This document shows positions 1 through 64,000 of a stretch of 64,000 nt of DNA, piece after piece. Source of the stretch: Pyrinomonadaceae bacterium (GTDB taxonomy: Bacteria > Acidobacteriota > Blastocatellia > Pyrinomonadales > Pyrinomonadaceae); assembly GCA_030841085.1 (NCBI GenBank), contig JAVEDP010000032.1, positions 62,001-126,000 on the forward strand, in the 5' to 3' direction. Position numbers and translations under genes: made by a program. Within the stretch, counting starts at the first letter, position 1; every line of letters begins with the position of its first letter. The notes under the pieces were generated by a model. The model saw nothing but the letters and a program-made list of their open reading frames with translations, was not told the origin of the DNA and ran no database searches.

Positions 1-216
1 GCGTTGATCGGGATCTTTGCCAGCGGAACAATCCATCACGAACAATCGCTTTGAGACGCCGACCTGCACCGCCGCCAAACCAACCCCGGGCGCCGAATAC
101 ATCGTCTCAAACATATCGCCAACCAGGCTCTTCAACTCGTCATTAAATTCCGTAACCGGATCACCCGGCGCGTCGAGCACCGGGTGCGGCCACTTCACAA
201 TTTCCATCAATGCCAT
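1..216 (-). CDS. def: Peptide deformylase, N-terminal part (cut by window edge)
   Basis: Only the first 72 codons are present; the gene runs off the left edge of the window. It would remove the N-terminal formyl group from new proteins in the cytoplasm. The visible motif PGVGLAAVQVG matches motif 1 (GxGLAAxQ) of peptide deformylases, preceded by the usual WPHPVLD segment. Later catalytic motifs (EGCLS, HExDH) lie outside the window. The start at 216 is preceded by AGAGGA about 12 nt upstream; an in-frame ATG at 207 is an alternative. Identity is fairly firm from the one motif plus N-terminal pattern. Confidence 0.85.
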   Translation of the reverse strand, partial: MALMEIVKWPHPVLDAPGDPVTEFNDELKSLVGDMFETMYSAPGVGLAAVQVGVSKRLFVMDCSAGKDPDQR

Positions 217-301
217 ATCTCGCTTTGGTCCTCTTAAGTCGGCTTGTTTCTGACTTGCTTTTGATTTTACGATGGACTGTGCTTACTAAACTAGTTACGG
301 G

Positions 302-643
302 CTAGAGTTGAAGTAGACGCCGCAAGCCATCGTCGACCTGAATCTGTTGCGCGGAAGAGAGCATGCCAATCTCACGACGAATCAGTGCCATCGGAACCGT
401 GGTGACGCGGTGCAGCTTAAGTGTCGATGCTACTTTGAGTCCGGTAGCGGCGAAGTCAGGCTGAGTGGGATCCAACAAAATATCCGTAGCGGACAGGTCG
501 GGATGAATTCGACTGGTAATAAAGGCGACTAGGATATGGCGATTGGGACCAATAGGCTCAGTCAAACAAAGCGCGGGTCGTACCTTGAAGGTAGAGAGAT
601 CGTCGAACGGAAAAGGAACGAGAACAATTTTGCCTTTAGCCAT
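302..643 (-). CDS. MazF/PemK-type endoribonuclease toxin
   Basis: This 113-residue protein has the MazF/PemK opening: a basic start, then IVLVPFPFDDLS followed by KVRPALCL. This is the beta1-beta2 region of the PemK-like fold, which cleaves mRNA. Length is normal for the family. It lies downstream of and overlaps by 8 nt the small acidic gene at 636-884, which is placed as its antitoxin, so the two would be translated together. The toxin family call is good. The target site cannot be read from sequence. Confidence 0.82.
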   Translation of the reverse strand: MAKGKIVLVPFPFDDLSTFKVRPALCLTEPIGPNRHILVAFITSRIHPDLSATDILLDPTQPDFAATGLKVASTLKLHRVTTVPMALIRREIGMLSSAQQIQVDDGLRRLLQL

Positions 644-884
644 TGAACGGCTTTCCGTCAGATAGCGTGTAGATATCCTCTTTCTGATCCTTGAGGAATT
701 CGAAGGCGGCGCTACTGCTGGCTATTCGCAACCAGTCTTGGTCTTCTGTCGAGTCAGAATTTTCCATTAAGATTATTACGCGTGCTCGGCTTGGACCACG
801 GACCGGTAACGCCTCATCTAGATGAAGTTCACCGTTCTTATCAATCTCCCCCGTCGCCTCTATTGCCTTAGTGTCAGTAACCAT
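636..884 (-). CDS. Small protein, probable antitoxin of the MazF-type toxin
   Basis: The 82-residue acidic product has an N-terminal segment (GEIDKNGELHLDEALPV) resembling the beta-strand start of short antitoxins that pair with MazF/PemK-like or PIN toxins. It has no recognisable full DNA-binding domain. The ATG at 884 follows an AGGTG ribosome-binding sequence; a GTG at 893 in the same frame lacks one. The antitoxin role is inferred from position directly upstream of, and overlapping, the toxin gene and from its size. Confidence 0.6.
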   Translation of the reverse strand: MVTDTKAIEATGEIDKNGELHLDEALPVRGPSRARVIILMENSDSTEDQDWLRIASSSAAFEFLKDQKEDIYTLSDGKPFNG

Positions 885-951
885 AAACAGCACCTGTCAT
901 CATTTAATAACTCGAATTGGGACCCGACGCAACTACTTTCGATGCGAAGAC

Positions 952-2121
952 CTAATAGCCGCGCAACTGCTCGCGATAGCCTTCGAAGTTGTGCTTCATT
1001 TCGCCCAAGCTGTCGCCGCCGAATTTTTCGCGCAGCGCGCCCGCAAGCGTCAATGCAACCATCGCTTCGCCAATCACTCCCGCCGCCGGAACTGCCGTGA
1101 TGTCCGAACGCTCGAAGCCCGCCGGCTCGTCGTGTTTCGTATCAATATCAACTGAGCGCAACGGACGTCGCAAAGTCGAAAGCGGTTTCATATGGCCGCG
1201 GATTCTTATTTCTTCGCCGTTCGTTATACCGCCCTCGAGCCCACCGGCGCGGTTCGTTTCGCGTATGAACTCTTTCGTCTCGTTGTTGTAAGCGATTTCA
1301 TCGTGAACTTCCGAACCAGGCAGCGCGCTCGCTTCATGTCCCGCGCCGATGGCGACGGCTTTAACCGCCGGAATGGACATCACAGCCTGGGCCAACCGGC
1401 CATCCAGTTTCAAATCCCAGGTCGTGTGCGAACCAAGCCCGGGAACAACTCCGCGCGCGACCACTTCAAAGATGCCGCCCAACGTGTCGCCGCTTTCGCG
1501 TTTCTGATCTATTAACTCAATCATGCGTTGCTGGGCCGACGAATCAGAACAGCGCAGCGGTGCATCATTGGGAATCGCAGCAATCGCATCCCACGTCAAT
1601 TCCAATGGTCTGTCCGGAATGCCGCCGAGTTGAATAACGTGGCTAAGAATATCAATGCCGAACGCGTTTAGCAGTTGTTTCGCAAACGCGCCGCAAGCGA
1701 CGCGGGCCGCAGTCTCTCTCGCCGATGCGCGTTCGAGAACGTTTCGCAAATCTCGGGCAGCAAATTTTTGTCCCCCGGCAAGATCAGCATGACCGGGCCG
1801 TGGGCGTTTCAGCTCACGGGATTTTTCCAAAGCGACTTCGCGCGGCTCGGCAGCCATAACGTCAGTCCAGTTGGCCCAGTCTTTGTTTTCGATCAAAAGA
1901 GCAATAGGCGAACCGAGCGTTAGACCATGACGCACGCCGCTTAGGACTTCGACTTCGTCCTGCTCGATTTTCATTCGACCGCCGCGACCGTAGCCCCATT
2001 GGCGTCGCTCTAATTCATGATTGATGGCGGCCACGTCGACCGGCATGCCGGCGGGCAGACCCTCGACGATCGCGATCAGTGCGCGTCCATGTGATTCGCC
2101 TGCTGTTGTAAACCGAAACAT
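952..2121 (-). CDS. aroC: Chorismate synthase
   Basis: AroC makes chorismate from 5-enolpyruvylshikimate-3-phosphate, the last step of the shikimate pathway, using reduced FMN. The N-terminus [11 protein letters not shown] is the family signature 1. Further along are RPGHADLAG and a conserved [15 protein letters not shown] segment, then [12 protein letters not shown], and the C-terminal [12 protein letters not shown] and [14 protein letters not shown] regions are intact. The ATG at 2121 starts exactly at the family's MFRFTTAG and has AGGA upstream; an in-frame ATG at 2145 would add eight residues. Length (389) is normal. It stands alone between two toxin-antitoxin modules. Confidence 0.95.
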
Positions 2122-2239
2122 TTCAATTGGTCCTGGTTCGATCAATGAAGCTTGGCTAGTCTGCCAGCAACTCGTGCGAAGGGGTAGTTGAGAGCATCAA
2201 TTTCTTGACTGGACGACGGCGATATGGTTTTATGCTTTT

Positions 2240-2518
2240 ATGCGCACTACCGTAGAACTGCCACCGCAACTTATGAAACAAGCGAAAGCCCGGGCTGCCG
2301 CGAAGGGTGAGTCGCTCAAGACTTTATTGACGCGAGCGGTGGCTACCGAACTGGGCAGAGCGCGCCATCCTGGGGAGAACGGCTCGCGGATCGAGCTCCC
2401 ACTCTTTGGCGACCTTAAAGCGAAACCGATAGACATCTCAAATGAGGATATTGCCCGTGCACTCACAGCCCAGGATATCGTCAGGCCACGGCGTCGAGAC
2501 AGGCGATCAAAGAAATGA
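2240..2518 (+). CDS. VapB-type antitoxin (ribbon-helix-helix)
   Basis: The product of 92 residues opens with MRTTVELPPQLMKQAKARAA, the beta strand and first helix of a ribbon-helix-helix DNA-binding domain typical of VapB-like antitoxins. Its stop codon overlaps the ATG of the PIN toxin gene (ATGA, 4 nt). The ATG lies only a few bases after AT-rich candidate -10 sequences (TTGACT at 2205-2210, TTTTAT or TATGCT following) with no ribosome-binding site, so a leaderless transcript is plausible. Function as antitoxin and autorepressor is inferred from family and pairing. Confidence 0.8.
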   Translation: MRTTVELPPQLMKQAKARAAAKGESLKTLLTRAVATELGRARHPGENGSRIELPLFGDLKAKPIDISNEDIARALTAQDIVRPRRRDRRSKK

Positions 2519-2946
2519 AACTGCTCGATGTCAATGTGTGGCTAGCGGCTGTTTGGGCCCGCCATTCAAAACACCGCACCGCCAAACACTGGTTTGACAC
2601 CGAAGATGACGAAATTGCCTTCTGTAGAGTGACCCAGATGGCCCTTCTACGCTTATTAACTAACCCAGCCATTACACGGGCTGACACGCTCACAAGAAGA
2701 CAAGCATGGAACTTGTTGGAGCATTTATCGAGCGACCCACGAGTTAGATTTCTGACGGAGCCACAGGGTCTTGTTCCCCTCTGGGCAGCTTTCTCGAAGC
2801 GAGATGACAGGAGTCACCTACTCTGGACCGACGACTATATAGCTGCCTTTGCGCAGTCATCCTCAGCGGAATTAGTAACGTTCGACCGGGCATTTCATAA
2901 GCGTTATACATCAGTCAGCGTTGTGATGCTGCCTGGACTAAAGTAG
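2515..2946 (+). CDS. PIN-domain ribonuclease toxin (VapC family)
   Basis: The 143-residue protein begins MKLLDVNVWLAA, the PIN-domain first strand with the catalytic DxN aspartate. Later acidic positions are present in the TDDYIAAFA and LVTFDRAFHK segments, the latter being the usual C-terminal DRxF motif. It belongs to the VapC-like group that degrades RNA. The gene is translationally coupled to the upstream antitoxin. Its last 9 nt overlap the 3' end of the convergent FAD-oxidase gene, a sign of tight insertion of the module. Confidence 0.85.
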   Translation: MKLLDVNVWLAAVWARHSKHRTAKHWFDTEDDEIAFCRVTQMALLRLLTNPAITRADTLTRRQAWNLLEHLSSDPRVRFLTEPQGLVPLWAAFSKRDDRSHLLWTDDYIAAFAQSSSAELVTFDRAFHKRYTSVSVVMLPGLK

Positions 2947-4533
2947 CTTTTCCGAAAAAATATTTCCTCGGCCGAGTATACCCGCCGGATCAAGAGCGCG
3001 TTTCAGCGCGGCCATCTCCCGCAAATTTTCCTCGCTGTAGAACAGGCGCAGATAATCACGCTTCAGTTTTCCAATCCCATGTTCGGCTGACAGTGTCCCG
3101 CCGACAGCGGCGGCGCGCTTGAGAAACTGCAAATAGATTTCGCGCGCCTGGACCGCCTCATCATCATTACGCGGTAGAATATTTACGTGAACATGATTGT
3201 CGCCGATGTGTCCAAAGATTGTGTAGCGCAGACCGCTCGGGCGCAATGTCTCCTGATAGAAACGCAGCATCCCGGAAAATTCAGCGTCGGGCACGGACAT
3301 ATCGGTAGAAACTTTGCGTTGGTCGTGCCGCGCAAACCATTCGTTCATCAGAACGGGTAGCGCATGGCGAAACTCGCGCAAGCCAGCCTGGTCGGCTTCG
3401 CCGGTCGCGAACCAGGATTTATCAGCCAAAGCATTATGCTGTTCCAACAAGACGAGCCATTCATTCATCAACGACTCATCGGTTGCCGCGGTTGTTTCCT
3501 GTTCAAAGAAAACAGCCCCCACCGCTTCCGCTGGAATCGTTTCGTATTTCTGACGCAGGAAATTAAGCGACTCGTTGTCGAAATATTCCAAACCTCGCGC
3601 GTCAAGATTCGTTAACGTCTCTCGTTCGGTTGCCATTGATTGCGGCCTGGCTTGGCGGTCAGTCACCTCCAGCGCCTTGTTCATCAGCGCGCCTAATTTC
3701 GCGGCCGACCCGCGCAGTTCTCTGTTAGTCAGCGAACGACTGCGTGCGGCCAGAACAAAAGCAAGCAGATCATCTTCCTCACTGAAAAAAACTACACCGC
3801 TCAACAACGCTTCCGGCTTTGGCAGCAGTGCGACTTCGATTTCAACAACCACGCCGAGCGTCCCTTCACTGCCGATGAACAAGTCAACCAGATCCATCTC
3901 CGGCGCCACATAATAACCGGCGGCGTGCTTGCGCGTGTGCGGCATCTGGTAAGCCGGCATGCGCGCTTCGATTGCACGGCCTGACGGAAGTGGAATCTTT
4001 ATTTCTCCGGATCGGCCCGCGCGCAGTTCCCCTCGTCGCAGGCCGATTATGTCGCCGGTTGCCAGCACAATTTTCAGACGCTGTACATACTTTCGCGTTG
4101 GTCCATATTTGAAAGTGCGCGCGCCCGACGCGTTCGTCGCCACCGTGCCGCCGAGAAAACAACTGCGCTCAGTTGGATCGGGCGGATAAAACAGTTGTTC
4201 TGAGTCGACGAACTTTTGCAGATCGGCAAGTCGCACGCCCGCCTCAACCACAGCGCTGCCGCCGCCGTCTTCCTTGTTATGAACAATGCTTCTAATTCGA
4301 TTGAGCTTGTCGGTTGCGAGGGCGATGCCCGCGGTTGGAACGCGACCCCCGACGGTGCCCGTGCCCGCGCCGGAAATCGTAACCGGCGTTTGGTTACGCG
4401 ACGCAGTGCGCAGAATCTCGGCAACCTCTTCAGCAGTTTCCGGAAATACCACACGATCCGCACGACCAGGCGGCAGATAGCTTGAGTCGGAAAGATAGCT
4501 TTGAATTTCGTCGGGGTTAGTTTTCGTTAACAT
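2938..4533 (-). CDS. FAD-linked oxidase, D-lactate/glycolate dehydrogenase type
   Basis: A PCMH-type FAD-binding domain occupies about residues 30-250 (ISGAGTGTVGGRVP, GTVATNASGARTFKYG, GSEGTLGVVVEIE). An FAD-oxidase C-terminal domain follows, with GHIGDNHVHVN, SAEHGIGKLKRDYL and LDPAGILGRGN. The family oxidises 2-hydroxyacids such as D-lactate or glycolate and passes electrons to quinone or an electron carrier. The start ATG at 4533 overlaps the uvrB stop as TGATG; a GTG at 4536 is an alternative. Coupling to uvrB is positional only. The substrate is not decidable from sequence. Confidence 0.85.
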   Translation of the reverse strand: MLTKTNPDEIQSYLSDSSYLPPGRADRVVFPETAEEVAEILRTASRNQTPVTISGAGTGTVGGRVPTAGIALATDKLNRIRSIVHNKEDGGGSAVVEAGVRLADLQKFVDSEQLFYPPDPTERSCFLGGTVATNASGARTFKYGPTRKYVQRLKIVLATGDIIGLRRGELRAGRSGEIKIPLPSGRAIEARMPAYQMPHTRKHAAGYYVAPEMDLVDLFIGSEGTLGVVVEIEVALLPKPEALLSGVVFFSEEDDLLAFVLAARSRSLTNRELRGSAAKLGALMNKALEVTDRQARPQSMATERETLTNLDARGLEYFDNESLNFLRQKYETIPAEAVGAVFFEQETTAATDESLMNEWLVLLEQHNALADKSWFATGEADQAGLREFRHALPVLMNEWFARHDQRKVSTDMSVPDAEFSGMLRFYQETLRPSGLRYTIFGHIGDNHVHVNILPRNDDEAVQAREIYLQFLKRAAAVGGTLSAEHGIGKLKRDYLRLFYSEENLREMAALKRALDPAGILGRGNIFSEKLL

Positions 4534-6521
4534 CACGCCAACTGCAGCTCGCGCTCACGCAGAAATTTTATGCGGTCGCGCAACTCCGCGGCTCGCTCAA
4601 ACTCAAAACGTTTTGCCGCGCCGCGCATTTCCGCTTCCAACCTGACGATCGTCGCTTCGATGTGTTCCGGCGAGTAATCTTCAATCTCTTCCCATTCCGC
4701 CGGCGTCTTGAAGTAATCGGCTTCAGAAACGGAAATCAAAGTCGACTCGATTGGTTTCACAATTGTTTGCGGCGTAATTCCGTTGTCAAGATTATACTGC
4801 TCCTGAATTGCGCGCCGGCGATCCGTTTCGCCGATCGCCCGCTTCATGGAATCGGTCATGCGGTCGGCGTAAAGGATGGCCTTGCCTCGCACGTTACGCG
4901 CAGTGCGCCCAATCGTTTGGATCAGCGATTGTTCCGAACGCAGAAAGCCTTCCTTGTCGGCGTCGAGAATCGCCACCAGCGAAACTTCCGGCAAATCCAG
5001 ACCCTCGCGCAACAAGTTGATGCCGACCAAAACATCAAACTCGCCACGTCTTAAGTCACGCAGAATCTTTATCCGCTCGAGCGTCTCGACATCCGAATGC
5101 AGATAGCGAACGCGCACGCCGACTTCCGTAAAATACTCGGTCAAATCTTCAGCCATGCGTTTTGTCAGCGTCGTGACCAGCACGCGCTCGTTCTGCTCGG
5201 CGCGCTGCCGGCACTCTTCCAACAGGTGGTCTATCTGACCCTTAACTGGATGAACTTCGACTTGCGGATCGGTAAGACCAGTCGGCCTGATGATCTGTTC
5301 GACTACTTCACCGCCGGATTTCGTCAGCTCGTAATGCCCCGGCGTTGCGGACACATAAATTGCCTGGCCGATGCGCGTTTCAAATTCCTGGAAATTCAAA
5401 GGCCGGTTGTCCAGCGCCGACGGCAACCGAAACCCATACTCGACCAACGTGCGCTTGCGCGACTGATCCCCTTCAAACATGCCGCGGACTTGCGGAATGC
5501 TTTGATGGGATTCATCAATCACCATCATCGTGTCGCGCGGCAGATAATCCAACAGCGTTGGCGGCGGCTCGCCCGTTTTCTTTCCTGTCAAATGGCGCGA
5601 ATAATTTTCGATTCCGCGACAGAAACCCATTTCCTTGATCAGTTCCAGGTCAAACATTGTTCGCTGGTGCAGCCGCTGTGCTTCAAGCAGTTTGCCTTCC
5701 TGAATAAGCTTTGGTTCCCACCATTCCAATTCTTCCTTGATCGACTTTAGTGCGCGACGAATCGTCGGCTTGGACATCACGTAATGGCTTTTCGGATAGA
5801 TCGGAACGCGCGTCGTGTGTTTCTGGATGACTTCGCCGAGCAACGGATCAATGGTGGAAATCGAATCAACCTCGTCGCCCCACAACTCGATACGAAACGC
5901 CTGGTCCTGATAACTTGGGAACACTTCAACCACGTCTCCGCGCACGCGAAAGGTGCCGCGCTGAAAGTTCACATCGGATCGTTCGTACTGCAGCTCGACC
6001 AGCTTTTGCAGCAGCGTTTCACGCGCGATGCGCGCACCGGGCTCGAGAAAAAGCAGCATGCCGTAGTACGCATCCGGATCGCCCAGACCGTAAATGCACG
6101 AGACGCTGGCCACGACGATCACGTCACGCCGTTCAAACAACGCCCGGGTGGCCGACATGCGTAGCCGATCAATCTCTTCGTTGATGATCGCTTCTTTTTC
6201 AATGTAGACATCCGCGGCGGGAACATAAGCCTCAGGCTGGTAATAATCGTAATAGGAAACGAAGTACTCAACCGCGTTCTCAGGAAACAGCGATTTGAAT
6301 TCCTGATAAAGCTGCGCCGCCAAAGTTTTGTTATGGGCCAGCACCAGCGTCGGCCGTTGGGTGCGCTCGATGACGCTGGCGATCGTAAATGTTTTGCCGC
6401 TGCCGGTTATGCCGAGCAGCACTTGATCCTTCAGCCCGTCATTAAGCCCGCGAACCAAAGTTTCGATCGCCTGCGGCTGATCGCCCTTAGGCTCATAAGT
6501 CGTATGAAGTTTGAATGCCAT
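4533..6521 (-). CDS. uvrB: Excinuclease ABC subunit B
   Basis: UvrB is the damage-verifying helicase-like subunit of nucleotide excision repair. The Walker A GITGSGKT is near residue 39, and the beta-hairpin region [12 protein letters not shown] is intact. [12 protein letters not shown] carries the DE box, and helicase motifs [12 protein letters not shown] and QTIGRTARN are present. The C-terminal UVR motif that contacts UvrC is the final ~40 residues ([11 protein letters not shown]). Length (662) is normal. No clear ribosome-binding site precedes the ATG; the upstream sequence is a 7-bp repeat tract. The next gene starts within its stop codon. Confidence 0.97.
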
Positions 6522-6683
6522 GAACTGGTAAATAGTAAATGGTAAATCGTAAATAGTGAAAAGCAGGTACTCGTGAATCGCAAATCGTGAATCGTGAATC
6601 CTAATTTGAAGTGTAACCGGATTGGGTCAACAACGATCGCGCACCCCAGGTTATGCTGGTAACAAATCAGGAGCGCACTCAAT

Positions 6684-6789
6684 GCAGAACCGCGAGCGGT
6701 AGCGACCGGATGCTAGCCTTCAATGGCCGCTCGAATGCTCTATTTCATCGTCAACCGTAGCAGCCGGTCGCTACCGCTCGCGGTGCTGC
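6684..6789. repeat. Inverted repeat with GC-rich arms of about 28 bp
   Basis: The left arm contains ACCGCGAGCGGTAGCGACCG and the right arm its reverse complement, CGGTCGCTACCGCTCGCGGT, separated by about 50 bp. The structure resembles a small non-autonomous palindromic element. No second copy was seen in the window. Confidence 0.8.
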
Positions 6790-6837
6790 AATAGTTGCTC
6801 AATTGAAAACGCCGGGTTTTGCCGCTGACCAGCTAAG

Positions 6838-6872
6838 AAAAAAAGGCCGCGGATAAAAATTTATCCGCGGCC
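6838..6872 (-). terminator. Rho-independent terminator of the coiled-coil gene
   Basis: A perfect 12-bp stem (GGCCGCGGATAA pairing with TTATCCGCGGCC) with a 4-nt loop is followed, on the minus strand, by a run of seven T. It lies 65 bp past the stop codon at 6937 and would end the three-gene transcript coming from 15182. Confidence 0.9.
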
Positions 6873-6936
6873 ATTAACATCCAGCTAATTACTTCTGTTT
6901 ACGATTCACGATTCACGATTTACGATTCACTTGTCT

Positions 6937-9900
6937 TCACGCTGCCGACGACGCGTTCTCGCGGGCCTGGCTGCTGATTTGATAAATCGCTTCCATCACT
7001 GCCGAGCGAACTTCCGACGGTAGTGAACCGCGCACTGCAAGCCGGCGAAAAGCGGGCACGATATCTGGTTGCCCACTAAGTGCCAGCAGCTTAACCACCG
7101 CGATGCGTACTTCAACGTTTGGATATTCTTCAATCGCCTGCATCAAGGGCTTGACTTCGCCGGCCTTGGACATCAGGAACAGCAACGAAAATGCATCGTA
7201 AGTCTTCTCACGACTTTCGCCGCTCAAGCTTCCAACCGCATTTGCTGCCAGTCCAGACGATGCAAGGGCGTGGCCAATCTTGCGGCGCCGATCCGGAGTT
7301 CCTTCTCGCAAAGCCCGCGTAAAACTCGCGGCACGATCGGATTGCAGCGCATAAAGTGCGTGCGCCGCAGCGTTACGAACCTCCAACGAAGGATCGTCAA
7401 ACGCGCGGGTGATGCAACGGAAGGCGTCGTCGCCGCCGATTGCCACCAGTTCGCCAAGCGCCGCTTCGCGTTCAGCGGCTTCCGCACTGCTTAGCCGTTG
7501 CAGAAGTTCTGAAGGAATGCCAGCGTCGTCTTCAGCGAAAACGATTCCCTTCTCGGCCATCAAAACATCAATCGCCTTGGCTTGCTGATGAACTTCGGAC
7601 CCGCTCGTTGTCGCCTCCTGAACAGGCGTTGCCTCCGCAACAACCGGAAGTTCAACAACGCTCTCGTCCTGGTGCGCCAGCGAAACGTCCGACCAGGAAA
7701 ACTCAAGCGCAGCCGGTTCATTGTCGATGGCTTCGACCTGGTAGGTTGGTTCGTTCGCTTGTTCTTGTGCTAATTGCTCGCGCAGACTGAACTCGTGCTG
7801 TTCCTGCAGATGCGCTTCAACTTCTGCATGCCGGCGGGCCTCGTCTTCAGCCTTCACACGCGTTTCTTCGATCAGGCGTTGCGCCTCTTCTTCGGCTTCC
7901 AGTCGCGCTTTCCGTTCAGCTTGCAGACGCGCCTCTTCCTCGGCGTGCTGGCGAACTTCGTCTGCCAATCGTTGGGTCTCTTCTTCAGCCTCTGCACGAG
8001 CCGCAGCCAGGCGTTCTGCTTCTGCTTCTGCTCTCGCGTGCGCTTCCTGCTCGGCGAGCAGTAACGCTGCTTCTACTTTCACTCGCTTCTCGGCTTGGGC
8101 GCGCAACCGGGCAACATCTTCGGCCTCCGCGTGCGCTGCCTCAGCCAGGCGCCGGGCTTCTTCTTCAGCTTGCGCGCGAACTTCGGCAAGTCGGTTTGCT
8201 TCTTCTTCAGCTCTCGCGTGCGCTTCCTGCTCGGCGTGCAATAGCGCTGTTTCTACTTTCACTCTGTTCTCGGATTGGGCACGCAAACGGGCAACATCTT
8301 CGGCGTCCGCCCGCGTTGCCTCAGCCAGGCGCCGGGCTTCTTCTTCAGCTTGCGCACGAACTTCGGCAAGTCGGTTTGCTTCTTCTTCAGCTTTTGCGCG
8401 CGCTTCCTGCTCGGATTGCAACAGCGCTTCTTCTTGTTTCAGCCGCGCCTCGGCTTGCGCTCGACGTCGCGACTCTTCTTCGGTCCGTGCGTGTAGTTCT
8501 TCGGCAAGACGCTGCGCTTTTTCTTCAGCTTCGGTACATGCTTCCTGATCCGCCAGCAGTCGGGCTTCAGCTTCCTTAAGACGCGCTTCTGCTTCTTCGC
8601 GACGGCGACGCATTTCTTCTTCTGCTCTTAGGTGAGACTCTTCGACTACCCGATGCGCCTCTGCTTCAGCTTTCGCGCGCGCTTCCTGCTCTGCTTGCAG
8701 ACGCGCTTCTTCCTGTTTCAAACGCGTTTCAACTTCCACGCGCCGGCGTGCTTGTTCTTCGGCCTGCGCGCGAACTTCGTCGGTCAGGCGTTCGGCTTCT
8801 TCCTCAGCTCTTTCACGCGCTTCACGTTCGGCTTCCAGACGGGCTGCCTCTTTCTGCAAACTCTTTTCCACTTCAGCGCGACGGCGAGATTCCTCTTCGG
8901 CGTTCAAGCGGGTTTCTTCAGCCAGGCGCTGGGCTTCTTCCTCAACTTTGGCGCGGGCTTCGCGTTCGGCCTGCAGACGTTCTGCTTCTGCTTTCAGTAG
9001 CGTTTCGATTTCGGCGCGTTTGCGTGCTTCTTGCTCGGCCTGCGCGCGGGCTTCCTCTGCAAGCCGCTGTGCTTCCTCTTGCGCACGAATTTCCTCGGCG
9101 ACGCGTTGCGATTCTTGCTCGGCGCGCGCCGCTTCCTCTTTCAAACGAGTCTCAGCTTGAGCACGTCGCTGGATTTCAGCTTCGATGCGCTGGCGCTGCT
9201 CTTCTTCGGCTTTACTCAAAGCCATGATCTCGGACTTGATTCGCTGCTCTTTTTCAGATCGTTGTCGGGCTTCGGCCTCGGCTCTTTGCTTCACCGTTTC
9301 CAGACCAGCGATGTGACGTTCTTCTTCTTCGGCCTGTAGGCGCGCCTGTTCGGCAGCACGCATTTGCTCTTCCTGCGCACGATGTCGCGCGTCGGCCAGC
9401 ATCAACTCTTCGGCCTGGCGTCTGGCTTCAGATTCGGCGCGCTGACGAGCGATCTCAGCCTGGCGACGAGATTCTGCTTCGGCCTTGTTGCGCTCTTGAG
9501 TTTCAACCAGCAGCCGCGCTTCTTCTTCCGCCTTGCGTCGGGCCTCGTCCAATTCAGAACGGCGGCGCGACAATTCAGCGGCGACCTGCATCAGGGTTTC
9601 CTGCTCAACGGCCAATTGCGATTCTTCAGCACGACGGCGTTCCTCGGCGTCGCGGCGCATGTGCTCTTCTTCGCTCTGGCGCTTAACTTCTTCGGCCGCA
9701 CGGACACGAGCTTCGGCTTCCGCACGCGCTTTCGCCTCCTGCTCGGCCTGCATGCGCGCCTCGACTTCGGCCCTGAAACGGGCTTCCTCGGCAGCGCGGG
9801 CCTGTGCTTCAGCTTCGGCCTGACGTCTGACTTCTTCTTCGGCGCGACGTTTCGCGTCCTGCTCGGCGCGAATGCGCGCTTCAACTTCGGCTCGCAAACG

Positions 9901-11469
9901 AGCTTCTTCAGCGGCGCGAGCTTGCGCTTCCTCTTCGGCCTTGCGTCTCAGTTCTTCTTCCGCTCGCCGGCGCAATTCTTCTTCGACACGGCGGCGCACC
10001 TCTTCTTCAGCTTTACGACGCGCCTCCTCTATCGCACGGGCGCGCATTTCTTCTTCTGCTCTGCGCTTGGCTTCTTGCTCGGCGCGGCGGCGCGCTTCCT
10101 CTTCAGCCAACTTGCGAGCAGCTTCGGTTTCGGCCCGCTTGCGCGCAATCTCTTCCGCGGCTTTGCGCAGTGTTTCAGCTTCTAAACGAAACTTCGCTTC
10201 TTCTTCGGCACGCTGACGCGCTTCCTCTTCGGCACGGTTGCGGGCCTCGCGTTCGGCCAACACGCGTGCTTCTTCTTCAGCTTTCTTGCGAGCTGCTTCT
10301 TCTTCCAAACGGCGGCGCATTTCTTCTTCGGCGCGAACACGCACTTCGATTTCCAGGCGCGCCTTGGCTTCACGTTCGGCCTTCAGTCTCGCTTCTTCTT
10401 CGGCTTGTTTACGCGCGACTTCGGCTTCGATCCGCTTGCGTTCCAATTCCTCGGCTGCGCGCCGCAACGCTTCCTCTTCGATGCGCAATTTTTCTTCAGT
10501 CGCAGCAAACGCGTCCGGCAAAGAGTCAGAAGAAATAGGAGGCGTGACGTTAACTACCGTCGACTGCTCAAAAGAATTCAGATACTCAGAAAAGATTTCG
10601 CGTTTGGCCGGCGCCGGCACAACTGCTGCGACTGGTTTTACCGGAACCTCAACAACTGGCGCGACGGGACGGCTAACGGTTTTCGCTTGCGTAACTGAGA
10701 TAGCATTGATCGCCTGGTGAATTACTGCTTCGGGAAGTTGACGGCTGTTCTCGCGCGCAAGCAATTCATGCAGCGGTGAAATCGCAGCGGCATCGCCGAC
10801 CTGGGCCAACGCTTCTACTGCTGCGCGGCGCACTTCCGGCGCACTGTCATAAAGCGCGCCGATAAGGTGAGCGGTCGCACTCGAGGTGCGCGCGATTCCT
10901 AATTTGCGGGCTGCTCCAGCGCGTTCTGCCGGCGAATCGGCGGTGCGCAATTGCCGCGTGACGTCGTCGAAATATCCATGGCCCATGAAGGCGCGTCGTG
11001 CCGCTTCCTGGGTGTCGCGATTGCCGCTTGACAGCGCGGTGAGTAACTGGGCGGCAATAATCTGGCGCGTGGCTGAGTCTTGCGCATCAACGACCTGCGC
11101 ATCGTAATCGCGGTTTGCCAACAGTTTCTTTACTTCACCCTCGGCACGTTCAAACTGCGCGGGAGTAATGGACAACGGCTGTTCTTGAATCAAGGATATT
11201 GCCTCCGGAACCTTTGTAGGACTGGCGGGAGCCCGACCTTCGGATACTTCTGGGCGTTGGGCGGTCGAAGCTTGAGTTTGGCTGTCTGACTGATTTTTCG
11301 TTTTGAGAAAAGCGATCAACTGGGGCTTGCGGGCGGAGAGTTCGTCGCGCAGCGAAGGCGTTAAGGCGCCCTTTGGAGCATCGACGACAAGGCGATCGGT
11401 GCCGTCATTTTTGAGGGTTAGCTTGATGCCAAGCGCTTCGCAAGTTTGAAATAATGAATCAACGGTCAT
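6937..11469 (-). CDS. Giant TubC_N-like / HEAT / charged single-helix / HEAT protein
   Basis: The 1510-residue product has no signal peptide or membrane segment, so it is probably cytoplasmic. Residues 1-58 resemble a TubC_N docking domain (PKGALTPSLRDELSARK). Residues about 125-255 are HEAT-like repeats (PEVRRAAVEALAQVGDAAA). Residues about 323-1238 are an Ala/Glu/Arg-rich helix built largely on an eight-residue repeat of type xRAEEEAR. Residues about 1295-1505 are a second HEAT block. Both HEAT blocks resemble those of the protein at 12735-15182. The start overlaps the preceding gene by 4 nt (ATGA). A structural or scaffold role is inference; no enzyme motif is visible. TolA-like similarity would be compositional only. 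Confidence 0.8.
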   Translation of the reverse strand: MTVDSLFQTCEALGIKLTLKNDGTDRLVVDAPKGALTPSLRDELSARKPQLIAFLKTKNQSDSQTQASTAQRPEVSEGRAPASPTKVPEAISLIQEQPLSITPAQFERAEGEVKKLLANRDYDAQVVDAQDSATRQIIAAQLLTALSSGNRDTQEAARRAFMGHGYFDDVTRQLRTADSPAERAGAARKLGIARTSSATAHLIGALYDSAPEVRRAAVEALAQVGDAAAISPLHELLARENSRQLPEAVIHQAINAISVTQAKTVSRPVAPVVEVPVKPVAAVVPAPAKREIFSEYLNSFEQSTVVNVTPPISSDSLPDAFAATEEKLRIEEEALRRAAEELERKRIEAEVARKQAEEEARLKAEREAKARLEIEVRVRAEEEMRRRLEEEAARKKAEEEARVLAEREARNRAEEEARQRAEEEAKFRLEAETLRKAAEEIARKRAETEAARKLAEEEARRRAEQEAKRRAEEEMRARAIEEARRKAEEEVRRRVEEELRRRAEEELRRKAEEEAQARAAEEARLRAEVEARIRAEQDAKRRAEEEVRRQAEAEAQARAAEEARFRAEVEARMQAEQEAKARAEAEARVRAAEEVKRQSEEEHMRRDAEERRRAEESQLAVEQETLMQVAAELSRRRSELDEARRKAEEEARLLVETQERNKAEAESRRQAEIARQRAESEARRQAEELMLADARHRAQEEQMRAAEQARLQAEEEERHIAGLETVKQRAEAEARQRSEKEQRIKSEIMALSKAEEEQRQRIEAEIQRRAQAETRLKEEAARAEQESQRVAEEIRAQEEAQRLAEEARAQAEQEARKRAEIETLLKAEAERLQAEREARAKVEEEAQRLAEETRLNAEEESRRRAEVEKSLQKEAARLEAEREARERAEEEAERLTDEVRAQAEEQARRRVEVETRLKQEEARLQAEQEARAKAEAEAHRVVEESHLRAEEEMRRRREEAEARLKEAEARLLADQEACTEAEEKAQRLAEELHARTEEESRRRAQAEARLKQEEALLQSEQEARAKAEEEANRLAEVRAQAEEEARRLAEATRADAEDVARLRAQSENRVKVETALLHAEQEAHARAEEEANRLAEVRAQAEEEARRLAEAAHAEAEDVARLRAQAEKRVKVEAALLLAEQEAHARAEAEAERLAAARAEAEEETQRLADEVRQHAEEEARLQAERKARLEAEEEAQRLIEETRVKAEDEARRHAEVEAHLQEQHEFSLREQLAQEQANEPTYQVEAIDNEPAALEFSWSDVSLAHQDESVVELPVVAEATPVQEATTSGSEVHQQAKAIDVLMAEKGIVFAEDDAGIPSELLQRLSSAEAAEREAALGELVAIGGDDAFRCITRAFDDPSLEVRNAAAHALYALQSDRAASFTRALREGTPDRRRKIGHALASSGLAANAVGSLSGESREKTYDAFSLLFLMSKAGEVKPLMQAIEEYPNVEVRIAVVKLLALSGQPDIVPAFRRLAVRGSLPSEVRSAVMEAIYQISSQARENASSAA
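8031..8390. repeat. Two tandem 180-bp units inside the coiled-coil gene
   Basis: The segments 8031-8210 and 8211-8390 are nearly identical, differing at scattered bases. Each encodes 60 residues containing VRAQAEEEARRLAEA and ARLRAQ. The unit length is a multiple of three, so the frame is kept. The block starting at 8391 shares only its first part. This looks like a recent tandem duplication that lengthened the helix. Confidence 0.85.
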
Positions 11470-12674
11470 AGCTCGAAGACCTCCCGTTCTTCGCTACCGG
11501 ACTTATTCTCGGCAACGGCGACGGAACTGTTTGATGGTTTTGAAAACACTGATGCGTTGCCGGCAGCAACTTCAGCAGCAGGCGCGAACGCAGGTTTTGA
11601 GGCAGCGCGCCTCCATTCGGATTTTGTGGCTTCCTGGGTTATCGGCGCGACTGGCCCACGTTCTGCCGGAGACTCAGTCAATTCGTCCAACTCCACTTTG
11701 CTGTCATACTTTGGTTGCGCCAGGGGACGCTTGGCGCGCGTATCGTTAGATTTCGTCGTCCGCCCGCGATAGAAAAATGCGGCCGCCAAAGCAAGCAGTG
11801 CTGCCAAAATGAATGCTGCGAGCAATGCCGCATTTCGATTTGCTGAAAACCACTCGCCCAGTTTCGAGCTTGGCGAATTGGAGGAAGCAACGGCAGGTTT
11901 AGAAAGCGGCGTTGAACTCGCCGCCGGGGTATAGCTGGACGTTGCCGGATAATTTGAAACCGGCGTTGGCGAAGCGACGCTACGCGGAGTGGAACTCGCA
12001 ACCGGGGCGTTGTTTACCGGACTAGTTCGGCCCTGGTTCTTTTCAGCTCTCCCGTTTCGTGCGGGTTGACGTTGTGCTGCATTAATTTCCGGACCCGGTG
12101 CATTGGCGTATCGTTGACGTGAAACCTGGGGTCCGTCAGATGGAATCGGTCCGGCCGCGTCGCGTTGTCGATCCTGATTGCCCTGATTTCCCTTGTTGTC
12201 TTTAACAGCAGATGTGCCGCGGTTCGCTGCGACGCTCGCGTACTGACCTCGATTACCCGCGGTAAATATTACTTCGAGACGGTTCGCATGTTGTTCCACG
12301 TGCGCACTCGCGCCCAATTGCAACTTGAAGGAAACAACAACGCTATCGCCAACTTTTTGCACTTGCACATCGTCAAATCCGTTGCCATGAAAGCGCGGCT
12401 GTGAAAAGGAAAACTCGGCCAGCGGGATCTTCACATAAAAGCGATCGCCACGCCGAAAGGCCTCGTAGTCGTTCAGAGCTGAGTCCGAATTTACGGTGAC
12501 GCGCGCGCCGTCGGCCGCCTGAACCATTTCGACGGAGGTTACATGCTTTTGTGCTTTGAGCTGTGCCGAACTCGAAATGAACGCTACCCAGACAATGCAG
12601 ATAGACGCCAACAAAACGACGCCGCAACGCTTTCGGTTCGCAAGCACTCTCGAATTGTTCCAGTTGGTTTTCAT
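11466..12674 (-). CDS. Membrane protein with periplasmic AMIN-like domain
   Basis: The 402-residue protein has an N-terminal hydrophobic segment (about 17-36) and an AMIN-like beta domain at about 42-137 (ARVTVNSDSALNDYEAF, GDRFYVKIPL, NRLEVIF). A Ser/Thr/Pro/Asn-rich linker follows to about 275, then a second membrane segment (about 280-302) ending in YRGR and a 97-residue tail. Positive charges after the second segment place the tail in the cytoplasm. AMIN domains are known from cell-wall amidases and secretins and bind the envelope. It is the middle gene of the three-gene set, 60 nt after its neighbour and overlapping the next gene by 4 nt. Function is unknown. Confidence 0.75.
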   Translation of the reverse strand: MKTNWNNSRVLANRKRCGVVLLASICIVWVAFISSSAQLKAQKHVTSVEMVQAADGARVTVNSDSALNDYEAFRRGDRFYVKIPLAEFSFSQPRFHGNGFDDVQVQKVGDSVVVSFKLQLGASAHVEQHANRLEVIFTAGNRGQYASVAANRGTSAVKDNKGNQGNQDRQRDAAGPIPSDGPQVSRQRYANAPGPEINAAQRQPARNGRAEKNQGRTSPVNNAPVASSTPRSVASPTPVSNYPATSSYTPAASSTPLSKPAVASSNSPSSKLGEWFSANRNAALLAAFILAALLALAAAFFYRGRTTKSNDTRAKRPLAQPKYDSKVELDELTESPAERGPVAPITQEATKSEWRRAASKPAFAPAAEVAAGNASVFSKPSNSSVAVAENKSGSEEREVFEL

Positions 12675-12734
12675 TGGGGCTATACAACAAACTGCTAACT
12701 CATTATGCGACTGGCAATCCGCACAGTCCAGAGA

Positions 12735-15182
12735 TCAGAATTCAAATTCATCGAGATGCGCCTGAACTTCCTGATCGAGATGCAACTCAACGTTTTGCTG
12801 AATATCCGCAGCCATGTAGTCAATCTCACTTGCTTCGGTCTGCTCGTCGGGCAGCAGTTCAGCTTCAATTGGTTCCTCGGTTTTTGGTTTGTCCTGTTCG
12901 AGGCGATACAACGCGTCCAACAGAGCTGTCTTAACGTCCTCACGCATACCGTCTTTCACGGCCAATTCGCGTAGCTGTCCAAATATTTCCGGCTCACCAG
13001 TACGAGCGAGCAGGTGGACCGCCTTGAGACGGACATCGATGTTTGGATGATCCGAAATGGCATTAAAGATGGGTTCGCTGACTTTGGCTTTGGCCAACAA
13101 ACAGATCAGCGTGAAAGTTTCGTACGCCTGGCGATGGTCGCTGGAAGCAAGCCGATCGAGATTCTGAGAAACGATGCCAGCCTGAATGCAAGCAGCAGCG
13201 ACGTTCTGAATTGTCTCTTCGTCGCCAGACTCAATCACGCGCACGTAGGCATCAGCGCGATCGAAACTGAAGCGACTAAGCGAACGCGCGGCAGCGGCGC
13301 GCACCTCACGCGTCTCATCAGACAAACCAAGCAGAACGGCGGGAAAGACTGATTCGTGGTCGATGGCCGCAAGACCTGAGATTGCCTGCGATCTGATAGC
13401 CGGCTCGGGATCATTGCGTGCAACCAAAGTGATCGCGCCAACCGAACTCTGGACCGGGAACTGCACCAATGTCTTCAACGCTTGTGAACGTTCGTCGACG
13501 TCGTGGCTTTCCAGTGCCACCAAAGCCTCGGCGAACGCTGGATCATCGGAACCTTCGAGCAACTCTTCAACAGCCGAGAGCGGCTCGAGATGTGTGATTT
13601 CTTCGACGATGTTGCCGGCGTGCCCCGAACCCAGCAAACCTGGTTCAGGAACCGCGTCAAAGAAGTCGAGGCCTTCCACCGAACAGGCACTAAGGGTCCG
13701 GCTCAGCAACGCGCTCGGAACATCGGGGTGCATTCGCGCAATGTCGAGCAACGCGCCGATGGCGGACGGAATTTTCAGTTCGCCGATACTGACAACAGCC
13801 TGATTGCGTACAATCGATTCAGAATCGTAAAGACTCTCGAGCAAAAACGGTAAGGCTGCGGACGATTTGATATCACCAAGTGAACGCGCGGCTGAGGTTC
13901 TCTCAAACGCGTCAGGCGCAAGCAACAAGGCCGCACACTGGCGTGCGACAAAACCATATTCTTCCAGCGCCTCGCGCGCGCGACGTCGCGCCGACTCATC
14001 AAGGTCCGAAGAATTAACACCTTTTATCAACGACGTCTCAATGGCGCGACGATCATCGCTGCCGCGTGAAGCGAGTACATCGATTCGGTGAGCTTGTCCC
14101 AAAATCAACTTGCTAACTTCCTGATCGATTCTGTAAGCGCCATACAGCGACGTCGGACCTGCGGGCAAACGAACGACTGGCGACTGTGAAGAACCGTTTG
14201 CGCCCGAACTAATTCTAGCCAAACTTGTATTGGCGACGGCTATTTGGTTGTTCGCTGACGGCACGATGGCCTGCTCGTCAAGATCTTCTTCTTCGGCGTT
14301 AGCCACAAGTCCCTCGCTGGCGGCGACCACCTCAGAGCGCGAACGCAGTTTATGTGAAACCAGCAAGCCAAACAGGCCGAGTGAAAAGACGATCAACACG
14401 CTGGTTCCTGAAAACACAGACGCCATCCAGCCTTCTTCCTGAGGTTGAGTGATAATTTGAGAAGGGCCGGAATCAGCGGTCGTGTTCTGGGCCGCTTCAT
14501 TAGGAACGATTAACGCCGGGTTCACATTGTTATTAGGCGTCGCCGCCGATGTTGCTTGCGGCGCGGAAGGCTGAGTACTGAGACTTAAATCTTCAACCGT
14601 CGATGAGAGCTTGAAGGGTTGGCTATCGTTCGATGTCTTTTCTTTCGAGCGCGGATCCTCAAAAAGCAGTTGTTCGTCAGGCGATACACTGACAGCGCGG
14701 TCCATCTCCAATGCTCTTGGCTGCAGTTTGCCCGAAACGTTGAGTTGCATCCCGTTGCCGTCAACCTGTGCGTTGACCTCGGCTCCGGCTTTTGTTTGCA
14801 CTAGAACTTCCAGCGACGTGCCCAGGCGTCGGAGCCGGACCCCGCGCACAACACTTAGCGAATCAAGCGCGACAGTGTTTGGCAGGACTACGTGATAACC
14901 CTCAGCGTCTTGCCAGGTTTGAGCCTTACTGAGCGGGCCATCCGCGACTATTGAGACCGCAGTTCCGCCCCCGGAAGGTTGCGCTGAGATCGTGGAGACT
15001 TTGACCGGAACGCGCAGCCGTTGGGCTTGCGAAGCGAGCAGCGGCAGGATGAACACGACAACTAACGACAACATCAGGCCGGCGAGTCTTCTGGATTTGA
15101 CCAGACGAGCGGCACGATCAGCGTCATGATTAGTCGCAGCACGATTTTTAGAATTGAATATCTGCATTTCTTTAGATGGCAT
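12735..15182 (-). CDS. AMIN - transmembrane - HEAT-repeat protein
   Basis: The 815-residue protein has a membrane or signal segment at about 33-52 and an AMIN-like domain at about 57-152 (KVSTISAQPSGGGTAVSIVA, GYHVVLPN, GMQLNVSG). A disordered Ser/Thr/Gln linker leads to a second membrane helix at 258-276 followed by SHKLRSRSE. From about 350 to 800 it is HEAT/ARM-like repeats (SESIVRNQAVVSIGEL, EPAIRSQAISGLAAI, REVRAAAARSLSRF, IDVRLKAVHLLARTGEPE). Predicted topology is AMIN outside and HEAT in the cytoplasm. The design recalls FimV/HubP-type polar hubs (wall-binding domain, one helix, cytoplasmic repeats), but that is an analogy only. It is the first gene of the set, 110 nt after the response regulator. 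Confidence 0.75.
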   Translation of the reverse strand: MPSKEMQIFNSKNRAATNHDADRAARLVKSRRLAGLMLSLVVVFILPLLASQAQRLRVPVKVSTISAQPSGGGTAVSIVADGPLSKAQTWQDAEGYHVVLPNTVALDSLSVVRGVRLRRLGTSLEVLVQTKAGAEVNAQVDGNGMQLNVSGKLQPRALEMDRAVSVSPDEQLLFEDPRSKEKTSNDSQPFKLSSTVEDLSLSTQPSAPQATSAATPNNNVNPALIVPNEAAQNTTADSGPSQIITQPQEEGWMASVFSGTSVLIVFSLGLFGLLVSHKLRSRSEVVAASEGLVANAEEEDLDEQAIVPSANNQIAVANTSLARISSGANGSSQSPVVRLPAGPTSLYGAYRIDQEVSKLILGQAHRIDVLASRGSDDRRAIETSLIKGVNSSDLDESARRRAREALEEYGFVARQCAALLLAPDAFERTSAARSLGDIKSSAALPFLLESLYDSESIVRNQAVVSIGELKIPSAIGALLDIARMHPDVPSALLSRTLSACSVEGLDFFDAVPEPGLLGSGHAGNIVEEITHLEPLSAVEELLEGSDDPAFAEALVALESHDVDERSQALKTLVQFPVQSSVGAITLVARNDPEPAIRSQAISGLAAIDHESVFPAVLLGLSDETREVRAAAARSLSRFSFDRADAYVRVIESGDEETIQNVAAACIQAGIVSQNLDRLASSDHRQAYETFTLICLLAKAKVSEPIFNAISDHPNIDVRLKAVHLLARTGEPEIFGQLRELAVKDGMREDVKTALLDALYRLEQDKPKTEEPIEAELLPDEQTEASEIDYMAADIQQNVELHLDQEVQAHLDEFEF

Positions 15183-15292
15183 GTTTGGCTCTGGATTGAG
15201 CCGTCGCCGAATCAGGAGGGATCAGATTGCAGGACCAACTACCTTGACGATTTTCAGTTAGTGGTACTGATGCTGGCGTGACGACGAGCGAG

Positions 15293-16066
15293 TTATTGTT
15301 CGTCGCTGAACTTGTAGCCAATTCCCCAAACGGTCAAAACCATTTGCGGGTTTTCGGGGTTATCTTCGATCTTCGCTCGCAATCGGTTGATGTGTGAATC
15401 AATCGTGCGATCGTAGCCTTCGTAGGAATAATCCCAAATTTTTTCAAGCAGGTATTTTCGAGGAAACACCCTACCCGGGTTTGCTGCAAATAGCCGCAGC
15501 AGATCAAACTCCTTGGGAGTCAAATCCACCTGGCGTTCCCCGATGGTAACTTCACGCCTCGCCGGATCGATGCGCAAATTACCGCGGCTGATTGGCGCTT
15601 CGTCCTTCGCGCCATCCACGCTCGCCGGGGTCTTACTTCGGCGGAGCACTGTCTTAATCCTGGCTTCCAGTTCGCGCAAACTAAATGGCTTAGTAATGTA
15701 ATCGTCTGCGCCCATCTCGAGGCCAAGTACTTTATCAACCACGTCGTCTTTCGCTGTGAGCATGAGAATTGGTACGTGATTCGATTTTTCCCTGAGTTCC
15801 CGACAAACTGCTAAGCCATCCATCTTCGGCAGCATGATGTCTAAAACGACAGCGTCAGGACTTTCATCCATTGCTGTCTTGACTCCCATCAAGCCGTCTT
15901 CGACTGTTTTCACGTTGTACCCCGCGCGCGAAAAATATTCGCTGATAGCACTGGAAATATTCTCATCGTCTTCGACGACAAGCAGTGAAACCTTGCGCTC
16001 GCCTGGTTCGGTCGGATGACTATTTTCTCTAGGATTTTTCTGTCTGTCAGCAGCTGTAGTTGTCAT
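15293..16066 (-). CDS. OmpR/PhoB-family response regulator (orphan)
   Basis: A receiver domain covers about residues 25-145, with the acidic pocket VVEDDE and phospho-acceptor Asp76 in VVLDIMLPKMDG, the conserved Thr in MLTAKD and Lys in ITKPFS. A winged-helix trans_reg_C domain follows (LTPKEFDLLRLF, YDRTIDSHINRLRAKIE, VWGIGYKF). It would activate or repress transcription when phosphorylated. No histidine kinase gene is next to it. It lies 110 nt upstream of the AMIN-HEAT genes in the same direction with no clear terminator between, so co-transcription or regulation of that set is plausible but unproven. Confidence 0.93.
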   Translation of the reverse strand: MTTTAADRQKNPRENSHPTEPGERKVSLLVVEDDENISSAISEYFSRAGYNVKTVEDGLMGVKTAMDESPDAVVLDIMLPKMDGLAVCRELREKSNHVPILMLTAKDDVVDKVLGLEMGADDYITKPFSLRELEARIKTVLRRSKTPASVDGAKDEAPISRGNLRIDPARREVTIGERQVDLTPKEFDLLRLFAANPGRVFPRKYLLEKIWDYSYEGYDRTIDSHINRLRAKIEDNPENPQMVLTVWGIGYKFSDEQ

Positions 16067-16690
16067 CAGAATGACTCATGGGAACTGACAAGCAGGGGTT
16101 TCAGAGGGTAGGCGGCATCGGGTATGACGCCTCTCGGACAGAGGGATAGTACCAGCACAGGCCTGACAAACTCAAGCGCTAAGTTTTGCAGGCTCAACGG
16201 CAAGAGGTCAAAACGTTGAAAAAAGGAACCATAGGGCTCACGTTTTCCCGTCTCGCGGCTGGGATCGGGCGGGCTAATGACCATTAGTCGCGTACGGCCG
16301 TAATACAGGAAGAAAGGCCAAAGCACGCGCTGACAGCGTAAGCCTGATTAAGACTTCCAAAGGTCGCTCAAGCAGTTTGGACTGCGGCGGCTTGACGCCG
16401 CTTTTGGTACGCTTGCGATCCGTTGAAGAAGACTGACGACGTATTCCCGCGGTCCAACCAAATCTGGCATTGACTGATTATCAACAGTTCTCACTCGGCA
16501 CTACCCGTTCGATCCTCCCAAAGCCTTGGCGTACAGCGACAGTGCGCGCGTCAGCACGTCGCTGCCTAATGAAATATTCGCGGCCTTGCGATGGAAATAA
16601 AAACCGCTCGTTTCTTGACAACGCTTTTGCCTGCGAGCAAAATCCGGCTTCCAGCTAAAACATAATCGCTCTGATCAGTTAGAAAAAACT
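16067..16690. other. Intergenic region, divergent between regulator and purC
   Basis: No coding region with family features was found in these 624 bp. The one visible structure is a hairpin at 16384-16401 (GCGGCG pairing with CGCCGC) followed by TTTT on the plus strand. No gene on that strand ends nearby, so its role as terminator or leader structure is open. Promoters for the response regulator and purC must lie here but could not be identified. Confidence 0.6.
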
Positions 16691-17584
16691 ATGACAGCCG
16701 CTGCTTTGTCCCACACTTCGCTTCCGGAATTCGAACTCCTCAAACGCGGCAAGGTCCGCGACGTTTACACGATCGATGCGGATCATTTGCTGATAGTCGC
16801 AACTGATCGAATCTCGGCTTTCGATTGCATCCTGCCGACTCCGATCGCGCGGAAGGGAGAAGTCTTAACTTCGTTATCGCGTTTCTGGTTCGAGAGGCTG
16901 CGCGACATCGTTCCCAACCATTTTGTAACTACCGATTTCGAGAGTCTGCCTGCCGCCGTGCAACGCGCGGCCGGGTTTGAAAAGAGATCGATGCTGGTGA
17001 CGAAAGCCGAAGTATTTCCAGTCGAATGTGTCGTTCGCGGTTATTTGGTTGGGTCAGGCTGGAAAGATTATCTGCGCACCGGTCAAGTTTGCGGCCACAA
17101 ACTTCCCGAAAACCTGCTCGAATCCGCTGAACTTCAAGAGCCCCTTTTTACACCGTCAACGAAGGCTGAACAAGGTCACGACGAAAACATAACCGAAGCA
17201 CAAGTGCGCGATTTATTGGGAGCGGAAACGACGGACTATTTACGCGAAACTTCAATACGCCTTTATAACGAGGCACGCGAGTATGCCCGACAGCGCGGGA
17301 TTATTATCGCAGACACAAAGTTTGAATTCGGACGCGACAAGGGTGGGAAGATCATTCTGGTTGACGAAGCCCTGACCCCCGATTCGTCGCGTTTCTGGCC
17401 GGCTGAAACTTATCTTCCCGGCCGATCGCAGCCGTCATTCGACAAGCAGTTCGTGCGCGACTATTTGGAAACGGTGGGCTGGGACAAGCAGCCTCCCGCT
17501 CCTCAACTACCCGACGAAGTTGCCGCCTCGACAACCGAACGTTACCTCGAGGCTTACCGCCTTTTGACTGGCGTGGAACTATAA
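16691..17584 (+). CDS. purC: SAICAR synthetase
   Basis: PurC ligates aspartate to CAIR in purine biosynthesis, using ATP. The protein (297 residues) is of the longer type: KRGKVRDVY near the start, ATDRISAFD, then VVRGYLVGSGWKDY, IIIADTKFEFG (signature) and DEALTPDSSRFW. These segments form the ATP and CAIR sites and are intact. No Shine-Dalgarno sequence is evident before the ATG. A small Fis-type HTH gene follows within 40 nt. Confidence 0.95.
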   Translation: MTAAALSHTSLPEFELLKRGKVRDVYTIDADHLLIVATDRISAFDCILPTPIARKGEVLTSLSRFWFERLRDIVPNHFVTTDFESLPAAVQRAAGFEKRSMLVTKAEVFPVECVVRGYLVGSGWKDYLRTGQVCGHKLPENLLESAELQEPLFTPSTKAEQGHDENITEAQVRDLLGAETTDYLRETSIRLYNEAREYARQRGIIIADTKFEFGRDKGGKIILVDEALTPDSSRFWPAETYLPGRSQPSFDKQFVRDYLETVGWDKQPPAPQLPDEVAASTTERYLEAYRLLTGVEL

Positions 17585-17622
17585 ACTAATCCGGTTTCAG
17601 TTTGGCTCTCTCCCGAAAAACC

Positions 17623-17862
17623 ATGCGCGCGCGACTCGAAAAACTTATCGATGAAATGTTGGACGGCGGGATTCTCTTATCAGAAGCATCGGCGGAGTTC
17701 GAAAAGCTTTACATAAAAAAAGCCTTCCTCAGAAATCAAGGTCACCTTTCAAAGACCGCGTGCTCGTTGGGAATCCATCGCAACACTCTGTCCAAGCGAG
17801 TAACGGCTTACCAGCGCGCTGAAAAGCCCCTCGTTCGAGCCGCGCGCGGCGGCGCTCGATAG
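17623..17862 (+). CDS. Small Fis-type helix-turn-helix protein
   Basis: The product is about 79 residues. Its C-terminal half carries a Fis-family HTH (HLSKTACSLGIHRNTLSKRV), as found at the C-terminus of NtrC-type activators and in Fis itself; no AAA+ or receiver domain is attached. The N-terminal helices may dimerise. The ATG at 17623 is used here; a TTG at 17602 would extend it by seven residues, and neither has a good ribosome-binding site. It follows purC closely and could be co-transcribed. Its DNA target is unknown. Confidence 0.7.
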   Translation: MRARLEKLIDEMLDGGILLSEASAEFEKLYIKKAFLRNQGHLSKTACSLGIHRNTLSKRVTAYQRAEKPLVRAARGGAR

Positions 17863-17939
17863 CTTCTCCTCTCTTCCATCGTGGTAAGACAAATCGCCTG
17901 TCTTCCCTTCAACTTTGCTCCAATCAAACCCCTCCACAT

Positions 17940-17968
17940 TTGACAATAAAGCGGTCCCGAATTATTCT
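17940..17968 (+). promoter_or_regulatory. Sigma70-type promoter of groESL
   Basis: A consensus -35 box TTGACA (17940-17945) is followed after 17 bp by TATTCT (17963-17968, 4/6 match to TATAAT). It lies about 100 bp before groES, and its -10 end abuts the CIRCE operator. Confidence 0.75.
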
Positions 17969-17994
17969 TAGCAGTCATCCACACAGAGTGCTAG
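17968..17994 (+). promoter_or_regulatory. CIRCE operator (HrcA-binding site)
   Basis: The inverted repeat TTAGCAGTC-N9-GAGTGCTAG matches the CIRCE consensus TTAGCACTC-N9-GAGTGCTAA at 16 of 18 arm positions, with the exact 9-bp spacing. It overlaps the predicted transcription start of groESL, where HrcA binding would repress. hrcA itself is not in the window. Confidence 0.88.
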
Positions 17995-18070
17995 CAAAGC
18001 TGGGTTACAGTGCTCCTAAATTCAATCATAAGTAATTTTAGCTACGGAAACTGAAAGGAGAATTCGAAGA

Positions 18071-18403
18071 ATGGCGACTAACATCACCCCCCTCCACGAC
18101 CGCGTAATTGTGCGGCGAATCGACGAGGGCGAACAGGTTCGGGGAGGCATTATTATTCCCGACAGCGCGAAGGAAAAACCACAGGAAGGCGAAGTCGTTG
18201 CGGTCGGCGAAGGCAAGTACAAGGAAGACGGCACGCGACAGGCGCTTGATGTGAAAAAAGGCGATCGTGTTTTGTTCGGCAAATACAGCGGCTCCGAAAT
18301 CAAGATCGACGGTGAAGAGCTGATGATCATGCGCGAAGATGAGATTCTCGGAATCATCGCGCGCGCCGGCGCAGCATCCAGCACCAAGAAGGGCGGCAAG
18401 TAG
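18071..18403 (+). CDS. groES: Co-chaperonin GroES
   Basis: GroES caps the GroEL ring during ATP-dependent protein folding. The 110-residue protein has the family start ([15 protein letters not shown]), the mobile loop region ([19 protein letters not shown]), then [11 protein letters not shown] and the C-terminal [22 protein letters not shown] region split by normal spacing. AAGGAG lies 10 nt before the ATG. It is the first gene of a groES-groEL operon under the promoter and CIRCE site above, 65 nt ahead of groEL. A short Ala/Ser/Lys tail extends past the usual end. Confidence 0.97.
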
Positions 18404-18432
18404 TCACGCAGACTGCGCCGCTTTTTTCATAA

Positions 18433-20121
<1,689 letters not shown>

Positions 20122-20125
20122 TCGG

Positions 20126-20199
20126 TGTAGGACAGACATTCCTGTCTGTCCCTTTCTGTACTCTGATAATAAAAGGACAGGCGGGAATGCCTGTCCTAC
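20126..20199. repeat. Pair of opposed REP palindromes (RAYT family)
   Basis: Two copies of the TAGGACAG(A/G)CATTCCTG-type palindrome face each other at 20126-20152 and 20174-20199. They belong to the same family as the copies around the RAYT gene at 32.5-33.4 kb. Such opposed pairs are typical BIME units. Confidence 0.85.
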
Positions 20200-20200
20200 A

Positions 20201-20242
20201 AAAAGCGGCTTCGCTCTCAAAAGCGAGGCCGCTTTTATTTTT
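20201..20242. terminator. Bidirectional terminator between groEL and the CYTH gene
   Basis: The hairpin AAAAGCGGC..TCGCT / AGCGA..GCCGCTTTT is flanked by A and T runs, so it can end groEL on the plus strand (followed by TTTTATTTTT) and the convergent CYTH gene on the minus strand. The TAA stop of the CYTH gene lies inside the T tract. Confidence 0.82.
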
Positions 20243-20786
20243 CGGGTTCGAAACGCGCTTCGATGACGCCGGCGATATTCGTGCCGTGTTTCATGGTCAG
20301 GCGCGGGTAAGTTAACGGTTCGGCGACGAGGCGCTTGATTGCCAATTTGTTTTCAATATCGTTAATGCTCTGCTCTTCGCCCTCGATTTCCATAAAGAGG
20401 CCAAACGGCAACTCATCAACTACGATTTCGGTTTCTCCGATACGCCAGGTTTCCCTGCGCTTCTCATAAACAAGCGCCGGATAATATCCCAGCGCCTCGA
20501 GAATGAACTCAATCGCATCGGGATTTTCGATGCCTGTTTCGAATTCGAGTTGCTCTTTTATGTCTGTCCGCGTCCCGACCCGCTCTTTGTAAGTAAGCAG
20601 CGCGCGATCGTCGATGCGCCTCAGTCGCAATACCGCCTGATTAGTTTCTACCGCATCGCCGGTGTACAGCGTGTTTACTTCAAACTCTTCGCCTTCGCGT
20701 GTGGCGCCAATCTTCGGCAAGCGCGCGCGCACTTCGTCGCGTTGTTTCGCGGTCAGCCGGTACTTTTTTTCAACTTCGATGGGCAT
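20235..20786 (-). CDS. CYTH-domain protein (class IV adenylate cyclase / triphosphatase type)
   Basis: The N-terminal IEVEKKYRL contains the ExExK motif of CYTH enzymes, which bind triphosphates with divalent metals inside a beta tunnel. Alternating charged strands follow (VLRLRRID, LLTYKERVG, EQLEFET, EIVVDELPFG, FMEIEGEE), as expected for the full domain at 183 residues. The family includes CyaB adenylate cyclases and tri(poly)phosphatases; the substrate cannot be told by eye. The ATG at 20786 is preferred over an upstream TTG. The gene is alone and converges on groEL. Confidence 0.82.
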   Translation of the reverse strand: MPIEVEKKYRLTAKQRDEVRARLPKIGATREGEEFEVNTLYTGDAVETNQAVLRLRRIDDRALLTYKERVGTRTDIKEQLEFETGIENPDAIEFILEALGYYPALVYEKRRETWRIGETEIVVDELPFGLFMEIEGEEQSINDIENKLAIKRLVAEPLTYPRLTMKHGTNIAGVIEARFEPEK

Positions 20787-20788
20787 CG

Positions 20789-20932
20789 TCAAATTTCGGA
20801 TTTCGGATTTCGGATTTGCGAAACGGTTGGCTCACGCACCGTGCTATCGCGTCAGCAGTTCGTTTGAAACTTTCTCAACTCATGCAGAAATATTCACCTG
20901 GATTCTCAAATTCGAAATCCGAAATTCGAAAC
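20789..20932. repeat. Tandem and inverted TTTCGGA / TTCGAAAT repeats
   Basis: A short tandem of TTTCGGA units at about 20793-20815 is matched in reverse by ATTCGAAATCCGAAATTCG near 20908-20928. The tract fills the gap between the CYTH gene start and the ABC permease end. No gene is seen. Confidence 0.6.
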
Positions 20933-20934
20933 TC

Positions 20935-22305
20935 TTAACTTTGCTTAATCCAGCGCACCACTTCAGGAATCGAGGCCTTCTTGCCGTACATCAGCATGCC
21001 GATACGATATATTCGGGAGGCCAGAAAAAGTAAGAGTACGACGGTAACGACGCCGATCGTTAGCGACAATAAAATTTGCCACACTGGCGGCGTCTGCGAA
21101 ACGATCCGCACCAGCATTGTGATTGGCGAGAAGAACGGAAACATCGACATCCAGAATGCGAAAGACGAGTTCGGACTCCGAATCACCGGTGAGGCCATTA
21201 ACAAGGCCGCCACTAACAAGAAGACAACCGGCATTGCCATTTGTCCGCCCTCTTGAGTAGTTGTCACCATTGATCCGATGAACACGTAGATTGAGGCAAA
21301 AACAAAGTAGCCGAGCATAAAAAACAGAAAGAAGTAAACAAAAAACAGAGCGGGCAAGTGCGGCAGGCCGATGCCTGAAATATTGACTCCCTGCGCTGCC
21401 AGCCAGCCAACTCCGAAAACAGACAGTAAACCGAAAGCCAAAACCCAGATTCCCATTTGGGTCAGAGCCAACAACGATACGCCAAACAATTTCCCCAGCA
21501 TCAGAGTAGTGGAGCGAACAGATGAAAAAAGAATTTCAGCAATCCGTGTTTCTTTCTCTTCTACGATTGCGCCTAAGACTACCTGTCCATACAGCAACAC
21601 AGTAATGTAAATGACAAACGCCACGACGAAGACCATAGCAAAGCCGGCGCCCGAATCCTCCGCTCCTTCTTCACCTTTTTCATTCACCGGATAAGTAACC
21701 ATGCCAATCGGCTTTGACAGTTCTTCAACGTCCTGCTCCTTAACTCCGCTGGCGATCAGTCGCTCGCGTCTTACGGCTCGATTGAGCCGGTCTTCAATCT
21801 GTTTGCGTGTGATCTCGTCACTTACATTCCGGCCGTAATATGTCACCTTGCTGCGGCTGTTTTGCAAAATGTCCGGTGGAATGACGAGGTAACCCTCCAG
21901 CTCATCGTGGCCAATGCGCGCGTTCAGTTCCCTTTTGATGTCTGCGAGTGGACGCCCACCGGCATAGACCTGTTCGACAAAAAAACTTCCAAAAGATCTG
22001 CCAGCCTTTTGCATTCGATCTCGCGAATTTGAGTTCATCGCTTCGGCAACAGCCGCACTCGCGTCGTCATCTGCGCCGCGATCCTGTTTGAGCAGCGAGC
22101 TGCGAATGGACGCATAGAGTTTGCCATCCGTCTGGTCGACAATTGCTATGCGCGTGTCATGTCCGGCCTTGTAGCCGGCTAGCAGGCCAGGAACAATCGT
22201 GAATACAACCAGCAGGACTGGACCAAGCACAGTCATTACGGCGAAGAACTTGGTGCGCACTCGTTGCAAGTATTCCCGCTTCACTACCGCCAGAAATTTT
22301 GTCAT
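20935..22305 (-). CDS. ABC-2 type exporter permease (NatB-like)
   Basis: The 456-residue membrane protein starts with the typical VKREYLQRVRTKFF amphipathic segment and a first helix. A large extracytoplasmic domain spans roughly residues 45-220, then five to six helices occupy the C-terminal half (FAMVFVVAFVIYITVLLYG, AEILFSSVRSTTLMLGK, YFFLFFMLGYFVFASIYV). This is the ABC-2/NatB layout, used for sodium, drug or other export. Its start overlaps the ATPase gene stop by 4 nt, so the two form one unit. The substrate is unknown. Confidence 0.88.
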   Translation of the reverse strand: MTKFLAVVKREYLQRVRTKFFAVMTVLGPVLLVVFTIVPGLLAGYKAGHDTRIAIVDQTDGKLYASIRSSLLKQDRGADDDASAAVAEAMNSNSRDRMQKAGRSFGSFFVEQVYAGGRPLADIKRELNARIGHDELEGYLVIPPDILQNSRSKVTYYGRNVSDEITRKQIEDRLNRAVRRERLIASGVKEQDVEELSKPIGMVTYPVNEKGEEGAEDSGAGFAMVFVVAFVIYITVLLYGQVVLGAIVEEKETRIAEILFSSVRSTTLMLGKLFGVSLLALTQMGIWVLAFGLLSVFGVGWLAAQGVNISGIGLPHLPALFFVYFFLFFMLGYFVFASIYVFIGSMVTTTQEGGQMAMPVVFLLVAALLMASPVIRSPNSSFAFWMSMFPFFSPITMLVRIVSQTPPVWQILLSLTIGVVTVVLLLFLASRIYRIGMLMYGKKASIPEVVRWIKQS

Positions 22306-23216
22306 TCGATTTCCGTAACCTTCTCGATGAAAATATCGTGCAGGCTTGGTTCAACCATCTCGAACTTTTCTACAGTTGCGCCTGAGCTCAGCAGTTGACG
22401 TAACAACTCTTGTCCGTTCACGTGGTCGGCAAGCAGGACTTCAACCCCATCGCTGTGATGATCCAGCTTGCTGACTAGGGAGCCATCGGCAAGTACTGCG
22501 TCACCGCCCGACACGCGAAGCGAGACCGCGTTTCGTGCGAAGCTTCTTTTTACTTCCCGAATGCTGCCCTGCAAAACTTTGCGCGAACGATTGATCAAAC
22601 AGATGTCGTCACAAATCTTTTCGGCAACTTCCATTTGATGAGTTGAAAAGATGATCGTCTTTCCCGCTTGCTTTAATTCCAGCACGATCTCCTTCAACAG
22701 ATCGACGTTTACCGGATCTAATCCGGAGAATGGCTCGTCCAAAATCAGAAGATCCGGTTCATGCAGCACCGTCGTTATGAATTGAACTTTCTGCTGCATG
22801 CCTTTCGAAAGCTCGCTCGACTTTTTGGCTTTCCATTCCGAAAGTTTCAGTCGCTCCAGCCAGCGATCAATGCGTTTATCCGCCTCTTTGCCATTGACAT
22901 TCTTTAATTCCGCGAAAAAGCGAAGCTGTTCGCCCACCTTCATTTTCTTGTAAAGGCCGCGCTCCTCTGGAAGATAACCAATTCGATCCTGCAGCGGCGG
23001 CGTTACGCGCATGCCAAATAATTCGACTTGTCCCGAGTCAGGGGCGAAGATGTTTACGATCATCCGAATCGTCGTGGTCTTGCCGGCTCCGTTTGGACCA
23101 AGCAGTCCAAAGATCCGGCCGGCCCGGACCTCCAGGCTCAGATCATTCACAGCCGTGAAGTCCCCGAATCGCTTGGTCACGTTTCGCAGAACTACGGTGG
23201 CAGGGCTAACGCTCAT
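22302..23216 (-). CDS. ABC transporter ATP-binding protein (NatA-like)
   Basis: Walker [17 protein letters not shown], the Q-loop region, the signature [10 protein letters not shown], Walker [14 protein letters not shown] and the H-loop STHQ are all present, followed by a C-terminal domain of the DrrA/NatA kind. The start at 23216 fits the family ([12 protein letters not shown]) and has AAGGA upstream. The longer open frame to 23303 would read through an inverted repeat and is unlikely. It works with the permease encoded immediately downstream. Confidence 0.93.
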
Positions 23217-23260
23217 TTTAGGGGGATCCTTTTCGGTGAGTTTTCTTTTTGTAAGTTCGA

Positions 23261-23344
23261 TGTAAAGCAAACTGTTAGTTTGCGTCGGCTGGTTAGCATT
23301 CAAGTTTGAGTAACGATCCGCCGCAAACTAACAGTTTGCTTTAC
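23261..23344. repeat. Inverted repeat, AAACTGTTAGTTTG family, copy 1
   Basis: The left arm GTAAAGCAAACTGTTAG continuing TTTGCG is matched by its reverse complement, CGCAAACTAACAGTTTGC continuing TTTAC, about 37 bp away. The right arm overlaps the last bases of glcF and supplies its TAA stop codon. A second copy is at 62252-62336. Confidence 0.9.
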
Positions 23345-24729
23345 GTGGTTGAACCATCCTGTTTGTAGAACCCCGCCCGCGCATACGATTCATCGAGTAA
23401 CTCAACCGGGTGGCATATTCGCAAATTCATTCCGGCCAGCAAAGCGCCGGCGCCGATCTGCATTTGGCAGCCAGGATTTCCCGTAGCCAGCACCTGCGCG
23501 CCTGTAGCCCTGATGTTTGCGAGTTTTTCCGCCAATACTTCGCGCGACAACTCTGGTTCGAGAAGATTGTAGATACCAGCGCCACCGCAGCATCTCTCCG
23601 AACCTTCAAGACGCGCAAAGTTCAACTGTGAAATTGAGCCCAGCATTTCGAGCGGCGCCTCACCGGCGTGTTGGCCATAAAGTAAATGACAGGAAGCATC
23701 GTAGGTTATCGGTTTAGTTGTAATGCTCGACCCGGCGTTACTGCCAACCAACTTCAATTGCTGACTGACGTCACGAATTCTTTCGCTGAATGTACGCGCA
23801 GCAGGAGCGAATGTTTCATCGCCGCTGAGCAAGTGGCCATAAGATGCGAGCATTGCGCCGCAGCCACCTGCGTTTGTCACGACCGGCACATTTTCAGTAT
23901 GGGAAAAAGCGCTGATGTTTTGCCGAGCCAGGGCACGAGCACCGGCGAGGTCTCCAGCATGCGCGTGCAGCGCGCCGCAGCACACTTGTTCCTCCGGAAT
24001 TCGCACCTCGACGCCGTTTACTTCAAGAACGCGGACCGTAGCTCGGTTGACTCTCGAGAATAATCCCTCGCCAACACAGCCACTGAAAAGCAGCGCCGCG
24101 GCCGGGTTCTTAGTGGCACAGACTTTACTCTGTGGCGCCGGGGTATTCGATGGCGCGAGAACCCGTGGTGTCTCGTGTGCTCGCGTTCCCTCGGGATCAA
24201 ATCGCCGCCCGCTTTCCGGGCTTGAGCTTTGCAGCAACGCGAGCCCGAATTCAAAGCGACGCGATAGGATTCGCGCGAGTCCGGTCTTTAAGAGCAAGCC
24301 CGCGAAGCCGCTGCCACGAATCATACGCGCAATGGCAAAAGCAAATTTCAAACGCGCCGGCTGCAACCAAATATGCTGGAGCGCAAAGCGCAAAGCCTTG
24401 TAACCAAGACCGCGCTGCGTTGCCGCAGTGAACAACTCCGCCCGGGCAGCCTCCAGGAGTTGGCCATACTCGACGCCGGCAGGACACACTTGTTCACACG
24501 CTCGGCAACCGAGACAACGATCGATGTGCCGTTCAAAAGCGCGCGACTCGTTTGACAGTTTTCCTTCACCGACGGCGCGCATGAGATAGAGACGCCCGCG
24601 TGGTCCATCGTTCTCGTCGCCGGTAATTACGTAAGTTGGGCACGCTTCGAGACACAGGCCGCAATGAATGCAAGCAAGCAGCTTTTGCTCTTCGGTGGCA
24701 AGCTTTGATGTTAATGAGGCTGAACTCAA
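23341..24729 (-). CDS. glcF: Glycolate oxidase iron-sulfur subunit (GlcF-like)
   Basis: Two 4Fe-4S motifs occur near the N-terminus (CIHCGLCLEACP and CLGCRACEQVCP). Two cysteine-rich CCG domains follow, with CCGALHAHAG and CCGGAGIYNLLEPE, as in GlcF and related heterodisulfide-reductase-like subunits. It would carry electrons from the FAD subunits to the respiratory chain. The matching GlcD-GlcE fusion is encoded 3 kb upstream on the same strand, separated by ggt and toxin-antitoxin genes. The C-terminus is formed at the edge of an inverted repeat, which supplies the stop codon. Confidence 0.87.
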   Translation of the reverse strand: MSSASLTSKLATEEQKLLACIHCGLCLEACPTYVITGDENDGPRGRLYLMRAVGEGKLSNESRAFERHIDRCLGCRACEQVCPAGVEYGQLLEAARAELFTAATQRGLGYKALRFALQHIWLQPARLKFAFAIARMIRGSGFAGLLLKTGLARILSRRFEFGLALLQSSSPESGRRFDPEGTRAHETPRVLAPSNTPAPQSKVCATKNPAAALLFSGCVGEGLFSRVNRATVRVLEVNGVEVRIPEEQVCCGALHAHAGDLAGARALARQNISAFSHTENVPVVTNAGGCGAMLASYGHLLSGDETFAPAARTFSERIRDVSQQLKLVGSNAGSSITTKPITYDASCHLLYGQHAGEAPLEMLGSISQLNFARLEGSERCCGGAGIYNLLEPELSREVLAEKLANIRATGAQVLATGNPGCQMQIGAGALLAGMNLRICHPVELLDESYARAGFYKQDGSTT

Positions 24730-24735
24730 TATGAA

Positions 24736-24984
24736 CTAAGCAGCTGGAACTGCTTGCTCCGAGTTCTGAACAACTACGGTAGGATTGGCATTTTGTTTTG
24801 GTATTGGAAGCCTCTGCTTCAATAGAAGCGCGAGATGCTCCTCCATACCCCAGCGCGCCTTATACAAGCAATCCTCGATGGAATTCCCCACGCCAGTGAA
24901 CCCTGCCAAATCTGGAGAGTAAAAACCGAAGAAGGTCGGGTCTTCAGTAGCCTCGATGATGAGCGAATACTTCAAATCGATCAT
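24736..24984 (-). CDS. hicB: HicB-like antitoxin
   Basis: The 82-residue protein has the HicB N-terminal partial RNase-H-like fold (YSLIIEATED, FFGFYSPDLAGFTGVGNSIEDC, then a helix EEHLALLL). No C-terminal DNA-binding domain is attached. It overlaps the hicA stop by 4 nt (ATGA) in the usual hicA-hicB order and ends 6 nt before glcF. Its role would be to block HicA. Confidence 0.75.
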   Translation of the reverse strand: MIDLKYSLIIEATEDPTFFGFYSPDLAGFTGVGNSIEDCLYKARWGMEEHLALLLKQRLPIPKQNANPTVVVQNSEQAVPAA

Positions 24985-25178
24985 GAGCGTTTGTCTCCAA
25001 TTCCCGCCGCTTTCAAGACCGCATAACAGGTTCCGGTAGGAACTTCCTTTGAGCCATGATAGTCCACACGTACCAGCTTGTCATGCCCGGCCTTTGCGTA
25101 ATAGCGAATCGAACCCTTCTCCTTTAACAAGACAAAGCCGTTTCGCTCAAGCAGTCTGATTAGCTCGCTAAATCTCAT
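24981..25178 (-). CDS. hicA: HicA-like mRNA interferase, catalytic His apparently replaced
   Basis: The 65-residue product fits HicA: FSELIRLLERNGFVLLKEKGS, then RVDYHGSKEVPTGT and a final helix VLKAAGI. HicA toxins have a double-stranded RNA-binding fold and a catalytic His in a GSH motif; here the sequence is GSIRYY, so that His is absent. A longer frame to 25241 exists but would include a duplicated ggt fragment; the ATG at 25178 starts at the family N-terminus. Activity is therefore doubtful. Confidence 0.72.
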   Translation of the reverse strand: MRFSELIRLLERNGFVLLKEKGSIRYYAKAGHDKLVRVDYHGSKEVPTGTCYAVLKAAGIGDKRS

Positions 25179-25193
25179 CGTGTACCTCGTTAG

Positions 25194-25243
25194 TAACCCA
25201 AGCACCAGTCCATCACTCCGGCGCAAAGAGGTAGCGCGCAAGC
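25194..25243. repeat. Partial duplicate of the ggt 3' end
   Basis: About 50 bp resemble the last codons of ggt (25895-25943), with an identical 19-bp core CCAGTCCATCACTCCGGCG and flanking mismatches plus one indel. On the minus strand it reads RRSDGLVLG against RRSDGLALGY in ggt. The two copies lie in direct orientation on either side of the toxin-antitoxin pair at 25312-25867. It may be a scar of insertion or of a lost second ggt copy. Confidence 0.6.
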
Positions 25244-25276
25244 GTTCCTGTTAAGTACTGATGTGCTCAGATTATC

Positions 25277-25304
25277 TTGCAAGATGAATTGCTTTTGTTA
25301 TCAT
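25277..25304 (+). promoter_or_regulatory. Candidate promoter of the DUF433 module
   Basis: TTGCAA (25277-25282) and TATCAT (25299-25304) are separated by 16 bp, directly before the ATG at 25312. The start would be within a few bases of the transcription start, and no ribosome-binding site is visible, so a leaderless mRNA is likely. Confidence 0.45.
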
Positions 25305-25311
25305 TCGAAGT

Positions 25312-25551
25312 ATGGATTATAGCAAGATCATCACCATTGAACCTGGCAAGCGTAGCGGCAAACCTACTATTCGCGGAACGCGTATGACTGTAACCGACGT
25401 TCTCGAGTATTTGGCCGGCGGAATGTCGGAAGCAGAAATCCTCGCCGACTTCCCCGATCTCACCGCAGACGACATCAAAGCCTGCTTGGCATTTGCCGCT
25501 GACCGAGAGCGAAAGCTCGCAACGATCCCAGAACATGAAACTGCTATTTGA
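25312..25551 (+). CDS. DUF433 antitoxin
   Basis: The 79-residue protein is a typical DUF433 member: GKRSGKPTIRGTRMTVTDVL, then EYLAGGMSEAEILADFPDLT and ADDIKACLAFAADRE. These are small helix-turn-helix proteins that pair with PIN-like DUF5615 toxins. Its last 17 nt overlap the toxin gene. Antitoxin activity is inferred from family and pairing. Confidence 0.82.
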   Translation: MDYSKIITIEPGKRSGKPTIRGTRMTVTDVLEYLAGGMSEAEILADFPDLTADDIKACLAFAADRERKLATIPEHETAI

Positions 25552-25867
25552 TCAGAACCTTTCCCCGCGGCTACCACGACTGCTGTCTGATATTTACCCC
25601 GAAAGCATTCACATAAGAGAAGTGGGTCTGAGGGATGCAAGCGACCTCGACATTTGGCAATACGGAAAGCTTCGCGGATATACGATCGTCTCGAAAGATT
25701 CCGATTTTCAGCAGCGAAGTCTCTTGGATGGGTCTCCGCCGAAATTCATCTGGTTAAGAGTAGGCAATTGCACGGTGAAGAGGATCAAAGATTTATTACG
25801 AACCTACTCTGCTGCGATTCATACTTTCGATCTAGACAAATCCAAGTCTCATTTGATGCTTCCATAA
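25535..25867 (+). CDS. DUF5615 PIN-like toxin
   Basis: The 110-residue product begins MKLLFDQNLSPRL with the catalytic DxN of the PIN-like/Mut7-C fold, then VGLRDASDLDIWQYG and TIVSKDSDFQQRS (acidic motif) and WLRVGNC. This is the DUF5615 family, partner of DUF433 antitoxins, expected to be an RNase. The ATG at 25535 lies inside the antitoxin gene; an earlier ATG at 25493 lacks family similarity. The module sits between two copies of a ggt 3'-end fragment. Confidence 0.82.
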   Translation: MKLLFDQNLSPRLPRLLSDIYPESIHIREVGLRDASDLDIWQYGKLRGYTIVSKDSDFQQRSLLDGSPPKFIWLRVGNCTVKRIKDLLRTYSAAIHTFDLDKSKSHLMLP

Positions 25868-25892
25868 CTTCCAGCTCAAGCCATTAGAAGAA

Positions 25893-27677
25893 TCAATAAC
25901 CGAGCGCCAGTCCATCACTCCGGCGGGGATCGGTAGCACCCAAACGAATGCCCGTCTCTTCTTCAATCATGACTCCCGCCGCATCGCCCATGTAACCATC
26001 GCCATCGGTCCATCCCGCATCCAGTCGAATGCGCAGCGTCTGACCGCGGGCCTTCAGAATGCGCAGCGTGTCTTCCGAAAGAGCGTAAGGCTCATAAGCT
26101 ACTTCATCCGGCAACCACTGATTATGTATGCGCGGTGCATCGATCGCCTGTTGCAGGTTCATGTCATAGTCAACGATGTTGGTGATGATCTGCAGGACTG
26201 TATTGATGATCGTTGCGCCGCCGGGAGAGCCAATCGCAAACCATAACGAGCCGTCGGGGCGCAGCACGAAAGTCGGCGTCATCGCCGAAAGCGGACGCTT
26301 GCGCGGCGCGATTGCATTTCGTTCTCCCTGGACCAGGCCGTACAGGTTTGGCGTTCCCGGCTTCGCTGAAAAATCATCCATTTCATTGTTCAGCAAAAAG
26401 CCGGTGCCTTTGGCGACGACTTTCGAGCCATAGCTATCGTTCAAAGTGTAGCTGTTCGCGACCGCGTTCCCTTCCGCGTCAACAATCGTGAAATGAGTGG
26501 TCGATCCCGATTCCGCACCCGGCGGGTTGCCGAACCGAATTTCAGCACTGGTTGAAGCATGGTCGGGAATGATCGTGGCGCGCAGTTTCTTCGCATAATC
26601 TTTGTCGATCAATCCGCTAACCGGGACACTGGCGAAGTCTGCATCGCCCAGGTACTCAGCGCGATCCGCATAAGCGCGCCGCATTGCCTCCGCCATAAAG
26701 TGATAACGGTCGGCAGACGCAACGCCCATCTGTTTTAGGTTATAGCCTTCGAGAATGTTCAGCATCTCGATCAGTATCACGCCGCCCGACGATGGCGGCG
26801 GCATCGTGATGACTTCATAGCCGCGATAGTTGCCGCGCACGGGCTCACGCTCTCTTGCGGCGTAGCCTTTCAAGTCGGCCATAGTGATCAGACCATTGTG
26901 ACGTTTCATGTCGGCAGCAATCAGACGCGCAGTCATGCCTTCGTAAAACTCGCGCGCGCCGTTTCGCTGGAGGCGCAACAACGTCGCCGCGAGATCCGGC
27001 TGACGCAACACTTCCCCTTCCTCATAAGCTTTGCCGCTGTTTAGAAATATTTTTCTGCTGTCTTCGTAAAGTTCAAACTGAGGCTTCTTCTTCGCCAGCG
27101 CCTTAGCCAATGAATTCGAAACTGGAAAACCTTTTACGGCCAACTGGCGCGCCGGTTCAATCAATTGCTTCCAACTGAGTCTTCCCGATCCATATTTTTT
27201 CAGTGCCAACTCCATGCCGCGCACCATGCCGGGAACTCCGGCCGCGCGATATCCCAGCAGCGAACCGCCTTCGCCTTTTATCAGATTGCCGTGCTGATCG
27301 AGATAGATGTTGCGGGTCGCGGCGGCGGGCGCCATTTCACGGTAATCGATCGCGGTCGTTTTTCCGTTCTTCAACCGAATCATCATGAAACCGCCGCCGC
27401 CAAGGTTGCCGGCCGATGGATGAGTCACCGCCAGCGCGAACGCAATGGCGACAGCAGCATCAATCGCATTGCCGCCGCGCTGCAAAACTTCAACACCGAC
27501 ACGCGCCGCGAGTTGATTAGTCGCCGCCACGATTCCATGGCGCGCACGTACCGGCTGGCGCGACGCAGCCAGCGCAGTCGGTTGTATCTGTTGGAAAAAT
27601 GGAAGACAGGCGGAAACTAAGAAGACGAATATAACGGCGAAGGTAAGAACGGAAGGAACTGTGCGCTTTGATTTCAT
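25893..27677 (-). CDS. ggt: Gamma-glutamyltransferase
   Basis: The 594-residue precursor has an N-terminal signal sequence (hydrophobic run ending near Ala38) and would act in the periplasm on glutathione and other gamma-glutamyl compounds. The large-subunit part has GIVAATNQLAARVGVEVLQ, GGNAIDAAVA and NLGGGGFMMI. Self-cleavage is expected before Thr393 in GSTTHFTIVDAEGNAV, the nucleophile of the small subunit; RNAIAPRKRPLSAMTPT and GSPGGATIINTV are also typical. Both subunits are intact. A partial duplicate of its 3' end lies 700 bp downstream. Confidence 0.93.
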   Translation of the reverse strand: MKSKRTVPSVLTFAVIFVFLVSACLPFFQQIQPTALAASRQPVRARHGIVAATNQLAARVGVEVLQRGGNAIDAAVAIAFALAVTHPSAGNLGGGGFMMIRLKNGKTTAIDYREMAPAAATRNIYLDQHGNLIKGEGGSLLGYRAAGVPGMVRGMELALKKYGSGRLSWKQLIEPARQLAVKGFPVSNSLAKALAKKKPQFELYEDSRKIFLNSGKAYEEGEVLRQPDLAATLLRLQRNGAREFYEGMTARLIAADMKRHNGLITMADLKGYAAREREPVRGNYRGYEVITMPPPSSGGVILIEMLNILEGYNLKQMGVASADRYHFMAEAMRRAYADRAEYLGDADFASVPVSGLIDKDYAKKLRATIIPDHASTSAEIRFGNPPGAESGSTTHFTIVDAEGNAVANSYTLNDSYGSKVVAKGTGFLLNNEMDDFSAKPGTPNLYGLVQGERNAIAPRKRPLSAMTPTFVLRPDGSLWFAIGSPGGATIINTVLQIITNIVDYDMNLQQAIDAPRIHNQWLPDEVAYEPYALSEDTLRILKARGQTLRIRLDAGWTDGDGYMGDAAGVMIEEETGIRLGATDPRRSDGLALGY

Positions 27678-27754
27678 ATGGTTTGGTATTACTTGACCGG
27701 TGCTGGACCGGCTGCACCCAAGCTTGGTTCATAACCAAATTAAGTCAAAGAGTG

Positions 27755-27805
27755 GCATAGACTTCAGTCTGTGGCTGCCACCAATGCACAAACTGAAGTC
27801 TATGC
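27755..27805. repeat. Inverted repeat, CATAGACTTCAGT family, copy 1
   Basis: GCATAGACTTCAGT is matched by ACTGAAGTCTATGC after about 20 bp. The repeat ends 2 bp before the stop codon of the GlcD-GlcE gene. A longer copy is at 54018-54079. Confidence 0.88.
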
Positions 27806-27807
27806 AA

Positions 27808-30606
27808 CTAGCTTGCGGACGGGAACACGTGATTGGGATCGAGCTGCTGTTTTATCTTATTCATAATGCCTGCCGCTGGGTCTTTTCTAAACAGCGCGTG
27901 GTTAGTGCCGCCCTTGCCGAACTCCATAATGAGCGTCCCGCCGCGAGCTTCGGCATTTGCTCGCAAATGTTTGATATGAGCTGCACCATCAAGCGCAGTG
28001 CCGTCGTCTATCACGCGAATACGCCCGTCGCCCACGCCGGCGTGCCACATTGTATTGGCGTCCGACGTCTTTATCAGATCGAGTAGGAACGCTGCCGCCT
28101 CGGTTGGTCTTAAGCCAACTCGCCACATCAAGCGGTCTGAAAATTGAATTGGTAGCGCCTGCAACGCGGCCCAAATCGTTCCGTCTTCGTCAATCAAACG
28201 CGTCGAGCCGTTTTCAAAGAGTTTCTGCGTACTCGCCACCTGCGCCGCGACGGCAGAATCCGAACCTGCAAACCGCATCATCAGAAACGCATTACCCGGG
28301 CTGGGCACATTCGTTATTTGCGACAACACACTCGATGAAACAAGTTCGGCGGCAACCGGAAACAGCGGCGACTGGATGATCCGCTGCGCGCCTGAAAAGA
28401 GTTCTGCGGGCTGGCCCGAGATTAAAAGCGTTCGCGTTACAAAAGGAAGCGGCCGCAGTTTGAAATTTACTTCCACGATAATGCCGAGTGTCCCATAACT
28501 GCCGGTGAAGAGTTTACACAAATCATAACCGGCAACGTTCTTTACCACTCGCGCGCCGGCCTTTACCAAACTGCCGTCGGCCAACACCACTCTCATGCCA
28601 ATAACGTGGCGGCGTGGTGGGCCATAGCCGAATTGCTGAGCGCCAGCGAGCCCCGTCGCGACAACTCCGCCAATCGTCGCGCTGCCATCGTCGGGTGGAT
28701 CGATTGGCAGCCACTGTCGATTAATTGCAAGCTGGGAATTAAAATTTTTCAGGGTTACGCCCGCTTCAGTAATCGCAACCAGGTCGGCGGGTTCGTGCTC
28801 GACGATGTGATTCAGTCTGCGTGTGTTGACGATAAGATTGGGTACGACGGCGTCACCAGGACGCAACCAAGTCATCGCGCCGGCGGGCATCGCGGTCCAA
28901 CCTTCGCTGAAAGCAAGCTTCATGATCTCGCAAACCTCGGGGATTGTTCCGGGCGCGACCGTGAGGACGGATGGGGTGATACGGAGACGGGGAGATGCGG
29001 AGACGTTTTCTTCGCCCACCAGCTCGACGAGGTGTTTTTGAACAACAGCAGGATCGAAACGTCTGTCCGACAAACTAGAGTTTATCGAGGTTGAGGTTGG
29101 CGAACTCAGCGGGCGGGACGCCCGCGGTCCCAGTAAATCAGGTCCCAGCGGGTCGCTCGAGGCTGACGCGTCATGCTCTCCATTTGGAATCGCGATAGCT
29201 CGCGCTTCGCCGCAGCCGCGTAAGACCGGAATGATTTTGCCGGGATTCATGAGGCCTGACGGATCAAATGCAGCGCGCACGAGCAACATCGTTTCCATAT
29301 CTTTCTCGGAAAAAATCAACGGCAACAATTCGCGCTTATCCAATCCGACACCATGTTCGCCGGTGATGCTGCCGCCCGCGCGCACACAAGTCTCCATCAA
29401 TTCGCGGCCGGCGTCTTTTACTCGTTGCACTTCTTCGGGAAACCGAGAATCAAAGCAGATCAACGGATGCAGGTTGCCATCGCCGGCGTGAAAGACATTG
29501 GCTATTCGCAGTCGATATTTTGCGGCAATACGATAAGCAGCATCGAGCACTTCGGGCAGGCGCGAGCGCGGCACCACCGCATCCTGAATCATCGAGTCAG
29601 GCGAGATGCGACCGATAGCGCCAAATGCGCCTTTGCGTGCCGCCCAAAGTTTCTTCCGCTCGTTTTCGTCTCGGGCGCTGCGACAGGAACGCGCGCCGTG
29701 GTCCATACAAATTGCTGTTACCTGTTCTGCCTCTTCATCAAGCCCGGCTTCAATCCCATCAAGTTCAATCAGTAACGCTGCACCCGCATCGGGCGGCAGC
29801 CCGGCGGCGAAGACACTGGCCTCGACTGCGCGAATAATTTCGCGGTCCATCATCTCCAGCGCGGCCGGCATTACACCGGCGGCGATGATTGCAGAGACGG
29901 CGTGGCTGGCATCGTTTACTTCGGCAAACTCAGCGAGCAGCGTCTTCACTGCCCGCGGAATCGGCGTCAGCCGCAGCGTTGCTTCGGTAGCAATACCAAA
30001 TGTGCCTTCAGAACCAATGAACAAACCCAACAGATCGTAACCCGCCGATTCGCTGCCGCTGCCCCCGAGTTCAACCACCGCGCCGCCGGCAAGTACGACC
30101 TTCAGGCCAAGCACATGATCGGTTGTCGTGCCGTATTTCAGGCAGTGTATGCCGCCCGCGTTTTCCGCAATGTTGCCACCGATGGTGCAAGTCGGCTGGC
30201 TGGACGGATCGGGCACGTAATGCAACCCGAGATGCGCGACCGCGCGCGAAACGTGCAGGTTAACGACGCCGGGTTGAACTACCGCAAGGCGATTGACCGC
30301 GTCGATTTCGAGTATCCGGCGCATGCGCGCCAACTCGATCACAACTCCCTGGTCCATCGCAAGCGCGCCGCCAGACAGCCCGGTGCCCGCGCCACGCGGC
30401 GTAAACGGGACGCGCTCGCGAGCGAGCAGTGCCAGAACTTGCGAAACTTGTTCCGTTGAATTTGGAAACACAACCGCGCGCGGCAAATGTTTATGCTGCG
30501 GCAACCCGTCACATTCATAAACGAGCAACTCGTCCGCGTTCGAGCGCACCGCTTCGTCGCCTACAATCGCGCGCAATTGTTTAGTGAGTGTGTCCAAGTG
30601 GACCAA
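27808..30606 (-). CDS. Fused glycolate oxidase subunits GlcD-GlcE
   Basis: The 932-residue protein contains two PCMH-type FAD-binding modules. Residues about 1-460 are GlcD-like (FTPRGAGTGLSGGALAM, TIGGNIAENAGGIHCLKYG, VFHAGDGNLHPLI, TGEHGVGLDKRELL, FDPSGLMNPGKI). Residues about 515-930 are GlcE-like (TAMPAGAMTWLRPG, TIGGVVATGLAGAQQFGYG, RVVKNVAGYDLCKLFTGSYG). Together with GlcF it would oxidise glycolate to glyoxylate. The linker (about 463-520) is encoded partly by two intergenic-type repeats, suggesting fusion through a former intergenic gap. Most bacteria encode the two subunits separately. Confidence 0.9.
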   Translation of the reverse strand: MVHLDTLTKQLRAIVGDEAVRSNADELLVYECDGLPQHKHLPRAVVFPNSTEQVSQVLALLARERVPFTPRGAGTGLSGGALAMDQGVVIELARMRRILEIDAVNRLAVVQPGVVNLHVSRAVAHLGLHYVPDPSSQPTCTIGGNIAENAGGIHCLKYGTTTDHVLGLKVVLAGGAVVELGGSGSESAGYDLLGLFIGSEGTFGIATEATLRLTPIPRAVKTLLAEFAEVNDASHAVSAIIAAGVMPAALEMMDREIIRAVEASVFAAGLPPDAGAALLIELDGIEAGLDEEAEQVTAICMDHGARSCRSARDENERKKLWAARKGAFGAIGRISPDSMIQDAVVPRSRLPEVLDAAYRIAAKYRLRIANVFHAGDGNLHPLICFDSRFPEEVQRVKDAGRELMETCVRAGGSITGEHGVGLDKRELLPLIFSEKDMETMLLVRAAFDPSGLMNPGKIIPVLRGCGEARAIAIPNGEHDASASSDPLGPDLLGPRASRPLSSPTSTSINSSLSDRRFDPAVVQKHLVELVGEENVSASPRLRITPSVLTVAPGTIPEVCEIMKLAFSEGWTAMPAGAMTWLRPGDAVVPNLIVNTRRLNHIVEHEPADLVAITEAGVTLKNFNSQLAINRQWLPIDPPDDGSATIGGVVATGLAGAQQFGYGPPRRHVIGMRVVLADGSLVKAGARVVKNVAGYDLCKLFTGSYGTLGIIVEVNFKLRPLPFVTRTLLISGQPAELFSGAQRIIQSPLFPVAAELVSSSVLSQITNVPSPGNAFLMMRFAGSDSAVAAQVASTQKLFENGSTRLIDEDGTIWAALQALPIQFSDRLMWRVGLRPTEAAAFLLDLIKTSDANTMWHAGVGDGRIRVIDDGTALDGAAHIKHLRANAEARGGTLIMEFGKGGTNHALFRKDPAAGIMNKIKQQLDPNHVFPSAS
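29062..29137. repeat. Two intergenic-type repeats embedded in the GlcD-GlcE linker
   Basis: Positions 29109-29137 match the GCGGGACGCCCGCGGTCCC family also present at 37689-37817, and 29062-29087 match half of the CGACAAACTAAAGTTTATCG family found at 30648, 43473 and 62125, with one mismatch in the core. Both are read in frame, giving GPRASRPLSS and SSLSDRRFD. Confidence 0.8.
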
Positions 30607-30647
30607 CCTTAGTTTTTCGCCGGCGATTCAATGATACAGCACGGCGG

Positions 30648-30703
30648 TGTCCGATGAACGTTAGTTTGTCGCGGCGTCACGACAAGCTAAAGCTTATCGG
30701 ACA
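30648..30703. repeat. Inverted repeat, GTCCGATAAGCTTTAGCTTGTCG family, copy 1
   Basis: A palindromic unit with arms TGTCCGATGAACGTTAG / CTAAAGCTTATCGGACA and a CGCGGCGTCACG centre. Related copies are at 43473-43519 and 62125-62179. The remaining ~160 bp of this divergent gap show no gene. Confidence 0.88.
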
Positions 30704-30848
30704 ACTGGCCCACGATGTTGCGATGGTCTCAGGTTAACCGTTAGAATCTTTTCGCAATCCCCCGTAACTCTCCTGAGACTCCCCTTTTTGTTATGTTCCA
30801 AGCCGATCCGGCGTAGGAACAACTATGCGCTCCAATGGAGGTTTCGGC

Positions 30849-31799
30849 ATGTTCGCCAAGACAAACTCTCGCCGAATTTCAACTGCAATCCTGATCCTTT
30901 TGATTTCGCTGAGCGCGTGGCCGTCGGAAGCTAACGCAAAAAAGAAGAAACCCATGCCCAAAGGCGAACGCGTCATTTGGCGAGCGCCTGCGGACATAGG
31001 GTCGCGAGATTTGTTTCTCGGTCCAGGTGGTACGGCGATGAAACCCAACCTGCGGCGCATTAAGTTTATTAAAGAGGAGACCGGCGGCTACTCCAAAAAG
31101 TATCGCATTCGTGACGGCTCGGGTCGCATTTGGGTGGCGAAGGTGGGCAAGGAAGCGCAATCGGAAACGGCGGCGGTGCGTTTGTTGTGGGCCGCGGGTT
31201 ACGTTACCGAAGTTAATTATCTTGTTCCGCGGTTGCGTATTCCCGACCAGGGAACGTTTGAAAATGTCAGGTTGGAAGCGAGACCGGCATCGCAAAAGCG
31301 GCTCGACGAATGGAAGTGGGATGAGAATCCGTTCGTTGGTTCGCGTGCCTTTACGGGTTTGAAAACCATGATGATGTTATTCAACAACTGGGACATTAAG
31401 GACTCGAACAACGTCGTAATTCTTTCCCACGGCCCGCGCGGAAATGAGCTGCGCTATGTCATCAGCGATCTCGGCGCCACTTTTGGCAAGACCGGCACGC
31501 TGCCTCTGTTTTGGCGCATCAGCCGCAGCCGTAACAATCCTGAAGATTATGAAAAGGCGAAATTTGTCGAAGGGGTTCGCGACAATGGCATGGTGAATTT
31601 TCGTTACGGCGGCAGGAAGCGCGAGATTTTTGATGACATTAGCGTGCCGCAGGCGAAGTGGCTCGGCGAGTTGCTGTCGGGATTGAGCACGGACCAAATC
31701 AAAGACGCGTTTCGCGCAGCGAACTATGACCCGGAAGAGATTGGAATTCTTACCGAAGCTGTTCAGGATCGAATTGAACAGTTGCGCAGTTTGCCTTAA
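30849..31799 (+). CDS. Exported protein with kinase-like motifs
   Basis: The 316-residue protein has a signal peptide (KTNSRR, a hydrophobic core, then EANA before residue 31). The body resembles an atypical kinase fold: Lys98 in IWVAKVGKE, Glu106 in SETAAVRLL, a catalytic-loop-like NNWDIKDSNN (Asp182, Asn187) and a metal-loop-like ISDLGATFGK (Asp207). The family is not recognised by name. It would act in the periplasm or outside if the fold is right, where ATP supply is a puzzle. The ATG at 30849 has GGAGG 7 nt upstream and begins the signal peptide; an ATG at 30825 is possible. A REP palindrome follows. Confidence 0.65.
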   Translation: MFAKTNSRRISTAILILLISLSAWPSEANAKKKKPMPKGERVIWRAPADIGSRDLFLGPGGTAMKPNLRRIKFIKEETGGYSKKYRIRDGSGRIWVAKVGKEAQSETAAVRLLWAAGYVTEVNYLVPRLRIPDQGTFENVRLEARPASQKRLDEWKWDENPFVGSRAFTGLKTMMMLFNNWDIKDSNNVVILSHGPRGNELRYVISDLGATFGKTGTLPLFWRISRSRNNPEDYEKAKFVEGVRDNGMVNFRYGGRKREIFDDISVPQAKWLGELLSGLSTDQIKDAFRAANYDPEEIGILTEAVQDRIEQLRSLP

Positions 31800-31808
31800 A
31801 CGGGAAAT

Positions 31809-31833
31809 GTAGGACAGGCATTCCTGCCTGTCC
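31809..31833. repeat. REP palindrome (RAYT family)
   Basis: One copy of TAGGACAGGCATTCCTG ending CCTGTCC lies 9 bp after the kinase-like gene stop. Confidence 0.9.
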
Positions 31834-31962
31834 TCTTAAGCCATTACATCCAGGTACATCTCGTCTCCGCGCCACACGCGAATTATTCACCGAGTCCGGA
31901 ACATTCCGCTTCAGCAGGCGTCTAAGTCCATCGATAATCTACGCGACGGAGGAGGCTCTATC

Positions 31963-32451
31963 ATGGCGGAAACCTCTGATTCAAAGACTACACCCGCGAT
32001 CAACGTTACGCCGTTGATCGATGTTCTCCTTGTACTGCTGATTATCTTTATGGTCTCCGCTCCATTGCGACCTCATCGTTTCGCGACCGCCCTTCCTTCC
32101 GAGCCCGACAATCGACCTGTTTTGCCTGACCCGCATACGCTGGTGGTAACGGTCCAACCCGATCACACCCTAAAATTAAATGGCCTGACTGACGACATGG
32201 GAACGATCGAAGACCCGGCGAAACTTTGTAGAGCGCTTACCTCTCTCTTTCAAGAACGGACAAAGAATCATGTTTACAGCGATGAAATGCGTTCCCGCTT
32301 TGACCTTCCGGAAGACGTTCGCATTCTAAAGACCGTCTTCATCAAGGCGCCGCGCTCATTTCCATATGGCGAGGTGGTTCAGGTGGTTGATAGTGTTAAG
32401 GGCGCTGGCGCACGCACGGTCGGTCTGCAGCTCGATGGTCTTAACCAGTAG
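31963..32451 (+). CDS. ExbD/TolR-family transport protein (no ExbB partner nearby)
   Basis: The 162-residue protein starts AINVTPLIDVLLVLLIIFMV, the single membrane helix with the conserved Asp of ExbD/TolR that carries protons in the energy-coupling complex. A periplasmic domain follows (HTLVVTVQPDHTLKLNG, VFIKAPRSFPYGEVVQVVDSV). AGGAGG precedes the ATG. No exbB/tolQ or tonB is adjacent. The TAG stop codon is the first part of a REP palindrome, so the natural C-terminus may have been trimmed or extended by repeat insertion. Confidence 0.88.
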   Translation: MAETSDSKTTPAINVTPLIDVLLVLLIIFMVSAPLRPHRFATALPSEPDNRPVLPDPHTLVVTVQPDHTLKLNGLTDDMGTIEDPAKLCRALTSLFQERTKNHVYSDEMRSRFDLPEDVRILKTVFIKAPRSFPYGEVVQVVDSVKGAGARTVGLQLDGLNQ

Positions 32452-32472
32452 GACAGGCATTCCTGCTTGTCC
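32448..32472. repeat. REP palindrome at the 3' side of the RAYT gene
   Basis: One copy (TAGGACAGGCATTCCTG ending CTTGTCC) begins in the last codons of the exbD-like gene and supplies its TAG stop. Confidence 0.9.
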
Positions 32473-32487
32473 ATTGATCCTTCATTC

Positions 32488-33030
32488 CTACTCATTCCAC
32501 GCGCTAGACCATGGCCACTTCTTCGCATCATTCACCAAACCCGCTTTTACAGGATTCCGTTCAATGTAACGTTTAATGCGGTAGAACTGTTCTTCATTCC
32601 GAACCGCATGGTCAAACGATTCGTCCTGCCAGAATCTTTCTCCGGTGCGTCCTAACAACTTGTTGCACTCGCGCGCCGTGTATCCTTTGATTGACTTAGT
32701 TATTCGGGCCAACCGCACTTTAGGCCAAACGAGAATATGAACATGGTTTGACATCACCACGAACGAACTTAGCCTATAGAGATCAAGTTCAGTTTCGCCG
32801 AACCGACAAGCATCGACCACTTTTTGTGCCAAGGCCGAATCCTTTAACCAGGTTGGTCCATAGCCAGCGCGATCCAACTCATTATCAAATAACAAAAATC
32901 TTTTGCTTTTGTCTTTCTCTTTGAGAATCAAAGCAAGTTTGGAGACTGGTATTGAACCGTACAAGCGCCAGGTAATGAAAAGAGCGCTGCCGGGTTTTTG
33001 CCAATGAGGGAGATGACGTCGATAAAACAT
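32488..33030 (-). CDS. REP-associated tyrosine transposase (RAYT)
   Basis: The 180-residue protein belongs to the Y1/IS200-like HUH nucleases of the RAYT group. It has the metal-binding HxH in SNHVHILVWP, the probable catalytic Tyr in SIKGYTARECNKLLG, then ERFWQDESFDHAVR and YIERNPVKAGL, the usual C-terminal pattern. RAYTs nick single-stranded REP hairpins and spread them without inverted-repeat ends. The ATG at 33030 fits the family start (MFYRRHLPHW); a frame to 33072 would include a degenerate REP. REPs lie on both sides (32448, 33033, 33127) and seven more follow at 33174-33383. The gene looks intact. Confidence 0.92.
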   Translation of the reverse strand: MFYRRHLPHWQKPGSALFITWRLYGSIPVSKLALILKEKDKSKRFLLFDNELDRAGYGPTWLKDSALAQKVVDACRFGETELDLYRLSSFVVMSNHVHILVWPKVRLARITKSIKGYTARECNKLLGRTGERFWQDESFDHAVRNEEQFYRIKRYIERNPVKAGLVNDAKKWPWSSAWNE

Positions 33031-33032
33031 AA

Positions 33033-33056
33033 GTAGGACTGCATTCTTGCCTCGTC
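33033..33056. repeat. Degenerate REP in the leader of the RAYT gene
   Basis: GTAGGACTGCATTCTTGCCT followed by CGTC aligns with the REP consensus with a few changes, directly before the RAYT start codon. Confidence 0.7.
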
Positions 33057-33126
33057 TGATTCTTGAACTCAACCTTCATCACCGAAGCCAGAGTTTCGCA
33101 AGATGCAAGCGGCTTTGTAACTCGAG

Positions 33127-33383
33127 GTAGGACAGGCATTCCTGCCTGTCCACTTCTTGGAAATAATGTGAAAGGGACAGACAGGAATGTCTGTCCTACG
33201 AAAGGGACAGACAGGAATGTCTGTGCTACGCAAAAAGGGACAGACAGGAATGTCTATCCTACGAAAGGGACAGACAGGAATGTCTGTCCTACGAAAGGCA
33301 CAGACAGGAATGTCTGTCCTACGAAAGGGACAGACAGGAATGTCTGTCCTACGAAAGGGACAGACAGGAATGTCTGTCCTACT
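33127..33383. repeat. REP array: one forward copy and seven tandem opposed copies
   Basis: A forward REP at 33127-33151 is followed by seven tandem copies of GGGACAGACAGGAATGTCTG continuing TCCTACGAAA at 33174-33383. The period is 30 bp (33 bp for copy 2), with point changes in copies 2, 3 and 5. Each unit is itself a near-palindrome. The period keeps reading frames open on both strands, but no gene is supported. Together with the RAYT gene this fills the 463-bp gap before the TPR gene. Confidence 0.92.
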
Positions 33384-33493
33384 CAGCCAACCAAAATGCG
33401 TTGCTCTCCATCTTGATCTATCATGGCTCGTCGGCCTATTGTCGTCCGGGTGATGACCTGCATTTTCTTTCCGTCTCAAGGAGTTTTGAATTA

Positions 33494-34528
33494 ATGAGAA
33501 AGCAATATCGTTTAGCCCTCCTCGTTCTCACCACATTGGCTGTCGTCCCGGTTCTCGCTCAACCTCAGGCTGGCGGCGGCAGCTTGTCGCGCGAACCCGC
33601 GGGCGGTGCCGCGATGATCTTTCGCAAGCCTGAGAATCCGCCGGTCCATGGCGCGAGCGGTCCCAGCGCAGTCGGTGGCGACAGATCGTCCGCTCGAACG
33701 CGAACACGATCAAAGCCTACGGTGAACGTGCAAGAGCAGACCATCGCCAAAGCCAACGCTGCTCGTAGCGCCTCCACCCCGCGTTACTCTGAAGCTGAAC
33801 TGAATTACAAACTCGCCGCCAGGCAGGATCCCAATGACGCGCGCGCGCAACTCGGGCTCGGTAATGTTTATTTGGATCAGGGCCGCTTTCAGGATGCGGT
33901 CGCTGCTTACCAACAAGCGCTAAAAGTGAAGCCGGATTACAGCGATGCATATCAGCCGCTCAGTTATGCGCTGGCGCAACTGGGTCGTTTCCCGGAAGCC
34001 GCGGAGACACTGAAGCAAGCGCTTGCATTCGATCCGGACAACGCGGAGATTTACAACAACCTCGCGTTTACGTATGCACATGCCGAACGTTATCCGGAGG
34101 CCATCGATGCGAGCCAACATGCGATCACGCTGTTGGGCCAAACGGGCGGCGCCTATAGGCAGGGACTGCAAAACCGGAACGAGGTTTTGTCTAATGCTTA
34201 CAAGAATCTTGGTAATTCCTATAACGAGTTGAAGCACTACAGCGAGGCTGCGGAAGCTTTGAAGAAAGCAGCGGAGATTGAGCCGACGAACGCAGCCGCG
34301 CATTTCAATCTCGGCCTGGCGCTCTACAACGGCAAGCGTTACTCGGAAGCGATTGAAGCCTACAAGGCAGTTGTGAAGCTGCGCCCGCAACTGGCCGCCG
34401 CACACTACAACCTCGGTCTAACTTTCGTAGCGATTAACGATCAAGCTTCTGCGCGTCAGGAGTTGGAGATTCTTAAACCGCTCAACGCGCAAATGGCAAG
34501 CGCTCTCAGTGGATTGATCAAAAGGTAA
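33494..34528 (+). CDS. Exported TPR-repeat protein
   Basis: The 344-residue protein has a signal peptide (MRKQYRLALLVLTTLAVVPV, then LAQ). A Gly/Pro-rich segment follows, then about seven TPR repeats from residue 95 to the end (ARAQLGLGNVYLDQGRFQDA, YSDAYQPLSYALAQLGRFPE, AEIYNNLAFTYAHAERYPEA, AHFNLGLALYNGKRYSEA, AHYNLGLTFVAINDQ). TPRs bind partner proteins; the partner is unknown. AAGGAG before the ATG at 33494 supports this start over an upstream one that would run through the REP array. Confidence 0.88.
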   Translation: MRKQYRLALLVLTTLAVVPVLAQPQAGGGSLSREPAGGAAMIFRKPENPPVHGASGPSAVGGDRSSARTRTRSKPTVNVQEQTIAKANAARSASTPRYSEAELNYKLAARQDPNDARAQLGLGNVYLDQGRFQDAVAAYQQALKVKPDYSDAYQPLSYALAQLGRFPEAAETLKQALAFDPDNAEIYNNLAFTYAHAERYPEAIDASQHAITLLGQTGGAYRQGLQNRNEVLSNAYKNLGNSYNELKHYSEAAEALKKAAEIEPTNAAAHFNLGLALYNGKRYSEAIEAYKAVVKLRPQLAAAHYNLGLTFVAINDQASARQELEILKPLNAQMASALSGLIKR

Positions 34529-34647
34529 GCGCGACGAAGCGCCCAAGGCGCGCAATGGAGAAGCCTGGGGCAACGCCCCAGGACCGATGAAAATTTGATC
34601 TCGAGCACCGAAGGCGCGGAATGATTTGTCTCATCTTGTGATGCGCG

Positions 34648-34670
34648 CTTTCAGCGCCGAAAGTTTTTTT
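34648..34670 (+). terminator. Possible terminator after the TPR gene
   Basis: CTTTC-AGCGCC-GAAAG followed by seven T. The stem is only 5 bp, so confidence is low. Upstream, 34564-34583 holds a stronger GCCTGGGGC/GCCCCAGG hairpin related to the repeat at 43554. Confidence 0.4.
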
Positions 34671-34702
34671 AGTAACTCTTCCTGGGCCGTTGGCACAGGC
34701 TA

Positions 34703-35290
34703 TTACATTCCCCGCCCTTGGCGCTTTGGTTTTGCTGTCCACTCCACTGCGTCCTTCAATTCCGCAAACAGCCGCGCCAGATCTTTCGGTTGATGGTGCG
34801 CGTTCAGGCCGCTTGGATTCGGCAACACCCAGACGCGAGTCTTGCCGATAGTTTTTTCCTGCTCACCGATATTCGCTTTTGCATTTCCAAATGCAGCGCG
34901 ATAGGCGCCTACGCCAAGCACTGCCAGAAACTCCGGTTGATAACGTCTGATTTTTGCAGCCAGGCGCTTTCCGCCTGCGATTAACTCTGCACGCGACAAT
35001 TGATCGGCGGTCGCGGTGGCGCGCATTACTACATTCGTAACACCGAATCCGAGTGCCAGCAATTCAAGCTCGTCGAACGGCGACAACAGCCGATCGGTAA
35101 AGCCCGAGGCGACGAGTGCGGGCCAGAAGCGATTGCCGGGCCGCGCAAAGTGATGGCCCACGGCGGCCGTGTACAGTCCGGGATTGATGCCGCAAAAGAG
35201 AACGCGCAAGCCGGGCGCGATTACGTCGCGAACAGTCTTGCCCGCGGCGGCGATGAGTTGTTCTTTAGTTGGTTTCCAGGGTTGAGTCAA
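34703..35290 (-). CDS. mug: Mismatch-specific uracil-DNA glycosylase (Mug/TDG family)
   Basis: The 195-residue protein has the Mug/TDG active-site motif GINPGLYTAAVGHHFARPGN, where the Asn activates water, and the second motif LPNPSGLNAHH that inserts into the DNA. It would remove uracil or thymine from G mismatches in base excision repair. The only suitable start is TTG at 35290; no in-frame ATG precedes the conserved region. A Lys/Arg tail ends the protein. Confidence 0.9.
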   Translation of the reverse strand: MTQPWKPTKEQLIAAAGKTVRDVIAPGLRVLFCGINPGLYTAAVGHHFARPGNRFWPALVASGFTDRLLSPFDELELLALGFGVTNVVMRATATADQLSRAELIAGGKRLAAKIRRYQPEFLAVLGVGAYRAAFGNAKANIGEQEKTIGKTRVWVLPNPSGLNAHHQPKDLARLFAELKDAVEWTAKPKRQGRGM

Positions 35291-35307
35291 GAATGGCTGG
35301 TCTTGCT

Positions 35308-37506
35308 TTACTCGATTTCAAAACGCGCCTCTTGCGAAGCACTCTGTTTTGAAATTCTATCGATGACAGTAACTTTCAAAATGTAGCGACCCGCCGGCAA
35401 GCCCGCGAGTGGAACCTCGCCGGCGTAAGGTATGCGCGACAAGTCAGTAACGCCGTCGACCGAAATTTTCTTTAATGGAATAGTGACCACGGGCTGATCA
35501 TCGCGGACCATTAGCAATTGCAGCGCGAGGTCAGGCTTGGAATCGGGCGCCGGCGCGGCCCCTGCGTTGTAAACAAAAATCGCGAAGCGCAAGTTGCTGT
35601 CGCGCTGGAACCGATGGCTAACGTTAACTTCCAGCGAACTCGCTGCGGTCTGATTGGTTGCAGAGTTGCTATTTGCCGCGGCCGCTGGCGGCACGCCAAT
35701 TAGTACACTGCTCATCCCCAATTCAGTGGGTTTCAGATTGGGAATTTCGATCCAACCATTCGCGCTGCCAATGCGACCGCTTTTCGGATCGCGCGCTCCG
35801 ACGCGGACTTGATACATGCCCGGTTGCAAAAACAATGGATAGGAATATCGCACACTGCCGCGTCCCGAAACATAGTCAGGTTGGGCCTCGAGCGTTAGCT
35901 TTTTGTTGAACGATCCGCCGGATTGACCGCGGTCGTTGAAAAAGACTCCGGCCACTTCAACCGCCGCGACTTGTTTGCCGTCGACGGTTTCAAAGGTAAG
36001 GAAAGCACTGGGCACCTCCATCATCGTACTCAACAGCCATTTCTTGTCAGAGCTATTGACGTAAGTCAGGTTCAGGGAGATAGGAATGGCGTGCTCGGGA
36101 AAAGTGCCACGAATTTTTTGCCCCAGCTCCGAATCCGCCAGTTTGTCGGGTGCGGCCGGTTTGTTGCCCTCGGGTTGTTTTGGCTTGCTCGACTTGGCGG
36201 CAACTGGTTCGGGTTCGACATCGTAGAATCCGCGCCTGACATGGACCACCAGTTGCGGCCTGCCTACAACTTTTACTTCTATGCGATGAAACTTGCTGCT
36301 GGCGTGTTGCGTTTCGCGTTCCGGCTTCCAGGCCAACAGGTAATAAGCAGACGTTTCCTTGAGAGCTCGTGTCAGGCCGCTGCCCAGCGCGTTCGTATTA
36401 AAAGTTGGTCGCCCCCCCGTGTCCCGCGCTAACGCATTCATTGCATCCTGCGAAGCGGCCATTTCACCCATCGACGAGCGGGCCAATCGGCCTGAGACAT
36501 CGAAAGCGCTTTCCGTAGCGGCGTCGGGAAGACCGGTGGCCAGCCCGCGCGCGTCTATTGAATAGATAACAACGCCGCTACGTGCCGCGAGGCTTGTGAT
36601 TCGCTGCACGCGACTCATAGAACCTTCCTCGGGATTGAGAAAGAATCCACCCGAGATAAAGAATACGAGCTTACGCCCCGCCAGCTTGTTTGCCGATCGC
36701 ACCAAGCTGTCCAGACCGGAGATCGTGGCCATCGTTGCGACTTCGGCTTGCTGCAGCATCATGCGCGCACGCGAGTGCACTACCGTCTCGGCCTGCTCGC
36801 GAGACATGCCCGGGTTTTGGGCAACGGTTTGCTCGACAAAAAAATCATTAGTGTCGCGGTCACCCCTTTCGATTTGCAACGACTGATATTCAGTCATCGG
36901 AGGCCGGTCCAGGTCCCTGACCGAATAAGGACGGAACTTAAGCCGCTCTAGCGCGGCATGAAGCACAGTCTTGTTATCTGTCAGTTGTTGCAGAAATCCG
37001 ATTTGACCGCTGGCCGAGGTAATCGCTACCTCATCGTTCTGGGCCATCTGTTTATCGACGAACTCGCTGACTACTTTCCTGGCAGCATTCAAGCCGGCAA
37101 GGTCCATATGCAAATCGTCGAGGTAAAAAAAGATCGGGCGACCCCGATCGAGCGGTACCGGGCCGGCTGTATCTGAGGTATCGGTTCGTTTAGAGGAGCC
37201 GCGCGCAGCTGCAAGTTGAGATTCTTCGTTCGCGCTGCCGGCAATGATACGTTCAAAAAAATCAATCGGCTTGGGCTGCCCATCGATGCGCAGTTCAAAA
37301 TCTTCTTTCTTTAGGCCATCGACGAAGTGGCCATCCTTGTCGAACACCATTACATCCGTCTGCACGAGTTCGGTGAATACTCGCAAAACATCCGTTTGGT
37401 CCCGCTTCCCGCCTGCAGGCGTCTGCGCAAAAACTGGAGCGGAAATCAGCACGCACAGCAAAACGCACGTCGTTGCAGTTCTCGAAATACCAGGCATTAA
37501 TTGCAT
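35308..37506 (-). CDS. Exported VWFA-related protein (acidobacterial family)
   Basis: The 732-residue protein has a signal peptide ending near VFAQ. A domain at about 35-330 is of the VWFA-related type common in Acidobacteriota (VFTELVQTDVMVFDKDGHFV, LKKEDFELRIDGQPKPI, IFFYLDDLHMDLAGL, KLVFFISGGFF). Its metal site is not the canonical DxSxS. After a Lys/Pro linker (about 405-435) comes a beta-rich C-terminal half ending VPLAGLPAGRYILKVTVIDR. It is probably secreted or surface-exposed and of unknown role. The start at 37506 could also be the ATG three codons later. Confidence 0.82.
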   Translation of the reverse strand: MQLMPGISRTATTCVLLCVLISAPVFAQTPAGGKRDQTDVLRVFTELVQTDVMVFDKDGHFVDGLKKEDFELRIDGQPKPIDFFERIIAGSANEESQLAAARGSSKRTDTSDTAGPVPLDRGRPIFFYLDDLHMDLAGLNAARKVVSEFVDKQMAQNDEVAITSASGQIGFLQQLTDNKTVLHAALERLKFRPYSVRDLDRPPMTEYQSLQIERGDRDTNDFFVEQTVAQNPGMSREQAETVVHSRARMMLQQAEVATMATISGLDSLVRSANKLAGRKLVFFISGGFFLNPEEGSMSRVQRITSLAARSGVVIYSIDARGLATGLPDAATESAFDVSGRLARSSMGEMAASQDAMNALARDTGGRPTFNTNALGSGLTRALKETSAYYLLAWKPERETQHASSKFHRIEVKVVGRPQLVVHVRRGFYDVEPEPVAAKSSKPKQPEGNKPAAPDKLADSELGQKIRGTFPEHAIPISLNLTYVNSSDKKWLLSTMMEVPSAFLTFETVDGKQVAAVEVAGVFFNDRGQSGGSFNKKLTLEAQPDYVSGRGSVRYSYPLFLQPGMYQVRVGARDPKSGRIGSANGWIEIPNLKPTELGMSSVLIGVPPAAAANSNSATNQTAASSLEVNVSHRFQRDSNLRFAIFVYNAGAAPAPDSKPDLALQLLMVRDDQPVVTIPLKKISVDGVTDLSRIPYAGEVPLAGLPAGRYILKVTVIDRISKQSASQEARFEIE

Positions 37507-37829
37507 AACCTGTTAGATTCTTTGACTGACATTTTTCTGGGGAGACGCTTGCCGCAGGAGCAGCCTGAGAAGAACGATGGTCCGCTTAAGCAAGCAATAC
37601 GCCGATGCGCAACTATGTATCAAACCGCTGCCACGCGCAACAACAAACAGCAAAAAGAACAAGCATCCGAGAAAATGGATTACAGCCCTTACTGGGACCG
37701 GCGATACTCGGACCGCGGGCGTCTCGCCCGCAATGAGCGCGTAGCGCGAACAACTCGAGCACTTAACCATATTTGGTGACGCAGCCATGCGGGCGGGACG
37801 CCCGCGGTCCCAGTAAAATCGTTGAGCGC
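37507..37829. other. Intergenic region holding an inverted-repeat element
   Basis: No supported gene in these 323 bp. The right half is the CCGCGGGCG-family inverted repeat (37689-37817). The left half shows no motif; a short open frame there has no family features. Confidence 0.6.
37689..37817. repeat. Inverted repeat, GCGGGACGCCCGCGGTCCC family
   Basis: TTACTGGGACCG..CGGACCGCGGGCGTC at 37689-37731 is matched in reverse by GCGGGCGGGACGCCCGCGGT continuing CCCAGTAAA at 37789-37817. A single half is embedded in the GlcD-GlcE gene at 29109-29137. Confidence 0.85.
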
Positions 37830-39005
37830 TTAAGCGGCTGATACTGCTAGCTCGCCGTTAACCATCACCAGGACTGGTTTTCTGTCGGCATTTAACGCCA
37901 CGAGGTCGGCTCCCTTGCCTGCTGCAATCGATCCACATTCGCCTTCGAGGCCCAATAGTTTTGCTGGATTAGTCGAGCTCATAAGCGACAAGTCAACTTC
38001 AGAAACGCCGAGTGACTGCATTGTGTGAACCGCGTCGAGCAGGCTGATAACGGAACCGGCAATGTTGCCCCGGCTGTTGCGCGTCCGACCATGTGTAACC
38101 GAAATCGACTCGCCCCAGATTTGATAATCGCCGTCTCCCAATCCCGCGGCCGCAATAGCGTCGCTTATCAGGACCAGCCGCTCGGCGCCTTTGCTTTTCA
38201 GGATCAGTTCCAGCGCGTGCCGATCAAGATGGATGCCGTCCGCGATCACATCGCAGGTTACATCGTCGCGCAATAGACCCCAGCCGATTGGCCCAGGCGC
38301 GCGGTGCCGAAACGGCGCCATCGCGTTCATAAAGTGCGTCATGTGTTGCGCGCCGGCAGCTACTGCTTTGTCGAGTAGTTCAAATTCCGCGCGCGTATGT
38401 CCTATCGAAACAATCCAGCCGCGCCGTTTTAATTGGTCGACCAGTTCGATGCCGCCTTGAATTTCCGGAGCAATCGTCATCATATGCACCGCTGCAGGAT
38501 TCGCTAGCCTCGGCAAACTATCGAGCGAATCATTGTGCACAAAACTCCGAAAATATTGCTGCCGCAGCGCCCCGCACTGCGCCGAGTTTACAAATGGGCC
38601 TTCATAATGAACGCCCAGAATGCGCGCGCCGGTCGTCGACTTCATCGCCTCTTCAATAGCCGCGACGGCGCGCGTGTAGTCCGCGTCAGGCGCGGGCACC
38701 AGCGTTGGCAACCAGCCAGTGACGCCCTGAGTTGCGATCCATTCCGAGATGCGATTAAGGCCGGCAGCGTCGGCCTCCATTGTGTCGACACCCACCGCGC
38801 CATGGATGTGCACGTCGATAAAACCCGGCACTAACATGCATCCGAAAAGATCGATTTCGTCGATACGGTCGGATGCCGATCCGGAATTACGCAGCGCTGC
38901 GATCCTGCCGTCGCCTATCAGCAGGTCTACATTCTGCGCGACGCGATCGGGAAACACAGTACGAGCGTTTCGCAGTAAGATTTGGTTTGTATTGGAAGGC
39001 GTCAA
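37830..39005 (-). CDS. nagA: N-acetylglucosamine-6-phosphate deacetylase
   Basis: NagA converts GlcNAc-6-phosphate to glucosamine-6-phosphate plus acetate. The 391-residue amidohydrolase has the metal-binding PGFIDVHIHGAVGVD, then GVTGWLPTLV, GVHYEGPFVN, SIGHTRAEF (His), THFMNAMAPFRHRAPG (His) and VLISDAIAAAG (catalytic Asp). It begins with TTG at 39005, 24 nt after the TonB-dependent receptor gene, so the two are probably one transcript. murQ and a sugar kinase nearby fit the same recycling pathway. Confidence 0.93.
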   Translation of the reverse strand: MTPSNTNQILLRNARTVFPDRVAQNVDLLIGDGRIAALRNSGSASDRIDEIDLFGCMLVPGFIDVHIHGAVGVDTMEADAAGLNRISEWIATQGVTGWLPTLVPAPDADYTRAVAAIEEAMKSTTGARILGVHYEGPFVNSAQCGALRQQYFRSFVHNDSLDSLPRLANPAAVHMMTIAPEIQGGIELVDQLKRRGWIVSIGHTRAEFELLDKAVAAGAQHMTHFMNAMAPFRHRAPGPIGWGLLRDDVTCDVIADGIHLDRHALELILKSKGAERLVLISDAIAAAGLGDGDYQIWGESISVTHGRTRNSRGNIAGSVISLLDAVHTMQSLGVSEVDLSLMSSTNPAKLLGLEGECGSIAAGKGADLVALNADRKPVLVMVNGELAVSAA

Positions 39006-39029
39006 GAATTGAAAGCGCGCTGGAAAAAT

Positions 39030-42000
39030 TTAGAAGTTCAGTTTCAGACCAAATTGAATCGTGCGCGGATCGCGCGTGCCGGTGATAACACCAAACGTTG
39101 TGTTTGTCTGTACGTAACGCGTTGGAAAACTTCCCGCCGGCGCCGTTGGATCGACGTTGAATGTCGCGGACGTTCCCGGATTTAAATATTGCGGATGGTT
39201 CAGCACGTTGAATAATTCAGTGCGAAACTGCAGGTTCGTGTCCTCGGAAAAGCGGAAGTTTTTGAAGACAGCAAGATCCCAATTGTTGATTCCCGGCCCG
39301 CGCACGATGCCTCGTCCGGCTGATCCATAGGCAAAGAAAGCCGGCGCAAATGCTGAAGTATTGAACCACTGCGTCAGGCTGCCGCTGCCGTGCGGATCCG
39401 CGATTAGGTTTGGTCTCAGCGTGCTGCCGGTGCCAAGCGGATCTGAAAACGCGAACAGCGAACCTGTCGGTGTGGCGGCGGCAATTGTCTGCGTGATCGT
39501 CAACGGCGTGCCACTCTGCGCCGTATAAACACCGGTAACCTGAAAACCGCTCCACAACTTTCGCGTGAGACCGGACGCGTGGCGAAAGAAAGGCAGCTCG
39601 TAAACCAGGTGCGCCGTAAAAACGTGCGTGCGATCAAACAGCGATGGCGCGCGTTCGGCGTCGAGGTTAAGTGGATCCTGCGGCGAGTCGCTGCGGTCAG
39701 TTGAAGCGTTCGTAAGGTTTTTGGACCACGTATAGACCGTACCATACTCGAGGCCTTTGGACAGGCGCTTGTTGAAAGTCACTTGCAACGAGTTGTAGTT
39801 GCTATGCGCCTCGGTGCGCCGGTCGGTGATTGCTGCGTAACCGAGAAACGGACGGGCCGCGTTAATTGAAACGCGCGCGTTGCTGCCCAGCGTTCCGTTG
39901 GCCCGCAGCGCCGCCGTGATTGCCGCCTGGGCGCCCGGCAGCGGCTGGTTGATATTCACCTGATGAAGCAGGTTGTAGCCGGACGTGCCAACATAGGCGA
40001 GTTCCAACACGCCGTTCTTGAACAACTCACGCTGCAGCGACAGACTGTATTGTGCGGTGCGCGGCACCTTGAATGGATTGCCGGTGCTGTTGAGAGTGAT
40101 GACCGGGATTGTCGTTCGCGGAATGCCGGCGGCCGGATTTGAAAGCGGCGGATTATCAATCGTCGCGCGCGAATTGACCAGCGGATTGGCGAACGCATTC
40201 TGCTCGACGTTGCCCACCAACGTGCGATCGTAATAGAGACCAAAACCGCCGCGCACCACCGTACGCCCGTCGCCAAAATTGTAGGCAAAACCAACTCGTG
40301 GCCCGAATGTATTTCGCTGATTGCTTTGCACCCGCCTGCCAAATGGCGAATTCTGACCGGCAAAGATAATCCCATTGAATTTGTCGCCTGGCCCGGACAG
40401 AATATTTCCGCTTACCGGATCGATTTGTACGGCGTTCGCCGTCTTGTAAAAGTCCGGTCGAAACGATATGAGCAAGTCGCCGGCGTCGATAGGGTTGTCA
40501 TAAAGCGCATAACGCGCTCCATAATCCAGCGTCAAGCGCGGCGTCACCTTCCACGAATCCTGCCCATAAAACTCGGTCGTGTTGTAGCGCAGTTTTACGA
40601 AAACCTCGGATTGGTCTTCAGTATAGGTGCGTGGGGCGCCGAGCAGAAAATCGGCTAAATCATTTCCCGAACGCGAGCCGTCAAACGCGTAACTTCCATT
40701 AAGCATGTTGCCTGCATTTTCGTTTTTCGCCTCGTGAGAAAAACTGCCGCCAAACTTAAACGTGTGCTGTCCGCGGGCAATGGTGAGGTTGTCGCGAAGT
40801 GTGTGACTGGGATTCTCGATTTGCGCCGGGCTGCCAATCGCGAAATTTGCAGTCGAACCGCTGAAAGTAAAACCTGGCAGCGCGCCCTGCAACGTGTTGG
40901 GAAAAAGTTCGGGCGCGGTAAAACCAGGTGCGTTCGCCCGCAACCCGGTACCGGCGAAGGTCGTGATCACGGCGTTGAAGGCATAGTCGTACGCCACTTC
41001 ATTAATCATTGTCGGCGAAACGATTGTCTTCACATTGACCACGAAGTTTTTGCCAGGCGTCTCGGTATTTTGCGCCGCTACGAACGGATAAAGCGTCCCG
41101 GCGACAGCGCCAATCGCAAACGGATCCGCAAACTGATTACCGCCGGGATCGTTACGCGAAAAGTCTTCGCGAATGTAGCGGCCGAAGACGGACCAGTTGG
41201 TATTGAAGTTATGATCGAGACGCAGAATTTCCTGTCGAACGTTCGCAGCAAGTGGCACGGCGCGGCGAAAACGGTTGAGCGTGTTCGTGCCCGGCGTGAC
41301 TTCATTCGGCAGCGGTATGAACTTCAAAATCGCGGCTGAATTTGGGTCGATGAACGAGGTGAAGATCGAATTTCCGGCGGCGTCCGCGGGAAATGCAACT
41401 CCGGTGAATGGGTTTTTGATCGGGCCGGCGAAGATGCCGTTACGTTGCTCGATCGTGGGTACCGTGCCGACGGCAGTGTTTACAGACTTCGTCTTGCGCC
41501 ACTCCTGCGAATAGAAAAAGAAGCTTTTGTTACGCCCGTTGTAGACGCGCTTTCCGCCTTCGCCAAAAAGTGGCAAATAGACTGGGCCGCCAATAGTAAA
41601 GCCGTAGTCGTTGTAATTTAGCGGCGCTTTGAAACGCGGCTCGCCGTTCGCCTTGTTAATGCCCTGCAGCGGCGTCACTTGAAAAGGCGGCCGCGCATTC
41701 AACCCATCGTTGCGCAGGAATTCATAAATAGTCCCATGAAAATTGTTGGTACCCGACCGGGTGACAACATTGATTACGCCGCCGCCGTTGCGGCCAAACT
41801 CCGGCGCATAGTTTGAAGTCAGAATTGTAAACTCCTGAATCGCGTCGATGCTCGGCGTAGTCAGCAACGTTAGGTTCGAACCCGTATCTACGTTGCGCGC
41901 GCCGTCAACCAACCAGTTGATTGACGAAGTTCGGCCGCCGTTTATCGAGAGCTGAACCACCGACAGCGCGCCCGATCCAATCTGACTCCCATTCGACGAG

Positions 42001-42503
42001 TTAACGCCCGCACTCAACAATGCCAGCTGAACAAAGTTGCGCGTGTTGAGCGGCAACTCGCGTATCTGATCGCCGCTAATCAGCCCGCGCTGTGTAGGAC
42101 TGTCCTGAACCAACGGCGTGTCGGCCACAACGGTCACGAGTTCCGTGACTTCGCCCGCGTCAAGCACGATGCTGAGCGTGCGTCGATCATTGACGGTCAC
42201 CTGAAAATTCTCTTGCTGATATCTCTTGAAGCCCTGCATCTCCACCGCCAAGTTGTAGCTACTGGCGGGCAAACCGGTCGCGTTGAAAGTACCGTCTTCG
42301 GTGGTTTGGTAGGTGCGCTGAAAGCCACGCGATGGGTCGGTCATCGTAACTACGGCACCGGAAATCGTGCCGCCGTTTTGATCTGTTACCTGACCCGCGA
42401 TGTTGCCGGTTGTTTCCTGTGCCCAGGCAGTCGAGCACAGTGCGCAAACGATAAGGAGGCTGATGATCAAATGCCTCACGTTGATTGCGCGCGGAACTTT
42501 CAT
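39030..42503 (-). CDS. Oar-like TonB-dependent receptor with carboxypeptidase-regulatory domain
   Basis: The ~1157-residue outer-membrane protein starts with a signal peptide (to about ..TAWAQ). A carboxypeptidase-regulatory-like beta domain (NIAGQVTDQNGGTISGAVVT, TTEDGTFNATGLPASSYNLA) follows, then a TonB plug (SGDQIRELPLNTRNFVQLAL, GGVINVVTRSGTNNFHGTIY) and a long beta-barrel with Oar-like segments (GPRVGFAYNFGDGRTVVRGG, LYYDRTLV). The end RTIQFGLKLNF fits an outer-membrane barrel signal (terminal aromatic). Such receptors are numerous in Acidobacteriota and are thought to take up large or complex substrates. Location just before nagA suggests amino-sugar polymers. The ATG at 42503 starts the signal peptide; a GTG at 42527 is possible. 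Confidence 0.9.
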   Translation of the reverse strand: MKVPRAINVRHLIISLLIVCALCSTAWAQETTGNIAGQVTDQNGGTISGAVVTMTDPSRGFQRTYQTTEDGTFNATGLPASSYNLAVEMQGFKRYQQENFQVTVNDRRTLSIVLDAGEVTELVTVVADTPLVQDSPTQRGLISGDQIRELPLNTRNFVQLALLSAGVNSSNGSQIGSGALSVVQLSINGGRTSSINWLVDGARNVDTGSNLTLLTTPSIDAIQEFTILTSNYAPEFGRNGGGVINVVTRSGTNNFHGTIYEFLRNDGLNARPPFQVTPLQGINKANGEPRFKAPLNYNDYGFTIGGPVYLPLFGEGGKRVYNGRNKSFFFYSQEWRKTKSVNTAVGTVPTIEQRNGIFAGPIKNPFTGVAFPADAAGNSIFTSFIDPNSAAILKFIPLPNEVTPGTNTLNRFRRAVPLAANVRQEILRLDHNFNTNWSVFGRYIREDFSRNDPGGNQFADPFAIGAVAGTLYPFVAAQNTETPGKNFVVNVKTIVSPTMINEVAYDYAFNAVITTFAGTGLRANAPGFTAPELFPNTLQGALPGFTFSGSTANFAIGSPAQIENPSHTLRDNLTIARGQHTFKFGGSFSHEAKNENAGNMLNGSYAFDGSRSGNDLADFLLGAPRTYTEDQSEVFVKLRYNTTEFYGQDSWKVTPRLTLDYGARYALYDNPIDAGDLLISFRPDFYKTANAVQIDPVSGNILSGPGDKFNGIIFAGQNSPFGRRVQSNQRNTFGPRVGFAYNFGDGRTVVRGGFGLYYDRTLVGNVEQNAFANPLVNSRATIDNPPLSNPAAGIPRTTIPVITLNSTGNPFKVPRTAQYSLSLQRELFKNGVLELAYVGTSGYNLLHQVNINQPLPGAQAAITAALRANGTLGSNARVSINAARPFLGYAAITDRRTEAHSNYNSLQVTFNKRLSKGLEYGTVYTWSKNLTNASTDRSDSPQDPLNLDAERAPSLFDRTHVFTAHLVYELPFFRHASGLTRKLWSGFQVTGVYTAQSGTPLTITQTIAAATPTGSLFAFSDPLGTGSTLRPNLIADPHGSGSLTQWFNTSAFAPAFFAYGSAGRGIVRGPGINNWDLAVFKNFRFSEDTNLQFRTELFNVLNHPQYLNPGTSATFNVDPTAPAGSFPTRYVQTNTTFGVITGTRDPRTIQFGLKLNF

Positions 42504-42672
42504 GTGCTTAGGAAATTGAGAAGTCACTATCGCTTCGAGGTTTTTTACTTCAGAAAACTATGTTACGTGTTTCAATCGCAGAGCAAAAGTACCGAGGCGC
42601 AAAGGTAGCGCGCGAGCTTACAGCCCGACAAGAAACCACACTTGCTTTGGAATATTGTTTACGTCAGAAACT

Positions 42673-43383
42673 TCAGGCTGCAACTGCCGGCGTCAAATAA
42701 GCTTCAGTCACGCCATCGAGAAACGACCAAAGCGCCGCGGCTCCCGCACTCGCGGCCGCAGTCACGCGCTCCTGGTCGGCCGGCGTCGTGCATTCTTTGG
42801 CAAGGATGCGCTGCTCGACGTCTTTGTGAAGCAAATCAATCGACTCGTGCACGCGAAAGAAAGACACACCGCGTTCGTCATCGATTCCATAAAATTCTTT
42901 CAAGCCGGCGCGTTTTGTTTGCGCCACTTCCGGAATCTGACTCTCGTATGCATACAGCGCCGCCAGACCTTCGCGATAGTCTGCACTTTGCGTTAATTGT
43001 TTCAGGCGAGCCACTGAATCTTTCGTCTTAGGCAGCAGTTCAGCATTCCTGATCTCTTCGCGCGTGACCCCTAAACTCTCGGCGAAACGCAGCCACAATT
43101 CCGGATGGTTTTCTGCGCCCTGCTCTTCTTCAACCAGGTTCTCCAGCAGCATTTGCCGCGTTTCGAGATCGTCGCAATGCGAATGCACCGCGCTAACATA
43201 AGTTGGGAAAGCGCGAACGTGCGCGTAATACTGTTTTGCGTATTCCTGCAAAACTGATTTGCTTAACTTGCCTTCGCTCCAGGCCACGTAGAATGGATGC
43301 TTGAGCATTGAATGCTGCATCACCGCTGCAAGTAAGTCGTTCTCAAACGTCGAGCTGGTTAACGAATCGTTCGCGATTGTCAT
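42673..43383 (-). CDS. CADD-family protein, probable PABA synthase
   Basis: The 236-residue protein matches the CADD group of the TenA/PqqC-like heme-oxygenase fold. Motifs are KHPFYVAWSEGKLSK, YAKQYYAHVRAFPTYVSAVH, then EEEQGAENHPELW, AALYAYESQIPEVA and a helix with ESIDLLHKD; the Glu/His residues form the di-metal site. Chlamydial CADD makes p-aminobenzoate for folate using one of its own tyrosines; Tyr32 in HPFY lies at the equivalent position. GGAGGA 5 nt before the ATG at 43383 fixes the start. It lies in the amino-sugar cluster but probably serves folate synthesis. Confidence 0.85.
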   Translation of the reverse strand: MTIANDSLTSSTFENDLLAAVMQHSMLKHPFYVAWSEGKLSKSVLQEYAKQYYAHVRAFPTYVSAVHSHCDDLETRQMLLENLVEEEQGAENHPELWLRFAESLGVTREEIRNAELLPKTKDSVARLKQLTQSADYREGLAALYAYESQIPEVAQTKRAGLKEFYGIDDERGVSFFRVHESIDLLHKDVEQRILAKECTTPADQERVTAAASAGAAALWSFLDGVTEAYLTPAVAA

Positions 43384-43472
43384 GTGTTCCTCCGAAAGTT
43401 GGTGGCAAATTTTGCCGGTGATTATAACTGCTGGCACAAACGCTGACCAGCGAAACCTTCATTCGGTTGATG

Positions 43473-43519
43473 TGTCCGATAAGCTTTAGCTTGTCGTAAC
43501 GCCGCGACAAACTAAAGGA
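43473..43519. repeat. Inverted repeat, GTCCGATAAGCTTTAGCTTGTCG family, copy 2
   Basis: TGTCCGATAAGCTTTAGCTT followed by GTCGTAACGCCGCGAC and ACTAAAGG; same family as 30648-30703 and 62125-62179. The outer part of the right arm is not conserved. Confidence 0.82.
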
Positions 43520-43553
43520 AGCTTTGATTAAGTTTCTTATGGTTAGTGTCCAT

Positions 43554-43797
43554 AGCCCGCGGAGCGCGGCGATAGCGTAAAGCCTGGGGTGGAGCGAGCC
43601 TTTGTGAGCGGAACCCCAGGATCAGTGGAGTGCCAGGTTGCAGCCCGCGAAGTGGGCGACAGCCTATGCATCACAGTGACTTCCTGCGTTTGCGCTATCG
43701 CACGCTTCGCGCGCTTGAATTTCATAATCGTCGGCCAACCTGGGGTTGCGCTTCGCTCCACCCCAGGCTTTACGCTATCGCCGCGTTCCGCGGGCTA
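43554..43797. repeat. 244-bp MITE-like element with ~43-bp inverted ends
   Basis: The left end AGCCCGCGGAGCGCGGCGAT runs on through AGCGTAAAGCCTGGGGTGGA. The right end is its reverse complement (TCCACCCCAGGCTTTACGCT through ATCGCCGCGTTCCGCGGGCT), with only a few mismatches. The centre encodes nothing recognisable. It has the form of a non-autonomous miniature element; no transposase of matching type is in the window. Confidence 0.85.
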
Positions 43798-43835
43798 AGC
43801 ATAATCAAACGGCTGATTAACTTGATCAGACCCTC

Positions 43836-44801
43836 CTAAAGTTTTTTGGACATTGACGGCCCAAGTCGCTCAATCGCTTTCTGCACCACGCCGTTTGACG
43901 CTTTCAAAGCGTCTTTCGCTGCGCGTAACTCACATCCACTCTTTGCTATTACCAGAGCCACGCGCAGATCGCCCTCAGCCGCTTCCAATTTTTCAGTAGC
44001 GCCGATCTCAGACAATCCGGTTTCAGCCATGATGATTCGCACCGCTCGCTCGCGCAGCTTTGCATTGCGAGGCTGCAAATTTGTCATGCGGTTGCCGCTA
44101 ACATATCCCAGCCTAACCAGGCTCGCAGTCGACAACATGTTGAGCACCATTTTCTGCGCGCTGCCGGCTTTGAGACGCGTCGACCCGGCGATCACTTCTG
44201 GTCCAACCACCGGCACAATACTAATCTCAGCGGAGTTTGTGATCGGCGACCCGGGGACGCAGGTGAGGGCCACCGTGAACGCACCAAGCTCGCGCGCATA
44301 AGAGACCGCGCCCACCGTGTATGGCGTCCGGCCAGAAGCCGCGATGCCAACCAGCGCGTCCTCTTTAGCGAAGCCGCGGCACCGCAAATCATTAGCACCG
44401 GCTTTCGCGTCATCTTCCGACGCTTCGACGGCGCGGTGGCAAGCTTCGTAACCACCAGCGATTACTGCCTGGACCAATTCGGGAGCAACGCCGAATGTCG
44501 GCGGACATTCAGCCGCATCCAGCACCCCTAATCGTCCAGAAGTTCCGGTGCCGACATAAAAGAGCCTGCCGCCTTTGCTTAATCTGTCGACAATGCCGTC
44601 GACGGCTTTCTGAATATCCGCCAGCACAATGCCAATCGCCGGCGCTACCCGACGGTCCTCTTCGTTCATCAGGCGCAGAATTTCCGTTGCCGCAAGCTCG
44701 CTCAAGTTGGCGGTGCGCGGATTTTCTTGTTCGGTGATTGCCAGGTCGCCTGAAGAGTCTACGTTCATTTGAGTAAGGCTAATTTGATTGATCTTTATCA
44801 T
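43836..44801 (-). CDS. murQ: N-acetylmuramic acid 6-phosphate etherase
   Basis: MurQ removes lactate from MurNAc-6-phosphate, giving GlcNAc-6-phosphate for NagA. The 321-residue protein has a SIS domain: the signature GRLFYVGTGTSGRLGVLDAA with catalytic Glu in the following ECPPTFG, then EDDAKAGANDLR, VGIAASGRTPYTVGA and SAQKMVLNMLSTASLVRLG. A C-terminal helical region ends the protein. It is 111 nt after the sugar kinase gene on the same strand. Start at 44801 or the ATG 11 codons later. Confidence 0.95.
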   Translation of the reverse strand: MIKINQISLTQMNVDSSGDLAITEQENPRTANLSELAATEILRLMNEEDRRVAPAIGIVLADIQKAVDGIVDRLSKGGRLFYVGTGTSGRLGVLDAAECPPTFGVAPELVQAVIAGGYEACHRAVEASEDDAKAGANDLRCRGFAKEDALVGIAASGRTPYTVGAVSYARELGAFTVALTCVPGSPITNSAEISIVPVVGPEVIAGSTRLKAGSAQKMVLNMLSTASLVRLGYVSGNRMTNLQPRNAKLRERAVRIIMAETGLSEIGATEKLEAAEGDLRVALVIAKSGCELRAAKDALKASNGVVQKAIERLGPSMSKKL

Positions 44802-44805
44802 CCGC

Positions 44806-44902
44806 AGATTACGCCGCTTTCACAGATTGGGTAAGAAAGACTACGATTGATCGGTCGTTGGTTTTGGTTTTCCGTATCTGCGGAATCTGTGTAATCTGCG
44901 AA
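44806..44902. repeat. Inverted repeat, GCAGATTAC / GTAATCTGC family
   Basis: CCGCAGATTACGCC and TTCACAGATT are answered by AATCTGTGTAATCTGCG. It lies between murQ and the sugar kinase gene and may form a stem in their mRNA. Confidence 0.75.
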
Positions 44903-44912
44903 TAATTTCAAC

Positions 44913-45908
44913 TTAAACAGCAAGCGCGATATCGTTTAGACGTTCATGGGCCATGCGCGCCGCAGCTACTGCCGGTGAAAACTTTGGCGGCGTCAAAGAT
45001 GCGCCCGGCGCAATGTTGACCAGCGCTTCACGCAAATGCGAAAGCACTAATTCACCACTCGCGGCAAACACTCCACCCACGTAGCCCACGGGAAAAGTTT
45101 CGCGCTCCAGTTTCAGGTTACGAATTACCGCGCTCGCAGCCACGCCGAGTTCTTTGCCGGCTTCAACCAGAATCTCACGCGCTACTCGATCCTTTGCTCT
45201 CGCGGCCTGGATGACAAACTTACCAAATCCGGCGAGATATTCGTTTGTTACGGCGGGTGCATAAATCGCCGTCGAAAGATCGATTGGGTTAGATACTCGA
45301 AAATATTTGCTCGCGGCGGCGCTGAGAGAAGTCGCCGGACCGCGGCCGTCACTGGCATACGCAATCGCCCGCAAACCGCGCCGCGCAATCCAGGCGCCGC
45401 CGCCTTCGTCACCGGCAAGCGGCCCCCAGCCGCCCGCACAAGCCTGCTTGCCGCGCGCGTTGATGCCACAACAAATCGATCCCGTACCGGCAATCACAAC
45501 CAGGCCCGGCGCACCTTGCGTGGCGGCATAGAGAGCAATGTCGGCATCGCCCACAACAACCAGGTCGCGTATTCCAAGGCCCTTGAGACTGTCGTGCACT
45601 CGCGCTCGAAGTTCCTGGCGACGAACGCCGGCGAGACCAATCTCCGCCGCCACCAGATCCGTGCGCCTTAGGCCGGCGGCGTCGCAAGCCTTATCGACAG
45701 CTTCGCGAATCGCAGTCGACGCGCTAACGACGCCGACGCGGAGAGGGTTGGAAGGTCCAGCGACGCCCTCGCCGAGAATATTCAAATTGAGATCAAGAAT
45801 GACGGCATGGGTTTTCGTGCCGCCGCCGTCCACGCCGAGGGTGGCCCGCCCCGACGTCGGATAACGAGCCTTCAAAAACTGAGTCGACTTTGGTTTGGGG
45901 GCAAACAT
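44913..45908 (-). CDS. BadF-family sugar kinase (GlcNAc or MurNAc/GlcNAc kinase)
   Basis: The 331-residue protein has ASKHA ATPase motifs: phosphate-1 LGVDGGGTKTHAVILD, the AEIGLAGV connector, VVVGDADIALYAAT, phosphate-2 VVIAGTGSICCG and GGWGPLAGDEGGGAWIARRG, typical of BadF/BadG and N-acetylglucosamine kinases. Adjacent murQ suggests it makes GlcNAc-6-P and possibly MurNAc-6-P, as the clostridial MurK of this family does. No anmK is in the window. It is transcribed divergently from the LysR gene. Confidence 0.88.
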   Translation of the reverse strand: MFAPKPKSTQFLKARYPTSGRATLGVDGGGTKTHAVILDLNLNILGEGVAGPSNPLRVGVVSASTAIREAVDKACDAAGLRRTDLVAAEIGLAGVRRQELRARVHDSLKGLGIRDLVVVGDADIALYAATQGAPGLVVIAGTGSICCGINARGKQACAGGWGPLAGDEGGGAWIARRGLRAIAYASDGRGPATSLSAAASKYFRVSNPIDLSTAIYAPAVTNEYLAGFGKFVIQAARAKDRVAREILVEAGKELGVAASAVIRNLKLERETFPVGYVGGVFAASGELVLSHLREALVNIAPGASLTPPKFSPAVAAARMAHERLNDIALAV

Positions 45909-45960
45909 AAATTTCTACGGTTCTTCTACTGAACGGCCCAATTTTATTAGACCCGCTATC

Positions 45961-45966
45961 TATAAT
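45961..45966 (+). promoter_or_regulatory. Candidate -10 box for the LysR gene
   Basis: A TATAAT lies 55 bp before the LysR start; no convincing -35 box is at the right distance. An inverted pair GCTATC (45955-45960) / GATAGC (46004-46009) brackets it and could be a regulator site shared with the divergent kinase gene. Confidence 0.4.
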
Positions 45967-46021
45967 GGAAACTAAAAGATTTTATGAATACAATAACGAT
46001 ACCTGATAGCGGAGGAACCAG

Positions 46022-46990
46022 ATGGAGATACGTCAACTGAGAGCTTTTGTAGCCATTGCCGAAGCCGGGACCTTTACCGCCGCGGCCCAGCGCGTTCACG
46101 TTACCCAGGCGGCCATCAGCATGCAGATCCGGCAGTTGGAAAGCGAGTTGGGTGTCAAACTTTTCGTGCGCGCGCCGCGGCGCGTCGTGTTGACCGAAGC
46201 CGGAGAACAATTGCTGCAACGCGCACGGCACATTCTGCGCGATCACGATGCGGCCGTCGACGAGGTCGCAGAGTTGGCGGGAACTCAGCGCGGGCGTTTG
46301 CGCATCGGCAGCGCTTCGGCCGGCGTTACGACGGATGTCTTGCCGAAGCTCTTTAAGGAAGTGCGCAAGCAACATGCGGACGCTCATCTCAGTCTGGTTT
46401 CCGGAACGAGCGACGCGTTAGTAAATCAACTGCTCAACGGCGAACTGGACCTGGCGTTTGTGTCTTTGCCGGTTGAGGCGCGCGGTATTCACACCGAACG
46501 TCTCAGCCAGGATCAGTTGGTGGCCATCGCTTCGCCGCGTCACTCGTTGGCAAAGCAGAAGACGGTCAGCGCCTATACGCTCGCCGGCGAGAAACTAATC
46601 CTCGGCGAGCGCGGCGGAAACACGCGACGGTTAATCGATCGCTTTTTCGCGCAAGCGGGTGTGACGCTTCATATCTCAATGGAACTGAGCCGGCAAGCAG
46701 CTATTCGCCGCATGGTTGAAGAAAATATGGGCGTGGGAATTGTGCCGCTACAGTCCGTAAGCGAGGCGGTCGCAAAAGGCAGGCTGGTGCGATGGTGGAT
46801 CGAGGGCGCGCAAATAAATTGGGAACTGGGAGTCGCAAAACAAATCGGCGGCTACGAATCGCCCATTATGGAAACGTGCATTCAGCTCGCGCGCAAATAT
46901 TTTGATAGCGAAACCGTTGTTGATTCTTCAAAGAAGGCGCGTAGATCGAAGTCAGGCAAAATCCGTCCAAAGAAGATCGCTCGGCGATAG
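46022..46990 (+). CDS. LysR-type transcriptional regulator
   Basis: The N-terminal winged HTH (MEIRQLRAFVAIAEAGTFTA, AAISMQIRQLESELGVKLF, VLTEAGEQLL) and a periplasmic-binding-like effector domain (RGRLRIGSASAG, LLNGELDLAFVSLPVE, MVEENMGVGIVP) are complete. A Lys/Arg-rich tail ends the 322-residue protein. GGAGGA precedes the ATG. Divergent placement next to the sugar kinase and murQ suggests control of amino-sugar recycling, but no effector can be read from sequence. Confidence 0.92.
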   Translation: MEIRQLRAFVAIAEAGTFTAAAQRVHVTQAAISMQIRQLESELGVKLFVRAPRRVVLTEAGEQLLQRARHILRDHDAAVDEVAELAGTQRGRLRIGSASAGVTTDVLPKLFKEVRKQHADAHLSLVSGTSDALVNQLLNGELDLAFVSLPVEARGIHTERLSQDQLVAIASPRHSLAKQKTVSAYTLAGEKLILGERGGNTRRLIDRFFAQAGVTLHISMELSRQAAIRRMVEENMGVGIVPLQSVSEAVAKGRLVRWWIEGAQINWELGVAKQIGGYESPIMETCIQLARKYFDSETVVDSSKKARRSKSGKIRPKKIARR

Positions 46991-47049
46991 AGTGGCAGCT
47001 AGCTGTGTCTCTGTGGGCTTTGCCTCAAGAGTCAGTGCCACACCCGCTT

Positions 47050-47241
47050 CGGCTTTGCCGCCTGATGTGCGGCGGTGGCTCTGCCCCGCCGAAAGCAGCG
47101 GGATTATTTTGGGGCTACGCCCTTGTTGTGGCCTAGCGCCCCGATTTGTTGTATCAAGGCGCATCAAGGGCGTAGCCCAAAATGAAAAGCCACCCTTACG
47201 GCGGGGCATAGCCACCGCCGCACATCGGGCGGCAAAGCCGT
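47050..47241. repeat. 192-bp element with ~40-bp inverted ends
   Basis: CGGCTTTGCCGCC..GCGGCGGTGGCTCTGCCCCG at the left is answered by CGGGGCATAGCCACCGCCGC..GGCGGCAAAGCCG at the right, with a second nested pair TTTTGGGGCTACGCCCTT / AAGGGCGTAGCCCAAAA. It is MITE-like and fills most of the gap between the LysR and aminotransferase genes. Confidence 0.85.
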
Positions 47242-47260
47242 ACCTAACATGGCCCATGAC

Positions 47261-48373
47261 TTAAATTTCTTTTGTCAGCGCTTCGATCAAGCGATCGATA
47301 TCCGCCTCGTTATTGAAGAAATCAGTCGCCACCCGAATTCCCTGCGGCTTTTCCGTAACGATGATTTTTTGGCTCGCAAGTTTGCTAACCAGTTCCGCTG
47401 GGTTGGGGGCGCCAACTAACGTTTGGGCAGACCGTGTTCGGTCGTCGCTGATCGGAGATAACACCTTCCAACCAGAATCACTCAGCCGATCAGTAAGATA
47501 GCGATTTAGTTCCAGCGCCCGGGCCTCGACGTTCTCCATTCCAATACCTCCAATCAGATCAACTGATACGCCCAGCGCAAAGATGCCGGCGTAATGCGGA
47601 CAACCGAGTTCAGCGCGTGCAGCGGCATCGTGACGCAGGTAGGCTTCATCATTTCGCATCGTAAAAGGATCCTGAAGACTGAGCCAGCCAATCGCGTGCG
47701 GCTTTGAACCCTCCATCAGTTCCCGCGACAGATAAACGAAGCCGCTCCCGTATCCGGACAGCATCCATTTGTGGCCGGTGGAACAGAGCGCATCGATCTT
47801 CATGCGTTTCACATCGATGGCGAAAGTGCCCGCCGACTGCGCCGCGTTTACGACCAACGCATGCCCGCCTTTCGCGTTTCCCAACTCCTCCAAATCGCTC
47901 CGGAAGCCATTCGAGAATTGCACGTGGCTGAGACAGATAACGCCGGTGCGCACGTTCATTGCGTCGCGAAGGTCTTGAATGCCGACCTGACCTTCGTGCG
48001 ATTTCACCAGATGAATGGGAATGCGCCGGTTCATCCACGGCAAAGTGGAAACGGGAAATTCGAGATCGCAGGAGATGACTTCGCCGTGATTCTCGAGCGC
48101 ATCGATAATCACGTTCATCCCGGTTGAAGTATTTATCGTCAGTGCGACTTCGTCCGGTTCGGCGTTGATAAAGTGTGCGACCTTGTTTCTTACTTCTTCG
48201 CGTTTCGCCAACCACTCGTCCCAGTGAATGTCGCCGTCATCCATCATCAGGCGATAGTATTCGGACGCGGCTTCATTGGTTGCGCGTGGTAATGGCCCAG
48301 CCGCCGCTGTGTTGAGATACGTCGAGTGTTCAGTTACGGGAAACTGTTTTCGAATTTCAGACCAGTTGATCAT
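47261..48373 (-). CDS. Class V aminotransferase (cysteine desulfurase / epimerase-like)
   Basis: The 370-residue PLP enzyme has the fold-type I pattern: TYLNTAAAGPLP at the N-terminus, VALTINTSTGMNVI, HVQFSNGFRSDLEELG, VVNAAQSAGTFAIDV (Asp/Gln contacts) and the PLP-lysine motif STGHKWMLSGYGSGF. It resembles isopenicillin-N-epimerase-like and cysteine-desulfurase-like members; the substrate is unclear. The cysteine loop of true desulfurases is not evident. The ATG at 48373 starts at the family N-terminus (MINWSEIRKQFP). Confidence 0.85.
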   Translation of the reverse strand: MINWSEIRKQFPVTEHSTYLNTAAAGPLPRATNEAASEYYRLMMDDGDIHWDEWLAKREEVRNKVAHFINAEPDEVALTINTSTGMNVIIDALENHGEVISCDLEFPVSTLPWMNRRIPIHLVKSHEGQVGIQDLRDAMNVRTGVICLSHVQFSNGFRSDLEELGNAKGGHALVVNAAQSAGTFAIDVKRMKIDALCSTGHKWMLSGYGSGFVYLSRELMEGSKPHAIGWLSLQDPFTMRNDEAYLRHDAAARAELGCPHYAGIFALGVSVDLIGGIGMENVEARALELNRYLTDRLSDSGWKVLSPISDDRTRSAQTLVGAPNPAELVSKLASQKIIVTEKPQGIRVATDFFNNEADIDRLIEALTKEI

Positions 48374-48443
48374 GTTGAGCGAAGATACACAATGAAAGGT
48401 TCCTTGTGAACTTTCAACTTGCCACAAGACGCCGTTCAGATCC

Positions 48444-48469
48444 CGCCTAGCATAGGCGTTTGGTATACT
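48444..48469 (+). promoter_or_regulatory. Extended -10 promoter with palindromic operator
   Basis: TGGTATACT (48461-48469) is an extended -10 element. Just upstream, CGCCTA-GCA... forms the inverted pair CGCCTA (48444-48449) / TAGGCG (48453-48458), placed where an antitoxin complex could block polymerase. It precedes the toxin-antitoxin genes at 48501. Confidence 0.55.
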
Positions 48470-48500
48470 TGCGACGTGAATTTAGTAACGGAGGATCGCT

Positions 48501-48725
48501 ATGGCGCAATCTTTATCAGATGTCGCTATTAAGCAACTTAGCGTAACAGAGCGGCTCGACCTGATAAGCGTGCTGTGGGATAGCATCCCGGATTCGCTCG
48601 AAGAGATGCCAATTCCAGACTGGCACCGCGAGGAACTGGAACTCCGGCTGGCCGCCGCAGACGCTGATCCGGACGGAGCCATTCCCTGGGAAGAAGTCAG
48701 GCAGCGCCTGCGAAAAAAGGAATGA
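48501..48725 (+). CDS. Addiction-module antitoxin (TIGR02574 type)
   Basis: The 74-residue protein fits the short addiction-module component family: LSVTERLDLISVLWDSIPDS, then a helix with HREELELRLA and a C-terminal PDGAIPWEEVRQRLR. These pair with RelE/ParE toxins. CGGAGG precedes the ATG. Its stop overlaps the toxin start by 4 nt (ATGA). Confidence 0.88.
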   Translation: MAQSLSDVAIKQLSVTERLDLISVLWDSIPDSLEEMPIPDWHREELELRLAAADADPDGAIPWEEVRQRLRKKE

Positions 48726-49033
48726 GCAGGCGCATTGTCCTGCGGCCAGAGGCACAAGCTGACTTGTTGCAAGCGCGTGACTGGTACGCACAGGAAGATT
48801 CGGAATTAGCAGAGGCGTTCGTTGGATCCTTCGAAGCAATAATCGCGCGAATCGGAGCGATGCCAGAGCTTTATCCCTTGGTGCTAAAGAACGCCCGCCG
48901 CGGCAAGCTTCGTAGATTTCCTTATCTTGTTTATTACAGACTCTTCTCAGATCGGGTCGAAGTAATAGGCGTGCTGCACGGCAGCCGAGATCCACGCGTG
49001 TGGCAGCAGCGAGTCGATCGCAAGAAGTTTTGA
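48722..49033 (+). CDS. ParE/RelE-family toxin
   Basis: The 103-residue protein has the ParE fold pattern: RIVLRPEAQADLLQARDWYA, then FEAIIARIGAMPELYPLV, RRFPYLVYYRLFSDRVEVIG and VLHGSRDPRVW. Members inhibit gyrase (ParE) or cleave mRNA (RelE); the target cannot be told. It is coupled to the antitoxin upstream. Confidence 0.88.
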   Translation: MSRRIVLRPEAQADLLQARDWYAQEDSELAEAFVGSFEAIIARIGAMPELYPLVLKNARRGKLRRFPYLVYYRLFSDRVEVIGVLHGSRDPRVWQQRVDRKKF

Positions 49034-49092
49034 TAGCGTAAGTACTGCCACAGCCTAACCAGTATTTTGTTTTCGCAGGTCGGTGACGAAGT

Positions 49093-49476
49093 ATGGATAG
49101 AATTGTCGCATCGGTGAGAATCGATAACGCGTTAGACGCTTCGAAGCGTCTCAGTTGTGACGCGTTTGTAGATATCAACGCACGCTTCATGGTGTTACCC
49201 GCCTCCTGGAAAGACAGGTTGGGGGAATTGGAATCAACCAGAACTGTTGAACTGGAGACTGCTACCCAAGGAACCGTAAAAGGCGAAGTTTGTGGACCTG
49301 TTCGCATAGAGATCGAAGGCTTTCGTCCAATCTGTAGTGAAGTTACATTTGTAGAAATGAAGACTGAAAATGGACGGTGCGAACCGTTAATCGGCAGCAT
49401 TGTATTGGCGCAAAGTCAGGCGGGCTTGGATATGCTCGGTCACTGGTTGGTTCCCATCCACATGGACTTGAAGTGA
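49093..49476 (+). CDS. Retropepsin-like (clan AA) protein with altered active site
   Basis: The 127-residue protein has the layout of bacterial clan AA aspartic proteases: a first strand, CDAFVDINARFMVLPASWKD, a charged middle (VELETATQGTVKGEV), GPVRIEIEGF and a C-terminal PLIGSIVLAQSQAGLD. The normal catalytic DTGA is DINA here, so the Asp is kept while Thr and Gly are replaced. It may be inactive or a binding protein. It follows a ParE module in an accessory islet. Confidence 0.65.
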   Translation: MDRIVASVRIDNALDASKRLSCDAFVDINARFMVLPASWKDRLGELESTRTVELETATQGTVKGEVCGPVRIEIEGFRPICSEVTFVEMKTENGRCEPLIGSIVLAQSQAGLDMLGHWLVPIHMDLK

Positions 49477-49519
49477 TCCTGTCTAACTGCCCAGCACTTC
49501 GTCATCCACAAATAAGAAT

Positions 49520-50323
49520 ATGAGCGACTATTATGTTTACGTTTACATAGATCCTCGTAACTTCGAGGAGTTTTACTACGGGAAGGGTTGCGGATCCCGA
49601 AAAGATGCCCATCTCTTCGAGGAGTCTGATTCAGCAAAGTCACGACGAATTCAGGAAATAAAAAAAGAGGGCCTTACGCCCATTATCCGGGTCATCGTAA
49701 GAGATCTGAGCGAAACGGAAGCACTGTTAATCGAAAAAACCCTGCTGTGGAAATTGGGCAAGCTGACGACGAACATTGCTACAGGACACTTCGCGGAAAA
49801 ATTTCGCCCACACAACACATTGCACAAAGAGCTATCCGGCTTCGACTTCAAAAACAGCATTCTCTACTACAATGTCGGAGAGTGCGAGTATAGAAACTGG
49901 GATGACTACTCAAAGTTTGATTTCATCTCAGCCGGTCAGGGCCAGCGCTGGCGCGATGCTATGCTGGGATTTAATCCAGGAGATTTTTTCTTCGCATATT
50001 TAAAGCGATGCGGATTTGTTGGTTTAGGTAAAATCAGGGAAAAGGCAGTGATGGTTCGCGACGTTCTCATCGATGGTAAACCACTTCTATCGTTTCCGTT
50101 GTCGGCGCCGCTAATGAATGCCAACAGTACAGATCCAGAACTATCCGAGTATGTTTGTCTCGTGGACTGGATTAAGTTCGTTCCGAGAGCTGAAGCGAAG
50201 AAGCGTTCTGCTCCAAAACTATTTACGACCACTCATGTGCGCGCTTCACTGGATGGACAGCCTGAAACGGTCAAGTTCTTGGAAGGGGAATTTGGCATAA
50301 ATGTGCGTGAATTGATTGCCTGA
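49520..50323 (+). CDS. GIY-YIG nuclease with C-terminal PUA/EVE-like domain
   Basis: Residues about 1-95 resemble LEM3-type GIY-YIG nucleases: YVYVYIDPRN, EFYYGKGCGSRKDAH (the YG-K/R-H region), IRVIVRDLSETEALLIEK (catalytic Glu) and the terminal Asn of KLTTNIATG. Residues about 110-230 look like a PUA/EVE-type domain (QGQRWRDAMLGFNPGDFFFA, CGFVGLGKI, LVDWIKFVP). EVE domains recognise modified bases, so a modification-sensing nuclease is plausible. The combination is read by eye and the second domain is less sure. No ribosome-binding site is obvious. Confidence 0.62.
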   Translation: MSDYYVYVYIDPRNFEEFYYGKGCGSRKDAHLFEESDSAKSRRIQEIKKEGLTPIIRVIVRDLSETEALLIEKTLLWKLGKLTTNIATGHFAEKFRPHNTLHKELSGFDFKNSILYYNVGECEYRNWDDYSKFDFISAGQGQRWRDAMLGFNPGDFFFAYLKRCGFVGLGKIREKAVMVRDVLIDGKPLLSFPLSAPLMNANSTDPELSEYVCLVDWIKFVPRAEAKKRSAPKLFTTTHVRASLDGQPETVKFLEGEFGINVRELIA

Positions 50324-50367
50324 TTTTATCGGAACCAACGTGCTGGCTTCTAAGCTCCGCCTTAAGC

Positions 50368-52389
50368 TCAAACCTCCCGTTCCCAATTTTGGGGCGCTTC
50401 GAACCATATTCCTGTCAGCGGCGGCAAAGTAATTACAGCCGAATAGTCAAGGCCGTGATGAGGAGTTGCCTCCGCCGCAATTCGCTTTGACGAACCACCG
50501 TTCGCGCCGCCATAACTTTCAGTGTCGGTATTTAATAACGGTTTGTACTTCCCTGCGCGCGGCAGTCCCAAACGATAAGCTTCAACACTCACCGCTGAAA
50601 AGTTATAGACGCAGATGATTTCCGCGCTTGTCGATGGCGAGATGCGCCGAAATGCGATCACGTTTTGCGCCGCGTTATCAACATCGATCCAGGCAAAGCC
50701 AGCAGGCTCGCCGTCGGCCTCCCATAAACATTGGTGCTTGCCATAAATGCGGTTAACGTTGCGCAACAATTTTTGCAGCCCGGCGTGCAGCGGCTCCTCG
50801 ATCAAACGCCAATCGAGACTTTCGGTCTCGGACCATTCGCGCCACTGCCCAAACTCGCCGCCCATGAACAGCAGCTTCTTGCCCGGGTGCGCCCACATGT
50901 AGGCGTACAGCGCGCGCAGGTTTGCAAACTTCTGTTCCGTACTGCCGGGCATCTTATTCAGCAGTGAACCCTTCATATGGACCACTTCATCGTGCGACAG
51001 CGGCAGGATAAAGTTTTCACTCCACGCATAGACCAAACCAAACGTCAGCGAATTGTGATTGCCGGCGCGAAACAGTGGATCGGTTTGGAAGTATTTCAGC
51101 GTGTCATGCATCCAGCCCATGTTCCATTTAAAGTCGAACCCCAGGCCGCCCGTGTAGGTCGGATGGCTGACCAGCGGCCATGCAGTTGATTCCTCCGCAA
51201 TCATGATCGTGCCTGGACATTCGCGATGCGTTACCTCATTCAACTCTTTCAGGAACGCGAGCGCTTCGAGATTTTCGCGGCCGCCGAATTGATTCGGAAC
51301 CCACTCGCCTTCCTTGCGGCTGTAATCGAGATAAAGCATCGAGGCGACAGCGTCAACGCGCAAGCCATCAATATGAAACTCGCGAAACCAATAAAGCGCG
51401 TTCGCAATCAAAAAGTTTCGCACCTCGCTGCGCCCGTAATTGAAAATGTACGTGCCCCAATCGGGATGCTCGCCTTTGCGCGGATCGAGATGTTCGTACA
51501 AGGCTGAACCATCGAAACGTCCGAGCGTGAACGCGTCTTTGGGAAAGTGCGCCGGCACCCAATCCATGATCACGCCAATGTTTTTCCGGTGCAGGTAGTC
51601 AATCAAATAGCGCAGGTCGTCGGGCGTGCCATAGCGCGCTGAAGGCGCATAGTAATTACTCACTTGATATCCCCAAGATGGTCCATAGGGAAATTCCTTG
51701 AGCGGCAAGAACTCAACGTGCGTGAAGCCTAGTTCGCGAACATACTTCGCCAGCGGTCCAGCCATTTCTCGATAATTCAGCGGGCGATTGTCTTCTTCGG
51801 CGACGCGCCGCCACGATCCGAAATGAACTTCATAAATCGACAATGGCCGGCGAAAGTGTTCCGCCGTCGTGCGTCGCCTCATCCAGGTCGCATCGCGAAA
51901 GCGATAGTTCGATTCGTATACGACGGACGAAGTGTTGGGCGGCTCTTCCGCGTATGACGCGTACGGATCGGCCTTTAGAAACACAGGCAGGCCCGGCGAT
52001 TTGAGTTCGTACTTGTAAATCTCGCCCGGGTCGAGGTTGGGTACAAAGGTTTCCCAAACGCCGGACTCGCCGGAGCGTTGCATTGAATGCTGCGTTCCGT
52101 CCCAGCCATTGAAATTGCCAACTACGCTAACGCGTTCAGCATTCGGCGCCCAGACAGCAAACGAAACTCCCTTCACGCCATCTCGAGTAACGGCGTGCGC
52201 GCCGAGTTTCTCGTAGATGTTTTCGTGCTTTCCTTCCGCAAACAAATGGAGATCGAGTTCGCCTAATATTGGCGCAGATTCAGTTTGAACTTCGGGCTGC
52301 GGTTTCGGCGCGCGCTTGCGCGGAACGCGACGCGATACAGTTTCCGTTTTCTTTGGTCGCTTGGATTTGCTGGGATCCTTTTTAGTCAT
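50368..52389 (-). CDS. glgB: 1,4-alpha-glucan branching enzyme
   Basis: GlgB forms alpha-1,6 branches in glycogen. After a Lys/Arg-rich 40-residue start lies a CBM48 domain (KGVSFAVWAPNAERVSVVGN), then the GH13 barrel: IGVIMDWVPAHFPKD, IDGLRVDAVASMLYLDYSRK (nucleophile Asp), MIAEESTAWP (acid Glu) and FILPLSHDEVVHMKGSL (transition-state Asp). A C-terminal beta domain ends at 673 residues. It starts within the stop of the GH57 gene (4-nt overlap), so the two are co-translated. Confidence 0.96.
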   Translation of the reverse strand: MTKKDPSKSKRPKKTETVSRRVPRKRAPKPQPEVQTESAPILGELDLHLFAEGKHENIYEKLGAHAVTRDGVKGVSFAVWAPNAERVSVVGNFNGWDGTQHSMQRSGESGVWETFVPNLDPGEIYKYELKSPGLPVFLKADPYASYAEEPPNTSSVVYESNYRFRDATWMRRRTTAEHFRRPLSIYEVHFGSWRRVAEEDNRPLNYREMAGPLAKYVRELGFTHVEFLPLKEFPYGPSWGYQVSNYYAPSARYGTPDDLRYLIDYLHRKNIGVIMDWVPAHFPKDAFTLGRFDGSALYEHLDPRKGEHPDWGTYIFNYGRSEVRNFLIANALYWFREFHIDGLRVDAVASMLYLDYSRKEGEWVPNQFGGRENLEALAFLKELNEVTHRECPGTIMIAEESTAWPLVSHPTYTGGLGFDFKWNMGWMHDTLKYFQTDPLFRAGNHNSLTFGLVYAWSENFILPLSHDEVVHMKGSLLNKMPGSTEQKFANLRALYAYMWAHPGKKLLFMGGEFGQWREWSETESLDWRLIEEPLHAGLQKLLRNVNRIYGKHQCLWEADGEPAGFAWIDVDNAAQNVIAFRRISPSTSAEIICVYNFSAVSVEAYRLGLPRAGKYKPLLNTDTESYGGANGGSSKRIAAEATPHHGLDYSAVITLPPLTGIWFEAPQNWEREV

Positions 52390-53930
52390 GCAATCACTTG
52401 CACCAATTTCTCGCCCGCCCGATCAAACGAAGGATTAGCCGGCTCAACAAAGCCTCGATAAATATCGGCACCGTTTCCCAACTCCGGACGATTGCTTTTT
52501 GCTTCAGCCAGAATTTCCAGGAAGCGCTGCCGCGGCGACGGCAATCCGAATTCATGCATTAACTCGATGACGCGGCAGGCGTACTTCAGAATCTGAATTG
52601 GTTCAAGGCCGCCGATATCGTTAAAGAACCAACCGCAACTGGTAAACATCAACAACGCGTCGCGCTGCATTTCCAGGAATGACAGGGCTTTCAGCTCTTG
52701 TTCGCGACTTAACTGCCGCGGCGCATGGCTGCGCAGGAATATCTCGCGCGATTCGAATTGATCCAGGATTAGGCTTATCGACTCATCTCGCGCCGCCCAG
52801 GGATCGACAAACAACTCACCACGCGTTGCTTCGAAAGCGGCTGCTGCTTCGTCACGCAAAAAGTTGAGCGCCTCGCGCAAAGGTTCTCGCCACGCCTGGT
52901 TCCAACCTGCGCCACCACCCGTGTGACAGCCACAGTCGCTGGTCCAACGGCCCACGCCGTGAATACAACTCCACGAACCGCCCTCGCCCGCCGGGCCATT
53001 ATCTATTTCCACTTCGACCGCGGGCGGATGCTGATCCAAATACTCGCCATAGTTAGTCACGCGAAATCCATGCGCGGGCGCAGCCGTTTCCAACAAGTAA
53101 GCCAAGCCAAGGTCGCCGAACTTATGATGATGTCCGTAGCTTTCGCCATCAGTCGCGACATTGACCATCTGATCTGATCCCGGCCGCCCGGCAATACGTT
53201 CGGCCAGCGACGCACTTGAGGAAAGTGCGTGCTCAAACGCGATTGCCTGCGCAACGTCTTGATCGTAGAAAAAGACTGCCAGCGATTTTCCGGAACCGTC
53301 TCGATGATAGCGCCGATACGAAACGCTGGTGTCAATGCTGTCTTTTGTTTTCTCTTGCCAAACGGCAGGCACCCGCTCGCTGTGGCGAATGCGCGCGGCT
53401 TGTTGCGGCGCAAGGATTACAAACCTCAATCCATGATCGATCAGCGAGTCGAGCACATCGTCGTTGCAAGCAGTTTCCGGAAGCCACATTGACTCCGGTT
53501 CGCGTCGAAAGCGGTAGCGAAAATCTGCCAGCCCCCAACGAATTTGCGTGAGCCGATCGCGTTCATTGCATAACGGCAGGATCGCGTGATTGTAAGCTTG
53601 TGCGATTGCATTGCCGTGGCCGTTGCAACGCGCCATGCTCTCGGCATCGGCAGCAATGATGCTGGAATAAGTCGCCGGATGGTGTACCTCGAGCCATGAC
53701 AACAAGGTTGGGCCGAAATCAAAACTGATGTTCGCGTAGTTATTGACTACCAGCCCGCTACCATTTGCCGTTTGTATTCGAACTGCACTGTTTGGCGCGT
53801 AACACTCCGCATGAATGCGTTCGTTCCAATCGTGAAAGGGCGCGGCGTCAGGCTCAGGATCAATACTGCCGGTCCACGGGTTTTCGCGTGGCGGCTGATA
53901 AAAGTGGCCGTGAATGATTAAGGATGACAT
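52386..53930 (-). CDS. GH57-family glycoside hydrolase with shortened DUF3536-like region
   Basis: The 514-residue protein begins LIIHGHFYQPPRENPWTG, the GH57 start, with MWLPETACNDD and VNVATDGESYGHHH in the catalytic region. The later part (GWFFNDIGGLEPIQILKYAC, FGLPSPRQRFLEILAEAKSN) is the beginning of a DUF3536-like segment. Relatives known to me are considerably longer at the C-terminus; here the protein stops at the glgB start. A role in glycogen or alpha-glucan processing is inferred from the fused-like arrangement with glgB. Confidence 0.82.
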   Translation of the reverse strand: MSSLIIHGHFYQPPRENPWTGSIDPEPDAAPFHDWNERIHAECYAPNSAVRIQTANGSGLVVNNYANISFDFGPTLLSWLEVHHPATYSSIIAADAESMARCNGHGNAIAQAYNHAILPLCNERDRLTQIRWGLADFRYRFRREPESMWLPETACNDDVLDSLIDHGLRFVILAPQQAARIRHSERVPAVWQEKTKDSIDTSVSYRRYHRDGSGKSLAVFFYDQDVAQAIAFEHALSSSASLAERIAGRPGSDQMVNVATDGESYGHHHKFGDLGLAYLLETAAPAHGFRVTNYGEYLDQHPPAVEVEIDNGPAGEGGSWSCIHGVGRWTSDCGCHTGGGAGWNQAWREPLREALNFLRDEAAAAFEATRGELFVDPWAARDESISLILDQFESREIFLRSHAPRQLSREQELKALSFLEMQRDALLMFTSCGWFFNDIGGLEPIQILKYACRVIELMHEFGLPSPRQRFLEILAEAKSNRPELGNGADIYRGFVEPANPSFDRAGEKLVQVIA

Positions 53931-54017
53931 ATGAAATTAGACCATCTGCGCTTAGAGTAGCGCAGGCGTTTGTAGTGACAAAATGCCCCCTGACGGCACA
54001 GACTCGGGTTTGTGGTT

Positions 54018-54079
54018 GAGTGGCATAGACTTCAGTCTGTGACTGCGGCGACCGCCACAGACTAAAGTCTATGCCACTC
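54018..54079. repeat. Inverted repeat, CATAGACTTCAGT family, copy 2
   Basis: GAGTGGCATAGACTTCAGTC continuing TGTG is answered by CACAGACTAAAGTCTATGCC continuing ACTC. Same family as 27755-27805. Confidence 0.9.
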
Positions 54080-54169
54080 AGTCTCTGGAACCATTTGCTA
54101 AACAGCAATTCAGCGATAACATCACGTCACTAACCATTCGTCATTTGCTGTGCTCAAACCGAAGTTGCT

Positions 54170-55267
54170 ATGAGACTCCTGGCCATCATTCCCGGTCTCG
54201 CGTTAATCCTCGTGATTCTGTGGGACGCTTTCGAAACGATCATCTTGCCGCGGCGAGTTACGCGCCGCTTTCGTTTGACGCGGGTATTTTATCAAACGGC
54301 GTGGGCGCCCTGGTCAGCGTTGGCGCGTTCTTTGCACGACCGCAAGCGGCGCGAGAAACTTCTCGGATTGTTTGGGCCATTGTCATTGCTGATGCTGCTG
54401 GCGCTCTGGACGCTTGGTCTGATGTTCGGGTACGCAATTCTTTACTGGAGCGTGGGGGCACACTTAAATGTCAGCGCTCGTCCTACTTTCCCTGAATACC
54501 TTTATCTAAGCGGCACAACATTCTTAACGCTTGGTTACGGCGATGTAGTGCCGATGCTTGCTGCCGGCCGCACACTCTCCGTCATCGAAGCTGCGACTGG
54601 TTTTGGCTTACTGGCAATTGTCATCGGCTATCTTCCAGTTCTTTATCAAGCTTTCTCGCGACGGGAAGTAAATATTTCGTTGCTCGATGCGCGCGCCGGC
54701 TCGCCGTCAAGCGCGACCGAAATGTTGCGCCGCCATGGGGAAAGCGGAAACCTGGACGAGCTTGGCTCGGTTCTGCGCGAATGGGAACGTTGGGCGGCCG
54801 AGCTGCTTGAGAGTCACTTGTCTTATCCCGTGCTCTGTTACTTTCGTTCCCAACACGACAATCAGTCATGGCTGGCGGCCCTGACAACCGTGCTAGATAC
54901 CTGTTCGCTCGTAATGGTGGGCGTCGAAGGTCTGCCTGCCTGGCAGGCGCGGCTGACGTTTGCGATGGCCCGGCATGCAGTGGTGGATCTCGCGCAGGTT
55001 TTCAGCACCGCACCAGCCGCGCCACAAGCCTGCGCGACGCGTTTGTTTCCCGGCGATCTCGAACGGCTCCGCGAAATACTTGAAGACAACGGCGCCTCGC
55101 TACAAGACGGCGTGGAAGCCGAACTGCGATTGGAAGAGCTGCGTTTAATGTATGAGCCGTACGTAAGCGCGCTTTCAAACATGCTGATGATGCCGCTGCC
55201 GCCGTGGATTTTGGGCAGCGATGCGATCGACAACTGGAAGACCAGCGCCTGGGGGCGTATTCAATAA
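54170..55267 (+). CDS. Two-pore-helix potassium channel-like membrane protein
   Basis: The 365-residue protein has membrane helices near residues 5-20, 65-90 and 140-165, with a pore loop TFLTLGYGDVVPM that carries the TLGYGD selectivity filter of potassium channels. The C-terminal ~190 residues are cytoplasmic and mostly helical; no RCK/TrkA-N nucleotide-binding motif is seen. It likely conducts potassium. The neighbours do not point to a regulator. Confidence 0.83.
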   Translation: MRLLAIIPGLALILVILWDAFETIILPRRVTRRFRLTRVFYQTAWAPWSALARSLHDRKRREKLLGLFGPLSLLMLLALWTLGLMFGYAILYWSVGAHLNVSARPTFPEYLYLSGTTFLTLGYGDVVPMLAAGRTLSVIEAATGFGLLAIVIGYLPVLYQAFSRREVNISLLDARAGSPSSATEMLRRHGESGNLDELGSVLREWERWAAELLESHLSYPVLCYFRSQHDNQSWLAALTTVLDTCSLVMVGVEGLPAWQARLTFAMARHAVVDLAQVFSTAPAAPQACATRLFPGDLERLREILEDNGASLQDGVEAELRLEELRLMYEPYVSALSNMLMMPLPPWILGSDAIDNWKTSAWGRIQ

Positions 55268-55587
55268 AGGATGAAGGCGGAAGGATGAAGGCGGAAGGAT
55301 GAAGTCGGCAATCGTTTACCGTTTGTGTTCTCCCCCATGCTTGAAGAGTTGTTCCTACTGACCACTGACCTTTGACTGCTGACGCTCCAAAACTTCATGA
55401 ATGAGTTAGGGAAACGTAACGGAAATGTCACCGAAGATGATGGTCCAAGGTGCAAGCATTCGCGACAACCTGCCGCCGTGGTCCGTTTCGCGCGAATACG
55501 AAAATCACATGTTGACACATCACGCTACGCTGCATAGAATTCGGTTTCCCCTAAAAAACAATCGATCGACCGGAGGAGGAGTCAGAG
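55268..55587. other. Intergenic region with a short tandem repeat and a promoter
   Basis: Directly after the channel gene is a 14-bp tandem (AAGGATGAAGGCGG, nearly three copies, to about 55305). Mid-gap shows no motif. A strong promoter for the GntR gene lies at 55512-55540. Confidence 0.75.
55512..55540 (+). promoter_or_regulatory. Strong sigma70-type promoter of the GntR gene
   Basis: Consensus TTGACA (55512-55517), 17-bp spacer, TAGAAT (55535-55540). The start codon lies about 40 nt beyond the predicted transcription start, with a GGAGGAGG ribosome-binding site between. Confidence 0.82.
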
Positions 55588-55899
55588 GTGAAAACAACTA
55601 TTCGTGTCAACCGTAAACGTCCTGAGTCCATGACGAAGCAGATCACGGACCAACTCACGGGCCTTATCGAATCAGGGGCGATGACTGTCGGCAGTTATCT
55701 TCCGAGCGAACGTGAGCTGGCGAACTCACTGAAAGTAGCGCGCAACGTAGTGCGTGGCAGTTATGAAAGCTTAATGAAGGCAGGCAGAATTCAGAGCGAA
55801 GGTCGCAAAGGTCGCTCAGTCCGAGCTGCGGGCGGCAAACGTCGCGCGCCAGCGAAAGGTTCGAAAGCTGCGAACGCGGCAAAAGCGCGCAAGAAATAG
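55588..55899 (+). CDS. Short GntR-type DNA-binding protein
   Basis: The 103-residue protein is just the GntR winged HTH (ITDQLTGLIESGAMTVGSYL, PSERELANSLKVARNVVRGS, YESLMKAGRIQSEGRKG) plus a Lys/Ala-rich tail; the usual effector domain is missing. GTG is the start, 6-8 nt after GGAGGAGG. The basic tail may strengthen DNA binding. Targets are unknown; the strong promoter suggests high expression. Confidence 0.85.
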   Translation: MKTTIRVNRKRPESMTKQITDQLTGLIESGAMTVGSYLPSERELANSLKVARNVVRGSYESLMKAGRIQSEGRKGRSVRAAGGKRRAPAKGSKAANAAKARKK

Positions 55900-55956
55900 A
55901 TCGTAGTCAGGCAACATTCCCCCTTTTCCCCTCGTCGGTTTTTTCAGCACTAATAC

Positions 55957-57300
55957 TTACTGGCTTGCGCTTGCAGTCTCCTCACCCAAAGCCATAATTT
56001 CCCTGTGGATTGCTTTGCGCTCCGCAAGTAAGCGGACAAAGAATCTGCGCCGCATTAAGAAGAACGCAAGCGCGCGCAAGCCTCCGATAGATTTGTCGAA
56101 CTCCTCAAAAAATCGCACCGCCAGATAACCCAACAGCGGGAGCACCAACAACGCCGACAGCGCCGCTTCCCAATTCAGCCATTTGTAAACCAGCGAAGCC
56201 AACAGCAACCAGGTCAATGGCAAGAGCAACATCCCCGAAACAATTTTCACAGTTGAGATAATGTCTTCCTCGTCTCTGGAAAACTGTGTCGCCAGATAAC
56301 GGCCCAGCTGGTAAGCCGGGTAATGGACCACCATTCCCAACGTCGCCGGTATTATTAAAGCGACGAATGCTGCAATGCGAATCAATATGTGCATCAGGAC
56401 GATCAGCGGCGCCGGCGGCGGCGAAAAATCATCGGGGTCGACACCCGCCTGCATCAATTCCTGTTCAAACCGGCTGAGGCGCAATTCAAGCCGGCGCAAA
56501 CGCTCAGGCGCCTGTTCCCGTAGGGCCGTGTAGGCCTTTATGAATCGCTGCTGCAGTTGCAGCTCCTGGGCCAGGCTCTCGCCCGCTTCTTCGTCCGCTT
56601 CCGCGGAAAAGATTTTTTCGGCGCGGCTGATCGTCTGCAGCGCTTCTTCCTGTTCGGCATTTAGGATTACGTTGCGCAACGCGACTTCGATTCTGTCGGA
56701 AAGCTCGCGCACCGCCACGCGCGGAAGATTACCTGCTTCTTCGAGCGCAACCGGCGGCACCTCAATCGGCTCGCCAAAGTAAAGTAAAACACTGCTGCGA
56801 AACTGCGTCTTTGAAGTGTAATAAAGGCCGGCAGGAATGATCTTAAGGTTCGTTACTTCGCCGGTCGAGACAGCGCCGAGCGCAATTCGCGCCGCGCCGG
56901 TCTTAATTGGCAGCAGTCGCTTCTCGCTATGCGAAACGCCTTCGGGACAAATTCCAATTGTCCCGCCACCCGCTAATAGCCTGCGCGCGGCCACAAAAGT
57001 TTCTTCGTTGCGCGAAACATCTTCGCCTTCGTCCTTGCGGCGATAGACCGGCAGCGAATCGAGCGCGCGTATGAAATATCCCAGCACCGGCATGCGAAAC
57101 AACGGCGCCTTTGCGAGAAACGAAACGCGGCGCGGCGCCAGGCAAAAAAGAAAAACAGGATCGACCAGGGCGTTCGGATGATTAAGAACAAAGATGACCG
57201 GCGACTTGAGCGGCACGTGTTCCAACCCAATTATTTCGATGCGCCGGAAGTAAACGCGCAAAGCGAAGTTGAGAACGCCTAGTATGATTTTGCGAACCAT
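55957..57300 (-). CDS. PlsC-like glycerol-phosphate acyltransferase
   Basis: The 447-residue membrane protein has a PlsC domain at about 20-210: VLNHPNALVDPVFLFCLAPR (His/Asp motif), ALDSLPVYRRKD and GICPEGVSHSEKRLLPIKTG. Helical and coiled segments and two or three membrane helices follow (LIVLMHILIRIAAFVALIIP, SGMLLLPLTWLLLASLV). It would acylate a lysophospholipid precursor. The ATG at 57300 starts at the domain; the upstream frame is an inverted repeat and is not coding. Confidence 0.83.
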   Translation of the reverse strand: MVRKIILGVLNFALRVYFRRIEIIGLEHVPLKSPVIFVLNHPNALVDPVFLFCLAPRRVSFLAKAPLFRMPVLGYFIRALDSLPVYRRKDEGEDVSRNEETFVAARRLLAGGGTIGICPEGVSHSEKRLLPIKTGAARIALGAVSTGEVTNLKIIPAGLYYTSKTQFRSSVLLYFGEPIEVPPVALEEAGNLPRVAVRELSDRIEVALRNVILNAEQEEALQTISRAEKIFSAEADEEAGESLAQELQLQQRFIKAYTALREQAPERLRRLELRLSRFEQELMQAGVDPDDFSPPPAPLIVLMHILIRIAAFVALIIPATLGMVVHYPAYQLGRYLATQFSRDEEDIISTVKIVSGMLLLPLTWLLLASLVYKWLNWEAALSALLVLPLLGYLAVRFFEEFDKSIGGLRALAFFLMRRRFFVRLLAERKAIHREIMALGEETASASQ

Positions 57301-57341
57301 AAAGTTAGATTGCTTGATCCATCCTGGTAGTTTTTTTAGTA

Positions 57342-57436
57342 CTCTGTGCGTCCTTTGTGAACTTTGTGCCTCCGTGGTGAATGCTTGCCTAACTTTCACC
57401 CACCAGAGACACAAAGGTCACCAAGGACGCACAGAG
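57342..57436. repeat. Inverted repeat, CTCTGTGCGTCC / GGACGCACAGAG family
   Basis: CTCTGTGCGTCCTTTGTGAA continuing CTTTGTGCCTCCGTGGTG is answered by CACCAGAGACACAAAGGTCA continuing CCAAGGACGCACAGAG. It lies in the divergent gap between the acyltransferase and peptidase genes. Confidence 0.88.
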
Positions 57437-57544
57437 ATCACTTCAAACGGAGGTCGGGCAGTTGCAACGTGCACCTGTTTCCGAGTAGTGCCATAATATT
57501 CCCGCTAGCCAAAAAATCTGCGAAACATTTGAAGAGGAGTAACT

Positions 57545-59569
57545 ATGAAACGCTTCCTCGTTGCATTCGGACTGTCCGTTGTTCTGTTGGCATCATTCGC
57601 CAGCGCCCAGCAAACAAGCCATTACGCAGTTGAAGATTTGTTGAAGATTCGCCGAGTTGGCGACCCGCAAGTTTCGCCGGATGGGAAGCGCGTGGCGTTT
57701 ACCATCGGCGACGTTAACTTCGATGCGAACCGCACGCTCACTCAAATCTATATCATGTCGAGTGCCGGCGGCGATATGAAGCAGCTCACCAACGGCGCTG
57801 GTTCTTCCAGTTCGCCACGCTGGTCGCCGGATGGCAAGAAGATCGCTTACGTCACGGGCGATCAGGTTTGGGTGATGGAACCGGACGGCAGTAACAAAGA
57901 GCAGTTAACGAAAATCTCCACCGGCGCTGGTGGCCCAGTGTGGTCGCCGGACGGCAATTGGATGGCCTTCGTGTCTGACGTCTACCCGGACTGCACCAGC
58001 GACGAATGCAATCGTGTAAGAGATGAAGCCGCGGAGAAAAGCAAAGTCAAAGCGCACGTGACCGATCGTTTGTTGTTTCGTCACTGGGTCGAATGGCGCG
58101 ATCGGAAGCGGACCCATGTTTTTGTAGTTGCGAGCAAAGGTGGCGTAGCGCGCGATCTGACTCCCGGCGATTTCGATTCACCTCCCTATGCGGTCGCGGG
58201 CGATGTTGATTATGGGTTCTCGCCTGATTCCAAAGAGCTGGCCTACCTGCGCAATCCGGATAAGATTGAAGCAATCTCAACCAACAGCGATGTCTACATC
58301 GTACCGACAGCCGGCGGCCCGGCGCGCAATATCACCGTCAGCAATAAAGGATACGACGATACGCCGGTCTACACGCCTGATGGCAAGTACATCATTTACC
58401 GTTCGCAGGCGACAGCGGGTTTTGAAGCGGACCGCTGGCGGCTGATGGCGTACAACCGTTCCGCAGGAACGAGTGTCGAGTTACTGCGCGGGTTTGATCA
58501 GGGCGTTGATGAAGTGGCGCTGTCGCCCGATGGCAACACAATTTATTTCACGGCAGGCGATCGCGGTTACGAGAATGTCTACAAAGTTCCAGTCACTGGC
58601 GGAGCGCAACAGAAAGTCGCGGGCAATCTTTTCGCGAGCAACCTGGCAGTCGCTCCGGACAATACTTTCGTTTTTGTGAGCAGCAGCATGTCGGGCCCCG
58701 CCGAAATTTTTCGTGGCAATGCAGGCAGTGTTATTGCTTTAACTCATGTCAACAAGGAATTGATGGCCCAGGCGAAACTCAGGCCCGCTGAAGAAGTGGA
58801 ATGGACAGGCGCGCTGGGCAAAAAGATTCAGGGCTTCGTCATCAAGCCAGTCGATTTCGATCCCAACAAGAAGTACCCGCTGATCGTCATCATTCATGGC
58901 GGCCCGCAAAGCGCTTTCAATAACAACTGGGGCTATCGTTGGAACCCGCAGATTTTTGCCAATGCCGGTTACGTTGTGTTTCAGCCGAATCCGCGCGGCT
59001 CAACTGGCTATGGCCAGCAATTCACAAACGAGATCAGCGGCGACTGGGGCGGCAAACCCTACGTTGACATTATGAACGGCGTTGCCGACGTGCTGCGGCG
59101 GAATTCATTTATCGATCGAACACGCATCGGCGCGGCCGGCGCCAGCTATGGCGGCTACATGGTCGATTGGATTTTGGGCCATAACAACGATCCGCGTTTT
59201 CGTTTCAAGACTTTGGTTTCGCATGCCGGCGTTTACAACCTGACCAGCATGTACGGCGCCACCGAAGAGCTGTGGTTCCCGGAATGGGAATTCAAAGGAA
59301 CGCCTTGGTCCAATCCCGCGATGTATGCGCGCTGGTCGCCGAACATGTTTGTGCGTAACTTCAAGACTCCAACGCTGGTGACCGCGGGCGAACTGGATTT
59401 CCGCGTTCCCTACACGCAGAGTTTGGAACTCTACACTGCGTTACAGCGCAGCGGCGTTGAGTCGAAATTGATCTTGTTTCCCGATGAAGGTCACTGGATT
59501 CTGAAACCACAGAACTCAGCGTTCTGGTATCACAACGTGCTTGAGTGGTTTGATAAGCATTTGAAGTGA
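57545..59569 (+). CDS. S9-family prolyl oligopeptidase-type peptidase, exported
   Basis: The 674-residue protein has a signal peptide (to about ASAQ). A WD40-like beta-propeller with PD40 repeats covers residues about 40-400 (SPRWSPDGKKIAYVTGD, GPVWSPDGNWMAFVSD), followed by an alpha/beta-hydrolase peptidase domain. The catalytic triad is visible: Ser in GAAGASYGGYMVDW, Asp in GELDFRVPYTQS and His in FPDEGHWILKP. It would cleave peptides in the periplasm. GAGGAG precedes the ATG. Confidence 0.93.
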   Translation: MKRFLVAFGLSVVLLASFASAQQTSHYAVEDLLKIRRVGDPQVSPDGKRVAFTIGDVNFDANRTLTQIYIMSSAGGDMKQLTNGAGSSSSPRWSPDGKKIAYVTGDQVWVMEPDGSNKEQLTKISTGAGGPVWSPDGNWMAFVSDVYPDCTSDECNRVRDEAAEKSKVKAHVTDRLLFRHWVEWRDRKRTHVFVVASKGGVARDLTPGDFDSPPYAVAGDVDYGFSPDSKELAYLRNPDKIEAISTNSDVYIVPTAGGPARNITVSNKGYDDTPVYTPDGKYIIYRSQATAGFEADRWRLMAYNRSAGTSVELLRGFDQGVDEVALSPDGNTIYFTAGDRGYENVYKVPVTGGAQQKVAGNLFASNLAVAPDNTFVFVSSSMSGPAEIFRGNAGSVIALTHVNKELMAQAKLRPAEEVEWTGALGKKIQGFVIKPVDFDPNKKYPLIVIIHGGPQSAFNNNWGYRWNPQIFANAGYVVFQPNPRGSTGYGQQFTNEISGDWGGKPYVDIMNGVADVLRRNSFIDRTRIGAAGASYGGYMVDWILGHNNDPRFRFKTLVSHAGVYNLTSMYGATEELWFPEWEFKGTPWSNPAMYARWSPNMFVRNFKTPTLVTAGELDFRVPYTQSLELYTALQRSGVESKLILFPDEGHWILKPQNSAFWYHNVLEWFDKHLK

Positions 59570-59599
59570 GGAAGGCCCGTCGCCGCATTCTGTTGTGCG

Positions 59600-60136
59600 T
59601 CATTTCGCTGGCTGACTAAAGGCTAGTTCTATCAATTTCGAACCGATTAGAAATGCTCCTGCTAAGAGTGCGGCTAAAAGCGGAAGGAGGTATTGGAAAC
59701 GTTGGCGTCTTTGGGCTTCACGATCATACAAACTAGTTGCGAGGTCTAATAGTTTTATCGTCACCTCAGGAGATAGAGGCGCCCGTTTCCCGTCCTCGTC
59801 GGTATCGAGAACGTGTCGCCAAATCAGCGCGACTCGATTGGCCTTATTATTCTTATCGACTTGTACTCGGAAAAACTCTCGATGGCTTTCAGCTAGATCG
59901 ATCCATGTGGATGCGCCTTTTGATGATGGCGTGCCTTGAAGCTCTTTTTGAAGTCCTGTCTCTGATCTGATGGTGTCGTGAGGTGCTTGGGCAAGAACCT
60001 GTATCAAGGCCATAACGTCCGCTAGTCGGGCCGGATCAGAATAGCTTGAAGGCTTAAAGAACCAGCCTTTTACTTTTGATATTAACCACACGTAATCCTC
60101 CGTTTCTTCGTTGCTTTCCGGTTTTTCCTGCTTCAC
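59600..60136 (-). CDS. Membrane-anchored protein of unknown function, coupled to MltR-like gene
   Basis: The 178-residue product has a winged-helix-like middle (RLADVMALIQVLAQ, TGLQKELQGTPSS, HREFFRVQVDK, VALIWRHVLDTDE) and a C-terminal helix region (DREAQRRQRFQYLLPLLAAL..LIGSKLIELAF), probably membrane-anchored. The GTG at 60136 overlaps the stop of the upstream gene by 4 nt; a longer frame to 60304 would overlap that gene by 172 nt and is less likely. No family name is recognised. Coupling suggests a joint role with the MltR-like protein. Confidence 0.6.
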   Translation of the reverse strand: MKQEKPESNEETEDYVWLISKVKGWFFKPSSYSDPARLADVMALIQVLAQAPHDTIRSETGLQKELQGTPSSKGASTWIDLAESHREFFRVQVDKNNKANRVALIWRHVLDTDEDGKRAPLSPEVTIKLLDLATSLYDREAQRRQRFQYLLPLLAALLAGAFLIGSKLIELAFSQPAK

Positions 60137-60708
60137 TGTCGCGACTTGTTGGGCCAAACTCGGACTGTTCGGCGTTCCCGGGAAACTAGGTTTTCGCGCC
60201 ACATCAAATCGGTTAACAAGATCACAGCAGCAAAATTGAACCGCGTTCGCGGCTTGTTTTGGCCGTTGATATCGGAAGGCCCCAACCACGGGAGTTTTCG
60301 GCATAGGTCTGCAATGCGAGCGGAGTCAAACGTTACGTCCTTCCATTTGTGTCCAAACTCGTTTCGAATTTTCCTGATCAGGGTAATTTCGTCGAACTCG
60401 TTTTTTTGAATTAGTCCGAGAGCGAAAGCTAGAGACGCGCGAGAAGAAAAGGTGCCTACTGGAGCGTTGTAACCGTTTAGTAATTCATCGCTAACCTTTG
60501 ATTGTAGAAAAAACGCTTGCAGTATTTCCTTCAGTCGTTCGTCTAGTAGTGAGGCGGCAACTAAAGCTGCGCCCCGGTCGCTCTCTTGGTTGAACTCCCG
60601 TGTAAAATCGGCAAGCTCAAGAATCTCTGCGGGGGCGTCTGCCAAGTTCTCCGCTCGAAAATCAAGCACTTTTTCTCTTCTTCTTGGCTCTTTCTCTTTG
60701 TCGTTCAT
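60133..60708 (-). CDS. MltR-like (HEPN-like helical) protein
   Basis: The 191-residue protein resembles the mannitol-repressor MltR family: FNQESDRGAALVAASLLDER, then LLNGYNAPVGTFSSRASLAF, ALGLIQKNEFDEITLIRKIR and NEFGHKWKDVTFDS. No mannitol genes are nearby, so regulation of mannitol use is doubtful. The all-helical fold with an RNEFGH motif is HEPN-like and could be a nuclease or sensor, which is inference. It is translationally coupled to the membrane protein downstream. Confidence 0.7.
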   Translation of the reverse strand: MNDKEKEPRRREKVLDFRAENLADAPAEILELADFTREFNQESDRGAALVAASLLDERLKEILQAFFLQSKVSDELLNGYNAPVGTFSSRASLAFALGLIQKNEFDEITLIRKIRNEFGHKWKDVTFDSARIADLCRKLPWLGPSDINGQNKPRTRFNFAAVILLTDLMWRENLVSRERRTVRVWPNKSRQ

Positions 60709-60769
60709 ATTCTGCCTGCCGCTTCTCTATCTCGCTCTTGGAACTGATGTCCTGGATGGACGACGAATC

Positions 60770-62107
60770 TTACTCCGCCTTCTCAAGAGGTGCGACGACG
60801 GCAATAAAATCTTCGGCAAAGCGAGTAGCGTAACTGGTCAACAACTCTTCAACGCGCGCCAGTTTCTTTGAACGCACGATCAGTCCGGCGTGGTGCCGCT
60901 TCTTCGCGCGATAAACAATCTCGGGATCGTCGTAAGCAGACGTGTCCGGCTGTTCTTGTTTTGCGAGCGACAGCACGATGCCGGCATATTCGTTCCGTGA
61001 CGGCTTGAGTTTGCTGGAACCAGGTCCTCTCGCGCGGACCGGCTTCTGCCCTGCTCCTGCCGTCTGCTCCTGCCGACTCCGCTCCGTCTTCTTCCCTGCT
61101 CCTGCCGTCTGCCGCTGCCGACTTCTTTCCGCCATCGCGTCTGCCACTTCGATCTTCGCCCACTCGCGCCACAGATTCAGGCCGGTCGCTGCTTCCAGAA
61201 CTTCGGCGATGTATGCGCCGCCAACGCGCGCGGCAACTTCCAGAAAATAAAATTGCCCATCGGCATCGCTCTTAATGAACTCAGCGTGCGCGGCTCCTCT
61301 TTCGTGACCAAGACCCTTGATTAGTTTGCGGTTAATCTCAAACAGTTTTTTTTCATCAGCCGAGCCGCGCGCAACCGTCCGCGAAATATAGGCACCGCCG
61401 TGGTGCGCGACTTCCAACGGCGGGCGGCCATAGCGATTAGCGCCTGCGAAAACTACGCGACCGTTGTTGACAATCGAATCGACGTGGAACACTTCGCCGG
61501 CGATGAATTGGGCCAGCAAATAATAGGAAGCGCGCTCGCGCAAACTATCGCGCAGGTTCATTTCATCGACGATGCGCCAGACGTCTTCTGCCTGTTCGAT
61601 TTTGCGAATGCCGATGGCGGAAACGTCTGAACGCGGCTTTAGGATCCAAGGCGGCGGCACGCGTTCGATGAACTCGCTGACGTCGGCGGGATGTATTAAC
61701 GGAACGAAGTCAGGCACTACCACACCGGCCGCTTTCGCCGCTTCAGCCATTCGCAGCTTGTCGCGAAACGTTCGAGCAGTGGAACTATTCATTCCGGGCA
61801 AACAAAAATGTTCGCGGATGAGGGCGGCGGTCATGACGTCAAACTCTTCTAAAGCGATAACGCGATCCGGTTTCGTTTCGCGGGATAGAAACGCGACCAG
61901 GTCGATGAACAGGAGCGCGTCCGCGTCGTTCGGCACCGCCACCAGGTTATCGATACAGTCGCGCGGCCAATCTTCATGGAGCATCTTTTCTTTCGTGACC
62001 AGGACCACCTGACAGCCCAGCTGCTTGCATTCACGAATGAAGTCCCCGCCTTTGAAGTAGGTGGCCAGGCAGATGATGTTGAGTGGAGTTGATTCGGCTT
62101 CCGTCAT
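60770..62107 (-). CDS. ATP-grasp ligase-like protein with in-frame repeat insertion
   Basis: The 445-residue protein has a pre-ATP-grasp domain (LNIICLATYFKGGDFIREC), then an ATP-grasp core with FRDKLRMAEAAKAAGVVVPD, PPWILKPRSDVSAIGI, YLLAQFIAGEVFHVDSIV and AHAEFIKSDADGQFYFLEVA followed by ARVGG. It resembles carbamoyl-phosphate/biotin-carboxylase-like ligases of unknown substrate. Residues about 322-362 are an insertion of repeats such as SRQEQTAGAG, encoded by a CTGCTCCTGCCGTCTG-type tandem. The core motifs are intact. Confidence 0.78.
   Translation of the reverse strand: MTEAESTPLNIICLATYFKGGDFIRECKQLGCQVVLVTKEKMLHEDWPRDCIDNLVAVPNDADALLFIDLVAFLSRETKPDRVIALEEFDVMTAALIREHFCLPGMNSSTARTFRDKLRMAEAAKAAGVVVPDFVPLIHPADVSEFIERVPPPWILKPRSDVSAIGIRKIEQAEDVWRIVDEMNLRDSLRERASYYLLAQFIAGEVFHVDSIVNNGRVVFAGANRYGRPPLEVAHHGGAYISRTVARGSADEKKLFEINRKLIKGLGHERGAAHAEFIKSDADGQFYFLEVAARVGGAYIAEVLEAATGLNLWREWAKIEVADAMAERSRQRQTAGAGKKTERSRQEQTAGAGQKPVRARGPGSSKLKPSRNEYAGIVLSLAKQEQPDTSAYDDPEIVYRAKKRHHAGLIVRSKKLARVEELLTSYATRFAEDFIAVVAPLEKAE
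61022..61140. repeat. In-gene tandem repeat of CTGCTCCTGCCG type
   Basis: The sequence CCCTGCTCCTGCCGTCTG recurs with variation about three times within the ATP-grasp gene, in frame, between the ATP-grasp core and the C-terminal region. Confidence 0.75.
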
Positions 62108-62124
62108 GGGGCGATCATGTTTGA

Positions 62125-62179
62125 TGTCCGATAAGCTTTAGCTTGTCGTGATGCCGCGCCAAACTAAAGTTTATCGGCC
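62125..62179. repeat. Inverted repeat, GTCCGATAAGCTTTAGCTTGTCG family, copy 3
   Basis: TGTCCGATAAGCTTTAGCTT..GTCGTG is answered by CAAACTAAAGTTTATCGGCC. It follows the ATP-grasp gene's start codon side in the divergent gap. Same family as 30648 and 43473. Confidence 0.88.
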
Positions 62180-62251
62180 AATATAAACCTTTTGCGGAAA
62201 CGAGGTCACCTGATAATGTATGCAACCCTGTCTTTTGGGCTTGCGGCATCG

Positions 62252-62336
62252 CGTAAAGCAAACTGTTAGTTTGCGGTTCTCGTGAAATGCAAAGTTGAAT
62301 CCCTGGATCCGATCGCAAACTAACAGTTTGCTGTAC
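62252..62336. repeat. Inverted repeat, AAACTGTTAGTTTG family, copy 2
   Basis: GTAAAGCAAACTGTTAGTTT continuing GCG is answered by CGCAAACTAACAGTTTGCTG continuing TAC. The right arm ends 8 bp before the acyl-CoA synthetase start codon, occupying the place of a ribosome-binding site. Confidence 0.9.
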
Positions 62337-62344
62337 ACCAAACC

Positions 62345-63943
62345 ATGATCTTTCGCGGCCCCTATCCCGAAGTCACCATTCCCGACGTCTCAATAACTTA
62401 CTTTGTCTTTCAGAATTCTGCCCCGCTCGGCGATAAGCCTGCATTAATAGAAGGAGAGACCGGCAGGACCATAACTTATGCGCAACTGGCGGATTCAATT
62501 CGGCGAGCGGCGGCCGGCCTGGCGGCGCGCGGATTCAAACAACATGAAGTGTTCGGCATTCTCAGCCCCAACGTCCCTGAGTTTGCGATCGCTTTTCACG
62601 CCGTCGCGACGCTCGGCGGCGTCTGCACCACAGTCAATCCGCTCTACACTGAACATGAGATCGGCCAACAATTAAAAGATGCGGGCGCCCGGTTCCTGGT
62701 CACCGTTCCCGAATGTTTTGCCAAAGCGCGCGCCGCTGCCGACGAGGCGAAGATCGAAGAAGTATTTGTCTTTGGTGAAGCCGAAGGCGCCACGCCATTT
62801 TCTTCGTTACTGGATAACGATGGCGTGTTTGTCGAACCAAAAATAGATCCGCGCGAAGACCTGGTGGCGCTGCCTTATTCGAGTGGCACCACCGGTCTGC
62901 CGAAAGGCGTGATGCTGACGCATCGCAACCTGATCGCCAACATGTGCCAGATGCAGGGCCTCGACTACTTTTTTGAAAGCGACACGTTGATTTGCGTGCT
63001 GCCGCTGTTTCACATTTACGGGCTGGTCGTGGTTCTCAACATGGGCCTGCATAAAGGCGCGACCATCGTGACCATGCGTCGTTTTGATTTGGAGTTGTTC
63101 CTTCAGGCAGTGCAAAAGTACGGCGTCACGATGGCGCATGTCGTGCCGCCAATAGTGTTGGCTCTCAGTAAAAGCCCGCTCGTCGATAACTACGAACTGC
63201 CAACGCTGCGCACGCTTTTTTCCGGAGCAGCGCCGCTGGACGAGAGCCTGACGCGCGCCTGTATGACTCGACTTACTTGTGACCTGCGCCAGGGCTACGG
63301 CATGACGGAGACGAGTCCGGTGACCCATTCTTCGCCCGCCGACCAGAGCAAGGTAAAGTTTGGCTCCGTCGGAACGCCGGCGCCAAGCACCGAATGCAAA
63401 ATTGTCGATCTCGCCACCGGCGAGGAGCTTGGTCCAAATCAGGAAGGCGAAGTTTGCGTGCGTGGCCCACAAATCATGAAAGGCTATTTGAATCGTCCTG
63501 AAGCCACCGCGCAAACAATCGATTCCGAATACTGGTTGCACACCGGCGACGTCGGCTATGCGGATGAAGACGGGCATTTCTTCATCGTCGATCGCGCCAA
63601 GGAATTGATTAAGTACAAAGGTTTTCAAGTGCCGCCGGCAGAGTTGGAAGCGCTTTTGCTAACGCATCCGTGCGTGCTGGACGCGGCCGTAATTCCCTTG
63701 CCTGACGAGGAAGCGGGCGAAGTGCCCAAAGCGTTCGTGGTACTTAAAGCCGAGACAAGTCCTGAAGCGATCATGGATTTCGTCGCGAGCCGCGTCGCTC
63801 CCTACAAGAAAATTCGCGCGCTGGAATTCATTGATAAAATTCCCAAGTCTCCCTCGGGAAAAATATTGCGGCGCATGTTGGTTCAATCAGATCGCGAAAG
63901 GAAAAAATCGAATGTATCCGGAAGTGATAGCAGAAACAGTTAA
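62345..63943 (+). CDS. Acyl-CoA synthetase (4-coumarate/long-chain type)
   Basis: This 532-residue adenylate-forming enzyme activates a carboxylic acid to its CoA ester. The core motif LPYSSGTTGLPKGVMLTHRN, then PLFHIYGL, the LFSGAAPLDESL segment, QGYGMTETSPV, YWLHTGDVGY, IVDRAKELIKYKGFQVPPAE and the C-terminal Lys in KSPSGKILRRML are intact. The substrate group (fatty or aryl acid) is uncertain. No Shine-Dalgarno sequence is visible before the ATG because an inverted repeat sits there. Its end overlaps the next gene by 32 nt. Confidence 0.93.
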   Translation: MIFRGPYPEVTIPDVSITYFVFQNSAPLGDKPALIEGETGRTITYAQLADSIRRAAAGLAARGFKQHEVFGILSPNVPEFAIAFHAVATLGGVCTTVNPLYTEHEIGQQLKDAGARFLVTVPECFAKARAAADEAKIEEVFVFGEAEGATPFSSLLDNDGVFVEPKIDPREDLVALPYSSGTTGLPKGVMLTHRNLIANMCQMQGLDYFFESDTLICVLPLFHIYGLVVVLNMGLHKGATIVTMRRFDLELFLQAVQKYGVTMAHVVPPIVLALSKSPLVDNYELPTLRTLFSGAAPLDESLTRACMTRLTCDLRQGYGMTETSPVTHSSPADQSKVKFGSVGTPAPSTECKIVDLATGEELGPNQEGEVCVRGPQIMKGYLNRPEATAQTIDSEYWLHTGDVGYADEDGHFFIVDRAKELIKYKGFQVPPAELEALLLTHPCVLDAAVIPLPDEEAGEVPKAFVVLKAETSPEAIMDFVASRVAPYKKIRALEFIDKIPKSPSGKILRRMLVQSDRERKKSNVSGSDSRNS

Positions 63944-64000
63944 GGCTTATTTTGCCGCGTTGCGTGCAATGGACCAGCAGGCCTGGGTGAATACGTTTGC
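63912..64000 (+). CDS. NTF2/SnoaL-like protein, N-terminal fragment (cut by window edge)
   Basis: Twenty-nine codons are visible. The start ETVKAYFAALRAMDQQAWVN resembles the first helix of small NTF2/SnoaL-like proteins, which bind small molecules or act as isomerases. It overlaps the acyl-CoA synthetase 3' end by 32 nt, so the two are probably co-transcribed. The rest lies beyond the window. Confidence 0.6.
   Translation, partial: MYPEVIAETVKAYFAALRAMDQQAWVNTF

Follow-up and report, generated by a model that had tools for sequence, protein, structure and literature searches.

Organization of the locus and of its proteins

The window analysed here, a stretch of 64,000 nucleotides from a Pyrinomonadaceae bacterium, lies on contig 9 of a 4.69 Mb genome in 43 contigs. 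It contains three consecutive open reading frames (ORFs), all on the minus strand and hereafter called genes 1, 2 and 3 (Table 1). Their coordinates give gaps of 60 nt (gene 1/gene 2) and -4 nt (gene 2/gene 3), as stated in a first-pass annotation of this DNA, which had also placed a strong terminator at the end of the operon. The latter is indeed found: a hairpin at 6872-6845, after gene 3, has 12 pairs, 8 of them G-C, followed by TTTTTTT, and was ranked first in our scan. Overall, the scan returned 23 sites as compared to 19.0 (sd 4.3) in shuffled sequences, a total count that is uninformative; the terminator-like hairpin after gene 3 is strong individually.

Downstream of the operon lies a gene which, from its sequence, we take to be uvrB. 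Among the 29 operon-bearing genomes described below, the OmpR-type response regulator gene is present on the fetched stretch in 25, and the operon lies between this gene and uvrB wherever both are found, at about 4.5 kb before uvrB in genome G088; uvrB was not found on the stretch fetched for G014 and G032. The operon may be regulated by the adjacent response regulator.

Table 1. Features of the three-gene operon and its surroundings (positions in the window).
Feature	Position	Strand	Description or basis
Gene 1	12735..15182	-	815 aa: N-terminal hydrophobic helix, AMIN-like, TM, HEAT H1-like, HEAT core-like
Gene 2	11466..12674	-	402 aa: AMIN-TM-linker-docking tail (putative)
Gene 3	6937..11469	-	1510 aa: TubC_N, HEAT (H1), predicted long charged helix, HEAT (core)
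AMIN-like domain, gene 1 (~residues 57-151)	14730..15014	-	hhalign to gene 2 domain; model
Internal TM helix, gene 1 (residues 256-274)	14361..14417	-	Hydropathy; helix 259-289 in model
Two HEAT domains, gene 1 (~residues 348-500, 545-765)	12888..14141	-	Pfam HEAT_2; model
Predicted AMIN domain, gene 2 (~residues 43-140)	12255..12548	-	AlphaFold, VIA-align; fold only
Internal TM helix, gene 2 (residues 283-301)	11772..11828	-	Hydropathy 2.73
C-terminal tail, gene 2, E-E-R-E-V-F-E-L, putative docking	11469..11492	-	Conservation among 10 split genomes
GGGAGG, Shine-Dalgarno-like for gene 3	11480..11485	-	Within tail codons R-E-V
ATGA overlap, gene 2 stop/gene 3 start	11466..11469	-	Junction sequence
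TubC_N (beta-hairpin docking) domain, gene 3 residues 1-58	11296..11469	-	Pfam PF18563
Predicted beta-2 strand R26-L-V-V-D30, putative tail-binding strand	11380..11394	-	Domain alignment
First HEAT domain H1, gene 3 residues 101-262	10684..11169	-	Pfam, relatives
E/A/R-rich single-helix-like spacer, gene 3 (~residues 301-1250)	7720..10569	-	i,i+4 charge statistics
Core HEAT domain, gene 3 residues 1321-1505, well conserved	6955..7509	-	Pfam, relatives
Intrinsic terminator-like hairpin and T tract	6845..6872	-	Hairpin scan
OmpR-type response regulator gene, upstream of gene 1	15293..16066	-	Pfam

Most of the domains first proposed for these proteins are borne out. Only HEAT-type models and TubC_N exceed the Pfam cut-offs in genes 1-3: HEAT_2 in gene 1 (4e-23) and gene 3 (5e-20), and TubC_N (PF18563) at residues 3-56 of gene 3, with 49.3 bits for a cut-off of 26 (E 5e-13). 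The last domain, merely listed in the first-pass annotation, is the key part of the system. By hydropathy, genes 1 and 2 each encode two hydrophobic helices, one N-terminal and one internal, and gene 3 encodes none, so that its long helix is presumably cytoplasmic. In the charged region of gene 3, 31.5% of i,i+4 pairs are of opposite charge and 1.3% of the same charge, against 12.1% and 12.4%, respectively, in shuffled sequences, a pattern matching that expected of a single alpha-helix and pointing to the long helix previously proposed. A long E/A/R/K helix is also found in TolA, but gene 3 lacks a hydrophobic helix and its spacer scores 52.6 bits with the NCBIfam TolA equivalog model, below the cut-off of 59.45.

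The AMIN domains attributed to genes 1 and 2 are a more delicate matter. In both, AMIN (PF11741) falls below the Pfam cut-off of 20.5 bits, and profile comparison (hhalign) with 16 Pfam-positive AMIN sequences gives probabilities of 1-3%. The gene 2 domain was modelled by AlphaFold with a pLDDT of 86.8. Foldseek returned no match for this model at E <=0.001, PilQ appearing at E 0.017 amid small heat-shock proteins; with VIA-align, the top five matches are AmiC (Z 13.1), 5h3k, an unnamed Synechocystis protein (12.6), and PilQ (12.4, 11.6 and 11.4), the next one being a small heat-shock protein (8.4). It is thus the predicted fold alone, the sequence methods having failed, that supports an AMIN domain of the AmiC/PilQ kind in gene 2. 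The AMIN domains of AmiC and PilQ are described as binding peptidoglycan (PMC12403147).

For gene 1, the AlphaFold model (mean pLDDT 71.5) contains a beta domain at 60-150, and the AMIN sequence sets of genes 1 and 2 are related to each other (hhalign 99%, E 7e-18). Gene 1 is paralogous to the fused protein described below, which combines genes 2 and 3. Its AMIN-TM-HEAT-HEAT plan is found in the window and in most relatives. In genus g3, gene 1 encodes signal/TM helices and HEAT repeats with a short N-terminal part, in which AMIN was not found (six N-termini by BLAST, a seventh by eye), and this makes a pair of wall anchors less likely. The gene 1 model matches generic alpha-solenoids in Foldseek, such as alphaRep and importin-alpha. 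A defence system was considered and rejected, as PADLOC gives for gene 1 a generic HEAT similarity only (HEAT-ARM_XIII 4e-11, OloA 6e-7) and does not match genes 2 or 3.

Fused and split forms among relatives

When 119 genomes of the family were searched with the HEAT region of gene 1, 31 matched at E 1e-40; two of them (G092 and G128), matching only about half of the query, were dropped, leaving 29 operon-bearing genomes. Outside the family, 23 genomes of the same class gave no more than weak HEAT-type matches (best E 1e-9). The alignment of gene 1 also matches 27 named loci, 6 of them from Pyrinomonadaceae, 2 from Blastocatellia and the rest from Acidobacteria/Acidobacteriota. An AMIN ORF of the gene 2 type directly follows gene 1 in all 25 genomes whose contig continues, the contig ending or the operon lying on two contigs in the four others (G018, G077, G140 and G141). 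The genes therefore stay together in relatives, as initially claimed.

The relatives differ in the organization of genes 2 and 3. In 11 of the 29 genomes (G018, G022, G024, G029, G032, G034, G083, G085, G086, G132 and G133), both genes form a single intact ORF of 937-1392 aa, with an AMIN-TM-H1-linker-core plan. Three more (G026, G084 and G131) are fused up to the contig end, AMIN and a partial or whole H1 being in one ORF. A frame change within or after H1 is found in G007, G016 and G134, where one ORF runs from AMIN into H1; these have a broken fused gene and the docking parts are absent. The state of G077 and G140 is unassignable, and the ten remaining genomes, including that of the window, have the split form (G000, G014, G017, G021, G088, G136, G137, G138, G139 and G141). 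Genes 2 and 3 are thus one gene in many relatives, which is invisible from the window sequence alone: gene 2 is the membrane half, and gene 3 the cytoplasmic half, of one ancestral protein. It follows that the system consists of two paralogous membrane-HEAT proteins, one of which is split.

The split form is consistently associated with specific junction elements. In 10/10 splits, gene 3 opens with TubC_N and the junction is an ATGA overlap. The 11 intact fused genes showed neither TubC_N nor the C-terminal tail of gene 2, and the tail motif is absent, internally and at the end, from all 17 fused, partial or broken ORFs. At E <=0.001, TubC_N occurs in 14 of the 119 family genomes, one per genome, this figure being a lower bound since a number of MAGs are incomplete; the splits account for ten of the 14, always with the domain at this locus, and in the four others (G003, G005, G034 and G086) it lies elsewhere in the genome. 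The two forms also differ in what connects H1 to the core. The charged spacer of the nine splits measured has 443-1058 residues and 16-20% Lys+Arg; in nine of the ten fused genes measured, the exception being G029, the place of this charged spacer is taken by a Pro-containing linker of 283-448 residues with 2-5% Lys+Arg.

The core HEAT domain is also found without the remainder in some relatives, and in several of them a short core HEAT protein occupies the same slot. G011, whose response regulator and UvrB are 96% and 99% identical to those of the window genome, has a 167-aa ORF made of the start of gene 1 and the end of gene 3.

The gene 2/gene 3 junction and the history of the split

The upstream half ends with [ED]-R-E-V-[FI]-E-[LI]-COOH in 10/10 splits. 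Among these genomes, the last six residues have a mean pairwise identity of 83%, as compared to 15% for the preceding 20. The motif [DE]RE.[hydrophobic][EDK][LIV]-end, derived from the same ten tails, is found in 10 of 561 called genes, which are exactly the split tails.

Such a tail is reminiscent of the partners of TubC_N in biosynthesis. A profile of 13 TubC_N domains matches the docking-domain structures of AerJ, TubC, EpoB and Kj12, including the Kj12C/Kj12B complex (6ewv). In this complex, the last five residues of the tail are described as the only ones that bind, antiparallel to beta-2, with salt bridges between E28 and R96 and between R24 and E98 (PMC9113145); the rhabdopeptide Kj12B tail ends with ...YLRGEI (PMC6195595). 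In the beta-2 alignment, an R is present in 13/13 domains and a D in the ten envelope ones, and, in a 6ewv register taken from match coordinates only, we infer that R26 and D30 of the window would occupy places equivalent to R24 and E28 of Kj12C. The spacing of E(-2) and R(-6) in the window tail suits a putative antiparallel pairing with R26 and D30. Given that TubC_N domains recognize C-terminal tails of this kind at the interfaces of NRPS/PKS subunits, the gene 2 tail probably docks on the TubC_N domain of gene 3, by analogy with these systems. TubC_N need not depend on its tail in every case, since in one NRPS system the tail is reported to be dispensable in vivo, the domain gripping the carrier protein directly (PMC13324335).

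The conserved tail could alternatively be a by-product of ordinary gene fission, reflecting only the Shine-Dalgarno sequence and the ATGA overlap, with TubC_N serving another purpose, for instance in a gene 3 homodimer; the TubC docking domain is itself described as a homodimer (PMC6195595). The tail codons for R-E-V do contain GGGAGG or GAGG, a Shine-Dalgarno-like sequence for gene 3, and the last codon is NTA, as required by the ATGA overlap, so that translation signals probably explain part of R-E-V and the final L/I. They do not force the hydrophobic residue at -3 and the E at -2, which are nevertheless kept in 10/10 tails. Nineteen other gene pairs overlap by 4 nt; four of them end with E-[LIV], three of which are TubC_N partners, while such an end is found in only 1 of the 16 pairs without TubC_N; the run hydrophobic-E-[LIV] is found in a single one of the 19, also a TubC_N partner. 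Besides, TubC_N is present at the locus in the split form only. All these results make a fission without docking improbable. A programmed frameshift joining genes 2 and 3 was also considered, and no slippery run was seen, by eye, at the ten junctions.

The split probably did not arise only once. In G000, G014 and G088 it precedes H1, and in the seven others it follows H1. In trees of neighbouring and operon proteins, which differ in detail, split lineages are interspersed with fused ones. Clade tests (29 sequences, 827 columns; G140, whose state was not judged, being placed with its genus) rejected a single split clade (AU p 2e-14), and the rejection of each split type as its own clade was marginal (AU p 0.0145 and 0.018; SH p 0.27 and 0.039). 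Two split positions and the rejection of a single clade point to at least two split events, perhaps three, so that the ten splits correspond to about two or three independent events. A later re-fusion is a possible alternative to some of these.

This history bears on the organization proposed in the first-pass annotation, in which two membrane proteins would connect the wall with a cytoplasmic scaffold made of the third, with a resemblance to FimV/HubP polar hubs using different domains. Such a hub would have three separate components, two membrane anchors and an independent cytoplasmic scaffold, and the window does contain separate ORFs, two with hydrophobic helices and one without. The domain layout stands; the independence of gene 3 does not, as it is fused to gene 2 in one intact polypeptide in the 11 relatives above, and the position of the split varies by lineage. 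A three-component hub is thus very unlikely. FimV/HubP combines periplasmic LysM with cytoplasmic TPR, that is, a wall-facing domain with a cytoplasmic repeat scaffold. Neither LysM nor TPR is among the Pfam matches of genes 1-3, to E 10, and the parallel is therefore one of layout only.

That the halves need not join at all, one of them being lost or taking on another function and the core HEAT domain acting alone, would agree with the short core HEAT protein that several relatives have at this place and with the 167-aa ORF kept by G011, but is hardly compatible with both halves being adjacent, with a conserved junction, in 10/10 splits.

A split membrane protein and its relation to docking systems

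We consider a split paralogue re-joined through a tail/TubC_N docking pair to be the likely overall explanation. The operon would encode two paralogous membrane proteins, each with AMIN in the periplasm, a TM helix, and two HEAT domains in the cytoplasm, this sidedness being deduced from the layout. Gene 1 would be one paralogue, and the other would be cut into genes 2 and 3. The ATGA overlap probably couples the synthesis of both halves. With its R-E-V-F-E-L-COOH end, gene 2 would most likely contribute an additional beta-strand to the TubC_N beta-hairpin of gene 3; through this docking, both halves would be brought together again on the inner side of the membrane and the ancestral protein rebuilt non-covalently. 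Reassembled in this way, the protein would connect an AMIN domain that binds the wall with a HEAT platform in the cytoplasm, via a long stiff spacer. Such a wall-to-cytoplasm scaffold role is plausible but held tentatively, at somewhat less than even chances.

The gene 2/gene 3 pair shares several traits with the pairs formed by a short linear motif and a beta-hairpin docking domain in TubC, EpoB, Kj12ABC and enacyloxin: a downstream protein starting with the same Pfam domain, an upstream one with a short charged C-terminal tail ending with E-[LI], and overlapping genes. It differs from them in its partners, as NRPS/PKS pairs join carrier proteins and condensation domains, whereas here one partner would be a membrane protein (AMIN-TM) and the other a protein made of HEAT domains and a helix. 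No assembly-line partner was detected by Pfam in genes 1-3, and each split genome has a lone TubC_N, at this locus. A further difference is that fused orthologues lacking the pair exist. Kegler and Bode (2020) report a single NRPS artificially cut and rejoined by inserted docking domains (PMC7496407); here, in contrast, the splitting seems natural, occurs at two positions and affects a non-biosynthetic protein.

The available part of a review (PMC9113145) names biosynthetic contexts only for docking pairs. In the literature searched, mainly titles and abstract starts, hairpin docking is treated for NRPS/PKS and engineered binders, TubC_N for megasynthases and fungal peptides, and no use of a tail/TubC_N pair outside biosynthesis was found. 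Our results suggest that a docking connector of antibiotic assembly lines has been put to a quite different use in some soil Acidobacteria. If true, the docking pairs examined for NRPS/PKS engineering would also be general protein connectors, and the fused and split orthologues of one protein would offer a natural version of a comparison that engineers had to construct by hand.

Regarding AMIN, an envelope-anchoring role has been proposed for FliO with a periplasmic AMIN domain beside its membrane helix (PMC12403147). The present proteins share AMIN with this FliO and with AmiC and PilQ, but have HEAT repeats as their cytoplasmic part, show no match to a flagellar or secretin domain, and stay below the Pfam AMIN cut-off in sequence. 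They form a conserved membrane-HEAT protein pair, and no paper combining an AMIN domain with HEAT repeats was found in the literature searched, whose coverage left out most subscription papers.

Similar tails occur elsewhere in the phylum upstream of TubC_N ORFs. NREEIEL and AREYGEL precede ORFs that resemble NRPS by eye; DUF3631 genes identified by Pfam have DREVFEL and DREHFEL, and EREVFEI belongs to a gene judged DUF3631-like by eye. Two of these replication-type tails, DREVFEL and EREVFEI, come very close to those of the envelope proteins. An E-[LIV] end is found in 11 of 27 other tails as compared to 29 of 485 genes (p 9e-7), the tails being hand-listed, some without a convincing partner gene, and the background including the split genes themselves; the 16 remaining tails do not end this way. 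The junction DNA of one replication-type pair differs from that of the window by one base in 26, a similarity imposed in part by the codons and the ribosome-binding site.

One could speculate that tail, ATGA and TubC_N form a portable cut-and-dock module of about 200 bp, which entered unrelated genes and each time turned one protein into two docked ones, although we regard this as rather unlikely. Its hosts would then be, with the same reserve, NRPS genes, replication-type genes (DUF3631, DUF3987, AAA_25/Toprim) and, at least twice and at different positions, the Pyrinomonadaceae-type envelope scaffold. A mobile character of the replication-type pairs was not supported by a plasmid search with the TubC_N ORF of a DUF3631 partner (L113), which returned only two cyanobacterial plasmid records, one of them annotated as a condensation-domain protein. 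Two TubC_N trees, both built on 58-aa domains, disagree on the position of this domain: in the second, L113 is not placed with G000, G014 and G088, with which G021 groups at 99; in the first, L113 groups with these three genomes with a support of 100.

Predicted docking pairs in replication-type genes

In nine loci, a small ORF with TubC_N, the docking domain of NRPS/PKS subunits, at its start overlaps or abuts the tail end of a replication-type gene (Table). The C-terminal tail of the latter is DREVFEL in L113 and EREVFEI in L184. These gene pairs represent a predicted second use of the docking pair outside NRPS.

Variation of the operon and its slot

In G011, a genome very close to that of the window, a 167-aa ORF stands in place of the operon, with the first 9 gene 1 residues running straight into the end of gene 3. 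This ORF looks as if it resulted from a clean in-frame deletion, or it may be an artefact of the MAG. In other members of the genus (L049, L050-L053, L058), the slot between the response regulator gene and uvrB holds a different gene set. That of L049 encodes a TPR protein, a DUF4388 protein, a short core HEAT protein and a protein of 526 aa that matched no Pfam model; in L050-L053 and L058 there are, by size comparison, genes of similar sizes. Gene 1 of one genus of the family, g3 (L080, L081, L082, L083, L032, L099, L100), retains the hydrophobic helices and HEAT domains, and no AMIN domain was found in it by BLAST.

Other HEAT proteins and small ORFs

The coil and core HEAT proteins of L060 and L059 have no TubC_N match and are therefore not expected to accept the gene 2 tail. 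HEAT-matching ORFs of L030, L085 and L099 are similar in size to the M1 peptidase of L033, the only one of the four assigned by Pfam. Two small ORFs elsewhere in the window are presumably, from their motifs, MazF/PemK-type and PIN-domain proteins.

Features and their positions
Feature	Locus	Positions	Remark
Replication-type genes with TubC_N partner	L113, L115, L122, L089		DUF3631
Same	L112		DUF3987
Same	L119, L088		AAA_25
Same	L109		DUF927
Same	L184
167-aa ORF	L048	5365-5868	G011
Different slot gene set	L049	4821-9673
Coil and core HEAT protein	L060	6954-9653	window genome, contig 16
Coil and core HEAT protein	L059	9055-13641
M1 peptidase, C-terminal HEAT repeats	L033	3259-5988	upstream of response regulator
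Small ORFs	window	302-643, 2515-2946
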